Shown one piece after another: positions 1 to 64,000 of a stretch of DNA of 64,000 nt. Under the pieces are notes generated by a model. The model was not told the DNA's origin, made no database searches, and saw only the letters and a program-made list of their open reading frames with translations. The stretch is taken from contig NZ_CP012371.1 of NCBI RefSeq assembly GCF_000619905.2, positions 1,488,001 to 1,552,000 of the forward strand. Direction: 5' to 3'. The DNA is from Nitrosospira briensis C-128 (lineage in GTDB: Bacteria; Pseudomonadota; Gammaproteobacteria; Burkholderiales; Nitrosomonadaceae). The translations under genes were made by a program, and so were the position numbers. Within the stretch, counting starts at the first letter, position 1; every line of letters starts with the position of its first letter.

Positions 1-1
1 T

Positions 2-520
2 TTGATGGCATTGCGCGACAAAGCCATGTTCGAGCTGTGCTATTCATCCGGGCTACGGCTGGGAGAGCTCGCTGGCCTGAAACCCGAGGATCTGAGTCTG
101 GACGACGGCACAGCACGAGTTATCGGCAAAGGTGGAAAAACGCGCATCGTGCCCGTCGGCAGCAAGGCGGCGCAAGCCTTGCGCGAATGGATGAAACAAC
201 GCCAGGCGCTGGCCAAACCCGGCGAAACTGCACTATTCATGTCACGATATGGCAAGAATATCAGCCGCCGATCGATCGATCAGCGGCTGAAAATCCAGGC
301 GATGCGTCAAGGAATCAGCGCCAATATTCACCCTCACGTGCTACGGCATTCGTTTGCCTCGCACCTGTTACAATCCAGCGGCGATTTACGGGCTGTGCAG
401 GAGATGCTAGGGCACGCCAGCATCAGCACTACCCAGGTTTATACCCATCTGGATTTCCAGCATTTGTCGAAGATCTACGATGCGGCCCACCCACGTGCCA
501 GGAAGAAGGAAAAAAGTTAG
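2..520 (+). CDS. xerC: Tyrosine recombinase XerC, C-terminal part (5' end outside window)
   Basis: This is the catalytic half of a tyrosine recombinase that resolves chromosome dimers with XerD at dif. The visible part holds the whole active site: Arg in SSGLRLGEL, Lys in GKGGKTR, His-x-x-Arg in HVLRHSF, His in LGHAS and the Tyr nucleophile in TQVYTHL. The N-terminal SAM-like DNA-binding domain lies upstream of the window, so the first codon shown is not the real start. The position directly before hslVU is the common xerC-hslV-hslU order of proteobacteria, which favours XerC over XerD. That family choice rests on context; the catalytic residues are seen directly. Confidence 0.93.
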   Translation: MMALRDKAMFELCYSSGLRLGELAGLKPEDLSLDDGTARVIGKGGKTRIVPVGSKAAQALREWMKQRQALAKPGETALFMSRYGKNISRRSIDQRLKIQAMRQGISANIHPHVLRHSFASHLLQSSGDLRAVQEMLGHASISTTQVYTHLDFQHLSKIYDAAHPRARKKEKS

Positions 521-540
521 ATCTTCAGGGACCATACAGC

Positions 541-571
541 TTGCGTTTTCTCTGCGGATCAGCGTTATAAT
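541..571 (+). promoter_or_regulatory. Possible sigma-70 promoter before hslV
   Basis: A perfect TATAAT lies at 566-571. A TTGCGT at 541-546 could act as -35, with a long 19-base spacer. It sits between the xerC stop and the hslV start. No heat-shock (sigma-32) pattern is obvious. The -10 match is clear but the -35 assignment is weak. Confidence 0.35.
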
Positions 572-600
572 CTTCGCTCAATCATCACGCGACAACTTCC

Positions 601-1137
601 ATGCTAGAACATCGCGGTACAACCATACTTTCCGCTCGACGAGGCGCCCAAGTCGCGCTTGGGGGAGATGGCCAGGTAACTTTAGGCGCCATTGTCGCCA
701 AGGCGAGCGCGCGCAAGGTACGCAGGCTTTACCATGAAAAGATACTTGCGGGGTTTGCCGGCGGAACCGCTGATGCTTTTACCTTGTTTGAGCGGTTTGA
801 AGGTAAGCTTGAAAGGCATCAGGGGCACCTGATGCGCTCGGCGGTTGAGCTGGCGAAGGACTGGCGCACCGATCGAATTTTACGTCGACTGGAGGCGATG
901 CTCGTCGTCGCCGACCTGACTACTACGCTCATCATAACGGGATCGGGCGACGTGATCGAGCCCGAGTTCGGTATTGCTGCGATTGGTAGTGGCGGCGCTT
1001 ACGCTCACTCCGCTGCACGTGCCCTGTTGGATAACACCAGTATGACGCCGGTGGAAATCGTCAAGAAGGCGCTGGTCATCGCCGGCGATCTGTGCATTTA
1101 TACCAATCAGAACCATGTTATCGAGGTACTCGAGTAA
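601..1137 (+). CDS. hslV: ATP-dependent protease HslVU, peptidase subunit HslV
   Basis: HslV is the N-terminal-threonine peptidase of the HslVU (ClpYQ) protease, which degrades misfolded and regulatory proteins in the cytoplasm. The protein has 178 residues, the usual length. The family block [11 protein letters not shown] is present, and removal of a six-residue propeptide (MLEHRG) would expose the catalytic Thr7. The conserved GGDGQVTLG and [17 protein letters not shown] blocks and the IGSGG turn are all seen. The propeptide form, rather than Met-Thr-Thr as in E. coli, is common in betaproteobacteria. It is followed by hslU after 179 bases and probably shares its transcript. Confidence 0.97.
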
Positions 1138-1316
1138 ACTGAAAAACTTGTACGGTAATCGAGGAATATAACCGTGGAAGATGACCTGAATGACAGGGGT
1201 AAAAATATATGCCTCTCGGCGAATGAGCGCGGGGCAGCATAGTCGCGCATATCGCATGCCTCCACCTTGGTTCACCTTAGCTTCGTACCTCTCGCATTTA
1301 TCACCGGCCTGAAATC

Positions 1317-2648
1317 ATGTCACAACTGACCCCGCAGGAAATCGTCCACGAACTGGATAAACACATCATCGGCCAGGACAGCGCCAAACGCTCCGTGGCC
1401 ATTGCCCTGAGAAATCGCTGGCGCAGGCAACAGGTAATGGATCCCCTTCGGCAGGAGATTACGCCAAAAAATATCTTAATGATCGGCCCGACCGGTGTTG
1501 GCAAGACCGAAATTGCGCGACGTCTGGCTAAACTGGCCGGGGCGCCCTTCATCAAGGTGGAAGCGACCAAATTCACTGAGGTGGGGTATGTCGGGCGGGA
1601 TGTCGATTCGATCATCCGCGATTTGGTGGAAGCCGCCGTCAAGCAATCCCGTGAGCAGGAAACGCATAAAATGCGCGCGCGTGCGGAAGATCATGCGGAA
1701 GAGCGCATCCTTGATGTTCTGCTGCCTGCCGCGAGAGAGATGGGTGTGCAGACGGAGGTGGGGGAGATGGAAAATACCACCCGGCAGAAATTCCGCAAAA
1801 GATTGCGTGAAGGTGAGCTCGACGATAAGGAAATCGAGATAGAGGTGTCGTCCGCGCACACCCATATGGAAATCTTCGCTCCCCCCGGAATGGAGGAATT
1901 GACGACCCAAATTCAAGGAATGTTCCAGAACCTCGGCGGAGAGCGGAAGAAAACCCGCAAGCTGAGAATTCGGGAAGCATTGAAAATCATTATCGATGAG
2001 GAAGCGTCCAAGCTGGTCAATGATGAAGAATTGAAGCTTCACGCGGTGCAGAATGTTGAGCAGAACGGTATCGTATTCCTTGACGAAATCGATAAAATCA
2101 CAAGCCGGTCCGAAAGTTCCGGCGCGGATGTCTCGCGCCAGGGCGTTCAGCGCGACCTGTTGCCGCTGGTGGAGGGCACCACCGTTTCAACCAAGTACGG
2201 CATGATCAAAACAGATCATATCCTGTTCATTGCGAGCGGCGCATTTCATCTGGCCAAGCCTTCCGACCTGATCCCTGAATTGCAGGGGCGCTTTCCGATT
2301 CGTGTCGAACTCGCGAGCCTTAGCGCTGACGATTTTGTGCAGATCCTCACCAATACGGACGCCTGTCTGACGCGTCAATATGAGGCGCTGCTGGAAACCG
2401 AAGGCATCAAGCTGGAATTCACGCCCGACGCGGTGAAGCGCTTGGCGGAGATTGCGTTTGCGGTTAACGAGAAAACCGAGAACATCGGCGCGAGACGTCT
2501 CTATACCGCGATGGAAAAGCTTCTGGAAGAGGTATCCTTCGATGCCGAAAAACATCGTGATACTAAAGTTGTCGTCGATGCGGCGTATGTGGATGCGCGG
2601 CTCAACACTTTATCGCAAAGTGAAGACTTGGCACGCTACGTGCTCTAG
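1317..2648 (+). CDS. hslU: ATP-dependent protease HslVU, ATPase subunit HslU
   Basis: HslU is the AAA+ unfoldase that feeds substrates to HslV. It has 443 residues, the family norm. Walker A GPTGVGKT is at residues 57-64, the pore loop GYVGRD at 90-95, and Walker [10 protein letters not shown] in the second half after the I-domain insertion. The C-terminal tail EDLARYVL, which inserts into HslV to activate it, is intact. The stop codon TAG lies inside a CTAG that also forms the left edge of a small repeat element (2645-2736). The protein is not visibly shortened by this. Confidence 0.98.
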
Positions 2649-2736
2649 CAGCTTGTCGGACTTAAGTAAATCGGCTGCAAAAGCGTCTGGCTGGTTCATA
2701 TTTCGCTGCAATTCTTCAGGTCCGACAGGCCGCTAG
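2645..2736. repeat. MITE-like repeat, short copy, abutting the hslU stop codon
   Basis: An 84-base element (2649-2732) lies between two CTAG tetramers (2645-2648 and 2733-2736). Its ends are imperfect inverted repeats: CAGCTTGTCGGACTT at the left and AGGTCCGACAGGCCG at the right, 12 of 15 bases pairing. A second, longer copy in inverted orientation is at 49697-49860. The short copy lacks a 75-base internal segment that the long copy has between two GCRGCGAAA repeats. CTAG on both sides looks like a target-site duplication. No transposase is encoded. Confidence 0.8.
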
Positions 2737-2955
2737 CTGGCAAATCCTGATGTCCTCGAGCAGTTTTCATTCCGTCTTCATGTAGAAGAAAACCATCTTG
2801 CCAGACGGTGCAACGAGACCTGATCTGTTACAATCCCAATCTGCGGCGTTCGCTCCACGTCTTCACGCCGTCCATTCTGTTTTTCGAACTTATCCGTCTG
2901 CCTAAGACTGGCGTCTCGCAATCGAGGCGACAGGCCGATGTTACCTTGGAGTTTT

Positions 2956-4287
2956 ATGTCTTTCTCTACCTTCGGCCTGTCCGATGAAATCCTTCGTGCC
3001 GTGATTGAACGTGGCTATACCGATCCAACGCCCATTCAGCTGCAAGCCATCCCCGCAGTGCTGGCGGGCGGCGATCTAATGGCCGGGGCTCAGACCGGCA
3101 CTGGCAAAACCGCTGCATTTACCTTGCCCATCCTGCATCGCTTGTCGGACAGGAGCGTCAAGGGACCATCCAGCGGCAGACCGCCGATACGCGCGCTAGT
3201 TCTCGTCCCTACGCGCGAACTGGCAGCACAGGTGGAGGAAAGCATACGTATCTATGGCAAATACCTGAAGCTGAGTTCGATGATAATGATTGGCGGGGTC
3301 AATATCAATCCGCAGATCACCCGCCTGAAGAGCCGCGTCGATATTCTGGTTGCCACCCCCGGCCGCCTGCTGGATCACGTGCAGCAAAAAACGCTTGATC
3401 TGTCGCACGTTGAAATCCTGGTGCTGGACGAGGCTGACCGCATGCTCGACATGGGCTTCATTCGCGACATTAAAAAAATACTCATGCTGCTGCCCGCACA
3501 GCGGCAGAATCTGCTGTTCTCCGCCACTTTTTCCGACGGCATTCGTGCGTTGGCAGCAGGCTTGCTCAACCAACCGGCCATGATCGATGTTGCGGCACGC
3601 AACGCAACCGCTGCCAATGTGACGCATATCGTGCATCCGGTGGATCGTGAGCGAAAACGTGACCTGCTTGCCCATCTTATCAAGCAGCACCGCTGGTCGC
3701 AGGTGCTGGTATTCACCCGTACCAAGCACGGCGCCAACAAACTGGCTGAGCATCTGGTCGCGAGCGGCATTCCATCGCTTGCCATACACGGCAATAAAAG
3801 CCAGTCCGCGCGCACGCGGGCACTGGCGGAATTCAAGACCGGCAGCCTGCAGGTACTGGTAGCCACCGATATTGCCGCACGCGGAATCGATATCAGCGAA
3901 TTACCGCATGTAGTCAACTTTGAATTGCCCAACGTGGCGGAGGATTATGTTCACCGTATCGGACGCACCGGGCGGGCGGGGGCGGAAGGAGATGCGGTGT
4001 CGCTGGTATGCGTGGACGAGCTCAAGCTGTTGACGGATATCGAAAGGCTGATCAAACGGGATTTAGCCAGCGAAATTATCGCTGGCTTCGAGCCAGACCC
4101 GCGAATCAAGGCCGAGCCGATCGTAAATGGTGGCGGGGGACAGCGCCGCTCGCCGCCTGGACTCCCCGGACGTAGTCAACGAAGAGGAGGCCAGCCTGGT
4201 AACAAGCTGCCATCCGCCAGATTATCTACGGGACCCGCTGCCGGTCGCATGCCCGCACTGCAGCGTTCGGGCGGGCGTGGCCGTTGA
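2956..4287 (+). CDS. rhlE: DEAD-box ATP-dependent RNA helicase, RhlE type
   Basis: This enzyme unwinds short RNA duplexes during ribosome assembly, mRNA turnover or cold adaptation. Counting from the chosen start, the Q motif GYTDPTPIQ is at 20-28, motif I AQTGTGKT at 45-52, PTRELA at 85-90, TPGR at 134-137, DEAD at 158-161, SAT at 189-191, and [10 protein letters not shown] in the second RecA domain. A basic Gly/Arg/Pro tail ends the protein. I chose the ATG at 2956 because GGAG sits four bases upstream and the protein then begins MSFSTFGLS, as RhlE proteins do; an ATG at 2938 is also in frame. RhlE is favoured over other DEAD-box paralogs by the N-terminus only. Confidence 0.92.
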
Positions 4288-4444
4288 TATGGTTTATTCC
4301 ATTCCGGGGTATGCCAAGCGTTGCTCGATGATCCGGGGAAACTTGCGACGCAGTACCATTTTCAACCGTTGGGACGGCGGGGAAATATCGGTATCGATAC
4401 GGCGGAGAATGCGCTTCGTGAAGGAGTGACGAATGGAGGCGGAA

Positions 4445-5656
4445 CTATGCGAACTGGCCGGCAGCATACCCGGATGCCCAGGCCCACTGGAAATTGAACC
4501 CACCCAGGTGTCCCGTTACGTCCACCACTTCGCCTATAAAATAAAGCCCGGGCACTTTTTTCGCTTCCATGCTTTTGGACGATAATTCCCGGGTATCCAC
4601 GCCGCCGAGCGTGACTTCCGCCTTTCTGTAGCCCGCAGTCCCATCCGGAATAACCTGCCAGTCGTGCAACTGTGCGGCGATCTGTTTCAGGCGCTTGTCA
4701 CTGTACTGGTTTACCGGCGCGGTTGGTTGCCCATGCATGACCGTTTCGCACCAGACCCGTGCAAAACGCCGGGGCAGATGCTGCGCTAACAGATTGGATA
4801 GCAGCGTGGTGCTATGTTTATGATCGAGCAGCCACCCCGCCGCGTCGAGATCCGGCAGCAGGTCGACATGCAGCGGTAATCCCGGCCGCCAGTATGAAGA
4901 AATCTGCAATATCGCAGGACCGCTCAAGCCGCGGTGCGTGATCAACAGATTCTCGCGGAATCGGGCGCCATTGCAACTCACTACTGCATCAAGCGCAACG
5001 CCAGGAATTCCTGAAAAACCGGCCAGTTGCTGGGGTGCGAAAATCAACGGAACCAATCCTGGTCGCAGAGGGGTAACCGCGATATCGAATTGCTCCGCGA
5101 TGCGATATCCGAAGGGACTTGCGCCAATTTGTGGAATGGAGAGGCCGCCGGTAGCAATTACCACTGCATCCGTTGCCAATGTGCCACGGTCGGTTTCCAG
5201 CACGAACCTGGAACCGTTGACGCCGAGTAGGCCTACATTACTCACCTGGCACGGCATTTCCCACTCGACGCCGGCACTATCGCATTCGTGCCGCAGGAGG
5301 TCGATGATTTGCTGGGAACGGTCGTCGCAGAATAATTGCCCCAGCTTCTTTTCGTGATAGCGAATCCGATGCTTTTCCATCAGTGCGATAAAGTGTTGGG
5401 GCGTAAAGCGGGACAATGCCGATCGGCAGAAATGCGGATTTTGTGAGAGAAAAGCTTCCGGGCCGGTGTGGAGATTGGTGAAATTACAACGTCCGCCACC
5501 GGAGATTCGGATTTTCTCCGCCAGCTTGCTTGCATGTTCCAATACCAGAACGGACCGCCCGCGCTTTCCCGCCTCGATTGCGCACATCATGCCGGCCGCC
5601 CCGGCACCTATCACCACTACGTCTTTTTTTGATTTCATGTGGCGTATCGCAGCCAT
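4445..5656 (-). CDS. BaiN/HI0933-family NAD(P)/FAD-dependent oxidoreductase
   Basis: This is a flavoprotein of the HI0933/BaiN family, whose cellular substrate is mostly unknown. A Rossmann FAD motif VVVIGAGAAGMMCAIEAG is near the N-terminus, followed by ISGGGRCNFTN, the ATGGLSIPQIG block and the C-terminal GHLGGFNFQWAWASG block, all typical of the family. The length of about 400 residues is normal. The start is uncertain: ATG at 5656 or at 5638 (MKSKKDVVV), and neither has a strong ribosome-binding site. It follows the methyltransferase gene by nine bases, so the two are likely co-transcribed. It converges on the rhlE-like gene. Confidence 0.88.
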   Translation of the reverse strand: MAAIRHMKSKKDVVVIGAGAAGMMCAIEAGKRGRSVLVLEHASKLAEKIRISGGGRCNFTNLHTGPEAFLSQNPHFCRSALSRFTPQHFIALMEKHRIRYHEKKLGQLFCDDRSQQIIDLLRHECDSAGVEWEMPCQVSNVGLLGVNGSRFVLETDRGTLATDAVVIATGGLSIPQIGASPFGYRIAEQFDIAVTPLRPGLVPLIFAPQQLAGFSGIPGVALDAVVSCNGARFRENLLITHRGLSGPAILQISSYWRPGLPLHVDLLPDLDAAGWLLDHKHSTTLLSNLLAQHLPRRFARVWCETVMHGQPTAPVNQYSDKRLKQIAAQLHDWQVIPDGTAGYRKAEVTLGGVDTRELSSKSMEAKKVPGLYFIGEVVDVTGHLGGFNFQWAWASGYAAGQFA

Positions 5657-5665
5657 GCTCAGTGT

Positions 5666-6304
5666 TCAGCGTAATGCTGCCACTTTACGCCATACGCTGG
5701 CGAGCCATGATTGCTGTTCGAAAGGAAGGCCCGCAGGGCGATAGTAATGGGTAATTTCGACGAACCCGGCATTGGTGAGGTAGTGCCGCCAGCTTTCGAT
5801 ATGGTGATATACGCCGTAGCGCCCCTGGTTCCAGCCCTCCTCGTTATTTCCCCGGGGGTTCGAGCTGAATAACACCCCGTCCGGTTTCAGCGTTGCCCAA
5901 AGTTCCTTCAATATACGCGATAGCTCGGAAGTGGGAACATGAAACAGTGAAGCATTGGCAAATATGCCGTCGAAGTATCCATCCGGCAAATCGAGCCTGA
6001 GAAAATCCTGATGCCATACCTCGCAACCGCTATGACTGCGGGCCATCTCGACAAAAGTCATCGCCCCCTCCAGTCCTGTTGCGATATGACCTAGTTCTGC
6101 AAAAACCTTCAGGTCACGGCCTGGCCCACACCCGAAATCCAATATGTTGAAGGGCGGAACGGCCTTGATATATTGAAGCAGCGCGGCGATATTTTGCCCG
6201 ACGTCATGGTCTTTCGTTCCCGTCCAGAAAGCCTCGGCACGTTCGTTGTAGCGAGCCAGCGTAAGGTCGGTGATTTCCCCGAGATCCAGCAAATTTGGCT
6301 TCAT
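5666..6304 (-). CDS. Class I SAM-dependent methyltransferase
   Basis: This is a 212-residue Rossmann-fold methyltransferase. Motif I, ILDFGCGPGRDL, is at residues 54-65, with an acidic end of strand beta-2 (TGLEGA) and a DGIFANASLFHVP motif IV region. The sequence gives no substrate; it resembles small-molecule methyltransferases of the UbiE/MenG superfamily rather than RNA enzymes. It is the first gene of a probable two-gene unit with the BaiN-like flavoprotein. Its upstream region is occupied almost at once by a MITE-like repeat (6335-6495), so the promoter may lie inside or beyond that element. Confidence 0.85.
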   Translation of the reverse strand: MKPNLLDLGEITDLTLARYNERAEAFWTGTKDHDVGQNIAALLQYIKAVPPFNILDFGCGPGRDLKVFAELGHIATGLEGAMTFVEMARSHSGCEVWHQDFLRLDLPDGYFDGIFANASLFHVPTSELSRILKELWATLKPDGVLFSSNPRGNNEEGWNQGRYGVYHHIESWRHYLTNAGFVEITHYYRPAGLPFEQQSWLASVWRKVAALR

Positions 6305-6334
6305 ATCGGGCGACTCTCATCGAATGTGATATAA

Positions 6335-6495
6335 CCCGGACGTTTCATAAATTGACGCGCGCCCTTGCTGGTCTTTTGTTTCGCATGAAAATTTCGTTCA
6401 GTCGGGCGTATGAATAACTACGCCACTCTTTCACAAAATTTCCCTGCAAAACAAAATCCTGCGCAATCATCACGCGAATTTATGAAACATCCGGG
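6335..6495. repeat. 161-bp MITE-like element, copy A
   Basis: This 161-base element has terminal inverted repeats CCCGGACGTTTCATAAATT and the reverse complement of AATTTATGAAACATCCGGG. It is flanked on both sides by ATAA, a likely 4-base target duplication. The same element, about 95% identical by eye, occurs in inverted orientation at 9420-9580. Neither copy can code for a transposase, so movement would need one supplied in trans. The two copies bracket the MNIO/EF-hand operon. Confidence 0.88.
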
Positions 6496-6580
6496 ATAAA
6501 AATATTATCGCGATTTATTCCGTGGACAAGCGGCTATGGCTCACCCAATTGAGTAGTGTACGGAAAACAATGACATTATA

Positions 6581-7336
6581 TTATTTGGAAACACCCAGTA
6601 TCGCGCCACGCGCCATCAAATCACGCATGATTTCAAGCCCGCCCCGAATCACAACCTCGGGCGAGGGATGTCGACTTTCCATGGCCACGATTTGAAGCGC
6701 CGCTTTGCCTGTATGCTCGGCAGAAGCCAGGAGATTTATCAGGCGTGACGTAAATGCGTTTATCTCGGTGAATTGAATCTGATCATCGGCATTGCGAAAT
6801 ACGAGCAGATAGGTTTCTATTGGCGTGACTTGTGTGCGGGGACAAATACGGTGTACCGGCCAGTTATAACGAAGGTTAGCGAAAACGGGATTCAAAACCG
6901 GACGCTGTTCCAGCAAGCTACCTTCCCGGTCGATTGCTGCCCACGCCGGGGCCAGGGTTGAAATGGAAAGCGCCAGTTCTACCCATTCGTAGTGCGCGAG
7001 CTCCAGCACGAATTCCGGGTAATTTGCCGGTATCGCCTCTTCGCTCTGCAGGAAGTGGATGAACTCATCGGGTATCTGGCGAAAAAAAGGCGAACGGCTG
7101 CGATGCGTGGCAAGAAAACTGCGCATGAGTCGAGTCCACCGCCGTTTTCCCAGCACTTTATTGAGCACGGGAAAACAGGTAAGGAGAAAGCTCTCCAGAT
7201 TGTTGTAAACCAGCTTCCTGTATATTTCCATGCGCCGCCTGTCAATACCGAGCGGGCAGGGGTTTATCCTGGGGTTGCGTATATGCGCAGTGAAAGCGTA
7301 CTGGAAACGCTGAAATTCAGGAAGCGGCATACTCAT
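6581..7336 (-). CDS. DUF2063 / HvfC-BufC-type partner protein of the MNIO enzyme
   Basis: In characterised systems this family is the accessory partner of DUF692 enzymes that modify cysteines in small exported peptides. The 251-residue protein has the family's N-terminal helical block ([19 protein letters not shown], then [13 protein letters not shown]) and the later block [13 protein letters not shown]. The start ATG at 7336 overlaps the end of the DUF692 gene by 20 bases, so translation is probably coupled. It is the last gene of the four-gene minus-strand operon. About 85 bases of AT-rich DNA separate it from repeat copy A, and I see no clear terminator there. Confidence 0.9.
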
Positions 7337-8168
7337 GGCCCGGCCCGTAATGCTGGGTCTGGATCAAGCCGATGCGCTCGACTTCGCGCACCAGTTCGTG
7401 GAGGGGCGGGATATTGAAATCGCGCTCCAGCAGGGTGGGCGCCACGCCGTGAATATGGTAAGTTTGTTCGAGCAATGACCATACCGGATCGATCACGTCC
7501 GCGCCATGCGTATCGATGATCAAATTCTCCGCTTCATTATAGTGACCGGCCATGTGCATATAAACGATGCGCTCGGTAGGCATCGCACGAATAAATTCAA
7601 TCGGGTCGTAGGCGTGATTGATGCTATTGACGTATACATTATTGACGTCGAGATGCAGATTGCAATCCGCCTCGACCAATACAGCGCGAATAAAGTCCGC
7701 TTCACTCATCTCGGCGATGGGTGCCTGCACATAAAACGAAGCATTTTCCAGTGCGATGCGTCGCTCCAGAATATTCTGGGTGCGGCGAACCCGTGCCGCA
7801 ACATACTTTACCGCTTCTTCAGTAAAGGGTATTGGAAGCAGATCGTATAGATGGCCATCGTCGGAACAATAGGAAAGATGTTCGGTGTAGAGTCGGATTT
7901 GGTGTCGATCCAGAAACTGACGGATCTTTTGCAACAATACCTCGTCCAGCGGCGCCGGACTGCCGATCGAGAGCGAAAGGCCATGGCAGACGAAGGGATA
8001 GCGTTCAGTGAAAATGTGCAGATCGCGCCCCAGGATGCCGCCAAGATCGATCCAGTTTTCTGGAGCAATCTCGAAGAAGTCGATGGCATCGGGAACACCG
8101 GTTTTTAATGCCGGGATCAATTCCCGCCGAAAACCGAGGCCAACGCTGGCGGGTGGCAGGAATTCCAC
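7317..8168 (-). CDS. DUF692 multinuclear non-heme iron oxidase (MNIO), HvfB/BufB type
   Basis: MNIO enzymes use an iron cluster and O2 to convert cysteines in a precursor peptide, for example into oxazolone/thioamide or thiooxazole groups that bind copper. The 283-residue protein shows the family metal-ligand pattern: [10 protein letters not shown] (His62), YTEHLSYC (Glu96/His97), ENASFY (Glu141), [10 protein letters not shown] (Asp174), YMHMAGH (His205/His209), DTHG (Asp219/His221) and TLLERD (Glu248). It lies 11 bases after the second small precursor gene and overlaps the DUF2063 partner. The precursor-enzyme-partner order matches known hvf/buf operons. The exact product modification cannot be read from sequence. 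Confidence 0.93.
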
Positions 8169-8179
8169 GACGGGAAAAA

Positions 8180-8569
8180 TTACTTCTTCATTCCGGCATG
8201 CGGAGCTGTATTCGGCGCACTCGGCTTGGTTCCCCCATAGCTATCGGCCTCAGGCTGATCCACCGCCCCATCTTTGTTGGCATCGATCCTGTCGAAAATG
8301 TTTTCATGATGCTTGAGAAATTCTTGCTTGGTGACCTTGCCATCCTTATTGGCATCCACCATCGACATGCCGCATCGACCTTCGCCGGATTTTGCTGCAC
8401 CGCCATATTTGTTGGGGTCTACCTTATCGGCATACGCCAGCATATAGCCCTTATCCAGGGATTGAGCGGTGAAGGGGCTATCTGCTGCGGAGACAAGCGG
8501 TACGGCGCCAAGCGTAGCGGCAAGAGCGGAACCAACGGCTAGGGAAATCATGGTTTTCTTGTTGCGCAC
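8180..8569 (-). CDS. Small exported EF-hand protein with one EGRCG motif, probable MNIO substrate 2
   Basis: This 129-residue protein has a signal peptide ending at VSA-ADS (about residue 28), then one EGRCG at 63-67, whose Cys66 is its only cysteine. Two canonical EF-hand loops follow: [12 protein letters not shown] at 72-83 and [12 protein letters not shown] at 96-107. EGxCG is the motif modified by MNIO enzymes in HvfA-type peptides. The start is GTG at 8569, supported by an AGGAG eight bases upstream; a later in-frame ATG would cut the signal peptide. It is a diverged paralog of the gene at 8751-9134 (shared ADxPFTxQxLDKGYM segment). The substrate role is inferred from context and motif. 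Confidence 0.85.
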
Positions 8570-8643
8570 AGTATTTTCTCCTGAATTTTGGATGGAATAT
8601 TATGTCACAATTCGAATGAATTGGGGGTTGGCTTAGCTGGAAC

Positions 8644-8681
8644 CCCGCTTTCCTGCGCGCGATGGTGCACAGGAAAGCGGG
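8644..8681 (-). promoter_or_regulatory. Perfect 12-bp hairpin between the two precursor genes
   Basis: Arms CCCGCTTTCCTG (8644-8655) and CAGGAAAGCGGG (8670-8681) pair perfectly around a 14-base loop. No U-tract follows on either strand, so it is not a standard intrinsic terminator. Between a precursor gene and the rest of a RiPP operon, such a stem could block exonucleases or partly terminate, giving more mRNA for the first precursor than for the enzyme. That role is inference. Confidence 0.6.
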
Positions 8682-8750
8682 CCAGGCCATTCAAAACAAA
8701 GAAGATACGGATTCGACAGTAACTCTGAACAGTTCAGAAAGTATCTTTAG

Positions 8751-9134
8751 TTATTTACCGCTACCGCACTTGCCGTCTTTCATTTTGCCCTTCATCTCAT
8801 CTTTGCTGATAACGCCATCCTTGTCGGTATCCATATGTGCAAACATGGCATCGTGATGCTTGGTCCATTCTTCCTTGGTGATCTTCCCGTCACCGTTTGC
8901 GTCCGCCATAGCCGCGCCGCACCTGCCTTCGCCGCATGCACCTTCACCACCACACTTACCTTCTCCACTTTTCTTTTCGCCATATTTATGGGAATCGGCC
9001 ACCATGTAACCTTTATCGAGGGGCTGTATAGTGAATGGATTATCAGCGGCAGAAACACCCGGTACAGTACCGAGCGTAGCGACAAAAGCGGAGCCTATGG
9101 CGATAGAAATAAGGGATTTTTTGTTGGACATCAT
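8751..9134 (-). CDS. Small exported EF-hand protein with three clustered EGxCG motifs, probable MNIO substrate 1
   Basis: This 127-residue protein starts with a signal peptide (cleavage near VSA-ADN, residue 29). EGKCG (58-62), EGACG (64-68) and EGRCG (69-73) are packed together, and a fourth cysteine lies in DGKCG near the C-terminus (Cys123). Two EF-hand loops, DANGDGKITKEE (78-89) and DTDKDGVISKDE (102-113), have all expected Asp/Asn/Glu ligands. EGKCG-type repeats are the hallmark of HvfA-like substrates of DUF692 enzymes. A strong AGGAG precedes two adjacent ATG codons (9134 and 9131). It is first in the operon. Calcium binding and copper binding are predictions from motifs. Confidence 0.88.
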   Translation of the reverse strand: MMSNKKSLISIAIGSAFVATLGTVPGVSAADNPFTIQPLDKGYMVADSHKYGEKKSGEGKCGGEGACGEGRCGAAMADANGDGKITKEEWTKHHDAMFAHMDTDKDGVISKDEMKGKMKDGKCGSGK

Positions 9135-9338
9135 GTTCTCCTATATATGTTAGGGATGTTACAACGCGACTCAGCGAAAGACAGATTGTCGCGTCGACTT
9201 TTATCGACCAGTTCCTTTTTTGCGACCGGTTTCGACGCGGACGCAGATACCCGATATAAACCAACCTCCGCCATTCTTGAATAATGCGAATATCGCCGGA
9301 AGACAAGAATGACCATAAGAAACATAGCACAAATTTTG

Positions 9339-9369
9339 GGACAGGTGCGACAAATTGCCGCACCTGTCC
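9339..9369. promoter_or_regulatory. 11-bp perfect inverted repeat upstream of the MNIO operon
   Basis: GGACAGGTGCG (9339-9349) and CGCACCTGTCC (9359-9369) form a perfect dyad with a nine-base centre. It lies about 200 bases upstream of the first precursor start and about 50 bases from repeat copy B. No U-run follows, so an operator is more likely than a terminator. Closer to the gene, a GGAACT (reverse complement of 9210-9215) resembles an ECF-sigma -35 box, but I could not pair it with a convincing -10. Confidence 0.5.
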
Positions 9370-9419
9370 GATCATGGCAACGCTTCACGGAGAAATAAGA
9401 CAAAGACCTGCCATACTAG

Positions 9420-9580
9420 CCCGGATGTTTCATGAATTCGCGTGATGACTGCGCAGGATTTTGTTTTGTAAGGAGATTTTGTGAAAGAGTGGCGTAGTTA
9501 TTCATACGCCCGACTGAACGAAATTTTCATACGAAACAAAAGACCAGCAAGGGCGCGCGTCAATTTATGAAACATCCGGG
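9420..9580. repeat. 161-bp MITE-like element, copy B (inverted relative to copy A)
   Basis: This copy has the same length and ends as copy A (6335-6495), with CCCGGATGTTTCATGAATT at the left and AATTTATGAAACATCCGGG at the right. It is flanked by CTAG on the left and TTAG on the right, consistent with a YTAR-type target like that of IS5-family elements. About eight mismatches separate it from the reverse complement of copy A. With copy A it brackets the MNIO operon as an inverted pair. Confidence 0.88.
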
Positions 9581-9833
9581 TTAGAACAAACGTTTCTCGA
9601 CCATTAAATTAATGGGTTATTTATTTCCTTTTGGGGGTATTCAAGCGATGGGAATTCTGCAAGAATTCCCGCTGCCGATGTGAGGTAGGCTTCATGCAAA
9701 CGGATTGGCCGGAAGCCGTCTGAAGCTCAAGAGCGAAGATTATACGGCCTCAACTTACCTCGTTAACCGATCACGCTGACGCTCGGTCAAGTTCTCGGAA
9801 ACCACATCAGACGAACCGTCAAGCTACTTGCTG

Positions 9834-9839
9834 TATAAT
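9834..9839 (+). promoter_or_regulatory. Probable -10 box of the dksA promoter
   Basis: A perfect TATAAT lies 55 bases upstream of the dksA ATG. No good -35 hexamer is seen 16-18 bases upstream (the best is ACGAAC at 9811). The stretch 9581-9833 otherwise shows no gene; it holds an A/T-rich part and a GAATTC-centred palindrome. Confidence 0.45.
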
Positions 9840-9894
9840 GTTTTTTTCTGTAAGTGTTACCACAGATCACCAGAAATGGAAAAGGAATATTAAT

Positions 9895-10317
9895 ATGCCG
9901 CAAGAACTGCATAAACAGGCTGGTCCCTATAAACCGAAGAAGGGAGAAACCTACATGAGTTCCGGGCAGCTGATGCATTTCCGCAATATACTGGAAGGCA
10001 TCAAGTTTGAGCTGGGACGAGATATAGATCGCACGGTTCACACCATGCAGGACGAAGCCACGATTTTCGCCGACCCTAACGATCGTGCCAGTCAGGAATC
10101 TGACATGGCGCTGGAGTTACGGAACCGAGACCGTGAGCGCAAGTTGATCAAGAAAATTGATGAGACTATCGCAAAAATAGATACTGGCGATTACGGTTAT
10201 TGTGAAAGTTGTGGCGTAGAAATCGGTCTTAAACGACTTGAAGCCCGGCCCACTGCCACCCTCTGTATTGATTGCAAGACCCTGGATGAAATAAGGGAAA
10301 AGCAGGTCGCCAAATAA
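9895..10317 (+). CDS. dksA: RNA polymerase-binding transcription factor DksA
   Basis: DksA binds the RNA polymerase secondary channel and, with ppGpp, represses rRNA promoters and activates biosynthetic ones. From the ATG at 9895 the protein has 140 residues. The coiled-coil tip carries the two key aspartates in the [10 protein letters not shown] block (Asp60, Asp63). The zinc finger has all four cysteines (103, 106, 124, 127). The ending, [10 protein letters not shown], is typical. I chose 9895 because AAGGA lies eight bases upstream; a start at 9838 would add 19 residues that overlap the promoter region. A strong terminator follows. Confidence 0.96.
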
Positions 10318-10387
10318 TATTTTTCGGCTCGCTTCTACAGGAATATATCTGCGGATGTAGTTGAATCGAATATTATTGTTGTAAGAT

Positions 10388-10420
10388 AAAAAGCCCTATC
10401 TCGCGATCAGGGCTTTTTTT
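10388..10420 (+). terminator. Rho-independent terminator of dksA
   Basis: AAGCCCT (10391-10397) pairs with AGGGCTT (10409-10415) around an 11-base loop, followed by an unbroken T-run to 10420. Upstream A's extend the stem. Confidence 0.88.
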
Positions 10421-10475
10421 ATTCCCTGGAAACCAGGTTGGGTCTGCCCTCCAGCGATGGAGAGCAGTATATGCT

Positions 10476-10502
10476 CTGCGGCTCCTTTTTGAAGAGCCGC
10501 AG
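10476..10502 (-). terminator. GC-rich hairpin just downstream of pnp
   Basis: CTGCGGCTC (10476-10484) and GAGCCGCAG (10494-10502) pair perfectly, 28 bases after the pnp stop on the minus strand. There is no U-run after it, so it may protect the 3' end or act with Rho rather than as a full intrinsic terminator. Confidence 0.45.
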
Positions 10503-10529
10503 TTCTCGCAAGAAGTTGTCCAGCTATAC

Positions 10530-12635
10530 CTACGTTACCGTGTTGTCGGTGACCTCGGTGGAAACAGCCTTCATACTCAGGCGTAAACGACCCTTGTCAT
10601 CGGCTTCCAGAACTTTAACACGTACCACCTGACCTTCCTTGAGATGGTCGGTAACGCTATTGACACGCTCGTTGGCAATTTGCGAGATATGTAACAGCCC
10701 GTCCTTGCCGGGGAGGACGCTGACGATTGCTCCGAAGTCCAGAAGTTTCAAAACGGTTCCGTCGTAAATTCTTCCCACCTCAACCTCGGCCGTAATATCT
10801 TCGATGCGCTTCCTTGCCAATTCACCACCTTCGGAACTGATACACGCTATCATCACAGTACCGTCGTCAGTGATATCGATAGTGGTTCCGGTTTCTTCCG
10901 TCAACGCGCGAATTACCGCGCCGCCCTTACCAATCACGTCACGGATTTTCTCAGGATTGATTTTTATTTTGATGATACGCGGCGCATGTTCCGAAATATC
11001 TTCACGCGTGGTGGGTAAAGCCTGTTTCATAATCCCAAGAATATGCAGGCGGCCTTCCTTTGCCTGTATCAGTGCCGCGTGCAGAATTTCCTTGGTGATG
11101 CCCTGAATCTTGATATCCATTTGTAGTGCAGTGATACCTGCTTCGGTACCGGCCACTTTGAAATCCATATCACCCAGATGATCTTCATCTCCCAGGATAT
11201 CGGTCAACACCGCAAATCTGTTGCCATCTTTAATTAATCCCATGGCAATACCTGCCACATGCGCTTTCAGTGGTACACCTGCGTCCATTAATGCAAGACA
11301 ACCACCGCAAACCGACGCCATGGAGCTGGATCCGTTCGATTCGGTAATCTCCGATACCACTCTGAGAGAATAACCAAACTCTTCCGGAGTGGGCAGCACA
11401 GCAACCAAAGCCCGCTTGGCAAGACGTCCATGGCCGATTTCACGGCGTTTGGGCGTGCCTACGCGACCGGTCTCGCCAGTCGCATAAGGCGGCATATTGT
11501 AGTGGAGCATAAAGCGTTCGGAGTAATCACCTTGCAGCGCATCGATTTTCTGCTCATCCCGACCTGTGCCCAACGTTGCAACTACCAGCGCCTGAGTTTC
11601 ACCTCGGGTAAACAACGCAGAGCCGTGGGCACGCGGCAGCAAGCCATTACGGATCGTAATCGGCCGGACGGTACGCGTATCACGCCCGTCTATACGAGGC
11701 TCGCCATCCAATATCTGAGTTCGTACAATCTTTGATTCCAGAGCAAAGCAGGCCTCCTTTACGGATTGCGCGTCCGGCCCTTCCTCCGAATTGACACCCA
11801 TTTCGGTAAAGACTCTTTTCCAGATATTGTCTATGGTTTCCGATCGCGCCTGCTTCTGCTTTAGCTGGAATGCGGCGCGCAAGTCATTTTCCGCCAAATC
11901 GGCAATTTTCTCGGCAAGAGCGGCGTCCTTTGACACCGGAGCCCAATCCCATGCGGTAACTCCTGCTTCGTCAGCCAATTCGCTGATCGCATCGATCACC
12001 ACCTGCATTTGCTGGTGGCCGTAGACGACGGCACCCAACATGATTTCCTCGGATAGCTCCAGTGCTTCGGATTCCACCATCAGCACAGCTCGCTGAGTAC
12101 CCGCCACCACCAGATTCAATTGAGTCTGCTTGAGCTGTGTGGTGCTCGGGTTCAAGATATATTCGCCATTGATATAGCCTACACGGGCCGCGCCGATAGG
12201 ACCATCGAATGGTATGCCGGAAAGAACCAGCGCGGCGGAGGCACCCAGAAGGGCGGGTATATCCGCATCCACCTCGTTATCGGAGGACAGGACCGTGGCC
12301 ACAATCTGAACTTCGTTATAAAAACTTTCTGGGAATAACGGGCGAATGGGGCGGTCGATAAGACGGGAGGTAAGAATTTCCTTCTCCGATGGACGGCCTT
12401 CGCGCTTAAAAAAACTACCGGGTATTCTACCGGCGGCATAGGTCCTTTCCTGATAATCCACGGTGAGTGGAAAAAAATCCTGCCCTTGTTTAGCGTTTTT
12501 TGCACCCACCACGGTAACAAGAACCACGGTGTCATCCATGGTAACCATCACTGCGCCGTGCGCCTGCCTTGCTATTTCCCCGGTTTCGAGTGTTAGTTGA
12601 TGAGATCCGTAAGTAATGCTTTTCTTGATTTTCAA
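10530..12635 (-). CDS. pnp: Polyribonucleotide nucleotidyltransferase (PNPase)
   Basis: PNPase degrades RNA 3' to 5' with phosphate and works with RNase E in the degradosome. The 701 residues cover two RNase PH-like cores joined by a helical domain, then a KH domain ([15 protein letters not shown], around residue 560) and an S1 domain ([20 protein letters not shown], around 625-690). The early block [18 protein letters not shown] and the [11 protein letters not shown] block are diagnostic. It lies 122 bases downstream of rpsO, the usual rpsO-pnp arrangement, where PNPase often controls its own mRNA. Confidence 0.98.
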
Positions 12636-12757
12636 TTAACTGCCCTTTTCGATAAAATCATGCCGGTTGACGCCAGATCAACGGCTATAGCTCCGGCCAC
12701 GCTTGGCGGAAACAGCGATTTCGTTCATGCCACTGCCATCTCACCGCTGCTCGATAT

Positions 12758-13027
12758 CTATTTGCGCAAGCCAAGGCGTTCGATCAGCGCCCGATAGCTA
12801 TCAGTGCTGCTACGCTTCAGGTAATCCAGCAGCTTGCGACGACGGCTCACCATACGCAATAAGCCGCGGCGTGAGTGATGATCCTTGACGTGCGCTTTGA
12901 AATGACCGGCCAAATCGTTGATGCGAGCGGTCAATAAAGCCACTTGCACTTCGGGAGAACCTGTATCTCCGTCTGCTCGTTGATAGTCGCGCACCACTTG
13001 CGCTTTTTGTTCGGTTTTGACTGCCAT
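12758..13027 (-). CDS. rpsO: 30S ribosomal protein S15
   Basis: S15 binds the 16S rRNA central domain and is needed early in 30S assembly. The 89-residue protein has the family core [14 protein letters not shown], the [15 protein letters not shown] block and the [13 protein letters not shown] block. I chose the ATG at 13027 (MAVKTEQ) because GGAG lies six bases upstream; a longer frame to 13048 would run through that ribosome-binding site. Confidence 0.97.
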
Positions 13028-13041
13028 ACTGCTCTCCATTA

Positions 13042-13092
13042 CGCCCAATAGGAAAGGGCGACATTTTACTCTTTAACAGGACCAACTCTCAA
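13042..13092 (-). promoter_or_regulatory. rpsO promoter and leader hairpin
   Basis: On the minus strand a TTGAGA (13087-13092) and a TAAAAT (13063-13068) are separated by 18 bases, a fair sigma-70 promoter. Just downstream, CGCCC (13056-13060) and GGGCG (13042-13046) can form a short hairpin ending shortly before the Shine-Dalgarno. In E. coli, S15 represses its own translation through a leader structure; whether this hairpin serves that role is not shown. Confidence 0.5.
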
Positions 13093-13225
13093 GTAATGTG
13101 ATGACTTTATTTCATTTTCGAATATCAGGCTGGTAGGTGACGTCGAGTTTGCCAGGGGGCATTTTTGCTTCGGCAAGCCACAGCCGCCTTTGCGTACCCT
13201 CTCAAAATCATACTTGGCCAGCTTG

Positions 13226-13969
13226 TCAGTCTGACACATATCCGTGAGGTGATGCAGAATTGCGTGTCCTCACGCCCATTTCCGCGCCGGCATATCGCAC
13301 TACCGCCGACAGGGTGGAGCGTGCTGCGCGCGAGCCCATCGCCAGGCGAAGCAGCGTGCCGACAGCTAAAGATCCTCGTACCAGCAGCGGCAGAAGGCGA
13401 ACGAGATCGGCGCTTCCGTCGGGACGCACTGCATCGAGCAGAACTGGAGGCGGCGAAAAGTCGACCGGGTCCGAGATCGCCCGTATCGCCAGAAACGGCA
13501 GACCCGCATGCGCAGCAGCTTCCGCCACCGCACCGCTTTCCATATCCACTGCGCAAGCACCGGTCGCCTGCGCCAGCTCATGCTTGGCAATAGCCGAGGT
13601 CAACATCCCCCGGCTCGCAGCCAATATGCCGCCGGTAACATTCAAGTGGGCAGGCAGACATTGCCGCAAGCTGTCACGCCAGCTCAGATCGACTTGTAGT
13701 GACTGACCGGCATGGATGGACTCAGGCAATATCAAGTGCCCCGGACGCAAGCTGGAATCCAATGCGCCGGCAAATCCAAAACTGATCAAGGCACGCGCGC
13801 CGCCCATTTTCAGCCCTGCTGCGGCTTCGCGAGCAGCCTCTTCACCCATCCCGCAGAGCCAGATCGCAGCGCTTTCCCCCAAGCTGATTCTTTGATTGAA
13901 GGGCAGACGGAGCGAGGTAATGCATCGAGCTTCCACCCGCATCGCCGTGATGATGCCAACCTCCCTCAC
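13226..13969 (-). CDS. hpnG: Hopanoid-associated phosphorylase HpnG
   Basis: HpnG removes adenine from adenosylhopane to give phosphoribosylhopane in extended hopanoid synthesis. It is a nucleoside-phosphorylase-like protein. The N-terminal strand VGIITAMRVEARC, a glycine-rich SFGFAGAL block and the purine-site motif AVDMESGAVAEAA are seen. I set the start at GTG 13969 because it overlaps the shc stop as GTGA, the classic coupled arrangement; an upstream ATG at 14014 would overlap shc by 49 bases. The length of 247 residues fits the family. It is the last gene of the shc-hpnG pair. Confidence 0.88.
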   Translation of the reverse strand: MREVGIITAMRVEARCITSLRLPFNQRISLGESAAIWLCGMGEEAAREAAAGLKMGGARALISFGFAGALDSSLRPGHLILPESIHAGQSLQVDLSWRDSLRQCLPAHLNVTGGILAASRGMLTSAIAKHELAQATGACAVDMESGAVAEAAAHAGLPFLAIRAISDPVDFSPPPVLLDAVRPDGSADLVRLLPLLVRGSLAVGTLLRLAMGSRAARSTLSAVVRYAGAEMGVRTRNSASPHGYVSD

Positions 13970-15906
13970 GCAGAGGTCTTCCGCGTCAAAGTGTGGAACC
14001 TGGCCAGCGCCCACAGCGGGAAATACTTGGTATAACCATAATATCTCAGGTAAAAAACCCGTGGAAAGCCCGGTGCCGTAAACCAGGGATCATTCCATAA
14101 TCCATCACTGCCCTGCTCACGCAGCAAGTATTCAATGCCCCTGCGCACTTCATGGCTATGCCCGTCTCCTGCCGCCATCAGGGCCAACAGCGCCCAGGCC
14201 GTCTGAAAAGAGGTACTTCTCTCGAACTGTCCTGCGTGCTGAGGTTCGAAGTAGGTATCGTTACTTTCGCCCCAGCCTCCGTCATCGCGCTGCACTGACT
14301 TCAGCCACTGCACCGCACGGCGAATGGCGAGATGGCCGGTATCAACGCGGGCCAAACGGAACGCTTCCATTACTGACCAGGTGCCGTAGATATAATTGCT
14401 TCCCCAGCGTCCAAACCAGGCGCCGCAGGGTTCCTGCTCGCGAAACAGATAGGCGAGGCCTCGTTCCACGACAGGCTTATGCCTGGGTTCACCATACAAT
14501 GAGAGAAAACCGGTGCAACGCGCAGTGACATCGCTGGTCGGCGGATCAAGCAAGGCACCATGGTCGGCAAATGGTATTTCGTTGAGATAATAATAGGTAT
14601 TGTCGGAGTCGAAGGCCGCAAAGCCGCCGTCGCGCGACTGCATTCCCGCCAGCCAGTCCGCAGCGCGTACTATACTTCCCTGATAAGCTTGAGGATCCGC
14701 CTGGTATAGCGCCCACGCCACGGCTGCGGTGTCATCCAGATCCGGGTAATGCGGGTTGGCATACTGGAAGGCCCAGCCACCGCCTGGCAAGTTGGGGTGA
14801 TCTTCCTGCCAATCCGCGGGCGCATCGAGTATCTGGTTGGGGATGAGCCAGTCGAGCGCTTCACGGACGGGCTTTTGATCCACATCGGCGCTTTCCTGCA
14901 TGGCGAGGCAGGTAAGGACGGTGTCCCACACGGGCGACGTACACGGCTGGCACCAGGCGCGTTGGCCTTCCTCCACCAGCAGCCCGCGGAGCGCCTGGCG
15001 GCATTGGTCCCGATAAGGGTGATCGTAGGCATAGCCCAGCAATGCCAGCGCCTCGCCGGCGTTCACGATGGCAGGAAAAATCCCTCCCAGACCACACTCG
15101 CCGTTTAGCCGCTCCACGATCCAATGTTCAGCTCGGCGTATTGCAATACGGCGCAGAGCCTGTGGAATGAGCGGCTCGAATAGCGAAGCGGTACGCTCAA
15201 TTATTAAAAACAGGCGGTTGAGACGAGTGCGAACCGGAAAATAGTCACGCTCTTCCTCCGGAGGCACCGTAAACAGTTCACGGACATGAATCTTGCGCGG
15301 ATTCACCGCACGCGCCTTCAAGCTGCATAAAATGGACAGCGGTATTGTAACGGTACGAGACCAGTAAGCAATTTTGCTCAGGTGGAAAGGGAACCAACGA
15401 GGCAGCAAAATGATCTCCACCGGCACAAATGGAACGCCGCGCCAGGGAAGCTGACCGTACATGGCAAGCAGTATGCGGGTGAATACATTGGCCCGTGCGG
15501 CCCCTCCATGTTTTAAAATGGCGGCACGGGCACGCATCATGTGTGGCGCATCGGGCGAATCACCTACGATCTTCAAAGCATAATATGCCTTGATCGTACA
15601 GCTGAGGTCGAAATGGCCACCATAATACAATGGCCAGCCACCATGCTCGAGATCCTGCTTTTCACGGATAAATCGGGCGAGCCTGACTTCCAGGTCTACA
15701 TCGACATCATCCATGAAGTGCATCATCAATACATATTCCGCCGGAATCGTGCAGTCCGCCTCCAGCGGAAAACACCAATGACCGTCTTGTTTCTGTAGCG
15801 ACAACAACGCATCACGCGCTGCCGTCAATCCATCTTCCAGCGACGTCTTACTGGCTGGGCTAACCTGTTGAGATGACAATGTGGCGGTACCTCCGAATCT
15901 ATTCAT
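13966..15906 (-). CDS. shc: Squalene-hopene cyclase
   Basis: This membrane-associated enzyme cyclises squalene to hopene/hopanol, the first committed hopanoid step. The 646 residues match the family length. The catalytic acid motif is seen in PDLDDTAAVAWAL, and QW repeats are frequent, for example QKQDGHWCF, QSRDGGFAAFD and QRDDGGWGES. The N-terminal block GHFDLSCTIKAYYALK is typical. The gene is coupled to hpnG by a four-base overlap. Upstream lies mlaA after 217 bases that show no gene. Confidence 0.97.
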   Translation of the reverse strand: MNRFGGTATLSSQQVSPASKTSLEDGLTAARDALLSLQKQDGHWCFPLEADCTIPAEYVLMMHFMDDVDVDLEVRLARFIREKQDLEHGGWPLYYGGHFDLSCTIKAYYALKIVGDSPDAPHMMRARAAILKHGGAARANVFTRILLAMYGQLPWRGVPFVPVEIILLPRWFPFHLSKIAYWSRTVTIPLSILCSLKARAVNPRKIHVRELFTVPPEEERDYFPVRTRLNRLFLIIERTASLFEPLIPQALRRIAIRRAEHWIVERLNGECGLGGIFPAIVNAGEALALLGYAYDHPYRDQCRQALRGLLVEEGQRAWCQPCTSPVWDTVLTCLAMQESADVDQKPVREALDWLIPNQILDAPADWQEDHPNLPGGGWAFQYANPHYPDLDDTAAVAWALYQADPQAYQGSIVRAADWLAGMQSRDGGFAAFDSDNTYYYLNEIPFADHGALLDPPTSDVTARCTGFLSLYGEPRHKPVVERGLAYLFREQEPCGAWFGRWGSNYIYGTWSVMEAFRLARVDTGHLAIRRAVQWLKSVQRDDGGWGESNDTYFEPQHAGQFERSTSFQTAWALLALMAAGDGHSHEVRRGIEYLLREQGSDGLWNDPWFTAPGFPRVFYLRYYGYTKYFPLWALARFHTLTRKTSA

Positions 15907-16123
15907 TAATTTTTAGCCAAGTCGCGTTTCTGGCGGAATTCAGGATGAAATCCATCCATATGATAAGAAAATAACGAAAGAAACTCATGATATTGTGTTC
16001 TGCATAGACTTGCTATGCGCCATGCCGCTACGCGTGTTTGGCGCTTGGGGGAGAGAAATGCTTTACGATGAGATCGATGTTGGCCGATCCTCAAGCCAAT
16101 CAAGCATATTGCGAGCGTTGGTT

Positions 16124-16927
16124 TCAGCGCGATGCCGCCGCTTCCGGAACGTTCTGCCCGAGGTCTTCGTCCATTGGGTCTTCGTAGCTCTCGGGTGGCG
16201 GATCTCCATCATAAATCAAATGCTTGCGTTGTTGCAAAAACCCCTCTCGCACAAATAGATAGGGATCCAGCGCCGCCTGGTCACGCACTCGCATAGGGCC
16301 GGATAACCTTGCTCTTTTGTCGATAATGCTTAAAACCGTGACGGGACCTACGATAGCGCTACTGGCGAAGGTGCCCGCATAAAATAAAAGGTTGCTGAAA
16401 ACACTTACAGGTATTCCCGGCGCATCACGATAGGTGCTGGGGCCGATCAAAGGAACAAAAAGATAAGATCCTGTATTGACACCCCATACGCCAAGTGTTT
16501 GCCCAAAGTCTTCGTCATGTTGCGGCAAACCCATGGGCGCCGCCATGTCGAAGAAGCCGCCCAGGCCGACCGTTGAATTAACGACAAAACGGAGGCTGTC
16601 CTGGAAGCCCTGACGGACTTTTCCCTGCAAAAAATCGTTCAGGATAACGTTCGGGTACGCGAGATTGTCATAGAAATTTCCAATCGAACGCACCATTGGG
16701 TCAGGTATGTATTTTATATAAACATCAGCAACTGGCGCCAGCAGGTTTCGGTCGATCGTATCCGTGAAGTTATAAAACTTGCGATTGGTTTCTTCATTAG
16801 GATCAATCGGATTTATACCGGAGTCGCTCGTTCCGGAGTCGCTCGTTCGTGTGGTAGCGCATCCCGCGAACAATACGGCACATATTGCGAGCAGAACGGT
16901 TGTCCGGTAGTTATGTATCATGATCAA
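16124..16927 (-). CDS. mlaA: MlaA (VacJ) family outer-membrane lipoprotein
   Basis: MlaA removes mislocalised phospholipids from the outer leaflet of the outer membrane and passes them to periplasmic carriers. The lipobox LFAGC places the lipidated cysteine near residue 22. Family blocks DPNEETNRKFYNFTDTID, the SLRFVVNSTVGLGGFFD region and the DFGQTLGVWGV block are present. A perfect 15-base tandem duplication (16818-16847) encodes TSDSG twice in the linker after the lipobox. It sits among hopanoid genes and next to an MlaC-like HpnM and the HpnN transporter, which suggests shared work in outer-membrane lipid transport. Confidence 0.93.
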   Translation of the reverse strand: MIMIHNYRTTVLLAICAVLFAGCATTRTSDSGTSDSGINPIDPNEETNRKFYNFTDTIDRNLLAPVADVYIKYIPDPMVRSIGNFYDNLAYPNVILNDFLQGKVRQGFQDSLRFVVNSTVGLGGFFDMAAPMGLPQHDEDFGQTLGVWGVNTGSYLFVPLIGPSTYRDAPGIPVSVFSNLLFYAGTFASSAIVGPVTVLSIIDKRARLSGPMRVRDQAALDPYLFVREGFLQQRKHLIYDGDPPPESYEDPMDEDLGQNVPEAAASR

Positions 16928-17141
16928 TTAAGATAGGCATGACTGCTAATCTCCAGGCATTGCTACTTTAATAATGCAGCGGTCGCTCCAAGTCGGGAGT
17001 ATAAACAATAAATGACAATTTAGCGCATAACTTCGCTTACGTAAACAAAGGGAGAATAAGTCCGCCGGGCAGAGGCGGTAACCGGTCTCTCAACCCCTTC
17101 ATCCTCATTCCCGGACTCATTCGCAGCGACGTCAGGTTTGA

Positions 17142-19799
17142 TCATACCTTGATGCTTTGGGCGGGCGCCTTCAATAAGATCGGCAGTATTACCAAGGTGC
17201 AGAGGAGCGTAAAAGTCAGTCCTACGGTAAGCATTATTCCCATACTGGCGGTACCTTCATGCGACGAAAACATGAGGCTTGCGAAATCGACCAGTGCAGT
17301 CAAAGCACTATAGAAAATAGCCCTTGCGGTACTGGTGTGGATCAAGACTTCGCTCACCATCTCGTTATTCAGGCTTCGGTGCACCATGTGCAGGCTACTG
17401 TCGATACCGAGGCCAAGCAATAGCGGCAAAGCAATGATATTTGCAAAATTGAACGGTACATTCAACACGACGGTGAACGCGGCAGTGAATAAACTGGACA
17501 GCAAAAGCGGGGTCAGCACCAGCAGGGTATATTTCATGCTGCGTAATATTATCAGCAGTGCGATGACAATCCCCGCCAGCGCCAGTAGAAATGCCTGGAT
17601 AAATGCCTGCACCACTGCCTCACCTGCTTCAAGGCTCACCATGGGCGCCCCTGTGGCGTTCGGCGCGACTTGTTGCACCGAACGCACAAAACGCCGCAAT
17701 GCATCGTTGTCGTTAAGATCTTCAGCCGGATAGACCGCGATCCGGTACTCGCCCGAGCGGCTTTCCCACCGGCTGCTTAGCGATTCCGGCAGGTCCTTCA
17801 TGCCAAATGGGACAGCTTCGGTAGCAATCCGCAAGCTCTGCAAAGCGGAGGGCAGTGTAGTCAGAAGATCGGCCTCCGCTGATTGCAGCAAGTGACTCCT
17901 CTCGTCGGCACTCGCCGCATCGAGTCGGACAAGCAGAGCGGTAAGAGATGCTTTGAGAGCACGAACACTTGCCAATGCGGGATGATCGGAACGCTCGGCG
18001 ATAAATCGATCCAATGCGGCGACCAGTGTATCCAACGATTTACGTTGATTTACCTGGGCTTCACCGCCCATCGGCCGAGCCTGCGTTGTATTCGTTATCG
18101 GTCCCATCGTAAGAGCCATTTCCTCGATAAGCGAAAGTTTCTCTTCCTGCTCTGCTGGCACCAGATCGAAGATGGTAACCACCTTGGTCACTTCAGGAAG
18201 CTTGGCCAGCTGCTGCGCCAGACGTTCTGCTTCTTTTCGATCGCGGGCCAATGCGGTCGCATGCCAGGGGGAATTGTCGACGTCCAGAAGAAGTTCCTTG
18301 AATGTCCGTATCGCTTCTCCATTCTGCGCTTGCATATTCAGCAGGTTATAGTCAAATGTTACCCGAGGCAGTATTGCAAGAGCAGCAACCAAAGCGACGA
18401 AAGTGACGGCATAAGTCAACTTGTGCCACTTCAGGGATAGCTCAAGCACTTTCCCCACTGAGCTCTTTGTGGTGGCTTTCGTTGACAACTTCCTGGGAAA
18501 ATAACGTAGCAGAGCGGGCCCTATGGTAAGGGTAACGAGCAGACTGATCACCATACCGGTACCGGAAATGATCCCCAATTCCGCGACTCCACTATAATCG
18601 GTAGGCATGAATGCGTAAAAACCGATGGCGTTGGTGATCGTACACGCGGTCAGTGCCGCCCCGGCATCGCCACCGGACAGGTGCATGGCTTCGGCCGGCG
18701 AAGTACCGCTTTCCAGGATCTCACGATATCGGAGCAGAAAATGGATGGCAAAATCGGCCCCCAGGCCGATATAGAGCACTGCAAACGCGATAGAGATCAG
18801 ATTCAGGTGACCAACCACCGCAGTGGCGAACGCCGCGGTAAGAAGCAAACCCATCGTCAGGCAAACGAGCACATTAATTATCAGTCCCGCATTATGCATC
18901 GCGAAGTAGAGCACGATGGCGACCATTACAAATGTGATGATTCCGGCATACTCCATTCCGCGCAACGAGCTGTTGAGCTCCTCCTCAGCCAGCGCTACCT
19001 CGCCGGTAATTCGCAACCGAACCGGTCCATTTTCCGACACGCCGACATCTTTTGCTGCTGCATAAAGGGCTGCGATGGACTGCTCCGCCGGTGATAGCTG
19101 CGTGTAATCAAGTTTCGGTTTAACTACGATCAACTGCTGGTAATTATTCTTCTGCGGTTCTCCATTGAACAGTGATTGCCACGATAAGGCCCGGGGCGAT
19201 CCATTGAGCCGTGCGTCAAAAGTTGCGCTTATCCCGTTCAGCACGGGTTGAAGCTCCATGCTGCGTCCCTCGCGCAACTCGTCCACCGCTCGGGTAAGCA
19301 CGGAAGCAAAAGATGATAAGGTGGGGTTTTCGGAGATATGCGCTATGAGCGGCTGTGCCGCGGCCAAGCGATCGGTGATTTGTTCCAGCTCGGGAATACT
19401 TTCGTAGAGCAAGCCGTTACGCTCAAAAAAAACGTCCACGTTAGGCGTGTAGACATCGTAAAAACTGGCAGTATCTTTTTTAAGCTGTGCGGCAAGACGT
19501 TCGGTTGCCAGATATACCTGCTCGGGCGTGGGGGCGTCCAGCACCACCAGCAGGGTTTCCATGTCCTGCGGGAACGTCTCGTTGTAGTGCTTCATATTGA
19601 CGCGAAACGGCAGATGCTCCGAGAGCATGTCCGTGGTATCGGTGTTTATACCGAGGTTACGCGAAACATATAATCCGCACACGACAGTGACCAACAAAGC
19701 CCCTAGAAGAATCCAGGCGGCGTATTGGTAAGAGAGTGTGGACCAGCGCGCGAAGATGTCGTATATGCGGCTGTGAGAAGCTTTGATTGGTGTGGCCAT
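17142..19799 (-). CDS. hpnN: Hopanoid RND transporter HpnN
   Basis: HpnN is an inner-membrane RND-family (MmpL-like) protein that moves hopanoids towards the outer membrane. The 885 residues show the family plan: one N-terminal membrane segment (WILLGALLVTVVCGLYV), a periplasmic domain, a five-helix block around residues 280-430 with GLGADFAIHFLLRYRE, a second periplasmic domain, and a final block with LGLGIDSSLHMVHR. The early block NLGINTDTTDMLSEHLPFR is typical of HpnN. It follows hpnM by 51 bases, so the two form an operon. Confidence 0.93.
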   Translation of the reverse strand: MATPIKASHSRIYDIFARWSTLSYQYAAWILLGALLVTVVCGLYVSRNLGINTDTTDMLSEHLPFRVNMKHYNETFPQDMETLLVVLDAPTPEQVYLATERLAAQLKKDTASFYDVYTPNVDVFFERNGLLYESIPELEQITDRLAAAQPLIAHISENPTLSSFASVLTRAVDELREGRSMELQPVLNGISATFDARLNGSPRALSWQSLFNGEPQKNNYQQLIVVKPKLDYTQLSPAEQSIAALYAAAKDVGVSENGPVRLRITGEVALAEEELNSSLRGMEYAGIITFVMVAIVLYFAMHNAGLIINVLVCLTMGLLLTAAFATAVVGHLNLISIAFAVLYIGLGADFAIHFLLRYREILESGTSPAEAMHLSGGDAGAALTACTITNAIGFYAFMPTDYSGVAELGIISGTGMVISLLVTLTIGPALLRYFPRKLSTKATTKSSVGKVLELSLKWHKLTYAVTFVALVAALAILPRVTFDYNLLNMQAQNGEAIRTFKELLLDVDNSPWHATALARDRKEAERLAQQLAKLPEVTKVVTIFDLVPAEQEEKLSLIEEMALTMGPITNTTQARPMGGEAQVNQRKSLDTLVAALDRFIAERSDHPALASVRALKASLTALLVRLDAASADERSHLLQSAEADLLTTLPSALQSLRIATEAVPFGMKDLPESLSSRWESRSGEYRIAVYPAEDLNDNDALRRFVRSVQQVAPNATGAPMVSLEAGEAVVQAFIQAFLLALAGIVIALLIILRSMKYTLLVLTPLLLSSLFTAAFTVVLNVPFNFANIIALPLLLGLGIDSSLHMVHRSLNNEMVSEVLIHTSTARAIFYSALTALVDFASLMFSSHEGTASMGIMLTVGLTFTLLCTLVILPILLKAPAQSIKV

Positions 19800-19850
19800 C
19801 CTTGAGGAAGCAATTTAGGACGATCAATCCTCGGTGCTGCCCAGGTTTTT

Positions 19851-20480
19851 TTAACCTTGCTCGGTCAGGATGATCTTTTTCTTGAGCATGTCGATGAGTG
19901 TCGCGAAACCATCACGCTGGAGGATAGCACGGTACTCGACCCGTTTCAGTGCGAGATCGCTGACGCCGTCAGCCAGGACGTTGACAATGCGCCATCCATC
20001 CTTTCCATTCCGGAGGATATAGTCGAAACGTACGGGCTCGCCGGTCGGTAAAAACAGCTTGCTGCGTACCATTATCTGATCCCGCGGCATCGATTGTTGC
20101 TCTATAAATTCGAACCGCTCACCTTCGTAACTTCTGAACCAACCTACGTAGGTGCCAATGCTGAGCTTTCGAAAAATGTCCTTGAACGTGCGCTGTTGCT
20201 CGGCATCCAATTGAGTCCAGTTGGCCCCTAGCGTAGTGCGGGCAATAAAATCAAGATCGTGGGTGCGATCAATAACAGGGGCCAGCAATTCATAGCGACC
20301 TTCATATCCGAGTTTCGGCCCTTCTCGCATCGCCTTGATAAGCGACTCGTGCAGGTCATTCACTACCTGTTCCGGACTGGAGGCATCCTGGGTCTCGGCC
20401 CAGGATACAGGCGCAGCCAGCAACATGACTGCTATCACCTGAAATTTCAAAGCGGACGTAATGGCGCGCAGGATTTTCAT
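19851..20480 (-). CDS. hpnM: HpnM, MlaC/Ttg2D-like periplasmic lipid carrier of the hopanoid cluster
   Basis: HpnM belongs to the toluene-tolerance Ttg2D/MlaC family of periplasmic lipid-binding proteins and is thought to work with HpnN. From the ATG at 20480 (MKILRAITS) the protein has 209 residues, a signal peptide ending at VSWA-ETQ, and the family blocks LLAPVIDRTHDLDFIAR, TLGANWTQLD and FRSYEGERFEF. A longer frame to 20585 exists, but the ATG at 20480 has AAAGG upstream and gives a normal signal peptide. Confidence 0.88.
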   Translation of the reverse strand: MKILRAITSALKFQVIAVMLLAAPVSWAETQDASSPEQVVNDLHESLIKAMREGPKLGYEGRYELLAPVIDRTHDLDFIARTTLGANWTQLDAEQQRTFKDIFRKLSIGTYVGWFRSYEGERFEFIEQQSMPRDQIMVRSKLFLPTGEPVRFDYILRNGKDGWRIVNVLADGVSDLALKRVEYRAILQRDGFATLIDMLKKKIILTEQG

Positions 20481-20709
20481 ATTGACAACCTTTATAGCAA
20501 CGCTAATCGCGCTATACGCCGTAGCGCCGAAGTGAGGCCTGATCAGTCGGCCAAACGTTATACCCGATGGGCTGGGCGCTACCATGACTGGATTAAACCT
20601 GCCATGGCTGCCCCATCTGTTTAAGGCCGGGAGTCACAAGCGTCGATAAAGGCCACGCCCCATGGACTCATTGTGGACAGCGAGTCATCATGAGGAAACC
20701 GGGTTTCCG

Positions 20710-20745
20710 GTGCCCTTAAAGCCGGCTTGCGGGCTTTAAGGGCAC
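20710..20745 (-). terminator. Strong 14-bp hairpin downstream of hpnH
   Basis: GTGCCCTTAAAGCC (20710-20723) pairs perfectly with GGCTTTAAGGGCAC (20732-20745) around an eight-base loop, 18 bases after the hpnH stop. A second small stem (GGAAACC/GGTTTCC, around 20693-20708) follows. There is no U-run. It probably ends or stabilises the hpnH transcript and separates it from hpnMN. Confidence 0.55.
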
Positions 20746-20763
20746 GACAATAACCCTGGTTTA

Positions 20764-21870
20764 TCATTCCACCTTAACAGGAATTCCAGCGAGCGTTGCT
20801 GGAGATTTCAGTTTTTCGGACGCCCATTTAGGTGTGGATTCAGCCACCATCGGACCAGTGGTTCTTGGACCCCTGAGGGAGGTGAGTAATGCCTTCACCG
20901 GATGCTGCAACATATCTTCAACGGCGGTCGCCTCATAGCCACAATGGGCCATGCACTGGGCACACTTGGGATTGCTGCTGTTACCGTATTTTTCCCACGG
21001 GGTGTCCTCCAGCAGTTCCTGAAAACTGGACGCATATCCTTCATCCGACAATAAGTAGCAAGGTTTTTGCCATCCGAACACGTTGCGCGTCGGATTGCCC
21101 CAGGGGGTACACTGATAATTCTGGTTACCTGCAAGAAAATCAAGATAAAGCGAGGAATGATTCAATTTCCAGTTCCGCGTCTTGCCCAACTTGAAGATAC
21201 CTCGAAATAGATTCTTGGTATCCTTCCCCTTGATAAAGATGTCCTGTCTCGGGGCGCGTTCATAGCTGAATCCCGGCGCGATGGTTGCGCCTTCGATACC
21301 TAGCTCCATGGCATAATCAAGAAACTCGGCAACATCCTCGGGCGTCTCGCCCTGGAATAGGGTACAGTTTACGGTGACCCTGAACCCTCTTGCCACTGCC
21401 ATTTTTATGGCTTCAACTGCCCGGTCAAAAACACCATCCTGGCAAACCGAGGCATCATGCCGCTCCTTCAGGCCATCCAGATGGATTGAAAAAGTCAGAT
21501 AAGGCGACGGCGTATAGTCGTCCATCTTTTTTTTCAACAGGAGCGCATTCGTGCACAGGTAAATATACTTCTTCCGCGCAATGATACCCGCGACAATTTG
21601 CGGCATTTCCTTATGTATCAGCGGCTCCCCCCCGGGAATGGATACCATTGGCGCGCCGCACTCATCAACCGCCTCCATGCATTGTTCAACAGAAAGCCGC
21701 TGGTCCAGGATGTGGTCCGGATAGTCTATTTTACCGCAGCCTGCACAAGCCAAATTGCAACGAAACAGAGGCTCCAGCATCAGAACCATAGGATATTTTT
21801 TTACCCCTTTCAACTTTTGCTTGAGCAGATAAGTGCCTACAGCTATTTGTTGACGTAAAGGAACTCCCAT
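20764..21870 (-). CDS. hpnH: Hopanoid radical SAM protein HpnH (adenosylhopane synthase)
   Basis: HpnH joins a 5'-deoxyadenosyl radical to diploptene to make adenosylhopane, the precursor of extended hopanoids. The 4Fe-4S motif CNLACAGC is near residue 39-46, with the SPASM-like cysteines later in CAQCMAHCGYE. The N-terminus MGVPLRQQ is typical, so I chose ATG 21870, which has GGAGG upstream, over 21885. Its product is the substrate of HpnG encoded in the same cluster. Confidence 0.96.
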   Translation of the reverse strand: MGVPLRQQIAVGTYLLKQKLKGVKKYPMVLMLEPLFRCNLACAGCGKIDYPDHILDQRLSVEQCMEAVDECGAPMVSIPGGEPLIHKEMPQIVAGIIARKKYIYLCTNALLLKKKMDDYTPSPYLTFSIHLDGLKERHDASVCQDGVFDRAVEAIKMAVARGFRVTVNCTLFQGETPEDVAEFLDYAMELGIEGATIAPGFSYERAPRQDIFIKGKDTKNLFRGIFKLGKTRNWKLNHSSLYLDFLAGNQNYQCTPWGNPTRNVFGWQKPCYLLSDEGYASSFQELLEDTPWEKYGNSSNPKCAQCMAHCGYEATAVEDMLQHPVKALLTSLRGPRTTGPMVAESTPKWASEKLKSPATLAGIPVKVE

Positions 21871-22322
21871 GAGTAAACCCTCCAAAAACTTGTATAAAAC
21901 CGATTGATAGCCACAGGCAGTAAGTGCCCAGTTTTTTCTGTTATTTTCCCATGCCGAACTTGATAGTCAGAATACGTTCTGATCTCCGGACGATCCCATA
22001 TTCCACTCTTGCATACTTGCAAGCTGCTCGCCGGTGCTCCGGTTTCCAACCCCTGGCCCATCATGCATTCTGGGTCAAAAAGCTGTTCATTCCGCTACAT
22101 CGAAGCGCCCTGCGACAGATCAGGTTCCAGTCATTTTTTTCGCTTACATTCTTGTTACAACAGCATATTAGCACGGATATTTTTCAAACTAAACACACAA
22201 CATTTTCAGGGTCTAATGAGGCTCCGAACAACCCTCAACGCGGACGTAACGGCGGTTTTGCGCTATGCTCGATCCCCTTCCGCTTCGATTTTCAGGGGGG
22301 GAGCCGATTCCATAAAAGAAGG
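21871..22322. other. Gene-free region between hpnH and the porin terminator
   Basis: About 450 bases without a credible gene. Open frames here lack ribosome-binding sites and family resemblance. The hpnH promoter should lie near 21890-22000 but I could not fix it. No tRNA or repeat was found. Confidence 0.5.
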
Positions 22323-22353
22323 AAAAAAATGGGGCGCCTAGGCGCCCCATTTT
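22323..22353 (-). terminator. Rho-independent terminator of the porin gene
   Basis: The palindrome ATGGGGCGCCTAGGCGCCCCAT (centre near 22339) is followed, in minus-strand sense, by seven T's (22323-22329). It lies about 20 bases after the porin stop. Confidence 0.92.
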
Positions 22354-22370
22354 CAATTGGTTCGTTTCAA

Positions 22371-23636
22371 TTAAAAATTGTGACGGATACCAATCGTGTA
22401 GGTAGCACGACTACCTGTTGCATAGCTGGGGGCAGCATAGCTGACAGTAGAGGTACCGAGGTTATTTGCATCTGAACCATTCGGGTTGCTCACGTATACA
22501 TGCTGATAACCACCAAACACGCTCGTGCGCTTGCTCAGATTGTGGATTGCACCTACCGTAAAGCTATCGGCTTTGCGTGCTGCTGAGTTATTGACGCCGC
22601 CTGCGTGGGCCTTGGTCATACCGCCCTGAGCCACCAGAGTGGTGTTGCCCCACTTGTATTGCGCGCCTGCGAACCAGATGTTGCCATCGCCGCCCCAGTT
22701 CATTGCGGAATTGCACTGCCCTGTGCCGCTACCAGCGGAGTCGAGCGGGTTCGCTACCAGCGCGGCTGCTGTGGTACAGGTGGCGGAGCCGAGCGCGTTG
22801 TTGATATTTTCATATTGGCCGCTGAACTTGAAGTTTTCCCAAGTCCATGCACCACCAACCCGCCATACTTCTTCTGTCTTGAGACCGATGCTCTTCTGTG
22901 TTCCATTGGCGTTGTCTCTGGAGTACCCACCAAATATATCAAGCCCCATGCCCATGAAATCGACATGATATTTGGCAGCAGCCTGGCCGTCGAACTCACC
23001 GTTTCTACCACCGGTATTGCCTTGGCTGCCCAGTCCGCCCGGAGCGAAACCAGCTATCAGGCTGCCGGATTGCAGGGGATCGAGCGTATTTGCATCACCC
23101 GGCATAAGCAAGCCGGAAAAAGAGAAACCCTCTATCGTTGCCGAGTCGTAGCGGATGGCACTGTTGACGAAGCCATTTGCACCCGAGCCCATACCGTTGG
23201 CGCCAGCAGACATGGTACCGCCGGCACCGTTGGCTTGCAGCGTGGTGTACGCAAACGGATCAATGGTCATACCACCGGCGAAGTCCTTGAAGGGAGATTG
23301 AACGCGGCCAAATTTGACATCACCCCACTGGTTGCTGGAAAGACCCACCCATTGCTCACGAGGTGTGGTGGCTGAGCCGGAACCGGCGTTCAAGCCCATT
23401 TCCAGACGGGCATTTGCCCTGAATCCATTGCCGAGATCCTCGGTAATATGCAGACCCCAACGTGATGAGCGGGAGTTGTCTTGCAGCGATCCTTGGCTGG
23501 GTTGGCTGGCAAAATCGACGAGGCTGTATTCAGCTTGTACCCGGCCAAAAATTGTGACGTTCGTCCCCTGAGCGGATGCAACCACCGGGGCCGCGAGTGC
23601 ACCAGCAGCAGCCAGTGCAATCAGTTTCTTTTTCAT
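22371..23636 (-). CDS. Gram-negative general porin (betaproteobacterial OmpC/Omp32-like family)
   Basis: This forms trimeric diffusion channels in the outer membrane. The 421-residue protein has a signal peptide (cleavage at ASA-QGT, about residue 22), the porin start VTIFGRVQAEYS, the block SRWGLHITEDLGNGFRANARLE, and the C-terminal strand TYTIGIRHNF ending in Phe, needed for BAM insertion. Glycine-rich and Asn-rich external loops are long. AAGGAG lies before the ATG and a strong terminator follows, so it is probably a highly expressed single gene. The upstream leader (23637-23899) holds a small CCTCTC/GAGAGG stem at 23719-23735. Confidence 0.92.
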   Translation of the reverse strand: MKKKLIALAAAGALAAPVVASAQGTNVTIFGRVQAEYSLVDFASQPSQGSLQDNSRSSRWGLHITEDLGNGFRANARLEMGLNAGSGSATTPREQWVGLSSNQWGDVKFGRVQSPFKDFAGGMTIDPFAYTTLQANGAGGTMSAGANGMGSGANGFVNSAIRYDSATIEGFSFSGLLMPGDANTLDPLQSGSLIAGFAPGGLGSQGNTGGRNGEFDGQAAAKYHVDFMGMGLDIFGGYSRDNANGTQKSIGLKTEEVWRVGGAWTWENFKFSGQYENINNALGSATCTTAAALVANPLDSAGSGTGQCNSAMNWGGDGNIWFAGAQYKWGNTTLVAQGGMTKAHAGGVNNSAARKADSFTVGAIHNLSKRTSVFGGYQHVYVSNPNGSDANNLGTSTVSYAAPSYATGSRATYTIGIRHNF

Positions 23637-23899
23637 ATGGAAAATCTCCTTTAAAGTTGAAACGGTGGGGTGCCTCTCACCGACCCTATTTCGGTGATGT
23701 AGTGTCCCGCTGCTTGGACCTCTCTGAATGAGAGGGTTGAGAGATTGTGCCTAACGTAGCAACGGCTAGCAAGGAAATAACGAGACTTTCGAAGTATGGA
23801 AGATGTATGTGTTGCTTTTTTGCAACAAAAAGGTTCGGCTCGCGATCCAGGTAAAAGGTAAGCGCCGGTTCGGGCATGGTAAACCGTAACACTTGTGTG

Positions 23900-24739
23900 T
23901 CAATCCTGCCCAAATAGTCGCGCCAGCTCCGCTCCCGGATCATCGGCGCGCATGAAAGCTTCGCCCACGAGAAAGGCATTGACCTGATGATTGCGCATCA
24001 GCACGACATTGGCGGGTACGAGTATGCCGCTTTCGGTTATTACAATGCGCTCGGGCGGAATGCGATCGAGCAATTGCAGCGTAGTGTCCAGGCGAGTTTC
24101 GAACGTATGCAGGTTGCGATTGTTGATGCCGATCAGGGAGGAACTTAATTGCAACGCGAGCTCCAGCTCTGCACCGTCATGCACCTCAACCAGCACCCCC
24201 ATGCCGAGCGCGTGCGCGAGCGATTCAAGCTCGAGCATCCGAGCTACTATTTCCGTCTCTTGCCGGCACTCTCCAGTCATGAGAGAAGCCTTGCGGAAGG
24301 CCGCCACGATAACCAGGATGCAATCCGCTCCCATCGCGCGGGCCTCAACCACCTGATATTGATCCAGCATGAAATCCTTGCGCAATACCGGCAGATCACA
24401 AGCGGCCTTGGCCTGCCTTAAATACTCCGCGCAACCGCTGAAAAACCGGTTATCGGTTAATACCGACAGACAGGCTGCTCCATGTCTCGCATAGGTGGCC
24501 GCGATGGCAGCCGGGTCGAACTGCTCCCGCAAGACACCTCGGCTGGGGCTGGCTTTCTTGATTTCCGCAATGACCGCCGGCAACCCGGCACCCATCTTAT
24601 AGCGGAGTGCCCCGGCAAAATCCCTGGGATGGGGCACGGCCTCGGCTTCGCGATACAATTCGTCAAGCGGCCTCACCGCCTTTGCGGCAGCGATCTCCTG
24701 CCGCTTGACGGCTAAAATCTCTTGCAGAATGTCGGCCAT
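23900..24739 (-). CDS. trpC: Indole-3-glycerol phosphate synthase
   Basis: TrpC closes the indole ring in tryptophan synthesis. The 279-residue TIM barrel shows [13 protein letters not shown] (catalytic Lys), [24 protein letters not shown] and VITESGI, all active-site or phosphate-binding blocks. The start is three bases after the trpD stop, so translation is coupled. It is a stand-alone TrpC with no fused TrpF domain. Confidence 0.97.
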
Positions 24740-24742
24740 AGA

Positions 24743-25795
24743 CTAAACTCGGGAAGCTTCATTCCGATTTTCACGATTTGAGAATTCGACCAGCTCCAGC
24801 AATTTTGCCTTGGCTGCACCGCTCTCTATCGCGACGTGGGCTTTTTCCAAACCTTGCTCCAGTGATTCCGCTACACCGGCAACGTAGATCGCCGCGCCTG
24901 CGTTGAGCAATACGACATCGCGCGCCGGGCCGGGCTGATTATCCAGCACCGACAGCAACATCTTTCTGGATTGAATACTATCTTGTGCCTGTATCGACTC
25001 AATGGCAGCGGTACTCATGCCGAAATCTTCGGGTTTGATAGTATATTCAATCACCTCGCCGTGCCTGAGTTCACCTACCCAGGTTTCGCCGGCGATGGTG
25101 ATCTCATCCAATCCACCTTGCCCATTTCTGCCGTGGACCACCATCACGTGGCGGCTGCCCAGGCGCTGCAGTACCCGAACCAATATACCGACGAGATCGG
25201 GATGAAATACGCCCAGCAACTGATTTCTTGCCCCGGCAGGATTGGTCAGCGGCCCCAGGATATTAAACAGGGTACGCACGCCCAGATCACGCCTCACCGG
25301 TGCGGCATGTTTCATGGCGCTGTGAAAATTGGGGGCGAACATGAATCCGAGGCCGATTTCCTTTATGTCTTCGGCTACCTGACCAGGGGTCTGGTTGAGG
25401 TTGACACCAAGGGCCTCAAGCACGTCCGCGCTACCCGATTTGCTGGAGACGGAGCGCCCACCGTGCTTGGCGACCCGTGCACCCGCAGCCGCCGCGACAA
25501 AAGCCGCGGTGGTTGAAATATTGAAAGTGTGGGCGGCATCGCCTCCTGTCCCGCATGTATCCACGAGATGCCGGTTATCCGCCACTTCCACGCGGGTAGC
25601 AAATTCGCGCATCACCTGTGCCGCGGCGGCGATTTCACCAATGGTTTCTTTCTTTACCCGCAGTCCGGTGACGATAGCGGCGATCAGTGCGGGTGACAAC
25701 TCGCCACGCATGATCTGCCGCATGAGTGAAAGCATTTCATCGTGAAAGATTTCACGATGTTCTATGATGCGGGCCAGCGCTTCTTGCGGCTTCAT
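24743..25795 (-). CDS. trpD: Anthranilate phosphoribosyltransferase
   Basis: TrpD transfers phosphoribose from PRPP to anthranilate. Its 350 residues include the PRPP-binding CGTGGD at 81-86 and the [15 protein letters not shown] anthranilate/PRPP loop at 110-124, plus [13 protein letters not shown]. It lies between trpG (65-base gap) and trpC (three-base gap). The order trpG-trpD-trpC is typical of proteobacteria; trpE is not adjacent within the window. Confidence 0.97.
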
Positions 25796-25860
25796 AAATC
25801 TTTCCTTTTCCGGAATGCGTCAGCTTCACATGGCCCTCTTCAGGGTCGCTCAGAAAGCTC

Positions 25861-26424
25861 TTACTGGCTCAGAAAGTTTTCCAGCAACTGGTGTCCGTAT
25901 TGGGTGAGGATGGATTCCGGATGAAACTGCAGGCCTTCGACCGGGAGAGTTTTATGGCGCACGCCCATGATCTCCCCATCTTCAGTCCATGCAGTGATTT
26001 CAAGACATTCCGGAAGGCTCTCGCGTTCTATAACCAGCGAATGATAGCGAGTCGCGGTGAACGGGTTTGGCAAATCACGAAATACGCCGACGCCATTATG
26101 AAAGATAGGCGAAGTTTTTCCATGCATGAGTTGTCTGGCGTGGATGATTTTCCCGCCGAAAGCTTGTCCTATGCTCTGGTGACCCAGGCAGACGCCCAGT
26201 ATGGGAACTTGACTGTTGTAATGCTCAATCAACGATACCGATATGCCCGCTTCATCTGGCGTGCAGGGGCCCGGTGAAATCACGATGCGCGCAGGCTTTA
26301 GCCGCGCAATTTCATCGAATGTGATTTCATCATTGCGAAACACTCTCACTTCCTCGCCCAGCTCGCCAAAATACTGCACCAGGTTGTAGGTGAAAGAATC
26401 ATAGTTGTCGATCATGAGCAGCAT
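25861..26424 (-). CDS. trpG: Anthranilate synthase, glutamine amidotransferase component
   Basis: TrpG supplies ammonia from glutamine to TrpE; in many bacteria the same protein also serves p-aminobenzoate synthesis as PabA. From ATG 26424 the protein has 187 residues. The class I triad is Cys79 ([11 protein letters not shown]), His168 and Glu170 (QFHPES). The family start [15 protein letters not shown] decides the start; the frame stays open upstream to 26718, but that 98-residue extension has no family counterpart. An alternative ATG is at 26451. No trpE is next to it, so its partner is encoded elsewhere. Confidence 0.95.
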
Positions 26425-26901
26425 ATGATTTACTTCGATGAAATCGGTCATTATACCCGTGTGTGCTTGCGGCGGGGGTCGCCCGCGAGCGTTGGCAAGT
26501 CTCCCGTTCGGACCGCGTCTTTGTTGAAAGTTATCTGTGCCGCGACGCTGCGTACGCCGCAGCCGCTTGAAATCGTTAGTTCGGGGCTTGCAGCGCCGGC
26601 TGGGGAAGTAAATATCCGGGCAGGAAAAATCAGAAGAATGGAATGCCGCGCGCATGAGCTCTTTGAAGAGGGGGGCTCTGGTCTGCCGACGGCACAGCGA
26701 CAGCCAATTTGAAGCCAATGCATGTTGATTGCGTTTTCATGCTGCTTATGCGCTCGCAGCGATCTCCCGCTTACCGGTAAAACCTCGCGCTCCAGGCACC
26801 GATATTTGAGACAAGAGTTGCCGCAGACGATCGGCACGATACGCGGATAGCGAGCCTGACGATTCTATTGTGTTGCGATTTCGATTCGGCTGGAGCCAGA
26901 A
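26425..26901. other. Gene-free region upstream of trpG
   Basis: Nearly 480 bases with open frames but no recognisable protein, no attenuator-type leader peptide with tandem Trp codons, and no terminator that I can defend. It presumably carries the trpGDC promoter. I looked for a trpE remnant and found none. Confidence 0.4.
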
Positions 26902-27588
26902 TCAATCATAACTCTTTTTTTGCGATAGGTACTCGGGAATCTCCTTGATTGATTGAAATTCCAAATGCTGGTCTTCAATCTTTTCGCGATAGTTTTCGAG
27001 CAGATTTTCCATTTCGGCGCGCTTGATCTGAGTAAAAGGTTCCGCCTCCAGGATGGCGTTCAAGGCCCCCTTGCCGCCATACCAATCGACCAGTTCCCGG
27101 CCTATTTGATAAAGCTCGTCGTTATTTTTTTCACAGAGCTTCCTCTGGTCGTTTTGCTTCCCAAGCGCCGTTGTGGAATTCTTCAGGTCCTGTTCCAGTT
27201 GATTCCGTTGACCGGATAATTCTTCATTCCGCTTGATTGCTTCATCAAGCTGTGAGCGCAATTCCTTTCTTTCCGTGCTTGCCGCATCGAGGTCTTTTTC
27301 AAGACGGGGGATTTTGGCGGCAACACTCGCGGCGGATCGCTTGTGAGATTCAGTTTCATCGCGAGTTTTTTTTAACGTTTCCTCCAGCACTGTCTTCTCC
27401 TGGTCCAACGCCGATCTTTGCTGCTGGATCTCGCTTAATTGCTGTTGCATGCGTCGCAGCGCCTGCCTCTGTTTTTTTTGATCCTTATCATTGGCAGCGA
27501 TGACGTCGGACGGCCACGAGGTCGCCACAAGCGCGACGGCTATTACCTGGCACAACAAGCGCGAACCCACTGTCTTACGGTTATTCAT
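26902..27588 (-). CDS. Exported coiled-coil protein of the TonB/porin operon
   Basis: Function unknown. From ATG 27588 (MNNRKTVGS) the protein has 228 residues with a signal peptide ending near VIAA-NDK. A long charged coiled coil of about 120 residues follows, rich in Gln, Glu, Lys and Arg, and then a helical tail with ELYQIGRELVDWYGG. It resembles in layout the DUF3450-type or other periplasmic coiled-coil proteins found beside ExbB/ExbD systems, but I cannot assign it to a family. It is last in the ExbB-ExbD-TonB-porin operon, about 150 bases after the porin gene. A periplasmic spacer or scaffold role between TonB and the porin is inference. Confidence 0.75.
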   Translation of the reverse strand: MNNRKTVGSRLLCQVIAVALVATSWPSDVIAANDKDQKKQRQALRRMQQQLSEIQQQRSALDQEKTVLEETLKKTRDETESHKRSAASVAAKIPRLEKDLDAASTERKELRSQLDEAIKRNEELSGQRNQLEQDLKNSTTALGKQNDQRKLCEKNNDELYQIGRELVDWYGGKGALNAILEAEPFTQIKRAEMENLLENYREKIEDQHLEFQSIKEIPEYLSQKKSYD

Positions 27589-27737
27589 ACAGGAACCTTT
27601 CCCGGTTGCAACGAAACGATGATCGCCGATGAAACAAACGCCGCGTAATAAAGGTATTAAGCTCACCGCAAAACGCGCCACATCCGCCATGCCCATCAAT
27701 GACAACGCCGTATCGGTCCATCTGGCGGTCACGCACT

Positions 27738-29435
27738 TTAGAACCTGGCATTCAGATCCAGATTGATCGAGTCGATGCCCAGCGGCAAGCCACTGATCTG
27801 GTTATAGGAGTTATATCGAAGTCCAAACCAGGTGTTATGGGCCACGCCGTATAAACCATGGATGGTGTACCCCTTATGATTGGTACCGCCCAAAAGGTAA
27901 TTGGAATCCGTAAAGGCATCCAGCATCGAGTCCCGTTCAGAATAACGATAGAAGCCGAAGATCTGCCATTGGTGCCGCTCCGAAATAACAGGGTAGCCAA
28001 CCGTCAAGCGAATCTGATAAGCATCGGTTTCCGGCTTGATATTCTGCCCGGTACGGGTGAATATCTTGTTCTGGTTGTAGCCCACATTCCGTGCATAGTC
28101 CACGGTTCCAACAACGTGGATGGGCTTGAATCGGGAGTAGTCAGCCACCATGGTGACGTTGGCGATGCGATAATCCGCTGCCAGGGCCCATAGGTTGGTG
28201 GTGGGATCCCCATCGTTATCGATGTTAAAGAGGCTGTTGCCTTTCTGCCGGAACAGGGTGGCCGTCTGATTGAACAGGGTATCTCCGAAGGCCGGGTTGC
28301 GGACCCCGCTGATATTGCGATAGTCGTAATAAGCGGCTCCAACCCTGACTTTGGTGTCGAGGTCGTCCGGGATCCATTCCACGCCCGCCTGAGCCCCGTA
28401 GAACCACTTATCCTTAGCCTTGACCGTCTCGCTTTGGTTGATTTGCTGCAAGGGAAATATCCCTGCGTTGAGGAACGGTTTCATGGTTCTGTTTTCTTTG
28501 AGCCAGGGATGAAGATTGATCGCAAGACCTTCAAAGTTCAGGTCGGCATCCCATAACAGATCGGTATGTATGACCCCGGCCGTCGGTATCGTGTGAGGCG
28601 CGTCCCTGATGGTGCCGGTGTATACGTCTCCCACGGTGCCGACGAAAAAGGGATTGGGGAAACGTCCACCTTTAACCGTGATCCAGTCCCAGGGGGAGAG
28701 CTTGAGGTAAGCCTGATCCAGCACAAAGCCGAATTTACTATTGAATGTTCCCAGCGTCTGAAGGGTGGATGTGGGAGATCCCATGGATAACGGCCCCCCC
28801 AGTGTGCTCCCCGTCGTCGCCGGATCATTGATGTTACCGGTGGTCAAGCGCAACCCCATATCCACTCCACGAGTGACATTGGCATTAATGCCGAGACGCA
28901 TGCGGAGCCTTTCGCGGTGAAGGCTGTCCTCGGTGGTGTTGTCGATCTGCTGGCCAATGGCCTGAAAATTAGCGGCGGGCGCATTGGTACTGGCGTAAAA
29001 GTCGGCCTGTTCGCGCAGGCGTATGTCTCCTTCCAGCTTGAAGCGGCTAGTCCACTCGGGTACGACATTCACATCCCCCCAACCTTCCTGCTTGGCTTGC
29101 CCCACCACCGCGTCGCGCAATTCATCGCGAATTTCCTTCTTGATATGTTCGGGCACATAGGTAACGCGCACCTCACCCTTTTTCGGTCCCTCGACAGCGG
29201 GTGGTGAGGCTTTTTCCTGGGCTTGCTGCGCAACCCTGGCTTTTTCTTCCGCCTTTCGGATCATTTCATTAGCCGCCTCTCGCTTGATCACACCTTGCTC
29301 AACCAGAAGATGAATCAGATTCAAGGTGGTCTCATACAGAATCTCGACCTTCTGGCGCTCCTCGGTTCTTGCCTGGGCGCCGCTCGCAAGTACCGCTATC
29401 ACGACGGCAGCCGAGAGCATCATAAGGATCTTCAT
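27738..29435 (-). CDS. Putative outer-membrane porin (Porin_5-like) of the TonB operon
   Basis: An outer-membrane beta-barrel of about 565 residues. After a signal peptide (ASGAQA-RTE) comes a helical, charged N-terminal region (EILYETTLNLIHLLVEQGV, then an Ala/Lys/Glu-rich helix) and then a long series of amphipathic strands starting at RFKLEGDIRLREQ and ending in LDLNARF with terminal Phe. This matches the 'putative porin' family rather than a TonB-dependent receptor: no plug domain or TonB box is apparent. The ATG at 29435 has GGAGAAG nine bases upstream; an ATG at 29459 overlaps the tonB stop by one base. Co-location with TonB, ExbB and ExbD suggests energised transport. Confidence 0.82.
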   Translation of the reverse strand: MKILMMLSAAVVIAVLASGAQARTEERQKVEILYETTLNLIHLLVEQGVIKREAANEMIRKAEEKARVAQQAQEKASPPAVEGPKKGEVRVTYVPEHIKKEIRDELRDAVVGQAKQEGWGDVNVVPEWTSRFKLEGDIRLREQADFYASTNAPAANFQAIGQQIDNTTEDSLHRERLRMRLGINANVTRGVDMGLRLTTGNINDPATTGSTLGGPLSMGSPTSTLQTLGTFNSKFGFVLDQAYLKLSPWDWITVKGGRFPNPFFVGTVGDVYTGTIRDAPHTIPTAGVIHTDLLWDADLNFEGLAINLHPWLKENRTMKPFLNAGIFPLQQINQSETVKAKDKWFYGAQAGVEWIPDDLDTKVRVGAAYYDYRNISGVRNPAFGDTLFNQTATLFRQKGNSLFNIDNDGDPTTNLWALAADYRIANVTMVADYSRFKPIHVVGTVDYARNVGYNQNKIFTRTGQNIKPETDAYQIRLTVGYPVISERHQWQIFGFYRYSERDSMLDAFTDSNYLLGGTNHKGYTIHGLYGVAHNTWFGLRYNSYNQISGLPLGIDSINLDLNARF

Positions 29436-29458
29436 TTTATTTTTCTTCTCCAGACCCA

Positions 29459-30124
29459 TCAGGCGCGCGAGGTCACGCGTATTTTCAACGGCTGCGGCAT
29501 ATCGGCAGGCGGACCCTCGCGCATGGCCCGCAGGTTCTGCAGCACATCCTTGAGTAACTCATCAACCTTTGCATCTCCGGTGTTATCGACCAGCGTAATT
29601 CGCGCCACTTTCCCCCCGGCATCGATCCATACCTTCACCACCACCTTGTAGCTTTTGTCCTTGAGCGCCTTCTCGCGCGCCAACGCATCCTGAAAAGCGG
29701 AGTTCACCGCATCGTTCACTATGGCGTCATACCAGGCCCATGGATTCCCTTTGGAGCCACCGATCAAATCGGCCCCGCCTTTTTTTCCTACGAGCCCGAA
29801 TCCATCGCCGCTGCCGGTTCCCTCCGCATCCACACCCAGATCCGGCCCTGGCGGCGGTTCATCCGCCTGATCCATTGGTTCGGGGTCGGGCTCGGAAAGC
29901 TTGATCTCTTCCTTTACAACAGGCTCCGGCGGCTTTTGCTCAGGGGGTGGCGGAGGTGGCGGCTTGATCAAGGTGATCTGCTGAAGCGATGGCTTCGGCG
30001 GCGGCTGGTCACTTCCCAGAAAATCTTTCAGCCACAATCCCAGCGTGACCGCGCCGCTCACGACAAGTAAAACGACGCCCCAGCGCACCCAGGCCGGCCT
30101 TTGGTCTTCGCTTGATTCTTCCAT
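29459..30124 (-). CDS. TonB family energy transducer
   Basis: TonB passes proton-motive energy from ExbBD to outer-membrane proteins. The 221-residue protein has a cytoplasmic N-terminus, one membrane segment (WGVVLLVVSGAVTLGLWL, about residues 15-32), a Pro-rich periplasmic stretch with a run of seven prolines and repeated Pro-Glu, and a C-terminal TonB-like domain (YKVVVKVWIDAGGKVARIT). A Gly-rich linker and a WAWYDAIVNDAV segment precede the C-domain. It lies between exbD (three-base gap) and the porin gene (one-base overlap for the longer start). Confidence 0.9.
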   Translation of the reverse strand: MEESSEDQRPAWVRWGVVLLVVSGAVTLGLWLKDFLGSDQPPPKPSLQQITLIKPPPPPPPEQKPPEPVVKEEIKLSEPDPEPMDQADEPPPGPDLGVDAEGTGSGDGFGLVGKKGGADLIGGSKGNPWAWYDAIVNDAVNSAFQDALAREKALKDKSYKVVVKVWIDAGGKVARITLVDNTGDAKVDELLKDVLQNLRAMREGPPADMPQPLKIRVTSRA

Positions 30125-30127
30125 GCA

Positions 30128-30532
30128 CTACTTCACCAGTCTCTGGGTGACAAGGCCCAACTGCGTAATATCCAATTGCCCCAGTAATTCGAGCACTTCC
30201 ATTACCTTGCCGTACTGCACTACCGTATCTCCCTTGACCACGACCGGCAACTCGGGATTGGCAGCTCTCAATTCGCCCAACCGGGTTCGTAATTCATCCA
30301 GCGTTACCGGATAGGCATCCAGAAAAATCTGCCCGCTTTCGTTGATCGTGATCGCCTTGGTCTGGGGCTTGGCCAGACTGGGAGAATTGCTGGCCTTGGG
30401 CAAATTGACCTTTATTCCCTGCACCGATGCTGTTGTCATGATGATGAAAATTACCAGCAACACATAGGCGAGATCCAGCATGGGCACGACATTGATTTCG
30501 TCGTAAAGCTCGTTGTCTTCCTGAAGTTTCAT
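30128..30532 (-). CDS. ExbD/TolR family biopolymer transport protein
   Basis: ExbD forms the proton channel with ExbB. This 134-residue protein has a single N-terminal membrane helix with the essential aspartate in VPMLDLAYVLLVIFIIM (Asp20), then a periplasmic ExbD domain with INESGQIFLD and VVVKGDTVVQYGKVMEVLE. It follows the exbB fusion gene by 11 bases and precedes tonB by three. Asp position and length are normal. Confidence 0.95.
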   Translation of the reverse strand: MKLQEDNELYDEINVVPMLDLAYVLLVIFIIMTTASVQGIKVNLPKASNSPSLAKPQTKAITINESGQIFLDAYPVTLDELRTRLGELRAANPELPVVVKGDTVVQYGKVMEVLELLGQLDITQLGLVTQRLVK

Positions 30533-30543
30533 GACAATCCCGA

Positions 30544-32202
30544 TCAGCGACTGTAGTTTTCGGCAAGTTTGGTAACAAGCTCGTCGACGAAAATATGCAT
30601 CCTTGATACGGTGGCCTTGATGCGCGAAGCCAGATAGTTGTAGCCGAACAGCGAAGGAATCGCCACGCCCATACCGGCCACCGTTGCAGCCAGCGCCGCC
30701 GCAATGCCCGGTGCGATTGCGTTGACATTGACATCCCCGGCGGCGGCAATCGCCGCAAATGTGATCATTACCCCCATCACCGTACCCAGCAACCCGATAA
30801 AGGGTCCGCCGGAGATAGCGATGGTCAGCAGTACCATGAACCTGTTCATGCGCTGAATCTCCTCCACCAACCCTGCGTCGAGGCTGGCACGGATCGCGTC
30901 GAGCGATTGCGGCGACAGCGACTTGGAAAGATGCGCTGCATCGGTATCATCGAACCGATGTGCCAGCTCAACCGCACTGATGTGGTAAATGCGGTAGAGC
31001 GGCGAATATTTGAAGTCTTTCCCCAATCCCTGCGCTTTATCTATCGTCGTCAGGTCGGTGGAAAGCTCGCGAAATTTGTCCATGAAACGGCTGTTGGATT
31101 TATCCACGCGATTGATATAGACCGTTTTGCTGTACATCACCCAGATCGCGATCACCAGCATGACCGCCAGCAGTCCAATCGCAACCCACCCATCCACGGT
31201 CAACGATTTCAGGATGATGCCCAGGTGCGAAGCTTCGTCGCCACCCCCTTCGGCGGTCTCTTCCTCGCCCATCGTGACAAGCTTGCCATCCGGCCCTTGT
31301 GCCGCCTGCACCGCCATCCATTCTGCGTTGCGCGCGATCGCGGATATTTGCACCTCATCCATTTCGCCCGTAAAGCCGGCGCCCAGCACGACGCTTCCCG
31401 ACGGTAACGCGGCACCCGGCAACTCGCCCGCCAGCTTGCCATCCACATATACACGCAGTGCATCCGCGACCGTGAATCCCAGGTGGTGCCATTGGCCTGC
31501 GCCAAGCGCCGTGCTTGAAGCAACGCTTGCCGCACCCGACTTCATTTTGATCAGGCCGCCCTCGAGCGCCGCGCTGACATTGTCCGACTGGAATAGCGTG
31601 CCCTTGAGCGACGCGGGCTTGATCCATACCGAGAAGCTGTACCCGGTGCCCGCATTCACCGGCGGTAACGTCAGGGTTTGCGATCCGTCGAACCCCGCGC
31701 CGCCGTTTGAGAACGACGCGGCAATCCGCTGTACAGCGGATTGCGCATGCAGACCGTTGAGCCCGCTATCTCGTGGGTTCCCTTCCAGCTCGGCAAAATG
31801 GTATATGGCGCTGCCGGCATCGTACGTTCCTTTGGGGTCTACCGCGGATGCCGCATTCTCATTACCGAAATAGAGAAAAAGCGTTGTCTGCGCGGAAAGC
31901 CTGGGTACCTTCACCCAGATCAACGCCAGCTGATTCGCACTATCCCATTTTTCGACATGAAATTTCAGTTCAGCCTTGTCATCTCCGGAAACCAGGCGCA
32001 AATCGCTACCGTCATCATTCGCCGAAAAAAAATCGAAGTTTCCTGTATGCAAGCGAATGAGTACCGGTGCATCCACCACCTCTCCGGCCGCGCTCGTCAG
32101 TGTGATTTTCTTGCGCGCCGTCCATCCATCGTTCCACCAGGCATGACTGGACAACGAGAAGCTACACAACACGAAAGCAAGAAGGGGCGCAAGGACGCGC
32201 AT
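30544..32202 (-). CDS. DUF2341-LamG-ExbB fusion protein (MotA/TolQ/ExbB proton channel family)
   Basis: An ExbB-type proton-channel subunit carrying a large periplasmic N-terminal part. Residues 1-21 are a signal peptide (SSHA-WWN). Residues 22 to about 130 match DUF2341 (WNDGWTARKKITL, then LFLYFGN); about 145-290 look like a LamG/concanavalin-like lectin domain (FSVWIKPASLKG, GQWHHLGFTV, VYVDGKLAGE, GEMDEVQIS). An acidic linker leads to TM1 (338-357), a cytoplasmic part, and TM2-TM3 (about 456-525) with GPFIGLLGTVMGVMITF and AALAATVAGMGVAIPS. Ordinary ExbB proteins have no such domain. Ligand binding, perhaps to glycans, is inference. Confidence 0.9.
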   Translation of the reverse strand: MRVLAPLLAFVLCSFSLSSHAWWNDGWTARKKITLTSAAGEVVDAPVLIRLHTGNFDFFSANDDGSDLRLVSGDDKAELKFHVEKWDSANQLALIWVKVPRLSAQTTLFLYFGNENAASAVDPKGTYDAGSAIYHFAELEGNPRDSGLNGLHAQSAVQRIAASFSNGGAGFDGSQTLTLPPVNAGTGYSFSVWIKPASLKGTLFQSDNVSAALEGGLIKMKSGAASVASSTALGAGQWHHLGFTVADALRVYVDGKLAGELPGAALPSGSVVLGAGFTGEMDEVQISAIARNAEWMAVQAAQGPDGKLVTMGEEETAEGGGDEASHLGIILKSLTVDGWVAIGLLAVMLVIAIWVMYSKTVYINRVDKSNSRFMDKFRELSTDLTTIDKAQGLGKDFKYSPLYRIYHISAVELAHRFDDTDAAHLSKSLSPQSLDAIRASLDAGLVEEIQRMNRFMVLLTIAISGGPFIGLLGTVMGVMITFAAIAAAGDVNVNAIAPGIAAALAATVAGMGVAIPSLFGYNYLASRIKATVSRMHIFVDELVTKLAENYSR

Positions 32203-32505
32203 GGGTATCCGCCTGAATAAAATAATCAGCGATTATCCATGCACCAGATGACAGCCATTAGGCAGAGATATGGTCCGAACGGATCATCACACGATGGAGG
32301 CAAAACGATCGGAAACGGAGCGGATTACGGGAAAGCAGTGGCGCAGGCGATGAAACCGGCGCGGTAGCGCCCGGTCTATCAAGTATGAGCTTGTCTAAAT
32401 GACAATATAACTTTTGTAACATTGGATGATGAAAATAGCCCATGTACGGTATCCATGCCGACAGCACAGCCACAATCGAAACCGTTCACCGGCAAAGGAC
32501 ACATC
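32203..32505. other. Divergent promoter region between exbB fusion and phoX-like gene
   Basis: About 300 bases between two divergently read genes, so both promoters should be here. A short stretch near 32390-32420 contains TTGTAACAT, which resembles half of a PhoB box, but the second half is poor. No gene is seen. Confidence 0.4.
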
Positions 32506-34623
32506 ATGACCAGCACTTTACATCCCGACGGGAGGATAAATCCCGGTTTGACCAGCTGCAACGAATCAGGTAACGAGTCCATCCGGAATCTGATTGACGC
32601 GCGCAAACTTTCCCGGCGCGGATTTCTCCAGGGGTCCTTCGGCGTAACCATGCTTTCGCTATTCGGTGGGTGCTGGTTCGACGGACGAGGCTACCACGCC
32701 CGGGCCGCTTCCTCTATCCCGAACGGCATCGGCTTCACGCCGGTTCCAGCCAATATTCTGCCCATGACCGACGCGGTCACGGTTCCGAACGGATACACCG
32801 CCAAGGTACTGATAGCCTGGGGTGATTCCCTCACCACGGCGCCCCATTGGGATACCGTGGGCGCAATGGACGAAGCGACCCAGTTGCACTCCTTCGGCGC
32901 TCATTCCGATGGGATACATTTCTCTCCGTTCCCGGGTAACCTCGGCAACTCGCGCGGGTTGCTCGTGGCCGGCAACGAGTATTGCGACCCGGCCCTGGTG
33001 AATAACATCAAGCCGGCATCATCGTATAGAACTGTTTCTTTGACGCTGGAGATGGTGCGCGCCCAGCAGGCCGCTCATGGCGTGAGCATTGTCACGGTCC
33101 AAAGGGAGAAGGGTGCCTGGGGTGTCGTATCCCAGTCTCCCTTCAACCGGCGCATTACTGGCAATACACTCTGCAGGCTTAGCGGTCCCGCATCGGGACA
33201 CGATCTGATGACCACCTCCGCCGACCCTGCCGGTCTGAATGTACAAGGCACGCTCAGCAATTGCGCCCATGGCTATACACCATGGGGCACCTATCTGACC
33301 TGCGAGGAGAACTGGAATAGTTACTTTTCCAATGAGACCGGAAACGTTGCGGGCATAAGCGACCCTGCTCGGAAAACCGACATTCTCGCCAGCCAGAATC
33401 GCTATGGCATTGTGAAGGGAGGCTTTGGCTATCGCTGGCACGAGGTGGACAAACGCTTCCGCGCCGATCTCCATTGCAATGAACCCAACCGCTTTGGCTG
33501 GGTGGTTGAAATCGATCCCTGGGATCCTTATAGCATTCCTGTCAAGCGTACCGCCCTTGGCCGTATCAAGCACGAGGGCGCGTGGGTTGTCGTTGACGAC
33601 GAAAACAGGGTTGCGGTCTACATGGGTGATGACGAGCGCAACGAATATGTGTACAAATTTGTTTGCAGTAAAGCCTATAGCCCTGAAAATCCCAAGGCCA
33701 ACCGTGATTTGCTGGATTCGGGCACGCTCTATGTGGCGCGATTCGATGGCGACGGGTCCGGGGTCTGGTTAGCCCTGACCTGGGGCATGAATGGGCTGAC
33801 GCCGGAGAACGGCTTCAACAGCCAGGCGGAGGTGCTGATCAAGACCCGCCAGGCTGCCGACCGCGTCGGCGCCACCATGATGGATCGGCCCGAGTGGACC
33901 GCTGCGCATCCTCTCACGCGGGAAATTTACCTCACCCTGACCAATAACAATCGTCGCGGTAATAACCCGGTTTCCAGCAACGCGTCCGATGGCACCAGTA
34001 CCGTCGCACGTGCCAATCCTCCGGTGGATGCGGCCAACCCCCGCCCCGATAATATCTATGGCCATATCATCCGCTGGCGTGAGCACATGGACAAGCTGAC
34101 CGCCACCACCTTCAAATGGGAGGTCTTCGTACAGTGCGGTGACAAGGCTGGCGGCGGCGCGAACAGAAACCTTGGCGCCAGCTACAATCAGGCCGGTCAT
34201 GACGGTTATGCCGGCAACATCCACGGTGATGATTACGGTTCTCCGGATGGTCTCTGGTTCGATAAGGATGGACGCCTGTGGATTCAGACCGACCAGGCCG
34301 GCGATGCCACGGGTGATTGGATCAATATCGGCGGCAATGCGATGCTGTGTGCCGACCCCGCCAACGGGGAAACCAGGCGCTTTCTCACCAGCCCGAAAAA
34401 TTGCGAAGTGTCCGGTGTGACTACAACCCCGGACGGAAAAACCATGTTCCTGGGGATTCAGCACCCTGGTGAGGATTGGAGCGATAATTTTACCGAAAAC
34501 TCAACCTGGCCCGATAGCGGGGTCAACGGCCCGACCACAGCCAGCGGCCGCAAGCCGGTATCGAAACCACGCTCCGCCGTAGTGGTCATCACCAAGGATG
34601 ATGGCGGCGTAATCGGTTCCTGA
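32506..34623 (+). CDS. phoX: PhoX-family (DUF839) Tat-exported alkaline phosphatase-like protein
   Basis: PhoX enzymes are Ca/Fe-dependent phosphatases exported folded by Tat and expressed under phosphate limitation. From ATG 32506 the protein has 705 residues. The twin-arginine signal SRRGFLQG is at 36-43, followed by a hydrophobic stretch and an Ala-x-Ala site (HARA-ASS). Family blocks are present: [55 protein letters not shown] and [16 protein letters not shown]. The start has AAAGGA upstream; an ATG at 32422 would put the Tat motif far from the N-terminus. The gene beside it, a GDPD, also releases phosphate compounds, so the pair suggests organic-phosphate scavenging. Confidence 0.85.
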
Positions 34624-34642
34624 TCCCTGCAAAGGCTGCCGA

Positions 34643-36025
34643 GTGTTGAGTATTCGCGCCGTAAATCGCCTCACCAGGATACAGCAGGCGACTCCGGTCG
34701 GCATGCCCTCGCGCAATTTCGTCTTGCTGGCATTGATAACACGCTTCATGCTGGCCGCACTATCCATCGTTATCGCGCCTGCATCAGCGGGCGAAAGCGA
34801 TAACGGAGGAGAAAGCGCCCGCCATGATCGCGAGGCGGAAGCCGGCATGAATATCCAGCTCGGCCCGCGTCCTTTTTTCCTCGTCGAAGACATGGAGCCC
34901 GGCAAACTCAAGAGCAGGCTGCAGCGCTGCGGCAACGGGCCATTCCGTAAAACCGATTTTTCGATTGGCCACCGTGGCGCGGCCCTGCAGTTTCCGGAGC
35001 ATACGAAAGAGTCCTATGAGGCAGCCGCACGCATGGGCGCGGGCATTGTGGAGTGCGACGTAACCTTTACCCGGGACAAGATACTGGTCTGCCGTCATTC
35101 GCAATGCGATTTGCATATGACGACCGATATTCTCAATACACCGCTGGCGGAAAAATGCAGCAGGCCTTTTATACCCGCTCAGTTCGATGCTTCCGGAAAT
35201 CTTGTTCGGGAGGCGTCCGCTCGATGTTGCACCAGCGATCTCACCGTGGATGAATTCAAAAGTCTCAAAGGCAAAATGGACAGCTTCAACCCCGCAGCGA
35301 GGAGTTTCCCGGAATATCTGGGTGACATCCCGGGTTGGCGTACGGGTCTGTATGCCGGCCCCACCAGCGGGACTCTCCTTACCCATAAAGAAAGCATACG
35401 ACTGTTCACGGACCTGGGCGTAAAAATGATGCCTGAGCTCAAGAGCACCGGTATGGCGATGCCTTATGACAGCGATGGCGATGGTGTGGGCGACTACACA
35501 CAGCAGGACTACGCTCAACAGATGATCGACGAATACAAGGCTGCGGATGTCAATCCCCGGGATGTTTACGTCCAGTCGTTCGATATCCGCGACATACGCT
35601 ACTGGATCGCCAATGAACCGCAGTTCGGCAAACAGGCAGTTTACCTTGACGATGCCAACGTCGTCGCTGATCTGCCCCAGGCCGCGCAACTGGCCGCATA
35701 CAAGGCCGAGGGCATCAATATCGTCGCTCCGCCCCTGTTTGCCCTGCTGGCTACCGATGGCAGCGGCAACATCGTGCCCTCCAGGTACGCCGGACAGGCG
35801 AAGTCCGCGGGACTCGACATGATTACCTGGACGCTGGAACGCTCGGGAATTTTGGCGGATGGCGACAACGGCTTTTATTATCAGACTTTCGACTCGGCGA
35901 TCGCGCGTGAAGGCGATGTGATGAAAGTGCTGGACGTGCTCGCGAAGGATATCGGCATTATCGGCATCTTCAGCGACTGGCCGGCAACCGTGAGCTACTA
36001 TGCCAGTTGTATGAACCTTCGCTGA
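34643..36025 (+). CDS. Exported glycerophosphodiester phosphodiesterase
   Basis: This enzyme would hydrolyse glycerophosphodiesters from lipids to glycerol-3-phosphate and an alcohol. The GDPD signature is seen in [21 protein letters not shown] and [10 protein letters not shown] (catalytic His, Glu, Asp), with MPELKSTG and a terminal [10 protein letters not shown] matching the barrel end. An insertion of about 60 residues with four cysteines follows the first block. The start is GTG at 34643 (AAAGG upstream, 19 bases after phoX); ATG 34703 would give a more normal signal peptide (APASA-GES). It forms a plus-strand pair with phoX. Confidence 0.87.
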
Positions 36026-36053
36026 TCGCTGATAGCCGATAGTGGACGTGTCT

Positions 36054-36104
36054 GCCTGATACCGACCGGATATGCGCCATGCAGGATCCCGGTCAGGCGT
36101 TTTG
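36054..36104 (+). terminator. Possible terminator after the GDPD gene
   Basis: GCCTGA-TA-CCG (from 36054) can pair with CGG-TCAGGC (ending 36098) across a long loop, followed by GTTTTG. It lies between two convergent genes. The T-run is short and the loop long, so this is tentative. Confidence 0.4.
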
Positions 36105-36135
36105 TGCGTCGGCATAGCGGCATGTTGCCGCGCCT

Positions 36136-39100
36136 TTACTCCCCATGACCGATCACCTCGGTTGAAATAAAAGTAGGTTTAAGCTGCCTCATCTCGTCGG
36201 ATGTGCGTGCGGCATCCGACAGATTCTGCGATAACGCAGCGGTAGCCTTCGCCACATCGTCTCCTTGCGATGTGGCGCCCGAGGTGGTGGCGGTGACTGC
36301 GCTGGCGTCCGCTACCGGCGTGCCGGTGGAAGTGCCTGATACGGAAATGTTATCCGCACCCAGCACAACTTGTGCGGCGATATTGAGGTTACCCGCCCGA
36401 ATGCCGGCATCACCCGCATTCACCGTGCCTCTGGGCGCAATCAGGTCAATGTCCCCTGCGGCTGCGCCGCCGCTGGAAAGCGCCCCGATCCCGCTGCCTG
36501 ACGCAGCTCCCTGTAGTTCCTGGGTTACATTGCCCTGCGCATCCACCTTGACGACCGGCGGCGGCACTGCGGCCGCGGTCTTCTTGCCTTTACCGGCATC
36601 GATATCGCCTTCGCTCGACCATAACAGGACATCGCCACCGCCCACGGTAAGGATGCGTGACTGATTCACGAGGATGTCGTTGCGGGCGAAGCCGCGAATG
36701 TTGCCGTCAGCCACCACCACCATGCCCAACACATCGTTGCCTGTGCTTATCAGTACTTCCGGCGTATTGCTGAGGCCGACTATCACGCCTCCTCCCGGTG
36801 CCATGAACTCGATGTTGCCGCCGCGCTCGGTCTTGATGCGACTGGCGAACAAGTTGATCTCTCCCTGATAATTCTTGAAGCTTCCGTCCGGGTTTTGTTC
36901 CCGTATGCCCGGGAACACCAGTTCCAGCGCCGCATAACCCCGCTCATAGTCGGCGGCATAAGGACTTTCGCGATTGTTCGAGTCCCGCCCGGTAACGAGC
37001 AACGCCGAATAAATCATCTCGCGCACCAGGCCGCGCTGGGCTTCCCCATCCTGCGCCTGTACCGCTTTCACTGCTTGCAGCGCATCGGAACCGCTCAGGA
37101 CATCATTCCCCACCAGCCAGCGCGCCTGCCACAACAGGGCATTATCCGGGCTGCCGCCCGCCTTTTCCAGTTCAGCTACCAGTCGGTCGACAGCGCCGGT
37201 ATAATCGATTCCCTGCGCGCCCATTCCCGCTGCGACATCAATATCGGCGCCGCCGCGGGGCAGTTGCGCATTGTCGAGATCACCGCGGCTGACGATGCCC
37301 GCCGACGTCCCCAGATCGATATTTCGTCCCGCGGTCACCTCCAACCGGCCCAGACCGCCCACCCAGATCCTGGCATTGTCCGTCCGGTCGTTACCGGAGG
37401 TGAAGGCGACATCCCTGCCCGCCACCACGCGGCTGAGATCGCCCGCGTTGACGTGCTGCGCAACGATACCCACGTCGCGTACGTCCTGCCCCGCACGGAG
37501 CTGAAACGCCTTGGCAAGGTCGAGAGTCAGTTCATTGAAATTACCCTGGATATCGCCCGCAACGGCGTAGACTCTCACCGGCCGCGTATCGCCCGCATGG
37601 ACAGGCGTGGTGGCATGGACAAGTTCCCGATCAGCAGGGCTCACGGTGGAAAGCGGAAACTGATTCGGTTTTATACCCGGCCTGATCGCAGTCGGGATCA
37701 GTGCCGGATCCCGGTCGCTCATGACTACCGGCGTATGAATATTGACGGAATCCGATGCGAGCAGCTCCAGGTTTCCGCGCCCCGCGGGACTCAGCACCGT
37801 TGTGCGCGTATCCGGCAGGACGATGCTTCCCTGAAACGCCGTAACCAACAGGCTGGGCGGCAGGATGGACAACAATTCAGTCGTATAGGTATTAGCGGAT
37901 ACATTAAAACTCAGCGGCGCCCGGTAAGCATTTGTCAGCACGCTGGTATCGTTGTGCAGCGTCACCGTTCCATCCAGGCTCTGCAGATGCACGCCGCTGT
38001 CTTCGCCGTAAGACGAAAACAGGCTCCAGCTGGGATTGGTGGAACTGGGCGCGCTGGCATTGAGATTGAATGTCGTCCCCCTGCCGGTGGCCTGAATCAC
38101 GAGATGCGGATTCAGCACGGAATGAATGTTGACATCTCCTTGCGCGCGCACCCGCGCCTGTGTGTCGCTTAAAGCCAGGATAGTGTAGAGTGGTTTGCCA
38201 CTCACGTTCTGCCCGCTGTCTATCCTGCCGCCCACATTCACGACCAGATCTCCGCGATCCGCATAGTATTGCCCACCCAGCAGATCGCCGCCGGTTTCCA
38301 CCCGCACGTCACCGCCACCCGTCTTCACCAGACTGCCCGCATCCGGTGTCATGGCCGTCATGCGCGCTTGGGCCGGCGTGCTGGCGGAGAGGTTTTGGAT
38401 CCTGCCGCCAGCGGTCAGCGTGACATCGCCGCCGCCCAGCGCCCCGACGCCTTGCTGGAACTGATCGAAGCGCACCCACCAGGCAGGCTGGAGCGTATAC
38501 GCTCCGGTGGTTTCATTCAGCCGGCCCTGGCGGAATAACCAATTGGAATAAAGTTGCGCTGACGGCGATCCGATGATATCGCCCATTGCCGTCATGCCGA
38601 TGCTTCCCCCGCCCTGGCTGAACTGGGCATCGGCAGGCGTAATGAAACCATCGGCCACATCTGCCACGCGCCCAGCGGTGTATATCGCCGCCTTGCTGTC
38701 GGCAAGCTTGATGTCGCGTCCGGCGGACATGCGGATATCTCCCGTGCCGGTGCGTATCAGCTTGCCTGCTGCCAGAGTGATGTCGCCACTGCCCGCCCTC
38801 ACTGCCAGCGGGTCGGCAGCGCCGGCATCCGCTCCACCAACCAGCCGGTAACCCCAGGAATTTCCCGTGAGCAGGGTTGCGGGGGTCATACCGCTGCTGA
38901 ATGGGGTCGCAACGTTGAATCCATCCGACAGATTGCTGTTAATCCTGAGGTTGCCCCCGGCACGCAGGGTCAGCATGCCGGGTTCGCCACCCGCTCGGCT
39001 TACGCCGAGATTCCAGTCCTTGCTGAGCGTGATATCCCCTGCCGATCGTACCTCGACACCGGGACGCACATGAAAAAGGGTATCGCCGGTCTTGCCCAGG

Positions 39101-42100
39101 CGCGAGGCGATCGCGCCGGCGTGGGACGCAAAGTGGGTGTTATCGGCGTTCACTGTGGCAAGACTCAGCGTTGTACCGCTACTTGTGCCGGTATCGGTGA
39201 GCGTGGTGATATTGCCGTACACCTTTACCGCCTCCACCACGACCGATCCGGCTCCGCTGATACTGCTGTCGATGGCGCTCACTCCCACCTCATCGCCTGC
39301 ACTCGAACGGGGGGCGCGCAACAATACCTTGCCACCTTCGCCGGGTTGGCTGCCGCTGCCGCCATGCACATCCACCACGCTGCCCGCGGCCAGGTTCAGC
39401 TTACCTTCCGTCGTACCGATCTCGACTTCGCCGCCACTTCTATTCGCACCCGTTGCGTAGGCGTCGAGCCTGGCGCCCGTCAGCACGGTCACGTCATTCC
39501 CTGCGTAAAGATTGATACTGCCCGCATCCTTGCCTGAGGCGTCAATGTGGCCGGCCACGCCCAATTTGCCACCATCCGCAGCGATGTGTATTTCTTTTGC
39601 CTTGACGGTATCGGCTGCCGCCAGATGGATATCGCCCGTGCGTACGCGCAGCGTTCTTGCGCCATCGAATCCACCCTGGTTGAGTGCCGTATTAAGTGTG
39701 GAGAAATCCGGCAGCATCGCCACATCCAGCTCAAAACGCGCCCCATCGCCTCTCGCGCCGCTGTTATCCGCCGTGGCCGAACCCTGCAGACTGCTCGCGG
39801 CAATGTTTGCGGTACCATTGGCTGCGCGCATGATTACTTTGCCGGCATCGCCGCCCTCTGCGCCGGATACATTCACCCGCGCGCCGTCTTGCACGAGTAT
39901 GCCTCCGTTATCGCTTGCCAATTCGATCATGCCGCCTGGTGCTGTACGGATCGCATCGAAAAAAACCACCGGCCGGCCGGCCACATTCAATTCGCCATTT
40001 GCGCCCAGCACCAGATTTCCGGCGGTTGCCGCAAGTTTGAGCTGTCCTGATGGCAGAATTGCCTGAGTGTCGAACGTCACCTCCGTACCCGACAGCACCC
40101 ACTTCGCGCCCAGCGTGTTTATCGCCGCAAGAACACGATCGGACGCCCTCATAGCGGCATCGAGCCTGCCGCCTGCAGTCAGCGTCTGATCGGCGCCTTG
40201 CTCGCCGCTGATCCGCGCCACATTCAGATTCGTGTTTCCGGTGGCGCCGATATCGGTGCTGCCGGTACCGCGTCCGATCAGTTCGGTCACCATGACGTCA
40301 ACCTGAGAAAATCCCTGGATGGCTTTGACGCCTTCGCCCAACACCAGTTTATCCGCCTGTATTGCCAGCGTGCCGTTGCCGAGCGCTCCGCCTGGCGTGA
40401 AGGCCGCTGCCGCCGGGTTTGACAGCGCGATGCTGTTCGCACGCAGATGTGCGGTTTTACCGCCATTGTCGAGGCCGGCCAGTCCGGCACCCTGCAGATT
40501 CAAGGCTTGCAGCGTCGGTTTGCCGTCCGCGTTTACCCCGCCAATGCTGACATCTCCATACAGGTCGAATGTCTTATAGCTCGTCAGCGTCAGTGAATTC
40601 AGACTGTTCAACCCATCGAGTTCGCCCTGGCCGAGAGTCAGGCCGTCGGCACCTGCCGGTGCATCACCAAAATTAACGCGTGCCGCGCCAATCGACAAAT
40701 TTCCAGCGACCGGATTACCCTTGCCATCCGCAAAAACGGGCAGGCCCGCGAACGTATTCTGATGGGTGGCATCCAGCGTAATCGAATTCGATGCATGAAT
40801 GATGCTGCCGGCTTCCCCGGCCAGCGTACCCCGGGACTGATCCGGACTGCCGCTACGCGAAAAACCAGCGACCGTGGAAGCCGCCCGCACGAGCGCTCCG
40901 TTTCCATCGGCGCTGTAGCTGCGCATTCCACCCGTACTCATCGCATTGCCTTGCGCTTCGATGGCGCTGCCGGCTTTCAGCGTGAGGGTATCCTTCGCCG
41001 CAAGGATGATTTCATCGCCTTTCAGGGCGTGACCGGCGTCATTGGCCAACGTCACCTTATCCGCGCCGACCGTGAGGCCGATCGTAGTGCCGCCGGTGGC
41101 AGAGTTCGCGACACCCGCGCTGCGCGTGCCGCCCAGCAGCAGGCTGGTCGCGCCCATGGCGTTGAGTGTAGCAGCCTCGATGCGGGTAGCCAGGGGATCG
41201 ATTCCCGATGGGTTGCCGCTGGTGACAACAATGTCGGGCGCGCTGATATCCACTGCCGCCCCGCGGCCGCCTTCGGCTGCGGCCAGCTTGAAAATGGCAT
41301 CCAGCGTCAGGCCACCGGTGGTCTCCAGGGTGAGCAGGCCCCCATCCTGCGGACGGCTGGAGTCGTTTGCAAAAAAATCGGACGCGCGGGTAAGCGTAAT
41401 TTCCGACCGCTGCAAAACCTGATCGCGGGTCAGCACTTCAAATCCGCTCCAAAGTGCATCACGCGGGCCGCCCGATGCTGCGCGGCTGTCCGTTACATAG
41501 CCCGGCACAACCTGAATGCCGTCCTGTCTACTGTAAGCCTGCCCCGGCAGCAGATTGGATACGTCCGGGTTGAGCCGGACCGCATAAGCGCCGGGCAGCA
41601 GTGCGTAGTGGGCGGGTAGTAACGTGTAGGTGCCCGCTGACAGCCCAGGTATGCCGGAAAGATAGACGGCATCGCCCGCCGTGCGATCGAAACCGGTGTT
41701 TTCCTGCCTGTCGCCGGGTGCAAAGGAACTCGCGTAGCCCGGCAGGATGGCATAAATGCCCGGATCGTTCAGAATGTCGCGCGCCCCTCCCGGTCCCACG
41801 CTGAATTCGTAAGACTGCAAATCTCCCCCACCCGCGAGATGAACGGTGGCACCCGCCTGCATGTCGATATTCGCCGCCTGGGTACGAATGGATTTTTCAG
41901 ACAATGCAAGCTGTGGGATATCCTGTGAGTCCGGCCTGTATAACCAGCTACGGCCATTCACGGTCATGCCGAAGGGAATCAGGCTGCCGGGAACGGCAGC
42001 GATGGAAGTCAGGCTTCCGTCCTTGAAAACAAGTGTATCGGCGGCAGTGAAAACCAGTTGGCCGAACGGCGCCCATATATTGCCGCCCTGGATGATATTC

Positions 42101-45100
42101 GCGGCGGTTACCGCAAGGCTCCCCAAGGCGGACAACGGCTGCGGCGGCCGTGTGGTATTGCCGCTGAATGTGACCGTTTGCCCTGGCGCCCGAATATCGA
42201 CTTGACTATAGGTCGCAGGGGTAACCACCGCGCCATGAAAAATGAGATCGGCCGCACTCGACAGCACGGCTGTCGGACGCGGTATAGCGCCTGTGCTCAC
42301 CCCCGAAAGCCTTACTTCCCGGGCGCCCATGAATTCGGAACGCCCCATGCCGGTCAGGCTGAGATTGCCCGCGAGCTCCAGCAACTGCGCGTCAGCCCTG
42401 AAGTTGCCGGTGCCCGCAACCGGTGTATTCATCCGATCCTGAAGCACCACATCGAAATTGCCCAGCCGGATGGTTTCCGCCTTCAGCGCGGCTTCGCCCC
42501 CTGCTGTCTCGATGCGCGGCGCATCCAGCACCAGCTCTTTCAATGGCAGGGCTCGATTGGCGCCCAGGTTCAGGCCGTTCTCCAGGCGGATCGCATCCAG
42601 GCTTTTCAGCGCAATGCGGTCGAAACCGGCTGCATCAAATGCCGTGGCGCCCAGCCGGGCCTGCCGTCCAAGTCCGACGGGGAGGGCGACACCCGGAACG
42701 AGGCCGCCCGCCTGAGGTGCCACTGTCTGCGCCAGGCTCAATACGCGCTCACCGGCGGGAAACCCTTTATCCTGTGGATTGCTCACATCCACAAGCCCCA
42801 GGACGAGATCAAGCGTGCCGTCGCGATTCGATGCGCTGCCTCCCCGCGCCATGATGCCGCCGTCAAGCAATATGCCTTCACGCGCAACGATGTTGACGGA
42901 GCCGGCGTCGCTGCCCACCCACTGCCCCAGGCCTCCGGCCGCGTTCAGAATATCCAGCCGGACCGGCACGGCGCCGGCAATGTTGATGTTTGAACCCGCT
43001 TCGGCGACGACATTGCCGAACTGTGCATTCAAGGCTACTCTGCCGCCGCTCAGCACTTCGCCCTGCGTCAGCCGCTGGTTGTCGAGATAGGTCAGCGCCA
43101 ATCCGGATACGTCGAGTACGGCCTGTTTGCCCAGCCAGATGCCGTTGCCGGCATTGAAGTTGAACTCGTGGCTGTGATCGAGTGTCGCCGTAATGCTGCC
43201 GCCGGGAGCGGTGATCCGCCCCTGTATGTTCACCAACCGATCGGCGGCAAGCATGATTTCAGCCTTGGGGTCCGCCTCGATATGCGCGCCTGCGCCGATC
43301 AACAGATCGGCCGCTCCCTGCTCGTCGGGATTTCTCACCACGAAACTCAGATTTACCGGTTGGCGCACCAGGTCATCCAGTTTTACCTGGTGGCTGAAAC
43401 CTTCGATCTTGCTGCCGCTCGGCCGTAGCGTATATTCGGGCAGCAGTTCCAGGCTGAGAACGGTCGGCTTGATCCGAACCCCCTCGGATAACGTCACGCT
43501 CTCGATTCCGCCAAGATTGATATTGGCAAAACCCGCGCGCTCAAAAAATCCCGTATCCAGATTCACTGTGCCGGAATTATTGTCCGGCGTGCCGCCTATC
43601 TGTATTTTGTTGCTGGAAACAGTGAGCGTGCCGCCACCGCCGAGGCCATGGCCGCGCACATTGTCGCCAAGGCCCGACAAGGCATTGCCCGACAGCCTGA
43701 TTTCACCCCCGTTCCCTGCCATGACCTTGCCTCGGCCATCGACTTTGAGCCGGCCGCCGCCGGTGACATCCATCAGTGTATCGTGCCCCAGGGCGAGATT
43801 ATCGGAAGCCGAGAGCGCGATCTTCCCACCATTCGGCAGCGCAACCTCGCCCGAGCCCGCGGGGACCCCGCGCAATTCGTTCACCCAGGCGCCTCGTGCC
43901 GAAAGTGTCACGCCATCGGCCACGACCATATCCACAGGGCCGGAAGCGATATTGACGTCGTTCCTGCGCGCATCGAGCACAATCGAACCGCTCGGGGCCA
44001 CGATATCCGCATCGACCGTCAATCCTTGTGCGGTAATATTTATGCTGCCGCCTTGTGGGGTACGCAACGCCTCGCGCACCGCTACCGCCTGATTGCTGAA
44101 AATCTCCAGATTGGCGACCTTATCCTTGCCCAGCAGCGTAGGGCTGAGACGTAAGGTATTGACGAGATCGGGTGAAAGCGCATCACCAAACCTGAACCCG
44201 TCCGGCAGCGTGGCGCCGGTGCTGTTCAGTTCGACCAGCTGGTTTAATTTATAGTCATCTCCGGTGCTGGTGGCATGGGTAACTGCCCCGGTGCCCAGGG
44301 TCAGACGGGCGCCGGCAGGCATGACGCCTGCGTCACGCTGCACTTCGCCGACAACGGTGCGGCCCTGAACTTCCCCCTGCATCACGATGGCGCGCAGACC
44401 AATTACTTCCAGGGCACCCGCATTCTTTCCTTCGGTATAGCCTGGGTCATAATTGTAGCTCTGCCCCAGATCGATCACCTCTTTTACGTTCCAGCGTCCG
44501 AAATTCTGGATGTAACGGGTGGCAATGCCGTCGTAACGCACATCGGCGCGCGCACTGGCGATATCGGTCGTTACGCCGCGAGACATGACGAGGGTGGTGG
44601 GTACGCTGGCCGGGGTGTAGCGCAGGCTGCCGCCGGATAGATCGATCACCGCCCCGGATTCGATGATGGCTTCACCCAGCGAGTTCAGGCGCACCGTGCC
44701 ACCCTGGGTCGAGCGCTCTGCGACGGTGCGTTCGAGACGCGCCTGATAGGATTGCAAACTATCCTTGGCGATCAGGGTAGGCATGCCTGTATTAGCGTTG
44801 TTCAGGGCACGGTTGATGTCGACATAAACCTTCTGGCCACGCAGCGGACCGTCGCGATTCACTGGGGAATCCTTCAATTCGTCCCCTCGCAACTCGACTT
44901 CCACGCCGTTACGTGCCGTGGAAACCTGCACGTTTTCGAGTCCGGATACGCTGATGCGGGCACCGCTGGCGATGTGAATGCGCGCCGTGCTGGAGGCAGG
45001 CAAATTAAATTGCTGCTTGAACGGATCATTATTCACGACCATGCCGGGATCATCGATGGCGATAAAATTCACCTCACCCGCTGGTGCATTGATTACTGCC

Positions 45101-46344
45101 CCGTTTTCCATCCGTATGTCCTGCCCCAGCACCCTCACCTGGGATGGGAGCACGAGGCCCGTACCCGTCAGCCCATCCACCAGACCGGTCTTGTCCGACA
45201 TCTCCGGCAACACCTCCGTCAGGCTGCCACCGGCAAGAACCACGCGGCCCGCACGCGTCGAATTATCCTGCGCGGTTGCGGCGTCCTTGGCCAGCAGATA
45301 AACCGAACCGTTGGCGGTTACCGATGTCGTTGCCCGCGCGATACCCTTCTGGTTGACGGCATACCCCACCATGGTGACGTTGCCGCGCGGCGTGCTCAGT
45401 TCACCCAGGTTGGTGACGTGACCAAGCTTGTCCAGCGCGCCTTCTTTCAACGACACGGCCCGGCCATCCAGAACGCCATCCTTGATATCGGTGTTGGCCG
45501 TGTCGAAATCTCCCAGGCCGGCCGGGCTCTCCACTTCAACCAGCAGGCCGCGCACATTGGCATCCACCGGTTCGGCGGACGCCGAACGTAAAAATACCTT
45601 GGTGCCGGCAGCGGCGATCACCTGCCCGTCCGGTGCTTCCACCGTGCCCTTGTTGATCACCGTGGGGGCGATCAGCATCACCCGTCCCTGGCTCCCGGCT
45701 GTAATGCGCGCGCCTTCGAATACCTTGATGAACCCGCCCGCGCCTTCGAATTGGGGGACCGTTTTCTGCGTGGTCAGAAAAGCGTTAAGAATGAAGTTGT
45801 CGTGAATATCCAGGCTGCTGGCGGTAAAACTGCCGAGGTTCACTTGCGATGAGCCCATGAAGGCAATGCCGTTTGTGTTGACGAGAATGACGTTAGCATT
45901 TTGCCCGGCTGCCTGGGTGAGAATGCCGGCTATGACGCTGGGGTCGCTGTCCCAGACGCGGTTCAAGGTGGTGAAATTCGCGCCCTGCACCAGATTCTGC
46001 GCGGCAAGGCTCTCCACCTGCTGAAACTGTACCGAATGTCCGGGACTGACATTAAACGTTTCCCAGTTGAGGATCGCTTTTTCGCCTACCTGATTGACCA
46101 CGGCCTGATGACCATGGTCCTGATAGCTCGCCTGACCTGCGGTGACAAAACCCGGCACTCCCGCGCCGCACCCGCCCCCGCAGGGCACCGGCAACTCGGC
46201 CTGCGCGGATGCGGCCAGCAAAAGTCCCGTTAGCAGCAACACCCTCCCGCCTGCCGCCTTGCCACGGCTGCGCGCCGTTTCCGCTGCGGGAACCCGCATT
46301 CCCAAAGCCGGGTTGAAAATCAACCGGTATATATTGCGATTCAT
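36136..46344 (-). CDS. Giant two-partner-secretion exoprotein (TpsA, filamentous haemagglutinin family)
   Basis: A 3402-residue surface or secreted adhesin-like protein. It has the extended signal region of TpsA proteins (MNRNIYRLIFNPALGMRVPA, cleavage at AQA-E, residue 49), then a TPS secretion domain (about 60-320) with VNTNGIAF where NPNGI is usual. A very long beta-helix of repeated short strands follows, rich in Gly, Asn, Ala, Val, Leu and Asp. The C-terminal RILTVGGGDVLLWSSEGDID block (about residue 3215) is typical of the DUF3739-bearing FHA subgroup. The ATG follows GGAG. Its TpsB lies 71 bases upstream. No toxin domain is seen at the C-terminus, so contact-dependent inhibition is unlikely. 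Confidence 0.92.
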   Translation of the reverse strand: MNRNIYRLIFNPALGMRVPAAETARSRGKAAGGRVLLLTGLLLAASAQAELPVPCGGGCGAGVPGFVTAGQASYQDHGHQAVVNQVGEKAILNWETFNVSPGHSVQFQQVESLAAQNLVQGANFTTLNRVWDSDPSVIAGILTQAAGQNANVILVNTNGIAFMGSSQVNLGSFTASSLDIHDNFILNAFLTTQKTVPQFEGAGGFIKVFEGARITAGSQGRVMLIAPTVINKGTVEAPDGQVIAAAGTKVFLRSASAEPVDANVRGLLVEVESPAGLGDFDTANTDIKDGVLDGRAVSLKEGALDKLGHVTNLGELSTPRGNVTMVGYAVNQKGIARATTSVTANGSVYLLAKDAATAQDNSTRAGRVVLAGGSLTEVLPEMSDKTGLVDGLTGTGLVLPSQVRVLGQDIRMENGAVINAPAGEVNFIAIDDPGMVVNNDPFKQQFNLPASSTARIHIASGARISVSGLENVQVSTARNGVEVELRGDELKDSPVNRDGPLRGQKVYVDINRALNNANTGMPTLIAKDSLQSYQARLERTVAERSTQGGTVRLNSLGEAIIESGAVIDLSGGSLRYTPASVPTTLVMSRGVTTDIASARADVRYDGIATRYIQNFGRWNVKEVIDLGQSYNYDPGYTEGKNAGALEVIGLRAIVMQGEVQGRTVVGEVQRDAGVMPAGARLTLGTGAVTHATSTGDDYKLNQLVELNSTGATLPDGFRFGDALSPDLVNTLRLSPTLLGKDKVANLEIFSNQAVAVREALRTPQGGSINITAQGLTVDADIVAPSGSIVLDARRNDVNIASGPVDMVVADGVTLSARGAWVNELRGVPAGSGEVALPNGGKIALSASDNLALGHDTLMDVTGGGRLKVDGRGKVMAGNGGEIRLSGNALSGLGDNVRGHGLGGGGTLTVSSNKIQIGGTPDNNSGTVNLDTGFFERAGFANINLGGIESVTLSEGVRIKPTVLSLELLPEYTLRPSGSKIEGFSHQVKLDDLVRQPVNLSFVVRNPDEQGAADLLIGAGAHIEADPKAEIMLAADRLVNIQGRITAPGGSITATLDHSHEFNFNAGNGIWLGKQAVLDVSGLALTYLDNQRLTQGEVLSGGRVALNAQFGNVVAEAGSNINIAGAVPVRLDILNAAGGLGQWVGSDAGSVNIVAREGILLDGGIMARGGSASNRDGTLDLVLGLVDVSNPQDKGFPAGERVLSLAQTVAPQAGGLVPGVALPVGLGRQARLGATAFDAAGFDRIALKSLDAIRLENGLNLGANRALPLKELVLDAPRIETAGGEAALKAETIRLGNFDVVLQDRMNTPVAGTGNFRADAQLLELAGNLSLTGMGRSEFMGAREVRLSGVSTGAIPRPTAVLSSAADLIFHGAVVTPATYSQVDIRAPGQTVTFSGNTTRPPQPLSALGSLAVTAANIIQGGNIWAPFGQLVFTAADTLVFKDGSLTSIAAVPGSLIPFGMTVNGRSWLYRPDSQDIPQLALSEKSIRTQAANIDMQAGATVHLAGGGDLQSYEFSVGPGGARDILNDPGIYAILPGYASSFAPGDRQENTGFDRTAGDAVYLSGIPGLSAGTYTLLPAHYALLPGAYAVRLNPDVSNLLPGQAYSRQDGIQVVPGYVTDSRAASGGPRDALWSGFEVLTRDQVLQRSEITLTRASDFFANDSSRPQDGGLLTLETTGGLTLDAIFKLAAAEGGRGAAVDISAPDIVVTSGNPSGIDPLATRIEAATLNAMGATSLLLGGTRSAGVANSATGGTTIGLTVGADKVTLANDAGHALKGDEIILAAKDTLTLKAGSAIEAQGNAMSTGGMRSYSADGNGALVRAASTVAGFSRSGSPDQSRGTLAGEAGSIIHASNSITLDATHQNTFAGLPVFADGKGNPVAGNLSIGAARVNFGDAPAGADGLTLGQGELDGLNSLNSLTLTSYKTFDLYGDVSIGGVNADGKPTLQALNLQGAGLAGLDNGGKTAHLRANSIALSNPAAAAFTPGGALGNGTLAIQADKLVLGEGVKAIQGFSQVDVMVTELIGRGTGSTDIGATGNTNLNVARISGEQGADQTLTAGGRLDAAMRASDRVLAAINTLGAKWVLSGTEVTFDTQAILPSGQLKLAATAGNLVLGANGELNVAGRPVVFFDAIRTAPGGMIELASDNGGILVQDGARVNVSGAEGGDAGKVIMRAANGTANIAASSLQGSATADNSGARGDGARFELDVAMLPDFSTLNTALNQGGFDGARTLRVRTGDIHLAAADTVKAKEIHIAADGGKLGVAGHIDASGKDAGSINLYAGNDVTVLTGARLDAYATGANRSGGEVEIGTTEGKLNLAAGSVVDVHGGSGSQPGEGGKVLLRAPRSSAGDEVGVSAIDSSISGAGSVVVEAVKVYGNITTLTDTGTSSGTTLSLATVNADNTHFASHAGAIASRLGKTGDTLFHVRPGVEVRSAGDITLSKDWNLGVSRAGGEPGMLTLRAGGNLRINSNLSDGFNVATPFSSGMTPATLLTGNSWGYRLVGGADAGAADPLAVRAGSGDITLAAGKLIRTGTGDIRMSAGRDIKLADSKAAIYTAGRVADVADGFITPADAQFSQGGGSIGMTAMGDIIGSPSAQLYSNWLFRQGRLNETTGAYTLQPAWWVRFDQFQQGVGALGGGDVTLTAGGRIQNLSASTPAQARMTAMTPDAGSLVKTGGGDVRVETGGDLLGGQYYADRGDLVVNVGGRIDSGQNVSGKPLYTILALSDTQARVRAQGDVNIHSVLNPHLVIQATGRGTTFNLNASAPSSTNPSWSLFSSYGEDSGVHLQSLDGTVTLHNDTSVLTNAYRAPLSFNVSANTYTTELLSILPPSLLVTAFQGSIVLPDTRTTVLSPAGRGNLELLASDSVNIHTPVVMSDRDPALIPTAIRPGIKPNQFPLSTVSPADRELVHATTPVHAGDTRPVRVYAVAGDIQGNFNELTLDLAKAFQLRAGQDVRDVGIVAQHVNAGDLSRVVAGRDVAFTSGNDRTDNARIWVGGLGRLEVTAGRNIDLGTSAGIVSRGDLDNAQLPRGGADIDVAAGMGAQGIDYTGAVDRLVAELEKAGGSPDNALLWQARWLVGNDVLSGSDALQAVKAVQAQDGEAQRGLVREMIYSALLVTGRDSNNRESPYAADYERGYAALELVFPGIREQNPDGSFKNYQGEINLFASRIKTERGGNIEFMAPGGGVIVGLSNTPEVLISTGNDVLGMVVVADGNIRGFARNDILVNQSRILTVGGGDVLLWSSEGDIDAGKGKKTAAAVPPPVVKVDAQGNVTQELQGAASGSGIGALSSGGAAAGDIDLIAPRGTVNAGDAGIRAGNLNIAAQVVLGADNISVSGTSTGTPVADASAVTATTSGATSQGDDVAKATAALSQNLSDAARTSDEMRQLKPTFISTEVIGHGE

Positions 46345-46415
46345 CCGTCAGCTCCTTCAAGGATGGCCTGTCGTGCGGCTTTATGTAGCCGGTTCTCGTA
46401 TGGGTCATTCATGTT

Positions 46416-47999
46416 TCACCATGCGTGCCGGACCAGAAAATGCACGCGTTTATCTCCCGCTTTCGTTCTGCCGGCTTCTTCCAGCGCGACGGCCCAGCTA
46501 AAGTCGGCCGATACGCTGTCCCAGCCTCTGATCCGCAGACCCATCCCGGTGCCAGCCAGATCGAACCGGTCCTTCTGTCCCGGCAATGGCTGCTGCACAC
46601 GCACGGTTCCGCCGTCGATAAAAGCCAGCAGGCGAAACTCATTCAGCGCCTCCAGCAGATAACTGGCGTAGTCGGGCGTAAAAACTTCCAGTTGCCCGGT
46701 CGCGCTATCGTCGCCCAATGCGGCAACTTCATAGTAGCCACGCACCGTGCTTATCCCGCCCACGATGGTTTGCTCATTATTGATAAGCGGTTGCGCCGCA
46801 ATCTGCCAAGTCGCCCGGCCGGTCACGCCCCAGCCCTGGCGCATGGTTTCGGTATGCGAAAAATTACCACGCAGAAATAAGTAGTTCGAATGCGCCTTGA
46901 AGCGTTTGTTGGCGAATTCCGTTTCGCTTCCCACCAGTCCGCGCACGTGGAAATTCAACGACAGCCCCAGTTTGGTAGTACGCCCCTCTCCCATCCAGGT
47001 ACCATCCCAGCCCACGGTGAAAGGCATGTAAGTGATCGGCGTATTGAAGTTGCCACCGTCAATGAGATTGATTTTCTGGGTAAAATCCTTGTAGTCCATC
47101 CCAAGCGTTGCGGTATGGAAGAATTTCGCGCCGCCGGGGAGCGGCAGGATGTAGCGCCCCCCGAATATCATGCCATTCCCAAGCACATTGAGCGTACCCA
47201 GCGAGGCGACGGTGGATGCGGAATAGATGCCATACAGGGCGAGAAACCCGCCGGATTCCAGCGGCAGCGTATAATTGGCGGAAAATACCTTGCTCTGGTC
47301 CGGGTTCTCCGGCGTAATGAGCCCGGTCAACCCCAGGCTATGCTGCCTGTGCCACAGGTTGTCCCAACTCAGGTTCGCGCTGAGCCGTGTCAGCGTCGTA
47401 TTCGGGATCTGCCGGCTATTCAGTTCCACGCTGCCATGCAGCGGCAACTGATCCTTCACTTTCAGATCGACTTCCACGGTGCCGGGTGTTTTGCCGGCCC
47501 TTAACACCGGCGTGATCCTGCGATCGGCCGAGCGATTCAAGCCGGCAAGCTGTTTCTGCATTTCCTTGAAATTCGGCACATTCCCCTCGGCCAGCTCAGG
47601 CACCGCGGCCTTGATATCGGCCGGGCTGAAATAGCGCGAATCGACCACGCGCATACGTCTCACCGGCGCCTCGGTTACTGCCAGCCTGACCACTGCGTCC
47701 TCTACCTTTTGCTGCGGGATGCTGACCAGCACCGTCAGATAACCCGCGTCGTGATAGGCGCGTTCCAGCGCATCGCGCGCCTGTTCCACATCCGCCAGCG
47801 TTTTATTTTCACCCAGGTAAGAATAAACCGCCTGTTCCACCACCGTGACAGGCAGCAATGTCGCGCCTTCGACCCGATATTCGAACACATCGAATTGCGC
47901 ATCCTGCGCATGGGATGCCTGCATCCATCCAGCAAGACAAAACAGGCAGCACACCCGCAATACTTTATTTACTGTTCGCCACATTCGATCAATATTCAC
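46416..47999 (-). CDS. TpsB outer-membrane transporter (ShlB/FhaC/HecB family)
   Basis: This exports the adjacent TpsA across the outer membrane. The 527-residue protein has a signal peptide (ASHA-QDA), a periplasmic POTRA pair (FDVFEYRVEGATLLP, then VRRMRVVDSRYFSPADI), and a 16-stranded barrel. The L6-loop motif VRGYYE, conserved in TpsB/BamA proteins, lies in the last third, and the protein ends HFLVRHAW with an aromatic residue. It precedes tpsA in the same operon. The POTRA domains would recognise the TPS domain of the large exoprotein. Confidence 0.93.
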   Translation of the reverse strand: MNIDRMWRTVNKVLRVCCLFCLAGWMQASHAQDAQFDVFEYRVEGATLLPVTVVEQAVYSYLGENKTLADVEQARDALERAYHDAGYLTVLVSIPQQKVEDAVVRLAVTEAPVRRMRVVDSRYFSPADIKAAVPELAEGNVPNFKEMQKQLAGLNRSADRRITPVLRAGKTPGTVEVDLKVKDQLPLHGSVELNSRQIPNTTLTRLSANLSWDNLWHRQHSLGLTGLITPENPDQSKVFSANYTLPLESGGFLALYGIYSASTVASLGTLNVLGNGMIFGGRYILPLPGGAKFFHTATLGMDYKDFTQKINLIDGGNFNTPITYMPFTVGWDGTWMGEGRTTKLGLSLNFHVRGLVGSETEFANKRFKAHSNYLFLRGNFSHTETMRQGWGVTGRATWQIAAQPLINNEQTIVGGISTVRGYYEVAALGDDSATGQLEVFTPDYASYLLEALNEFRLLAFIDGGTVRVQQPLPGQKDRFDLAGTGMGLRIRGWDSVSADFSWAVALEEAGRTKAGDKRVHFLVRHAW

Positions 48000-48036
48000 A
48001 AGCTGGGCTCAGACCGCTTTTTACATAAATGCAAAT

Positions 48037-48061
48037 GGGACAACCCGGAATGGGTTGTCCC
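48037..48061 (-). terminator. Hairpin after the 48106-49605 gene
   Basis: GGGACAACCC (48037-48046) and GGGTTGTCCC (48052-48061) form a perfect 10-bp stem with a five-base loop, 45 bases past the stop of the upstream minus-strand gene. An AT-rich but not pure-T tail follows. It probably separates that gene from the tpsB-tpsA operon. Confidence 0.65.
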
Positions 48062-48105
48062 GAACAACTTATCGGCAGCGTTGCACCGCCGTTAGAGCGC
48101 GATGC

Positions 48106-49605
48106 CTACTGGATTGCAGGCTGGCAGGAGTTGCCGAGACGCGCGCCCTTGGAGGTGGGGCCGCTTGAACCGGCGGCCGGCGTGGCGAAGATACCCTTCA
48201 GATCGCTTTCCCCCAGGGTGGCGGCGGCTGCGGCGATCAGGTCCGTACCCGCAGCGCTGGCAGGGCTGACCGAGCCCCCGGCCGTAAATGCGGCCAGTTC
48301 ATACCAGAAGGAGTAAGAACCATCCATCGCTTCCGCGCGCTGTTGGGCATCGGAGTTGGGCGACACGCGATCCAGCTTGACGAAGGCCCAGCGGTCGGCC
48401 GTGGCGGTGGGCGCCGGGGTATTTTCCGCGGATACCACGCCCAGGGCGAATTGGCCCGCACCGGTTGCCGTATTCAATGCACTCTTCACGCCGCCGGTAC
48501 TGGATTGCTCGGTTATCACCACCGTCGGCGTGCTGCCTGTCGCCCGAGCGGGCTCCAGCGAGCCTCCCGACAATCCGGTGGAGCAGGGCTTGGCCAGGAA
48601 ACGCATGTTCGAAGCGGATTGGGTGCCGGAAGTGGGAACGCGCCGGACAAGATTGACGATGGAACCCGCGGGGCCTCCAAACAAGCTGCCGTCCGCGCTA
48701 CCAACCGTATCCCTGTTGGCGATGGCACTATAGCGCTGGGCTGGAAGGCTGGGCTGGCAGGAAGCGGGCGTGAGAACAGGGGCAGTAGGGGAGCCGTCAT
48801 CGCAGGTCGAAGCCAGTATACCGCTGGCGACATCGTTCTTCTGCAACTGGTGGTACAGCGGATAGCTCACCGCCACGCCAAAAGCCTGGCCGACGTTCGT
48901 GGCCACTTCACCGCCGATTGCGCCCAGGTCAAGCCCGATATCGAGATTTTGCCGGTTGATCAGATACTCGGTATCCGAAAAGCCGCCATCGGGGTAGCTC
49001 TCCCCGGGTTTGCCCGCCGCATCGCCCTTGAGTGAAGCAGTGAAGGTCTTGGTGATGGTGTCGCTACAATTGTTGTAGCGCCCGATGGGGTAAGCCACCC
49101 CGTTGAGCGTGACATTTGTGATTGCGGGCGTACCGGCCGCACATTTGCCACCCGCACCCAGGGATTTCAAGTCATTGACGCGCTTGAGGTTGCCCGGCAG
49201 ATAACCATGGGGATTCGGCTCACCCGCCATGCTCAGGTGCGGAGCGTAGGCGTTGAAGGAACCGCCTTCCACGGTGTGATACACCACCACTTTCTTCCCC
49301 GCCAGCGAACCTGCGGCTGAACTCATGGTGCAGGCATAGGCGACCCGGTCGCCGCTGCTCTTGCCGGGCTCGGTGCCCGCGCCTTCCAGGTACATATGTG
49401 CGTCGTTGGCGCCGCCGTTGCCGGCCAAGCCATTGCAAAGCGCCATCACGCTACGGAATACGGCATTGGTGGGGGCCGACGCGCCGGATAGCCACACGTA
49501 GGTGGTGGGGCCTGCGTTGACCTGGGCGGGGGTCAATGCGAACGCGGCCTGGGCGGCGCCAAGCGCAGCCACAGCCACAGCGATCTTGCTCAGATTCATT
49601 TTCAT
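48106..49605 (-). CDS. Exported protein of unknown function
   Basis: I do not recognise this 499-residue protein with confidence. A clear signal peptide (MKMNLSKIAVAVAALG..., cleavage at AFA-LTP) is followed by TTYVWLSGASAPTNAVFRS, which weakly recalls the start of periplasmic substrate-binding proteins of the PstS-like fold. At least eight cysteines could form disulfides. Ala, Gly, Ser and Thr content is high. An AAGGAT precedes the start. It lies between a PEP-CTERM gene and the tpsBA operon and could be a secreted or periplasmic partner of either. No lipobox, PEP-CTERM or LPXTG signal is present. Confidence 0.75.
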   Translation of the reverse strand: MKMNLSKIAVAVAALGAAQAAFALTPAQVNAGPTTYVWLSGASAPTNAVFRSVMALCNGLAGNGGANDAHMYLEGAGTEPGKSSGDRVAYACTMSSAAGSLAGKKVVVYHTVEGGSFNAYAPHLSMAGEPNPHGYLPGNLKRVNDLKSLGAGGKCAAGTPAITNVTLNGVAYPIGRYNNCSDTITKTFTASLKGDAAGKPGESYPDGGFSDTEYLINRQNLDIGLDLGAIGGEVATNVGQAFGVAVSYPLYHQLQKNDVASGILASTCDDGSPTAPVLTPASCQPSLPAQRYSAIANRDTVGSADGSLFGGPAGSIVNLVRRVPTSGTQSASNMRFLAKPCSTGLSGGSLEPARATGSTPTVVITEQSSTGGVKSALNTATGAGQFALGVVSAENTPAPTATADRWAFVKLDRVSPNSDAQQRAEAMDGSYSFWYELAAFTAGGSVSPASAAGTDLIAAAAATLGESDLKGIFATPAAGSSGPTSKGARLGNSCQPAIQ

Positions 49606-49696
49606 CTTGATATCCTTTTAAACTGATTGGTACAGCGAACGAGCCTGCGTCTTTCCGATTTCCCAACGGGGACATGGGCAGGCAAAGAAATCATGG

Positions 49697-49860
49697 CAGC
49701 CTGTCTGACTTGAAGAATCGCAGCGAAAAAGTGACTGGGTGAGGGCAGATTTTGCGGATTTTGAAGGCCAATAGTTATTCTATTGGCCGAAAAAGCGGCG
49801 AAATATGAACCAGCCAGACGCTTTTGCAGCCGATTTCCTTTAAGTCCGACAGGCTGCTAG
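49697..49860. repeat. MITE-like repeat, long copy, abutting the PEP-CTERM gene stop codon
   Basis: This copy of the element at 2645-2736 is inverted relative to it and 75 bases longer. The extra segment lies between two GCRGCGAAA repeats (49720-49728 and 49795-49803) and contains a perfect 9-bp hairpin GGCCAATAG/CTATTGGCC (49766-49788). The CTAG end (49857-49860) contains the TAG stop of the PEP-CTERM gene in minus-strand sense. The other flank (ATGG) is not a perfect duplication. The hairpin may help terminate the PEP-CTERM transcript. Confidence 0.78.
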
Positions 49861-50753
49861 ACGCCGGTGCGGCGGCGAACCATCATGCCGAGCATTCCGA
49901 GGCCTGCCAGCAGCATGGCCCAGGTATCCGCTTCAGGCACGGCGCTTACCGCCGAGAAGCTGAGGACACCGGCTTCGTTCAGGGTAAATTTGCTGAACTC
50001 GCCCGTACCGATAACGCTGTCGTGATTCAGGTCCACACCGAAAGGCGTCTTGACAGCCTGGCCGAAGGGGCTAGCAGGGCCCGTGGAGCCAGCAGGGCCG
50101 GTGGTCAGAAACCAGAAATTCTGTTCCGTACCCAGCGGCATGGTCGTATCGACCGTGGTTTTTGCTACCCAGTTGTCACCTTGTGTCAACCCTCCGATAG
50201 CACCAAAGAAAGTATTGGATGCGTCGGTCGGCATGGCGACACTGGCGCCATTGGCATCGGTGACATGGGTGCCACGGCTGTTGTTGGCATTGATATACTG
50301 TTCCATATTCTGAAACCCCTTCAGGTTGGCATTCGTCAGACCTGGAGCTTTCTCGACATTCATGGTGCTCAGATAGCGACTCCCACCGACAGTGTCGTAA
50401 TCGGTGTTATCCAGAGCGATGACGCTGAACTCGATACGGCTTGCGTTGGCGGGGCCAACGAAACTCAACAACTGGTTCCAGGAAGCGCCGTAGGCGCCGG
50501 TGGTAAGATCCCAGGCCTTGCTAAAGCCGGCCTGGCCATTAGCGGCGATCATATCGTCCATCCGCATGCCGAGATCGAACAAAGCGGAAATGTCGTCGCC
50601 GCCGGAGGTGGCGGATGTGCCGCCGTAGTAACGCACGTTGAGCAGCAATTCGCCATTGCCGCTAACGCCGCCCTCCATGAAAGCAAAGGCCGGCGCCGAG
50701 GCTCCCATGATGATGGCGGCTGCGAGTGCGCCAAGCTTGAAATTCATTTTCAT
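49857..50753 (-). CDS. PEP-CTERM sorting-domain protein
   Basis: A 298-residue exported protein with a signal peptide (SAPAFA-FME) and a C-terminal PEP-CTERM signal: VPEADTWAMLLAG, a hydrophobic helix and an RRR end. Such proteins are cut by an exosortase (EpsH/XrtB type) and reach the surface or the exopolysaccharide matrix. The middle is Asn/Gly/Ser/Thr-rich and contains a DLNHDSVIGTGE loop that looks like a single calcium-binding (dockerin/EF-like) loop. No exosortase is in the window. EpsA, the regulator of such loci, is 454 bases upstream. The stop codon coincides with the edge of a MITE-like repeat. Confidence 0.88.
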   Translation of the reverse strand: MKMNFKLGALAAAIIMGASAPAFAFMEGGVSGNGELLLNVRYYGGTSATSGGDDISALFDLGMRMDDMIAANGQAGFSKAWDLTTGAYGASWNQLLSFVGPANASRIEFSVIALDNTDYDTVGGSRYLSTMNVEKAPGLTNANLKGFQNMEQYINANNSRGTHVTDANGASVAMPTDASNTFFGAIGGLTQGDNWVAKTTVDTTMPLGTEQNFWFLTTGPAGSTGPASPFGQAVKTPFGVDLNHDSVIGTGEFSKFTLNEAGVLSFSAVSAVPEADTWAMLLAGLGMLGMMVRRRTGV

Positions 50754-51207
50754 TACCGAATACTCCCTAAATAGTTAATGTTGCAAACATTCAGATCAAC
50801 CTATTGGAGCAACCCGGCTGCCTCCGCTTGTGCGTAGACCCGCAGCTTTCCGTCCCCGCCTCGCGACAGGTTTGGCTTTGTTCCTGAACGGCTCAAGCGC
50901 TTGCGCCTGTTACCGAACCCTTGCCACTATATGCAGCCATCGTGAAGCGCGCGTGAAGCGATCCCGTGGTTTTCGTAGTACTTTTTGTCCATTTTTTCTG
51001 TGCACGGCACCCGCGCTTAAACGTGGTCGAAAACGTGGTCGACACCTGGTCATGCCGCTCCCAATGCTAGAGATGCCATATGACGGTAGATAGGGAGTTC
51101 GCCCGGGCTTTTCATGAAGCGTTCGGACTATGCGGCAGGAACCGGAGCTTGGTGCGCCGAGGAGGAGGGGCAGGGAAGGAAGCTGCGGCACCCCTGCGAA
51201 GGGTCGT
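50754..51207. other. Intergenic region with a 12-bp tandem direct repeat
   Basis: No convincing gene in these 454 bases. At 51019-51042, AAACGTGGTCGA occurs twice in perfect tandem, followed by a weaker third unit (CACCTGGTC). The distance to the PEP-CTERM start is about 270 bases and to the end of epsA about 190. It could be an operator for EpsA or another factor. A pair of CGTGAAGCG repeats lies near 50940-50960. Confidence 0.5.
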
Positions 51208-51975
51208 TTAAAGCGTGAGCTTCAACGCCATTGCCTTGGCTACCGCATGAGCCCGGTTATTGACATTTAACTTACGCAGAATCTTTTGAACATGGTTTTT
51301 AACGGTAAGCGGACTGATATCGAGCAAATGCGAAATTTCGAGATTGTTCTTGCCCATTTGCACATAGCGCAGGATTTCCGTCTCCCGATCCGTGATGAGC
51401 TTCCTGCTTTTTTCCACCGTAACGCCGTGCTTGCAATCGCGCTCGTGGAACAGCATGCGTACCAGCGCAATATGCATGTGAGGCATCAGCAGTTCGAGAA
51501 AATAGGCGTGACGCTCGGTTAATGCACAGGAAATTTGCGTAAAGGCGAACAGACTCCGGACCCGGCCATTGACATCGAACATGCCGTGCGCTGCGATGCG
51601 TTCCAGATTGTCACGCTTGAGGTCGTTTGCGAAAAGCTTGTATGCAATGCCGTTCGAATTTTGTGGACACAGCAGGAATGGCTGGTTCTTGCCTGCAGCC
51701 CATGCCGACATGACGCGGGTCATGACACCGCCATCCGGCCGGCAAAGCTCGGAAAACGTAGCATCGTTTATGCTGGTACGGCTGAATTTTTCCATGCTGA
51801 CCGACTGGCCGGATCCTTCATCGAATATGCATATGAGCATGCCATGCGGTAAAAGACTTTGCACCTCGCCTTGGGCCCACAGGAAAAATTGATGACGCAA
51901 GGAAATAGCCGTCGATGAATCAATAATCCGAAACAGATATTCCGTTTCTCTCTCTGTCAGCGTAATGCTCCTCAT
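51208..51975 (-). CDS. epsA: LuxR-family transcriptional regulator EpsA (PEP-CTERM/exosortase associated)
   Basis: This 255-residue regulator has an N-terminal sensory-like domain (TEYLFRIIDSSTAISLRHQF) and a C-terminal LuxR/GerE helix-turn-helix: LITDRETEILRYVQMGKNN, then LDISPLTVKNHVQKILRKLNV. The sequence matches the EpsA type that lies beside exosortase and exopolysaccharide genes in betaproteobacteria. No phospho-receiver domain or acyl-homoserine-lactone pocket is obvious. It is downstream of the secretion operon on the same strand, after 291 gene-free bases, and upstream of a PEP-CTERM gene that may be its target. Confidence 0.85.
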   Translation of the reverse strand: MRSITLTERETEYLFRIIDSSTAISLRHQFFLWAQGEVQSLLPHGMLICIFDEGSGQSVSMEKFSRTSINDATFSELCRPDGGVMTRVMSAWAAGKNQPFLLCPQNSNGIAYKLFANDLKRDNLERIAAHGMFDVNGRVRSLFAFTQISCALTERHAYFLELLMPHMHIALVRMLFHERDCKHGVTVEKSRKLITDRETEILRYVQMGKNNLEISHLLDISPLTVKNHVQKILRKLNVNNRAHAVAKAMALKLTL

Positions 51976-52266
51976 ATACCGGCTCCCGTGCCTTGATTTT
52001 TATTTGTGCCGCATGCCCGGCAACGATATTGGCACCGCTGTTCTTGTTCAACCTTGGCAGCCCGCTCATTCTCAGCATGTTGCATGACGGGATAATTAAG
52101 GAAGCGTGTCAAATAGATGAACATGATGCTGGGCAGAAAGGATCATGCCCACTTGCTTGCGCAGGCGACATCCTGTGACGATGTCATTTTTGCGCGATAC
52201 GGAATATCGTTGGCGGGAATCGCCGTCAATTTCATGGGTATTGCCCGACGGCATCACAGCCCATGA

Positions 52267-52938
52267 CTAATACTGTGCGTTTCCGGAAGGAAAACCTGGC
52301 GGCTGGGGAACGGGATCGGCTTCAGCCGATGGGTCGGGAGAAACCGGGAATGGCGGTTGTTCCGGTTGCGCCCGGGGTTGAAGGTCTCGCCCTGGTTCGT
52401 TCCACGGCTGAGAATGGGGCTGTGATGGTGGGTCTGCCTGAGGCTGTGATTGTAATTCCGATTGTGGCGAGGATCCGCCGGCTTCTCCTGGCAGATAAAT
52501 GAACTTCCAATCCTGATAAGTTACCGCTTCCGCGAAAGTGGCATAGCGTTCCTGAAAATTAGCTCGCTTGAATGGCTTCCGGGTCGAGAGACTGTGCACG
52601 CCGATAATTCCAATGCCTGGCTGCTTGATCAGCCCCCATCGGGCAAAGCCTGTCACAGGATCAAAAAAGATTTTGCGTAAGTGCCGCTTGATTATCGGGA
52701 AGCGGTCGTCCGCAAGCAATTTCTCCAGAGAATCAGGGTAGCGCTTGGGCATCCCAGGTGAATTCTCGTAGTACGACCCTATCGCCAGCCTGAATTGCTC
52801 GCCGACGAACATGAGCTCCACTTCTTTTTCCCGTCGTGCTTCGGTTTGCCATACCTGGCCTGCGCCGGCCACCACGATGCCGATCAATGCGACCGCGAAT
52901 AGCATCCAGATGTAGGTAAAACCGCTTTCCCCGCGCAT
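52267..52938 (-). CDS. Atypical pseudopilin with Pro/Gln-rich tail
   Basis: A type II secretion/type IV pilin-like protein of 223 residues. The prepilin signal is short (MRGESG) and cleavage would leave FTYIWMLFAVALIGI. Position +5 is Trp, not the Glu usually needed for incorporation into the pseudopilus; GspK-type tip proteins also lack this Glu. A globular part follows to about residue 155, then a long disordered tail rich in Pro, Gln, Ser and Asp. It is the last gene of the secretion operon, 13 bases after the preceding pseudopilin. A tip or minor-pseudopilin role is inference. Confidence 0.8.
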   Translation of the reverse strand: MRGESGFTYIWMLFAVALIGIVVAGAGQVWQTEARREKEVELMFVGEQFRLAIGSYYENSPGMPKRYPDSLEKLLADDRFPIIKRHLRKIFFDPVTGFARWGLIKQPGIGIIGVHSLSTRKPFKRANFQERYATFAEAVTYQDWKFIYLPGEAGGSSPQSELQSQPQADPPSQPHSQPWNEPGRDLQPRAQPEQPPFPVSPDPSAEADPVPQPPGFPSGNAQY

Positions 52939-52951
52939 GCCTCACTCTCGC

Positions 52952-53377
52952 TTACCACGCCTCATAAGAGATTCCATCGTTTGCCTGTTCAGGCGAACCG
53001 CTGCGCACGTCATAAACCCCATCGAGATCGCCGGGAGGGGAAACCACGATCCAGGTTTCCGCACTCTCCGTCAGCGGATCCACCGGAATGTTGCGCAAGT
53101 ATCGTTTCTCCACCAATTCGACCAGCGTGCCGGGATAGCTGTCAGTATCAGCATGGAATTTGTCGATGGCATCGCGCATGATGTTCAGATCCTGCCGCAA
53201 TACCGTTTCTTTGGATCGATGGAGTGAATTAAAATATTTTGGCGCCACGATGCTGAGCAAAGTGGCGATAATCGCCATCACTACCAGTAATTCGACCAGG
53301 GTAAAACCAGAGCAACTCCAGTTGATCGGTAGCGTTGCGTTGGCTTTTGTTTTCTCCGTCGACCGTATTCGCTGCAT
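52952..53377 (-). CDS. Type II secretion pseudopilin (GspG-like), DGISYEAW terminus
   Basis: A 141-residue pseudopilin with an unusually long 24-residue leader and the class III prepilin site G-FTLVELLVVMAIIATL (Glu5 present). The middle matches the GspG/OxpG-type fold with DPLTESAETWIV. The end is DGISYEAW, almost the same as in the neighbouring pseudopilin (NGISYDAW), which suggests a shared fold element or binding site. It lies three bases after the gene upstream and 13 before the next. Confidence 0.85.
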   Translation of the reverse strand: MQRIRSTEKTKANATLPINWSCSGFTLVELLVVMAIIATLLSIVAPKYFNSLHRSKETVLRQDLNIMRDAIDKFHADTDSYPGTLVELVEKRYLRNIPVDPLTESAETWIVVSPPGDLDGVYDVRSGSPEQANDGISYEAW

Positions 53378-53380
53378 AAT

Positions 53381-53881
53381 TCACCATGCGTCATAGGAAA
53401 TGCCATTCAAACCAGCCTGTTGCGAATGTGAATACACGTCGAAAACGTCGTCTCCTTCCTGAGGACTATCCGGTGGACTTCCATAGGCACGCTTACCCCA
53501 GGTGTCGGCGTCGGTAAGTCCGGAATCGGTGGTCATGGGATCACGCGGTAATCGACGTAAAAAATAGATTTTGCGCTTTTCCGGATCCTTCGCATCGGGC
53601 ACCCCTGCGACGAGATCCTCCAATTTGCGCGGATAACCAGATTCGTCAGCATTCCGGGCAATACGTCCATCGTTTACCGCCCGTTTGTATGCATCGATGG
53701 CTTCCCGTATTTGCCTCAGTCCTGTTCGCAGTTCTTTTTCCTTGTCGCGCTGCGAGGTGAGTTCGTATAAGGGCATGGCCGCGGAAGCCAGCACCGCCAT
53801 GACCGCCATGACGATCATCAGTTCAACCAGCGTGAAACCCCGGCTGGATGATGGATTCACTGTCAAGCTACCGTTTGCCAT
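53381..53881 (-). CDS. Type II secretion pseudopilin, NGISYDAW terminus
   Basis: This 166-residue pseudopilin has a leader MANGSLTVNPSSSRG and the signature FTLVELMIVMAVMAVL with Glu5. The globular domain is helical at first (GLRQIREAIDAYKRAV), then YPRKLEDLVAGV and FLRRLPRDPMTTD. It ends NGISYDAW. It lies three bases after the secretin gene, so it is translated with it. Confidence 0.85.
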   Translation of the reverse strand: MANGSLTVNPSSSRGFTLVELMIVMAVMAVLASAAMPLYELTSQRDKEKELRTGLRQIREAIDAYKRAVNDGRIARNADESGYPRKLEDLVAGVPDAKDPEKRKIYFLRRLPRDPMTTDSGLTDADTWGKRAYGSPPDSPQEGDDVFDVYSHSQQAGLNGISYDAW

Positions 53882-53884
53882 GCC

Positions 53885-56155
53885 TCACCGGATATCGATG
53901 TTCGCTGCGGGCGGCAGGGTAACCTGTGCCGCCATCTCGCTTTCACCCGGCAATGAAAGATTCTGGACAGTGATCCGGGTTGAGCCTGATTCCACCGCGA
54001 TAACCTTGAACCGCACCTCGGCAGTTGCCGCAGCACCTTCGCTCTTGCTCAGCTGCAACAGCCGCGCCCCCGTTTTTGCCCCTTCATCCAGCGCTTCGAG
54101 CGCACTCGCATCATAATTAAGTTCCAGTTCCGCGGCTGGCACGCTTTCGCCACCCGCAAGACTTATATTTACCGTAAATTCCTTGCCGGGAGACGCCTCC
54201 GTAGGTGCCGTCAGGGTAAGGACTGGTGGCGGTGCAGTCTGTGCAGCGGAACGGGCAGGCTCCCCCTTGGGCTCATCGGATGGCTCTTCAGGCCGGACAA
54301 CGGGTCTGGCAACTACGGCCGCTGAGGAAGAAGACGACATCGCAAGCGATCTTGGCGCCATCTTGGCAATGGTGACCGGAAACATTCCTGCGGCGTTCTC
54401 GGTACCAAATGAAAGTTGACTATCCGGTCTCGATGGGCGTGCAATATTGCGCACAATGCGCGGCGTAATGAGCAAAGCGATTTCTGTCTTGTTGCGAGTA
54501 TGGTTCTGGCTCGAAAACAACCTGCCGACCCATGGCAAATCACCCAGCCCCGGTATTTTGTCGAAAGTGGTGCGCTCGGAGTCATTGATCAGGCCTGCCA
54601 GAATCTGTGTCTCCCCATCCTTCAACGCCAGCGTTGTGGTTGCGGTGCGTGTGCCTACCTGATAGGCAAGCCCCCCGTTGGTTATCGGTACTTCCTTGAC
54701 GATATTGCTTACTTCGAGGCTGACGTTGATCGACACCTCGTCCCCTAACGAAACGATAGGCTCGACATCCAGTTTGAGCCCGACATCGAGATAACTCACC
54801 GATGACGCAACACCAACGTTGGCGGTAGCGGTCGTGGTAACCACCGGCACTTTATCGCCAATGAGAATCTTCGCCTTCTGACGATTCTTCACCCTGATGC
54901 GTGGATTGGCAAGCACGTTGATAATCCCGTCCTGTTGCTTGAGGTTAATCAAGACTGCCGGGTTGGTAATCACCGCGGTTAATCCGTCGATGCTGAACCC
55001 ATTGCCATTGATCCCGCCACTGTTGATCTGGAAAGGCGGTATGGGATTCGGAAGGCCGGCGGCGGCGCCGGCCGCATTGAGCATGCTGACGTTGATTGAA
55101 TCGGGATAGCGCAAGCCAAGATTGAGCAAGAGATTACGGGCGATTTCAAGCACTTCGACTTCCAGCATGACTTCGGGATCGGCCAGATCGTTCAACGCAA
55201 CCAGTCGTTCGACCAGACGGATTGCCTCCGGCGTATCTTTCATCACAAAAAGATTCAACTTCTCGTCCACGTAAATATCTTTTGTTTTGACCAATCCCTT
55301 GACCATGGCGACGATCTGCTTCACATCGGTATTTGCCACATAGAACCCGCGCACCATCAACTCCTGATATTCCTTCTGCTTGGCCGCCGTGTTGGGATAA
55401 ATCAGCAATGAGTTTTCGTTGAGCACCTTGTAAGCGAGTTGATTCGTCATGAGTAACAGCTTGAGTACATCGTTGATATTACTGTTACGGATCAGAATCG
55501 TGATTTTCGTATCCTGTTTGATGTCCTTGTCGAAAACGAAGTTGATCCCTGCGGTGCGGGCAATAATTTCAAAGACGGATTTCAGGTGAGTATCACGAAA
55601 TTCCAGGGTCAGCGACTGTTTGAAGTCGGTCTTTAATACCGTCTCTGTTTTTTCTCCCGCCAGTTCCTCGGTGATTTGCTTCATGAGCCGACGGGCATCT
55701 CGCTGCATGGGGTTTTCCTGGAGTACCGATTGAATCTCGGTTTCGGCCCCGGACAAATTGTTGTGCGCCAGCAACGTTTCGACGTGCTTGATTTTGGCTG
55801 CATGGCGGCGCTCCACGTCCAGCGCGGCCAGGCCTGCGTGTGCACGCTCGTTTCGAGGGTTTATCCCAAGCACGTCATGGTATCCCTGCTGGGCGGCATC
55901 CAGTTTGCCTGACAGCCTGGCATTGTCGGCGTCGGTCAACAGACGTCCGGCTACCGCCTCACGCTGGCGCGCCAACACCGTCCGGATCTCGAGATTGTCC
56001 GGCTCCTCGCGCGCGGCCTGTTCCAGACTTGTCAGGCCCGGTGTCATCTTGCCCTCCGCAATAAGCCGTTTCCCTTCCTCGAACGCCTTGTCCGAAGCGC
56101 ATCCGGCAAGCCCGGCCAACATCAGCACGGTCATGATGCATCCAACCGCTCTCAT
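53885..56155 (-). CDS. gspD: GspD-type secretin lipoprotein with C-terminal cohesin-like domain
   Basis: The outer-membrane gate of the secretion system. The 756-residue protein is a predicted lipoprotein (LAGLAGC, Cys19), then TPR-like repeats (about 25-165), a short N0-like domain (LEFRDTHLKSVFEIIARTAGINFVFD), a second N-domain, and the secretin core with VLANPRIRVKNRQKAKILIGDKVP, TTTLALKDGETQILAGLI and PGLGDLPWVGRLF. A Pro/Ser-rich linker leads to a cohesin-like beta-domain (about 650-756: TEASPGKEFTVNISLAGGE, AAELELNYDASALE). Cohesin on a secretin is uncommon. Its start overlaps the previous gene as ATGA. Confidence 0.9.
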   Translation of the reverse strand: MRAVGCIMTVLMLAGLAGCASDKAFEEGKRLIAEGKMTPGLTSLEQAAREEPDNLEIRTVLARQREAVAGRLLTDADNARLSGKLDAAQQGYHDVLGINPRNERAHAGLAALDVERRHAAKIKHVETLLAHNNLSGAETEIQSVLQENPMQRDARRLMKQITEELAGEKTETVLKTDFKQSLTLEFRDTHLKSVFEIIARTAGINFVFDKDIKQDTKITILIRNSNINDVLKLLLMTNQLAYKVLNENSLLIYPNTAAKQKEYQELMVRGFYVANTDVKQIVAMVKGLVKTKDIYVDEKLNLFVMKDTPEAIRLVERLVALNDLADPEVMLEVEVLEIARNLLLNLGLRYPDSINVSMLNAAGAAAGLPNPIPPFQINSGGINGNGFSIDGLTAVITNPAVLINLKQQDGIINVLANPRIRVKNRQKAKILIGDKVPVVTTTATANVGVASSVSYLDVGLKLDVEPIVSLGDEVSINVSLEVSNIVKEVPITNGGLAYQVGTRTATTTLALKDGETQILAGLINDSERTTFDKIPGLGDLPWVGRLFSSQNHTRNKTEIALLITPRIVRNIARPSRPDSQLSFGTENAAGMFPVTIAKMAPRSLAMSSSSSAAVVARPVVRPEEPSDEPKGEPARSAAQTAPPPVLTLTAPTEASPGKEFTVNISLAGGESVPAAELELNYDASALEALDEGAKTGARLLQLSKSEGAAATAEVRFKVIAVESGSTRITVQNLSLPGESEMAAQVTLPPAANIDIR

Positions 56156-56733
56156 TGAAAATTTCCTGCCGTTCCACTGGTGGTGACAAGAGTCTGTCTT
56201 ATGTTAAGGGGTAGATAAGTCAGGATGATCGCGTGATCGCTGACTTCTTCCACCCGATATCGATCGTTGATGTTTTCCCCGGCCTTGACCACATAATTAC
56301 GTTCGGAAAGAGAAAGAAACACTCGCGTTTCATCCCCCTCCGTAACCTTACCGAGATATTTGAACGATAGGGGCGGCGGCGATGGCGGTTGGGGTTTCAT
56401 GGCTGGCGGCGGCGGTATCCACGATTTACGGGTGAAAATATCACCTGCCTGTACGCCGAATTTTCTACGTTCCAACCGCTCGAGTTCCAATTGACCGGAT
56501 TCATCTTTCGTGAATAGTCCCTCCTGGAGGGTCCTTTCTTCGGATGCCGATGACCCCGAATCCGCGCGATCCGCGGAAGCGCCGCCTTGCACCGCAATCG
56601 GGCGGGTTTCTCCGGACGCGGGTTGGGCGGTGTCCGAGTGGCCGTCTTCTCCGCTCACCCATTGGGCGGAAAGGAGCGCTGCCAACAACGCGCCGCCCAG
56701 CCACAATGTGCGTCCTTGCACGGCTCCTTTCAT
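56152..56733 (-). CDS. GspC/PilP-like inner-membrane/periplasmic linker protein
   Basis: A 193-residue protein with one N-terminal membrane segment (LWLGGALLAALLSAQWV), a disordered Ser/Ala-rich part, a Pro-rich stretch (WIPPPPAMKP...PPSPPPL) and a small beta-domain: LSFKYLGKVTEGDETRVFLS, then NYVVKAGENINDRYRVEEV. This plan matches PilP or the homology region of GspC, which connect the inner-membrane platform to the secretin. Four-base overlaps (ATGA) join it to the genes on both sides. The family call is by plan and context. Confidence 0.78.
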   Translation of the reverse strand: MKGAVQGRTLWLGGALLAALLSAQWVSGEDGHSDTAQPASGETRPIAVQGGASADRADSGSSASEERTLQEGLFTKDESGQLELERLERRKFGVQAGDIFTRKSWIPPPPAMKPQPPSPPPLSFKYLGKVTEGDETRVFLSLSERNYVVKAGENINDRYRVEEVSDHAIILTYLPLNIRQTLVTTSGTAGNFQ

Positions 56734-57299
56734 CTCTTGTCTTCGCTCAGATAGAGGTTGAATTTGAGACTTGCTTCGAGCAATTCGGAGTCCACACCTT
56801 CACGTTTGATGGCGATATCCACCAGGGCCATTGCAGGCACGACACGCAAGGCATCGGCAACAAAGCCACGTACCTGGGAATATTTGCCACGGACGGGCAA
56901 TGCCATTTCATAGCGTGCAAGCTTCCAGTTTTTTTCACGGACCATGCGATAGTCGCTCCCGTTGACCTCTACATTGTGCTGCCCCGCAACCTGCACCAAC
57001 TCCTTGATCCAGAATGGCGAGGAATCGATATGCGGAAAAAAGGCGTAGAAAGCCTGCAGCGCCTCATCGCCTTGTATTTTTCTGCCCGGTGCCATTGCAG
57101 GTTTTGTTTGCATAAGCACTTTCATCGCTTCGGCTTTGCCCATCAGTGCGCTCGATTCCGCACGGCGCGGCAACACTGCCACAATGAAAAAAACGACCGA
57201 AAAGATCATCAATCCGAAACCTATTTTTCCGGGTGTACCGAGTCGCGCCGTCTGCCAGCGCACTCGCAGCAAGGTATTCCTCAGGAAATCTCGATCCAT
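56730..57299 (-). CDS. PilO/GspM-like inner-membrane platform protein
   Basis: This 189-residue protein has a cytoplasmic N-terminus, one membrane segment (IGFGLMIFSVVFFIVAVLP, about residues 26-44), a helical linker and a ferredoxin-like periplasmic domain (ARYEMALPVRGKYSQVRGFVADAL, VPAMALVDIAI). In type IV pili and type II secretion such proteins pair with PilN/GspL. It overlaps the PilN-like gene by 19 bases and the PilP-like gene by four. Confidence 0.78.
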   Translation of the reverse strand: MDRDFLRNTLLRVRWQTARLGTPGKIGFGLMIFSVVFFIVAVLPRRAESSALMGKAEAMKVLMQTKPAMAPGRKIQGDEALQAFYAFFPHIDSSPFWIKELVQVAGQHNVEVNGSDYRMVREKNWKLARYEMALPVRGKYSQVRGFVADALRVVPAMALVDIAIKREGVDSELLEASLKFNLYLSEDKR

Positions 57300-57817
57300 G
57301 ATGCCGTCAGGGAAAAAATAACCGGCTGCTGCGGATCTTCCCGCTTGATTTCATACTTGAGCAGATACGCATCCTTGAGAACCGGTTCACGCTCCAGGGC
57401 GCCGACAAAATCGAGCAGCGCCAGCATATTTTTCGCCTCGCCGCCAATCAGCATCGTGTGGCCGGAGGCATCCGGCTGGAATGACAGCAGAGCCACGTCG
57501 TGACCGGTCGCGTATTCGACGGAATCAAAAAGAGCCTCCCAGGGCAAATCAATCTCACTCAGTACTGCGTTGGCTCTTTTTATTTCCTGTTTTATTTCCC
57601 GGCCTCCGGGTGTGGATGCACCCTGCGGCAGCGTTTTTCGTTGCGTCCGGCGATCCATCCCCGCAATGCGCAAATCCCAGTAGGCCACCTCTTCCATGGC
57701 CGCTTTGAACTGGTAAAGCACACCTGTCAAAGCGGCTATGCCCAGTATCAACACGATAAATCCGGCGCTGCGAGCTTCCTGTCCGCCATCCGGGAAATTC
57801 AGATTCAAGCTGCGCAT
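57281..57817 (-). CDS. PilN-like inner-membrane assembly protein
   Basis: This 178-residue protein begins MRSLNLNFPDGG, which resembles the short cytoplasmic segment of PilN that binds PilM. A membrane helix (GFIVLILGIAALTGVLYQF) and a periplasmic ferredoxin-like domain follow (LPWEALFDSVE, LLDFVGALERE). It overlaps the PilM-like gene stop by one base (TGATG). Having PilM- and PilN-like parts as separate genes, instead of a single GspL, is a type IV pilus feature. Confidence 0.78.
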   Translation of the reverse strand: MRSLNLNFPDGGQEARSAGFIVLILGIAALTGVLYQFKAAMEEVAYWDLRIAGMDRRTQRKTLPQGASTPGGREIKQEIKRANAVLSEIDLPWEALFDSVEYATGHDVALLSFQPDASGHTMLIGGEAKNMLALLDFVGALEREPVLKDAYLLKYEIKREDPQQPVIFSLTASWIEIS

Positions 57818-58638
57818 CAGCTTCCCCTGCCGGAGACCAGGACAGACGGGTAATGCAGTGGCGCAGGCTTACCCTCCGTCAGCAAGGGGACAACTTGCCA
57901 GCCGCAGTCGCCCGGCAGTCTCATTTCGGGATGATCCGGTGCAAACAGATAGACCGATTGGACCGCTTCTTTTTGTCGCGAAAAAAGGAGCGCTTCCTGG
58001 TCCAGTGCCGCAAGCAGTTCGTCTTCGGGACGATGCAGCATCCTTCGATTGCTTATGCGATGCCAGGCGCCATTCGACAGCAAGACAACACAAAGACGCC
58101 CGGTTTCGATCAGGGCAAACCACACCTGGGATCCATCAAACCGTTTACGCCATCGATCGAATGCGCTCGTCAGATAAGGCTTTATACTTTTCAACCTTAC
58201 CTTGCGCCGGATGGCGATGTCCCCCAATCGCTCGAGCAGATTGCGCTCGATCGCGGCACAGACGGCCCCGCCACACGGATCCCACGCACTGATGCTGAGC
58301 GCCCATGTCCCTGCGCGCTCTCCGTACACCTCGCGCATGTGAAAAGCCGCGTATGCATACAGTTCACTGGGGCTCGCGATTTGCGTCTGTGCCGATACCA
58401 CAGCGTATCGCACAAGATCGTTGGAAATAGTGATGCTCATGTCTACGCCAGCAGCATCTTCGATCATCTGCTCCAATTGCCCGAGAGGCGGTTCCCAGGC
58501 AGGCAAGCCCGGCTCGCGTTCGCAAGGCACCACGAGCCTGAGGTCCTCCTTCGGCTTTATTCCGCGGAAGGATCGCACCAGGTCGATCCGATCGGGGGCA
58601 AAAAAAACCTGTATCCGATCACGCAACAATGGTGACAC
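57817..58638 (-). CDS. PilM/GspL-cytoplasmic-domain-like protein
   Basis: This 273-residue protein has no signal peptide or membrane helix. Position and size suggest the actin-like PilM or the cytoplasmic half of GspL, which ties the ATPase to the inner-membrane platform. Visible traits are weak: an N-terminal DRIQVFFAPDRIDLVRSFRG strand pair and an ALIETGRLCVVLLSNG segment that fits an ATPase-fold strand pair. It overlaps gspE by 20 bases. Family membership is inferred mainly from context. Confidence 0.65.
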   Translation of the reverse strand: MSPLLRDRIQVFFAPDRIDLVRSFRGIKPKEDLRLVVPCEREPGLPAWEPPLGQLEQMIEDAAGVDMSITISNDLVRYAVVSAQTQIASPSELYAYAAFHMREVYGERAGTWALSISAWDPCGGAVCAAIERNLLERLGDIAIRRKVRLKSIKPYLTSAFDRWRKRFDGSQVWFALIETGRLCVVLLSNGAWHRISNRRMLHRPEDELLAALDQEALLFSRQKEAVQSVYLFAPDHPEMRLPGDCGWQVVPLLTEGKPAPLHYPSVLVSGRGS

Positions 58639-60319
58639 GATTAGCCTCCTGTAAACTCGTTTGCCCCTTCATCACCATCGCTAGCGCGGCTTCACGCAGG
58701 AAACGGGTACCGCTTCGCTTCGCGGCCTCCTTTATTCGGCGTATGGGTTCCCGCGCTACGATGAGTTCGCGGATTTCATCATTCAGCACCAGCATCTCTG
58801 CGATTGCATTGCGTCCGCGGTATCCACTGCCGCGGCACTGGCCGCATCCTTTACCCGTACGAAACCGGAAGGTGCCCGCACCAGCGCGATCAATGCCCGA
58901 CTCGGCAATCAACCGCTCGTCCGGGCACTCTTCCACCGCGCAATGCGTACAAAGCAGGCGAACCAGCCTTTGCGCGGCGATTCCGTTCAGGGCGGAAACA
59001 AAACTGTAGGGATCCACGCCCATGTGCGCAAAACGCCCGATCACGTCGAATACGCTATTGGCATGGACCGTGGTAAACACCAGATGCCCCGTCAACGCGG
59101 CCTGTATTGCGATTTGCGCCGTTTCGGGATCGCGGATTTCGCCGATCATGATCTTGTCCGGATCGTGGCGCAGGATCGAGCGCAAGCCACGTACGAAGGT
59201 CAATCCCTTTTTCTCGTTGACCGGTATCTGCAGCACACCCGGCAACTGGTACTCGATGGGATCCTCTATCGTGATGATTTTGTCCTGACCATCATTGACT
59301 TCCGAAATTGCGGCATAAAGCGTCGTCGTTTTGCCGCTTCCGGTGGGACCGGTCACCAATAACATGCCGTAGGGCTCGGCGCTGAGGCGGCGCAAACTCG
59401 CCATCGTGTCCTGGTCGAAACCAAGATGATCGAGTGTCAACCCCTCGACATGATCGGCAAGGGCCTGCCGGTCGAGGATACGCAGCACCGCATCCTCACC
59501 GAAAATACTCGGCATGATCGATACACGAAAATCAATCTCCCGACTCTGGATGGAAATTTTGAAGCGGCCATCCTGCGGTACGCGACGCTCGGCAATATCC
59601 AGATCGGACATTACCTTGATGCGGGAAATCACCTGTTCCGCCAGCTCCATGCCTTGCATCACGCCGATCAGCGTCAGTACGCCATCGATCCGGTATTTGA
59701 TCGACAGGGTACCCATCCCCATTTCGAGATGAATATCGCTTGCCTGCGATTTATGAGCGTCATATAACGTGGAGTGAACCAGCCGCACCACCGGACTGGT
59801 GCCCTCGTTAATTGTCTTGAGCGAAAGATCTTCTTCTCCCACTTGTATCGCACTGCGCTCCGCCGCGGAAAGCACGCTATCCATCGCGCGCATCGTTTTT
59901 TCCTGTTGCGCAAAAAAAGCGGCCAGATCGGCGGGATGCACCAGATGCCACGTGGCTGCGACATCGATACATTCTTCTGCCCATGCTCTCAGATTGGGCG
60001 AAAATGGATTACCGACAGCAAAAAGGTATTTTTCTTCCCGCCGGAACAACGCGCACTCCTGCATGACCGCTTCGTTAAAAGACAGCATCTCGAATGCGGG
60101 ATCGCATGTCCGCAGATCCTCCATTGTCAACACGGGCATCCTGAGCAGCCTGCCAAGCTCCATAACGAACTGGCCTGGCGCATAGCCGCAAGCTTCTTCC
60201 AGAACCGCCATGACTGGAACACCCCGATTCGACGCTTCCCGGCGTGCCTCGCCAAGCTGACGCAAATCGATCGGCTGCAATGCCGATGGCTGTAACGCGG
60301 ATTCAATCACGCGGCTCAA
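58619..60319 (-). CDS. gspE: Type II secretion/type IV pilus assembly ATPase GspE
   Basis: The hexameric ATPase that drives pseudopilus assembly. An N1E/MshEN-like domain comes first, then Walker A GPTGSGKTTT, the Asp box ITIEDPIEYQLPG, Walker B MIGEIRDPETAQIA, the His box LTGHLVFTTVHAN, and the zinc tetracysteine (CTHC and CGQC). I placed the start at a TTG (60319) that overlaps the gspF stop as TTGA and has GGGAAG seven bases upstream; a GTG at 60310 is the alternative. The open frame continues to 60430, but that part lies wholly within gspF. Confidence 0.93.
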   Translation of the reverse strand: MSRVIESALQPSALQPIDLRQLGEARREASNRGVPVMAVLEEACGYAPGQFVMELGRLLRMPVLTMEDLRTCDPAFEMLSFNEAVMQECALFRREEKYLFAVGNPFSPNLRAWAEECIDVAATWHLVHPADLAAFFAQQEKTMRAMDSVLSAAERSAIQVGEEDLSLKTINEGTSPVVRLVHSTLYDAHKSQASDIHLEMGMGTLSIKYRIDGVLTLIGVMQGMELAEQVISRIKVMSDLDIAERRVPQDGRFKISIQSREIDFRVSIMPSIFGEDAVLRILDRQALADHVEGLTLDHLGFDQDTMASLRRLSAEPYGMLLVTGPTGSGKTTTLYAAISEVNDGQDKIITIEDPIEYQLPGVLQIPVNEKKGLTFVRGLRSILRHDPDKIMIGEIRDPETAQIAIQAALTGHLVFTTVHANSVFDVIGRFAHMGVDPYSFVSALNGIAAQRLVRLLCTHCAVEECPDERLIAESGIDRAGAGTFRFRTGKGCGQCRGSGYRGRNAIAEMLVLNDEIRELIVAREPIRRIKEAAKRSGTRFLREAALAMVMKGQTSLQEANRVTIVA

Positions 60320-61500
60320 TTGATGCTTCCCGCCAACTGGAATATCGGCATATACATGAGGATGATGATTCCGCCGATCACCCCACCGATCACCGCCATC
60401 AACAGGGGTTCGATCAGCTTCGTCATCCACTCGACCCAGCGCGCAATTTCTTCATCATGAAAATTACCGATTCGCTCCATCATTTCCCCCATCAAACCGG
60501 TTCTTTCCCCGACCCGCAGCATGCGGCTGCCAACGGCCGTCGTGAGTCCTTCCGCCTCCATCGCGCTGGAGATTGTTTTTCCCTCGCGGATACTGGCAGC
60601 GGCCGCATGCACTTTTGGCCTGAAGTGCGGCTGTAGCAGACCGCTCACCATTTCCAGCGCCTTTGCCACCGGAATACCCCCACGCAACAGCATACCGAGC
60701 GTCCTGTAAAACCGGGCAAGTTGATAAACGCGCATGCGTTCTCCGATGGCCGGAATGCGCCATAATTGTTGCGATACCCATATTCTGAACAGCGGCCGCG
60801 TCAGGCTATAGATGGCAATTCCTAGCGTGACTGTCCCCACACCCGCCAATTGCCATCCCTGGTCATGCACGAAATGCCCCCATTGGATCAGAAGTACGGA
60901 GAGCCACGGCAAATCGGATCCGAGATCCTCATAAATAGCGCTGAACTTCGGCACCACAAAAACCAGAAGGAACATTGCCACCAGCAGCCCTATCACCAGC
61001 AGGAGAACCGGATAAATGGAAGCGCCAATCAGTTTCTTGCGGACCAGATCCATCTGCGCCTGATAAGTCATGAAACGCGTCAAGGCTTCAGGCAGGTCGC
61101 CAGTGCGCTCGCTTGCGCGCGCACTGGCGACATAAAGAGGCGGGAACGCCTGCGGATAAAATTCCAATGCCCGCGAGAAAGTCATGCCCTCATAAAGCCG
61201 CTCAAGCAGTTCGCCCATGATTTTTCGTATGCCGGCGTCCTGCTCTTTTTCCGACAGCGTCTCGATGCTCTCTACCAGGCTGAGCCCCGCCCCCAACAGG
61301 GAGAGCAACTCCTGGCTGAAATGCGCCAGTGGAAAACGTAGTCGGGGTTTCGGTATCCAACCGGTAAACCGCCGGCGTATGTCCAAAACCATGCCGCCCT
61401 GCGCCATTACCTGGAGACGGGCATCCTTCTCGCTATCCGCCTCGAGTTTCAGCAATACCGTGCCTTGTCCGACAAGTACGGCCTTCACTTCGTAGTGCAT
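60316..61500 (-). CDS. gspF: Type II secretion inner-membrane platform protein GspF
   Basis: GspF is the polytopic membrane core of the pseudopilus motor. The 394-residue protein has two repeated cytoplasmic domains (FSQELLSLLGAGLSLVESIETL and LARFYRTLGMLLRGGIPVAKALE) and three membrane segments: IYPVLLLVIGLLVAMFLLVF, a helix near 235, and a last one near 375 (IEPLLMAVIGGVIGGIIILM). The RASERTGDLPEAL and VGERTGLMGEMM blocks are diagnostic. It follows gspG by six bases. Confidence 0.94.
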   Translation of the reverse strand: MHYEVKAVLVGQGTVLLKLEADSEKDARLQVMAQGGMVLDIRRRFTGWIPKPRLRFPLAHFSQELLSLLGAGLSLVESIETLSEKEQDAGIRKIMGELLERLYEGMTFSRALEFYPQAFPPLYVASARASERTGDLPEALTRFMTYQAQMDLVRKKLIGASIYPVLLLVIGLLVAMFLLVFVVPKFSAIYEDLGSDLPWLSVLLIQWGHFVHDQGWQLAGVGTVTLGIAIYSLTRPLFRIWVSQQLWRIPAIGERMRVYQLARFYRTLGMLLRGGIPVAKALEMVSGLLQPHFRPKVHAAAASIREGKTISSAMEAEGLTTAVGSRMLRVGERTGLMGEMMERIGNFHDEEIARWVEWMTKLIEPLLMAVIGGVIGGIIILMYMPIFQLAGSIN

Positions 61501-61506
61501 CCGAGC

Positions 61507-61941
61507 CTACCAGTTCGCTATATCGACCGCTTCACCCGTACCACCGGGTTGACCGTCCTTGCCATAGGAATACAAATCGAACTCCGCGCGTTCGCCCGGA
61601 TATTTATAGACATATGGTCGCCCCCAGGGATCTGGCGGTACCATCTTCTTGAGGTAAGGCCCCTGCCACTTCAGTTCATTGGTGGGACGCGTCACCAGAG
61701 AGATCAGTCCTTGTTCGGTAGCTGGATAGTGACCGGTATCCAGGCGATACTGATCCAGCGCCTTTTCCAGGGAATCAATCTGGGCTTGAGCCGCTTTTAT
61801 TTCGGACTTGCCCACCTGCGAAAAATACTTGGGCGCCACATAGCCAGCCAGCAATCCTATAATGACCATTACGACTAGCAACTCGAGCAGTGTGAATCCA
61901 TATGCCGCATGCGTACGCCGCTGGATACGCCAACGCTTCAT
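61507..61941 (-). CDS. gspG: Major pseudopilin GspG
   Basis: GspG builds the pseudopilus shaft. The 144-residue protein has leader MKRWRIQRRTHAAYG, the cut site before FTLLELLVVMVIIGLLAGYVAPK with Glu5, and the GspG signature YRLDTGHYPATEQGL, DPWGRPYVYKYPG and a calcium-binding-type C-terminus (LYSYGKDGQPGGTGE). It is the first gene of the operon. No prepilin peptidase (GspO) is in the window, so it must be shared from elsewhere. Confidence 0.95.
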   Translation of the reverse strand: MKRWRIQRRTHAAYGFTLLELLVVMVIIGLLAGYVAPKYFSQVGKSEIKAAQAQIDSLEKALDQYRLDTGHYPATEQGLISLVTRPTNELKWQGPYLKKMVPPDPWGRPYVYKYPGERAEFDLYSYGKDGQPGGTGEAVDIANW

Positions 61942-62227
61942 TTCAGTATCCTCGAATCCATTAGTAGACTTTGCAAAACGATACGAAGTGTAAGCGTCTT
62001 ACATGACAAATCCATTACAGGGAAATGACGGGATAGCTGAAGCGATTGGACTAGAAACGAAGCGCCGCGGGCGGCGTATTGACGGTATTTACAAACCTGA
62101 TCCTTGATCTCCCGGCACTGTTATGCTCCGCGGAGATTTCAACGCGTTTCCTCATCACAAAAGGATACCGAAGGTCAGGATCGTTGCCTCATAACCGAGG
62201 TAACTTTGACCATGGAAAAGATGTGAC

Positions 62228-62490
62228 TTATTCGGCATCGATCTGCTGTTTCAGATCAAATGGGTGCAGTATTTCGTGCAGTGTTCGCAGTTTTGACCTG
62301 GTCTCTTCGGTTACACTCTCGTAATCCATGGCACGCTGATAAGGCGTTTCTGGTGTGTGGTACCCTTTACGATAGCGGCGCGCGCCGTGCTCCTTCTGCT
62401 TGAGCTTCAGAGTGAGGCAGAAGGATTTCAGCCGGCCTGGCAGCCGATGGGTAACTGCTATGTCGAGATATTCAACAGGGAATTGATCAA
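62228..62490 (-). pseudogene. Remnant of an integrase-core transposase, C-terminal part
   Basis: Reading the minus strand from about 62490 to a TAA at 62228-62230 gives a C-terminal fragment of a DDE integrase-type transposase: LKLKQKEHGARRYRKGYHTP, then ETPYQRAMDYESVTEETRSK, then LRTLHEILHPFDLKQQIDAE. Family members usually read KxYDTPxTPYQRxL...LNPxxLxxxI here. No catalytic core or start codon remains. The rest of the 61942-62522 gap shows no other gene; the sequence after the stop may be former IS end DNA. Family resemblance is from memory of the motif. Confidence 0.6.
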
Positions 62491-62522
62491 GGAGGGATGC
62501 CCTAATCGAACAGATAAAAACA

Positions 62523-63470
62523 ATGAGCGATGCACCTCATGCTGAATTAATGCGCTCTCTGGCGGGCGAACACCATGTCCTTGCCGGCTTGATTGGGACA
62601 GCTCCGGTTCATTACGTCGATTTACCTGTTCACAGGAACATAGGTGACCTGCTGATCATGCTGGGCACGCTCCGCTTCTTCGCGCTCCATGAGTTGAAGA
62701 TAAACCTCAAGGCGGCGTATTTTACCTACCGCCCAAGCTGGGCAAGAGCCGGGGATGTGATCGTATTCCAGGGCGGCGGTAATCTTGGCGATCTTTACGC
62801 AGGACCGCAGCAGATGCGCCAACATGTGGTGGAGAAGCTACCGGGGAACAGGATAATTATCTTCCCTCAGACCATTCACTTCCGTTCCCCGGATGCGTAT
62901 GCGCAATGCTGCAGGATTTTTGCAAAGCACCCCGATCTCCATATTTGTGTCAGGGACCATAAGTCATTTGAACTGGCGGTCCCCATGTCGCGGCATGTTT
63001 ATCTTCTCCCGGATATGGCGCACCAGTTATGGCCGATACAACAAGCCCGGCATTGCGAGGGCCATCGTCTCGCGCTATTGAGAGCTGATGCCGAGTCCGC
63101 AGGGAGCGAGGTTATCGATTTTGATATGCGTGCCGACTGGCGGGAGTTGGTCAGGCATAAAAATACCTGGATTCGGATGATGCGGGGAGTGCTGGCTGCC
63201 TTGCACCGGGTGCACCTCGACTCGGGTATCCTGTCCCTTGAGATGGACTTGTGGATCAAATACGCAACGAAGCTGGTTGGCGAGGCGATCGATCTTTTCA
63301 GCAGATTCGAGGTAGTTACGACTGACCGGTTGCATGCCCACATCTTGTCTTGTCTGATGGGGATTCCGAATACGGTCTTGAATAATTCTTATGGCAAGAA
63401 TTATTCTTATATCACTGCGTGGACCGGGTCGAGCAGTATCGTGGATTACCAAGCGAAAAGCGTTGAATAA
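62523..63470 (+). CDS. Polysaccharide pyruvyl transferase family protein
   Basis: These enzymes add pyruvate ketals to sugars of exopolysaccharides. The 315-residue protein has the family pattern VHYVDLPVHRNIGDLLIMLGT near residue 29, FQGGGNLGDLY (about 82-92), an IIFPQTIHF strand, and the C-terminal TTDRLHAHILSCLMGIPNTVL, where Arg-Leu-His is conserved. The start has no strong ribosome-binding site; a GGAGGG lies 27 bases upstream. It is preceded by a transposase remnant and followed by a second plus-strand gene. The link to EPS synthesis fits EpsA and the PEP-CTERM protein nearby. Confidence 0.85.
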   Translation: MSDAPHAELMRSLAGEHHVLAGLIGTAPVHYVDLPVHRNIGDLLIMLGTLRFFALHELKINLKAAYFTYRPSWARAGDVIVFQGGGNLGDLYAGPQQMRQHVVEKLPGNRIIIFPQTIHFRSPDAYAQCCRIFAKHPDLHICVRDHKSFELAVPMSRHVYLLPDMAHQLWPIQQARHCEGHRLALLRADAESAGSEVIDFDMRADWRELVRHKNTWIRMMRGVLAALHRVHLDSGILSLEMDLWIKYATKLVGEAIDLFSRFEVVTTDRLHAHILSCLMGIPNTVLNNSYGKNYSYITAWTGSSSIVDYQAKSVE

Positions 63471-63596
63471 AATCGAAGAATAATCCTCCTTCGGAAGAGG
63501 AATGACGGCAAGCCGTCAGGAGAGTGAGCTGTCTCATCCAACTTCACGATGCTTGCGTGCGTCCGCTCAATTCTCTTGGTAACAACCCCTATTATT

Positions 63597-64000
63597 ATGC
63601 CCAAGCCAAAATTGCGTGATCAGATAGCTCGTTTTCTCGACATCCCCGTTCATATGCCAGGGGTTATAAAGCACGGTAATGATTTATGCACCAGGATCGA
63701 CGGTAATTTTCTGCATATCCGAAGTAAACGCACGAAACTTGTTCTATCCCCGGAGGCACTGGGTACTGCTTTCCTGCTGCCTACTGTCGCGATGGGCAGA
63801 CGTCTTGTCGGGGAATCGTGCGATCCGGTATGGCTGGAGAACACGCAACGCATACTTGATCAGGTAAATGCGTGGTGGGATTATGGGGCAGTTCAGCCTG
63901 ACTTTGCACCCGGTAATCCTGGTCGGCCAAACCAAGGTGTCGGGCTGGCGTTTAGCTTAGGAGTTGATTCATTTTATTCCTGCTTTTTTGCCGATCCAGC
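63597..64000 (+). CDS. Start of a gene with PP-loop-like motif, cut by the window edge
   Basis: An open frame from ATG 63597 (MPKPKLRDQIARFL) runs to the end of the window, 134 codons without a stop. It is preceded by a pyruvyl transferase gene and would be the next member of that cluster. Near the edge it reads GLAFSLGVDSFYSCFF, which resembles the SGGxDS PP-loop of ATP-pyrophosphatases with one Gly replaced by Leu. An upstream in-frame ATG at 63549 is possible. Identity and full length cannot be known from here; the ORF is real by length and context. Confidence 0.6.
   Translation, partial: MPKPKLRDQIARFLDIPVHMPGVIKHGNDLCTRIDGNFLHIRSKRTKLVLSPEALGTAFLLPTVAMGRRLVGESCDPVWLENTQRILDQVNAWWDYGAVQPDFAPGNPGRPNQGVGLAFSLGVDSFYSCFFADP

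What the first reader, a model, noticed from the sequence alone, without database searches (positions are those of the whole stretch)
6581..9134. MNIO (DUF692) RiPP operon whose probable substrates are EF-hand proteins
Two small exported proteins carry the EGxCG motif known from HvfA-type substrates of DUF692 enzymes, followed at once by two canonical EF-hand loops each. The enzyme and its DUF2063 partner follow in the same operon, with 11-base spacing and a 20-base overlap. One substrate has three clustered EGxCG motifs plus a C-terminal Cys, the other only one. This suggests a copper (or other metal) binding modified peptide fused to a calcium-binding module, with two products of different capacity made by one enzyme. 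Motifs and layout are seen directly; the chemistry is from knowledge of hvf/buf systems; the calcium-copper combination is inference.
Basis: partly seen in the sequence, partly recalled or inferred. Interest (0 to 1): 0.78.

Follow-up and report, generated by a model that had tools for sequence, protein, structure and literature searches.

The report
One oxidase, several calcium-binding target proteins
An ammonia-oxidising bacterium carries an enzyme of a kind known to turn cysteines into copper-gripping rings beside two small exported calcium-binding proteins that are probably its targets; the pairing is already in print, but here the set has single-cysteine members and a third one far away on the chromosome, and a related genus without the enzyme keeps one of these proteins with just that cysteine replaced.

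Summary
The window (Nitrosospira) holds P1 (three EGxCG plus a C-terminal DGKCG) and P2 (one EGRCG), each with two EF-hands, then HvfB-type MNIO and HvfC. The architecture is not new: EGKCG|EF-hand chimaeras beside MNIO genes are published, and P. aeruginosa EfhP has four EGKCG repeats next to DUF692/DUF2063 genes. New here, by comparison only: (1) a third, unlinked precursor P3, with at least one EGxCG in 23 of 23 genus genomes, never beside MNIO; (2) P2 has exactly one EGxCG in 22 of 22 genomes, and in 11 of 23 genomes each precursor found has one site, although a published relative, FonBC, did not modify a one-repeat peptide; (3) in a related genus without HvfB (0 of 8), all 7 P2 relatives keep the EF-hand module but have Tyr for the Cys, and most leaders have drifted; P1 and P3 show the reverse pattern. 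Against: one Nitrosomonas without any MNIO keeps an intact motif, beside a copper-storage-like gene. Best reading: one HvfBC makes thiooxazoles on several Sec-exported Ca-binding proteins; copper binding is likely but untested. New variant of a known kind.

The parts
8751..9134 (-). P1: exported EF-hand precursor with three clustered EGxCG and a C-terminal DGKCG
   Evidence: orthologs or P1-type genes in the MNIO loci of 11 of 23 genus genomes, 3 of them without EF-hands
8916..8963 (-). P1 EGxCG cluster, residues 58-73
   Evidence: read from the translation
8763..8777 (-). P1 C-terminal DGKCG, residues 120-124, possible fourth site
   Evidence: FonBC modifies a DGKCG variant
8868..8903 (-). 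P1 EF-hand loop 1, residues 78-89
8796..8831 (-). P1 EF-hand loop 2, residues 102-113
8180..8569 (-). P2: exported EF-hand precursor with a single EGRCG and no other Cys
   Evidence: exactly one EGxCG in 22 of 22 genus genomes that have P2
8369..8383 (-). P2 EGRCG, residues 63-67; Cys66 is six residues before EF loop 1
   Evidence: abuts a short helix 68-71 in the AlphaFold2 model
8321..8356 (-). P2 EF-hand loop 1, residues 72-83
8249..8284 (-). P2 EF-hand loop 2, residues 96-107
8432..8569 (-). P2 Sec signal and leader-like stretch, residues 1-46 ([15 protein letters not shown])
   Evidence: shared with P1, P3 and g2 more than the EF module is; role inferred from HvfA
8596..8609 (-). conserved block TGTGACATAATATT upstream of P2, perhaps the core promoter of P2-hvfB-hvfC
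   Evidence: 22 of 22 P2-bearing genus genomes, 0 of 7 HvfB-less relatives; single site in the genome at up to 1 mismatch
7317..8168 (-). HvfB-type MNIO maturase, the only PF05114 protein in the genome
6581..7336 (-). HvfC-type DUF2063/RRE partner

Best explanation
One HvfB/HvfC pair modifies a set of exported EF-hand proteins: P1 and P2 beside it and, in trans, P3 elsewhere on the chromosome. The Sec signal and the following [NS]PF..QSL.KGYM.A stretch act as leader (inferred from HvfA). HvfB oxidises the EGxCG cysteines in the cytosol, most likely to 5-thiooxazoles, 4 Da lost per Cys (inferred from characterised HvfBC and FonBC). Sec exports the unfolded chain and Ca2+ folds the EF-hand pair outside (inferred). 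The thiooxazole next to EF-hand 1 then binds copper (inferred): P1 as a multi-site buffer, P2 and P3 as one-site proteins that perhaps pair up. The EF-hand part also has a role that does not need the modification. The confidence is for one HvfBC serving P1, P2 and P3; copper as the metal is less sure.
For: HvfB and HvfC models pass their cut-offs. One PF05114 protein in 22 of 23 genus genomes, two in the 23rd, against 2-3 EGxCG|EF-hand proteins per genome. P1, P2 and P3 share signal and leader. Mean identity to P2: N-terminus 0.60 (P1) and 0.55 (P3), EGRCG 0.93 and 0.92, EF module only 0.47 and 0.46; in the HvfB-less genus the order is reversed, N-terminus 0.41, EF module 0.65, Cys kept in 0 of 7. 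Cys kept in 22 of 22 P2 and 23 of 23 P3 of the HvfB-bearing genus. HvfA without its signal is poorly modified by HvfBC. Cys lies six residues before EF loop 1 in 73 of 82 rows.
Against: FonBC modified a two-repeat but not a one-repeat minimal peptide, and P2 and most P3 have one repeat. Nitrosomonas G443 has no PF05114 yet keeps leader and EGKCG intact; G439 has none (80% complete) and keeps the Cys in a broken motif (EAPCG). The Cys-to-Tyr change may be a single event in one genus, and whether those rows lie inside or beside P2 is unresolved. The drift of the signal could have other causes; two of the seven (L282, L283) keep a fair leader. P1 and P2 miss NCBIfam's HvfA-domain cut-off, P1 by 0.1 bit. 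No expression, mass or metal data.
Confidence: 0.72

Rival explanations
1. Only the multi-motif P1 is modified. P2 and P3 are unmodified Ca-binding proteins whose single Cys does something else, such as a disulfide dimer or a plain thiol metal site.
For: FonBC did not modify a one-repeat peptide. Antoine et al. raise the possibility that only some precursors in a genome are modified. G443 keeps the motif without any PF05114.
Against: P2 directly precedes hvfB by 11 nt and in 11 of 23 genomes every precursor found has one site, while HvfB is present in all 23. The whole EGxCG context, not just Cys, is kept (0.89 within P2), and the Cys becomes Tyr where HvfB is absent.
Confidence: 0.2
2. The EF-hand module is mainly a passenger or folding aid of an ordinary copper buffer and has no calcium function of its own.
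For: Three P1-type genes lack EF-hands (L004, L005, L008), and only 6 of 110 class-survey HvfB loci have EGxCG with EF-hands.
Against: The EF module is kept in 7 of 7 relatives that lost the Cys. EfhP is reported to bind Ca2+ and to act in Ca2+ responses (PMC9132961 and PMC11559002, passages).
Confidence: 0.15
3. The operon is a mobile cassette carried between the two inverted MITE-like copies.
For: 172-nt inverted copies, 94% complementary, flank it.
Against: At least 37 strong copies in the genome. Nsp11 has the same operon and neighbours with both sites empty. In 16 relatives compared, the dksA side aligns in 15 and the methyltransferase side in 12; some loci end too early to tell.
Confidence: 0.01

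Closest known systems
Buf_EGKCG|EF-hand_5|EF-hand_5 chimaeras (Antoine et al. 2025, PMC12452194)
   Same: Signal, short EGxCG part, two C-terminal EF-hands, MNIO and DUF2063 genes; a Ca role suggested
   Different: That text, in the parts seen, does not describe single-motif members as a conserved class, an unlinked orphan member served by one MNIO, or Cys-less relatives in enzyme-less genomes
EfhP (PA4107) of Pseudomonas aeruginosa with PA4106/PA4105
   Same: Periplasmic EF-hand protein beside DUF692 and DUF2063 genes; EGKCG repeats
   Different: Four EGKCG repeats and, in the passages seen, one gene; here one to four motifs over three genes at two loci
Oxazolin/captophorin systems (hvf of Haemophilus influenzae, fon, ngo)
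   Same: HvfB/HvfC pair; EGKCG cores; Sec-signal precursors; NPF..GY-like stretch in most survey precursors
   Different: Known precursors are repeat peptides of several EGKCG without EF-hands; no DoxX gene was seen among the ORFs listed around this operon
Bufferin systems (BufA/BufB/BufC)
   Same: MNIO and DUF2063 partner, Sec-exported precursors, copper role
   Different: BufB model scores 263.9, under its cut-off of 310; precursors unrelated to EGxCG types

Membership tests
HvfB-type MNIO | NCBIfam NF003818 over cut-off 360 | tested here: met
   432.4 bits
HvfB-type MNIO | makes 5-thiooxazole on EGxCG cysteines | not testable with these tools
   needs expression and mass spectrometry
HvfC-type partner | NCBIfam NF050145 over cut-off 142; DUF2063 plus RRE-type domain | tested here: met
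   271.7 bits; PF09836 and PF22106
HvfA-type precursor (NCBIfam) | NF050137 domain over cut-off 19.5 | tested here: not met
   P1 19.4, P2 15.4. Relatives without EF-hands or with more motifs pass: L004 short P1 23.1, L309 22.6 and L308 22.0
HvfA-type precursor (NCBIfam) | NF050188 equivalog over cut-off 95 | tested here: not met
   P1 13.3; P2 not listed at E 1
EGKCG|EF-hand chimaera (Antoine et al.) | EGxCG motif, then two EF-hand_5 domains, signal peptide, MNIO and DUF2063 in the cluster | tested here: met
   signal by eye only, their own HMM was not available
Bufferin maturase BufB | NF050167 over cut-off 310 | tested here: not met
   263.9
Lanmodulin | NF053806 over cut-off 135 | tested here: not met
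   P1 24.2, P2 22.7

The most novel reading that the evidence does not exclude
P2 and P3 are not buffers but folded periplasmic Ca2+ proteins with one enzyme-made thiooxazole at a fixed place, six residues before EF loop 1, forming a Ca-dependent transition-metal switch; one MNIO therefore acts as a general protein-modifying enzyme on unlinked targets rather than as a peptide biosynthesis enzyme.
Probability: 0.27. Interest if true: 0.75.

Novelty: new variant of a known kind. Interest (0 to 1): 0.5.

Why it matters
Antoine et al. leave open whether one MNIO modifies several precursors or only some of them. This genus offers a clean test: one HvfB, a set of proteins with one to four sites, one of them unlinked, and a related genus without HvfB that serves as a natural control. 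If P2 and P3 are modified, a single-site, folded-protein substrate extends MNIO chemistry beyond repeat peptides and ties it to calcium. The host group depends heavily on copper enzymes (recalled: ammonia monooxygenase).

Tried and rejected
Mobile cassette between MITE-like copies: rejected, both sites are empty in Nsp11.

Methyltransferase 5666-6304 as a tailoring enzyme: not a general part. By tblastn it is in 16 of 80 MNIO-query loci, all 16 titled Nitrosospira or Nitrosovibrio, and in 0 of 110 class-survey loci.

P1-P2 intergenic hairpin (about 8643-8681) as a conserved attenuator: the fold is strong in the window and in Nsp11; the other eight intergenic regions folded also fold, but with other sequences. 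Left as an observation.

Shared upstream block for P1, P2 and P3 (co-regulation): not found. The block is upstream of P2 and, as a variant, of some g2 precursors, but not in the 96-nt stretches printed upstream of genus P1 genes or of 17 P3 genes. A regulon was not found either: one site in the genome at up to 1 mismatch; about one is expected by chance at that laxity by my own estimate, so this says little.

AlphaFold2 models of P2 and P1: mean pLDDT 57 and 54; only the EF pair is fairly confident (P2 ten-residue means 82-90, P1 78-81). They show EGRCG abutting a short first helix (68-71) in P2 but say nothing on metal sites, so no fold search was run.

Pfam and NCBIfam named no family for the Cys-rich neighbour in L299; the PDB sequence search did. 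That gene was found in no other locus held.

The iron ligands of the MNIO were not checked one by one; its alignment to 3bww was only read by eye. P3 was not looked for outside Nitrosomonadaceae.

Full report
What is there. On the minus strand, P1 (8751-9134), P2 (8180-8569), an MNIO (7317-8168) and its DUF2063 partner (6581-7336) lie in that order. The MNIO passes NCBIfam's HvfB cut-off (432.4 against 360) and the partner passes HvfC's (271.7 against 142); the BufB model stays under its cut-off (263.9 against 310). Both small proteins pass EF-hand_5. It is the only PF05114 protein found in the 3.21 Mb genome. The closest named relative is Nitrosospira sp. Nsp11, MNIO 94% identical.

What is known already. 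Antoine et al. 2025 (PMC12452194; abstract, passages, Discussion and co-occurrence section seen) describe short Buf_EGKCG domains fused to two EF-hand_5 domains and name EfhP as an example of a Ca role. EfhP of P. aeruginosa is reported beside DUF692 and DUF2063 genes (PMC4053335, passage), to bind Ca2+ (PMC9132961, passages) and to hold four EGKCG repeats (PMC11559002, passages). Chemistry of this enzyme group: 5-thiooxazole, 4 Da lost per Cys, Cu binding (PMC13097082, passages and two sections; PMC13419390, passages). Searches on the rest: EGKCG anywhere, 8 papers, 7 listed; at least two of Nitrosospira, EF-hand, DUF692, MNIO and bufferin, 871 papers, 15 listed, none of the 15 with an occurrence of Nitrosospira; captophorin, 3 papers, 2 listed. 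I saw none on a Nitrosospira MNIO system; the 856 unlisted papers were not seen, and most subscription papers are not held.

A third precursor. Searching 61 genomes with P1 gave three matches in the own genome: P1, P2 and an unlinked one at about 732.1-732.6 kb, read as L112:2571-3077, 168 aa, with the same kind of signal, [15 protein letters not shown] and EGRCGMAMAD before two EF-hands. I call it P3. Over the 23 genomes of the genus (P1 sought only in the MNIO loci): P3 with at least one EGxCG in 23, exactly one in 21; P2 in 22, exactly one EGxCG in all 22; P1-type in 11, of which 3 lack EF-hands (74 aa; L004 ends in EGKCGNGK and a stop). G021 has a further unlinked P1-like gene (L113). In 11 genomes every precursor found has a single motif; a precursor unlike these could have been missed. 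All 23 genomes have HvfB; 22 have exactly one PF05114 protein and G013 a second, weak one. The P3 loci hold argJ in 22 of 23, a DUF815-type ATPase in 22 of 23 and MNIO in 0 of 23; the loci are 3.3-6 kb long, and the names are mine from the sequence, not from a family search. One P3 (L115) has two EGxCG-EF-EF units in a row.

Fixed geometry. Among 133 collected proteins, 89 had an EF loop by my pattern and 82 of those a CG cysteine before it; in 73 of 82 the Cys lies six residues before position 1 of the first loop matched. Rows are not thinned by species and most are Nitrosomonadaceae; most exceptions are records titled Thiobacillus. For a wider view I took 110 of the 120 over-cut-off HvfB matches listed (369 class genomes; the window and nine others left out). 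A loose filter flagged 82 of 110, including two spurious long frames and three with no EGxCG; 6 of 110 had both EGxCG and EF-hands. In these six the EF-hands sit between EGKCG motifs, as in P1, and four of the six have the spacing of six.

A genus without the enzyme. A related genus of the same family (8 genomes) has no HvfB over the cut-off; two genomes have an MNIO, both BufB-type by score. HvfC was sought in four of the eight and passed its cut-off in none. Seven of eight carry a P2 relative with an EF module; all seven have Tyr in place of the EGxCG Cys (EDKYG, GGGYG or GGKYG). L287 has one other Cys, at residue 2. In a tree with the motif masked, these seven and the 19 P2 rows form one side of a branch (100/99); whether they are inside or beside P2 is unresolved. 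Mean identity to P2 by region (16 P2, 7 HvfB-less, 4 P1, 5 g2, 7 P3 rows): P1, g2 and P3 keep the N-terminus (0.60, 0.63, 0.55) and EGRCG (0.93, 0.80, 0.92) above the EF module (0.47, 0.50, 0.46); the HvfB-less rows keep the EF module (0.65) above the N-terminus (0.41) and EGRCG (0.41). Enzyme-facing parts and EF part thus part company in opposite ways. Two of the seven (L282, L283) keep a fair leader. That Cys was lost rather than never present is inferred: the other rows of the tree were chosen for having EGxCG, so they do not prove the polarity.

Results against. From 125 family genomes (84 with a homolog at E 1e-12, 91 with HvfB over cut-off) I fetched the matches of the seven Nitrosomonas genomes with a homolog and no HvfB match, and 13 loci of genomes with HvfB. 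None of the seven has any PF05114. G443 keeps leader and EGKCG intact (L299); G439, 80% complete, has EAPCG and a weakened leader; the other five are EF-hand proteins, mostly His-rich, without EGxCG or NPF leader. Of the 13 loci from genomes with HvfB, 7 have EGxCG|EF-hand proteins and 6 such proteins without EGxCG. So of nine HvfB-less genomes with a close relative, the Cys is replaced in 7, the motif broken in 1 and intact in 1. The intact one lies 165 nt upstream, same strand, of a gene matching CSP3, a copper storage protein (E 4.3e-12), which fits copper but is a single case. FonBC's failure on a one-repeat peptide is the main chemical objection to P2 and P3.

Upstream block. TGTGACATAATATT begins 40 nt before the P2 start codon in the window and is present in the P2 locus of 22 of 22 genomes with P2, and in 0 of 7 of the HvfB-less relatives. 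It resembles a TRTG-type extended -10 element (recalled). Its absence may simply follow from a different location: in the three HvfB-less loci listed, the neighbours differ from those in Nitrosospira.

Mechanism. Shown: gene content, conservation, linkage and the Cys/HvfB pattern. Inferred: HvfC binds signal and leader, HvfB makes 5-thiooxazoles before export, Ca2+ folds the EF pair outside, copper binds at the thiooxazole. I put 0.72 on one HvfBC serving the whole set, and less on copper as the metal.

Noticed in passing
window 6327-6498 and 9417-9588: Two inverted MITE-like copies (172 nt, 94% complementary, TIR-like ends) flank the operon; at least 37 strong copies in the genome; both sites empty in Nsp11.
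   Followed up: yes
window 8643-8681: Strong hairpin between P1 and P2 without a following T-run; also in Nsp11, not the same sequence in the other relatives folded.
   Followed up: partly
L299:990-1304: CSP3-like copper storage gene 165 nt downstream of an orphan EGKCG|EF-hand gene in a Nitrosomonas genome without PF05114.
   Followed up: partly
L301-L305, L314-L318: Another exported EF-hand family in Nitrosomonas with, in most, a His-rich segment and a Cys (such as HGHQCEHK) where EGxCG would be; in genomes with and without HvfB.
   Followed up: no
L004:3187-3411, L005:3187-3411, L008:3198-3422: P1-type genes of 74 aa with three EGKCG and no EF-hands, as if the EF module had been cut out or never put in.
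   Followed up: partly
L115:2365-3171: P3 with a duplicated EGxCG-EF-EF unit: motif and EF pair duplicated together.
   Followed up: no
window 5666-6304: SAM methyltransferase next to hvfC, kept there in Nitrosospira and Nitrosovibrio loci only (16 of 80).
   Followed up: partly
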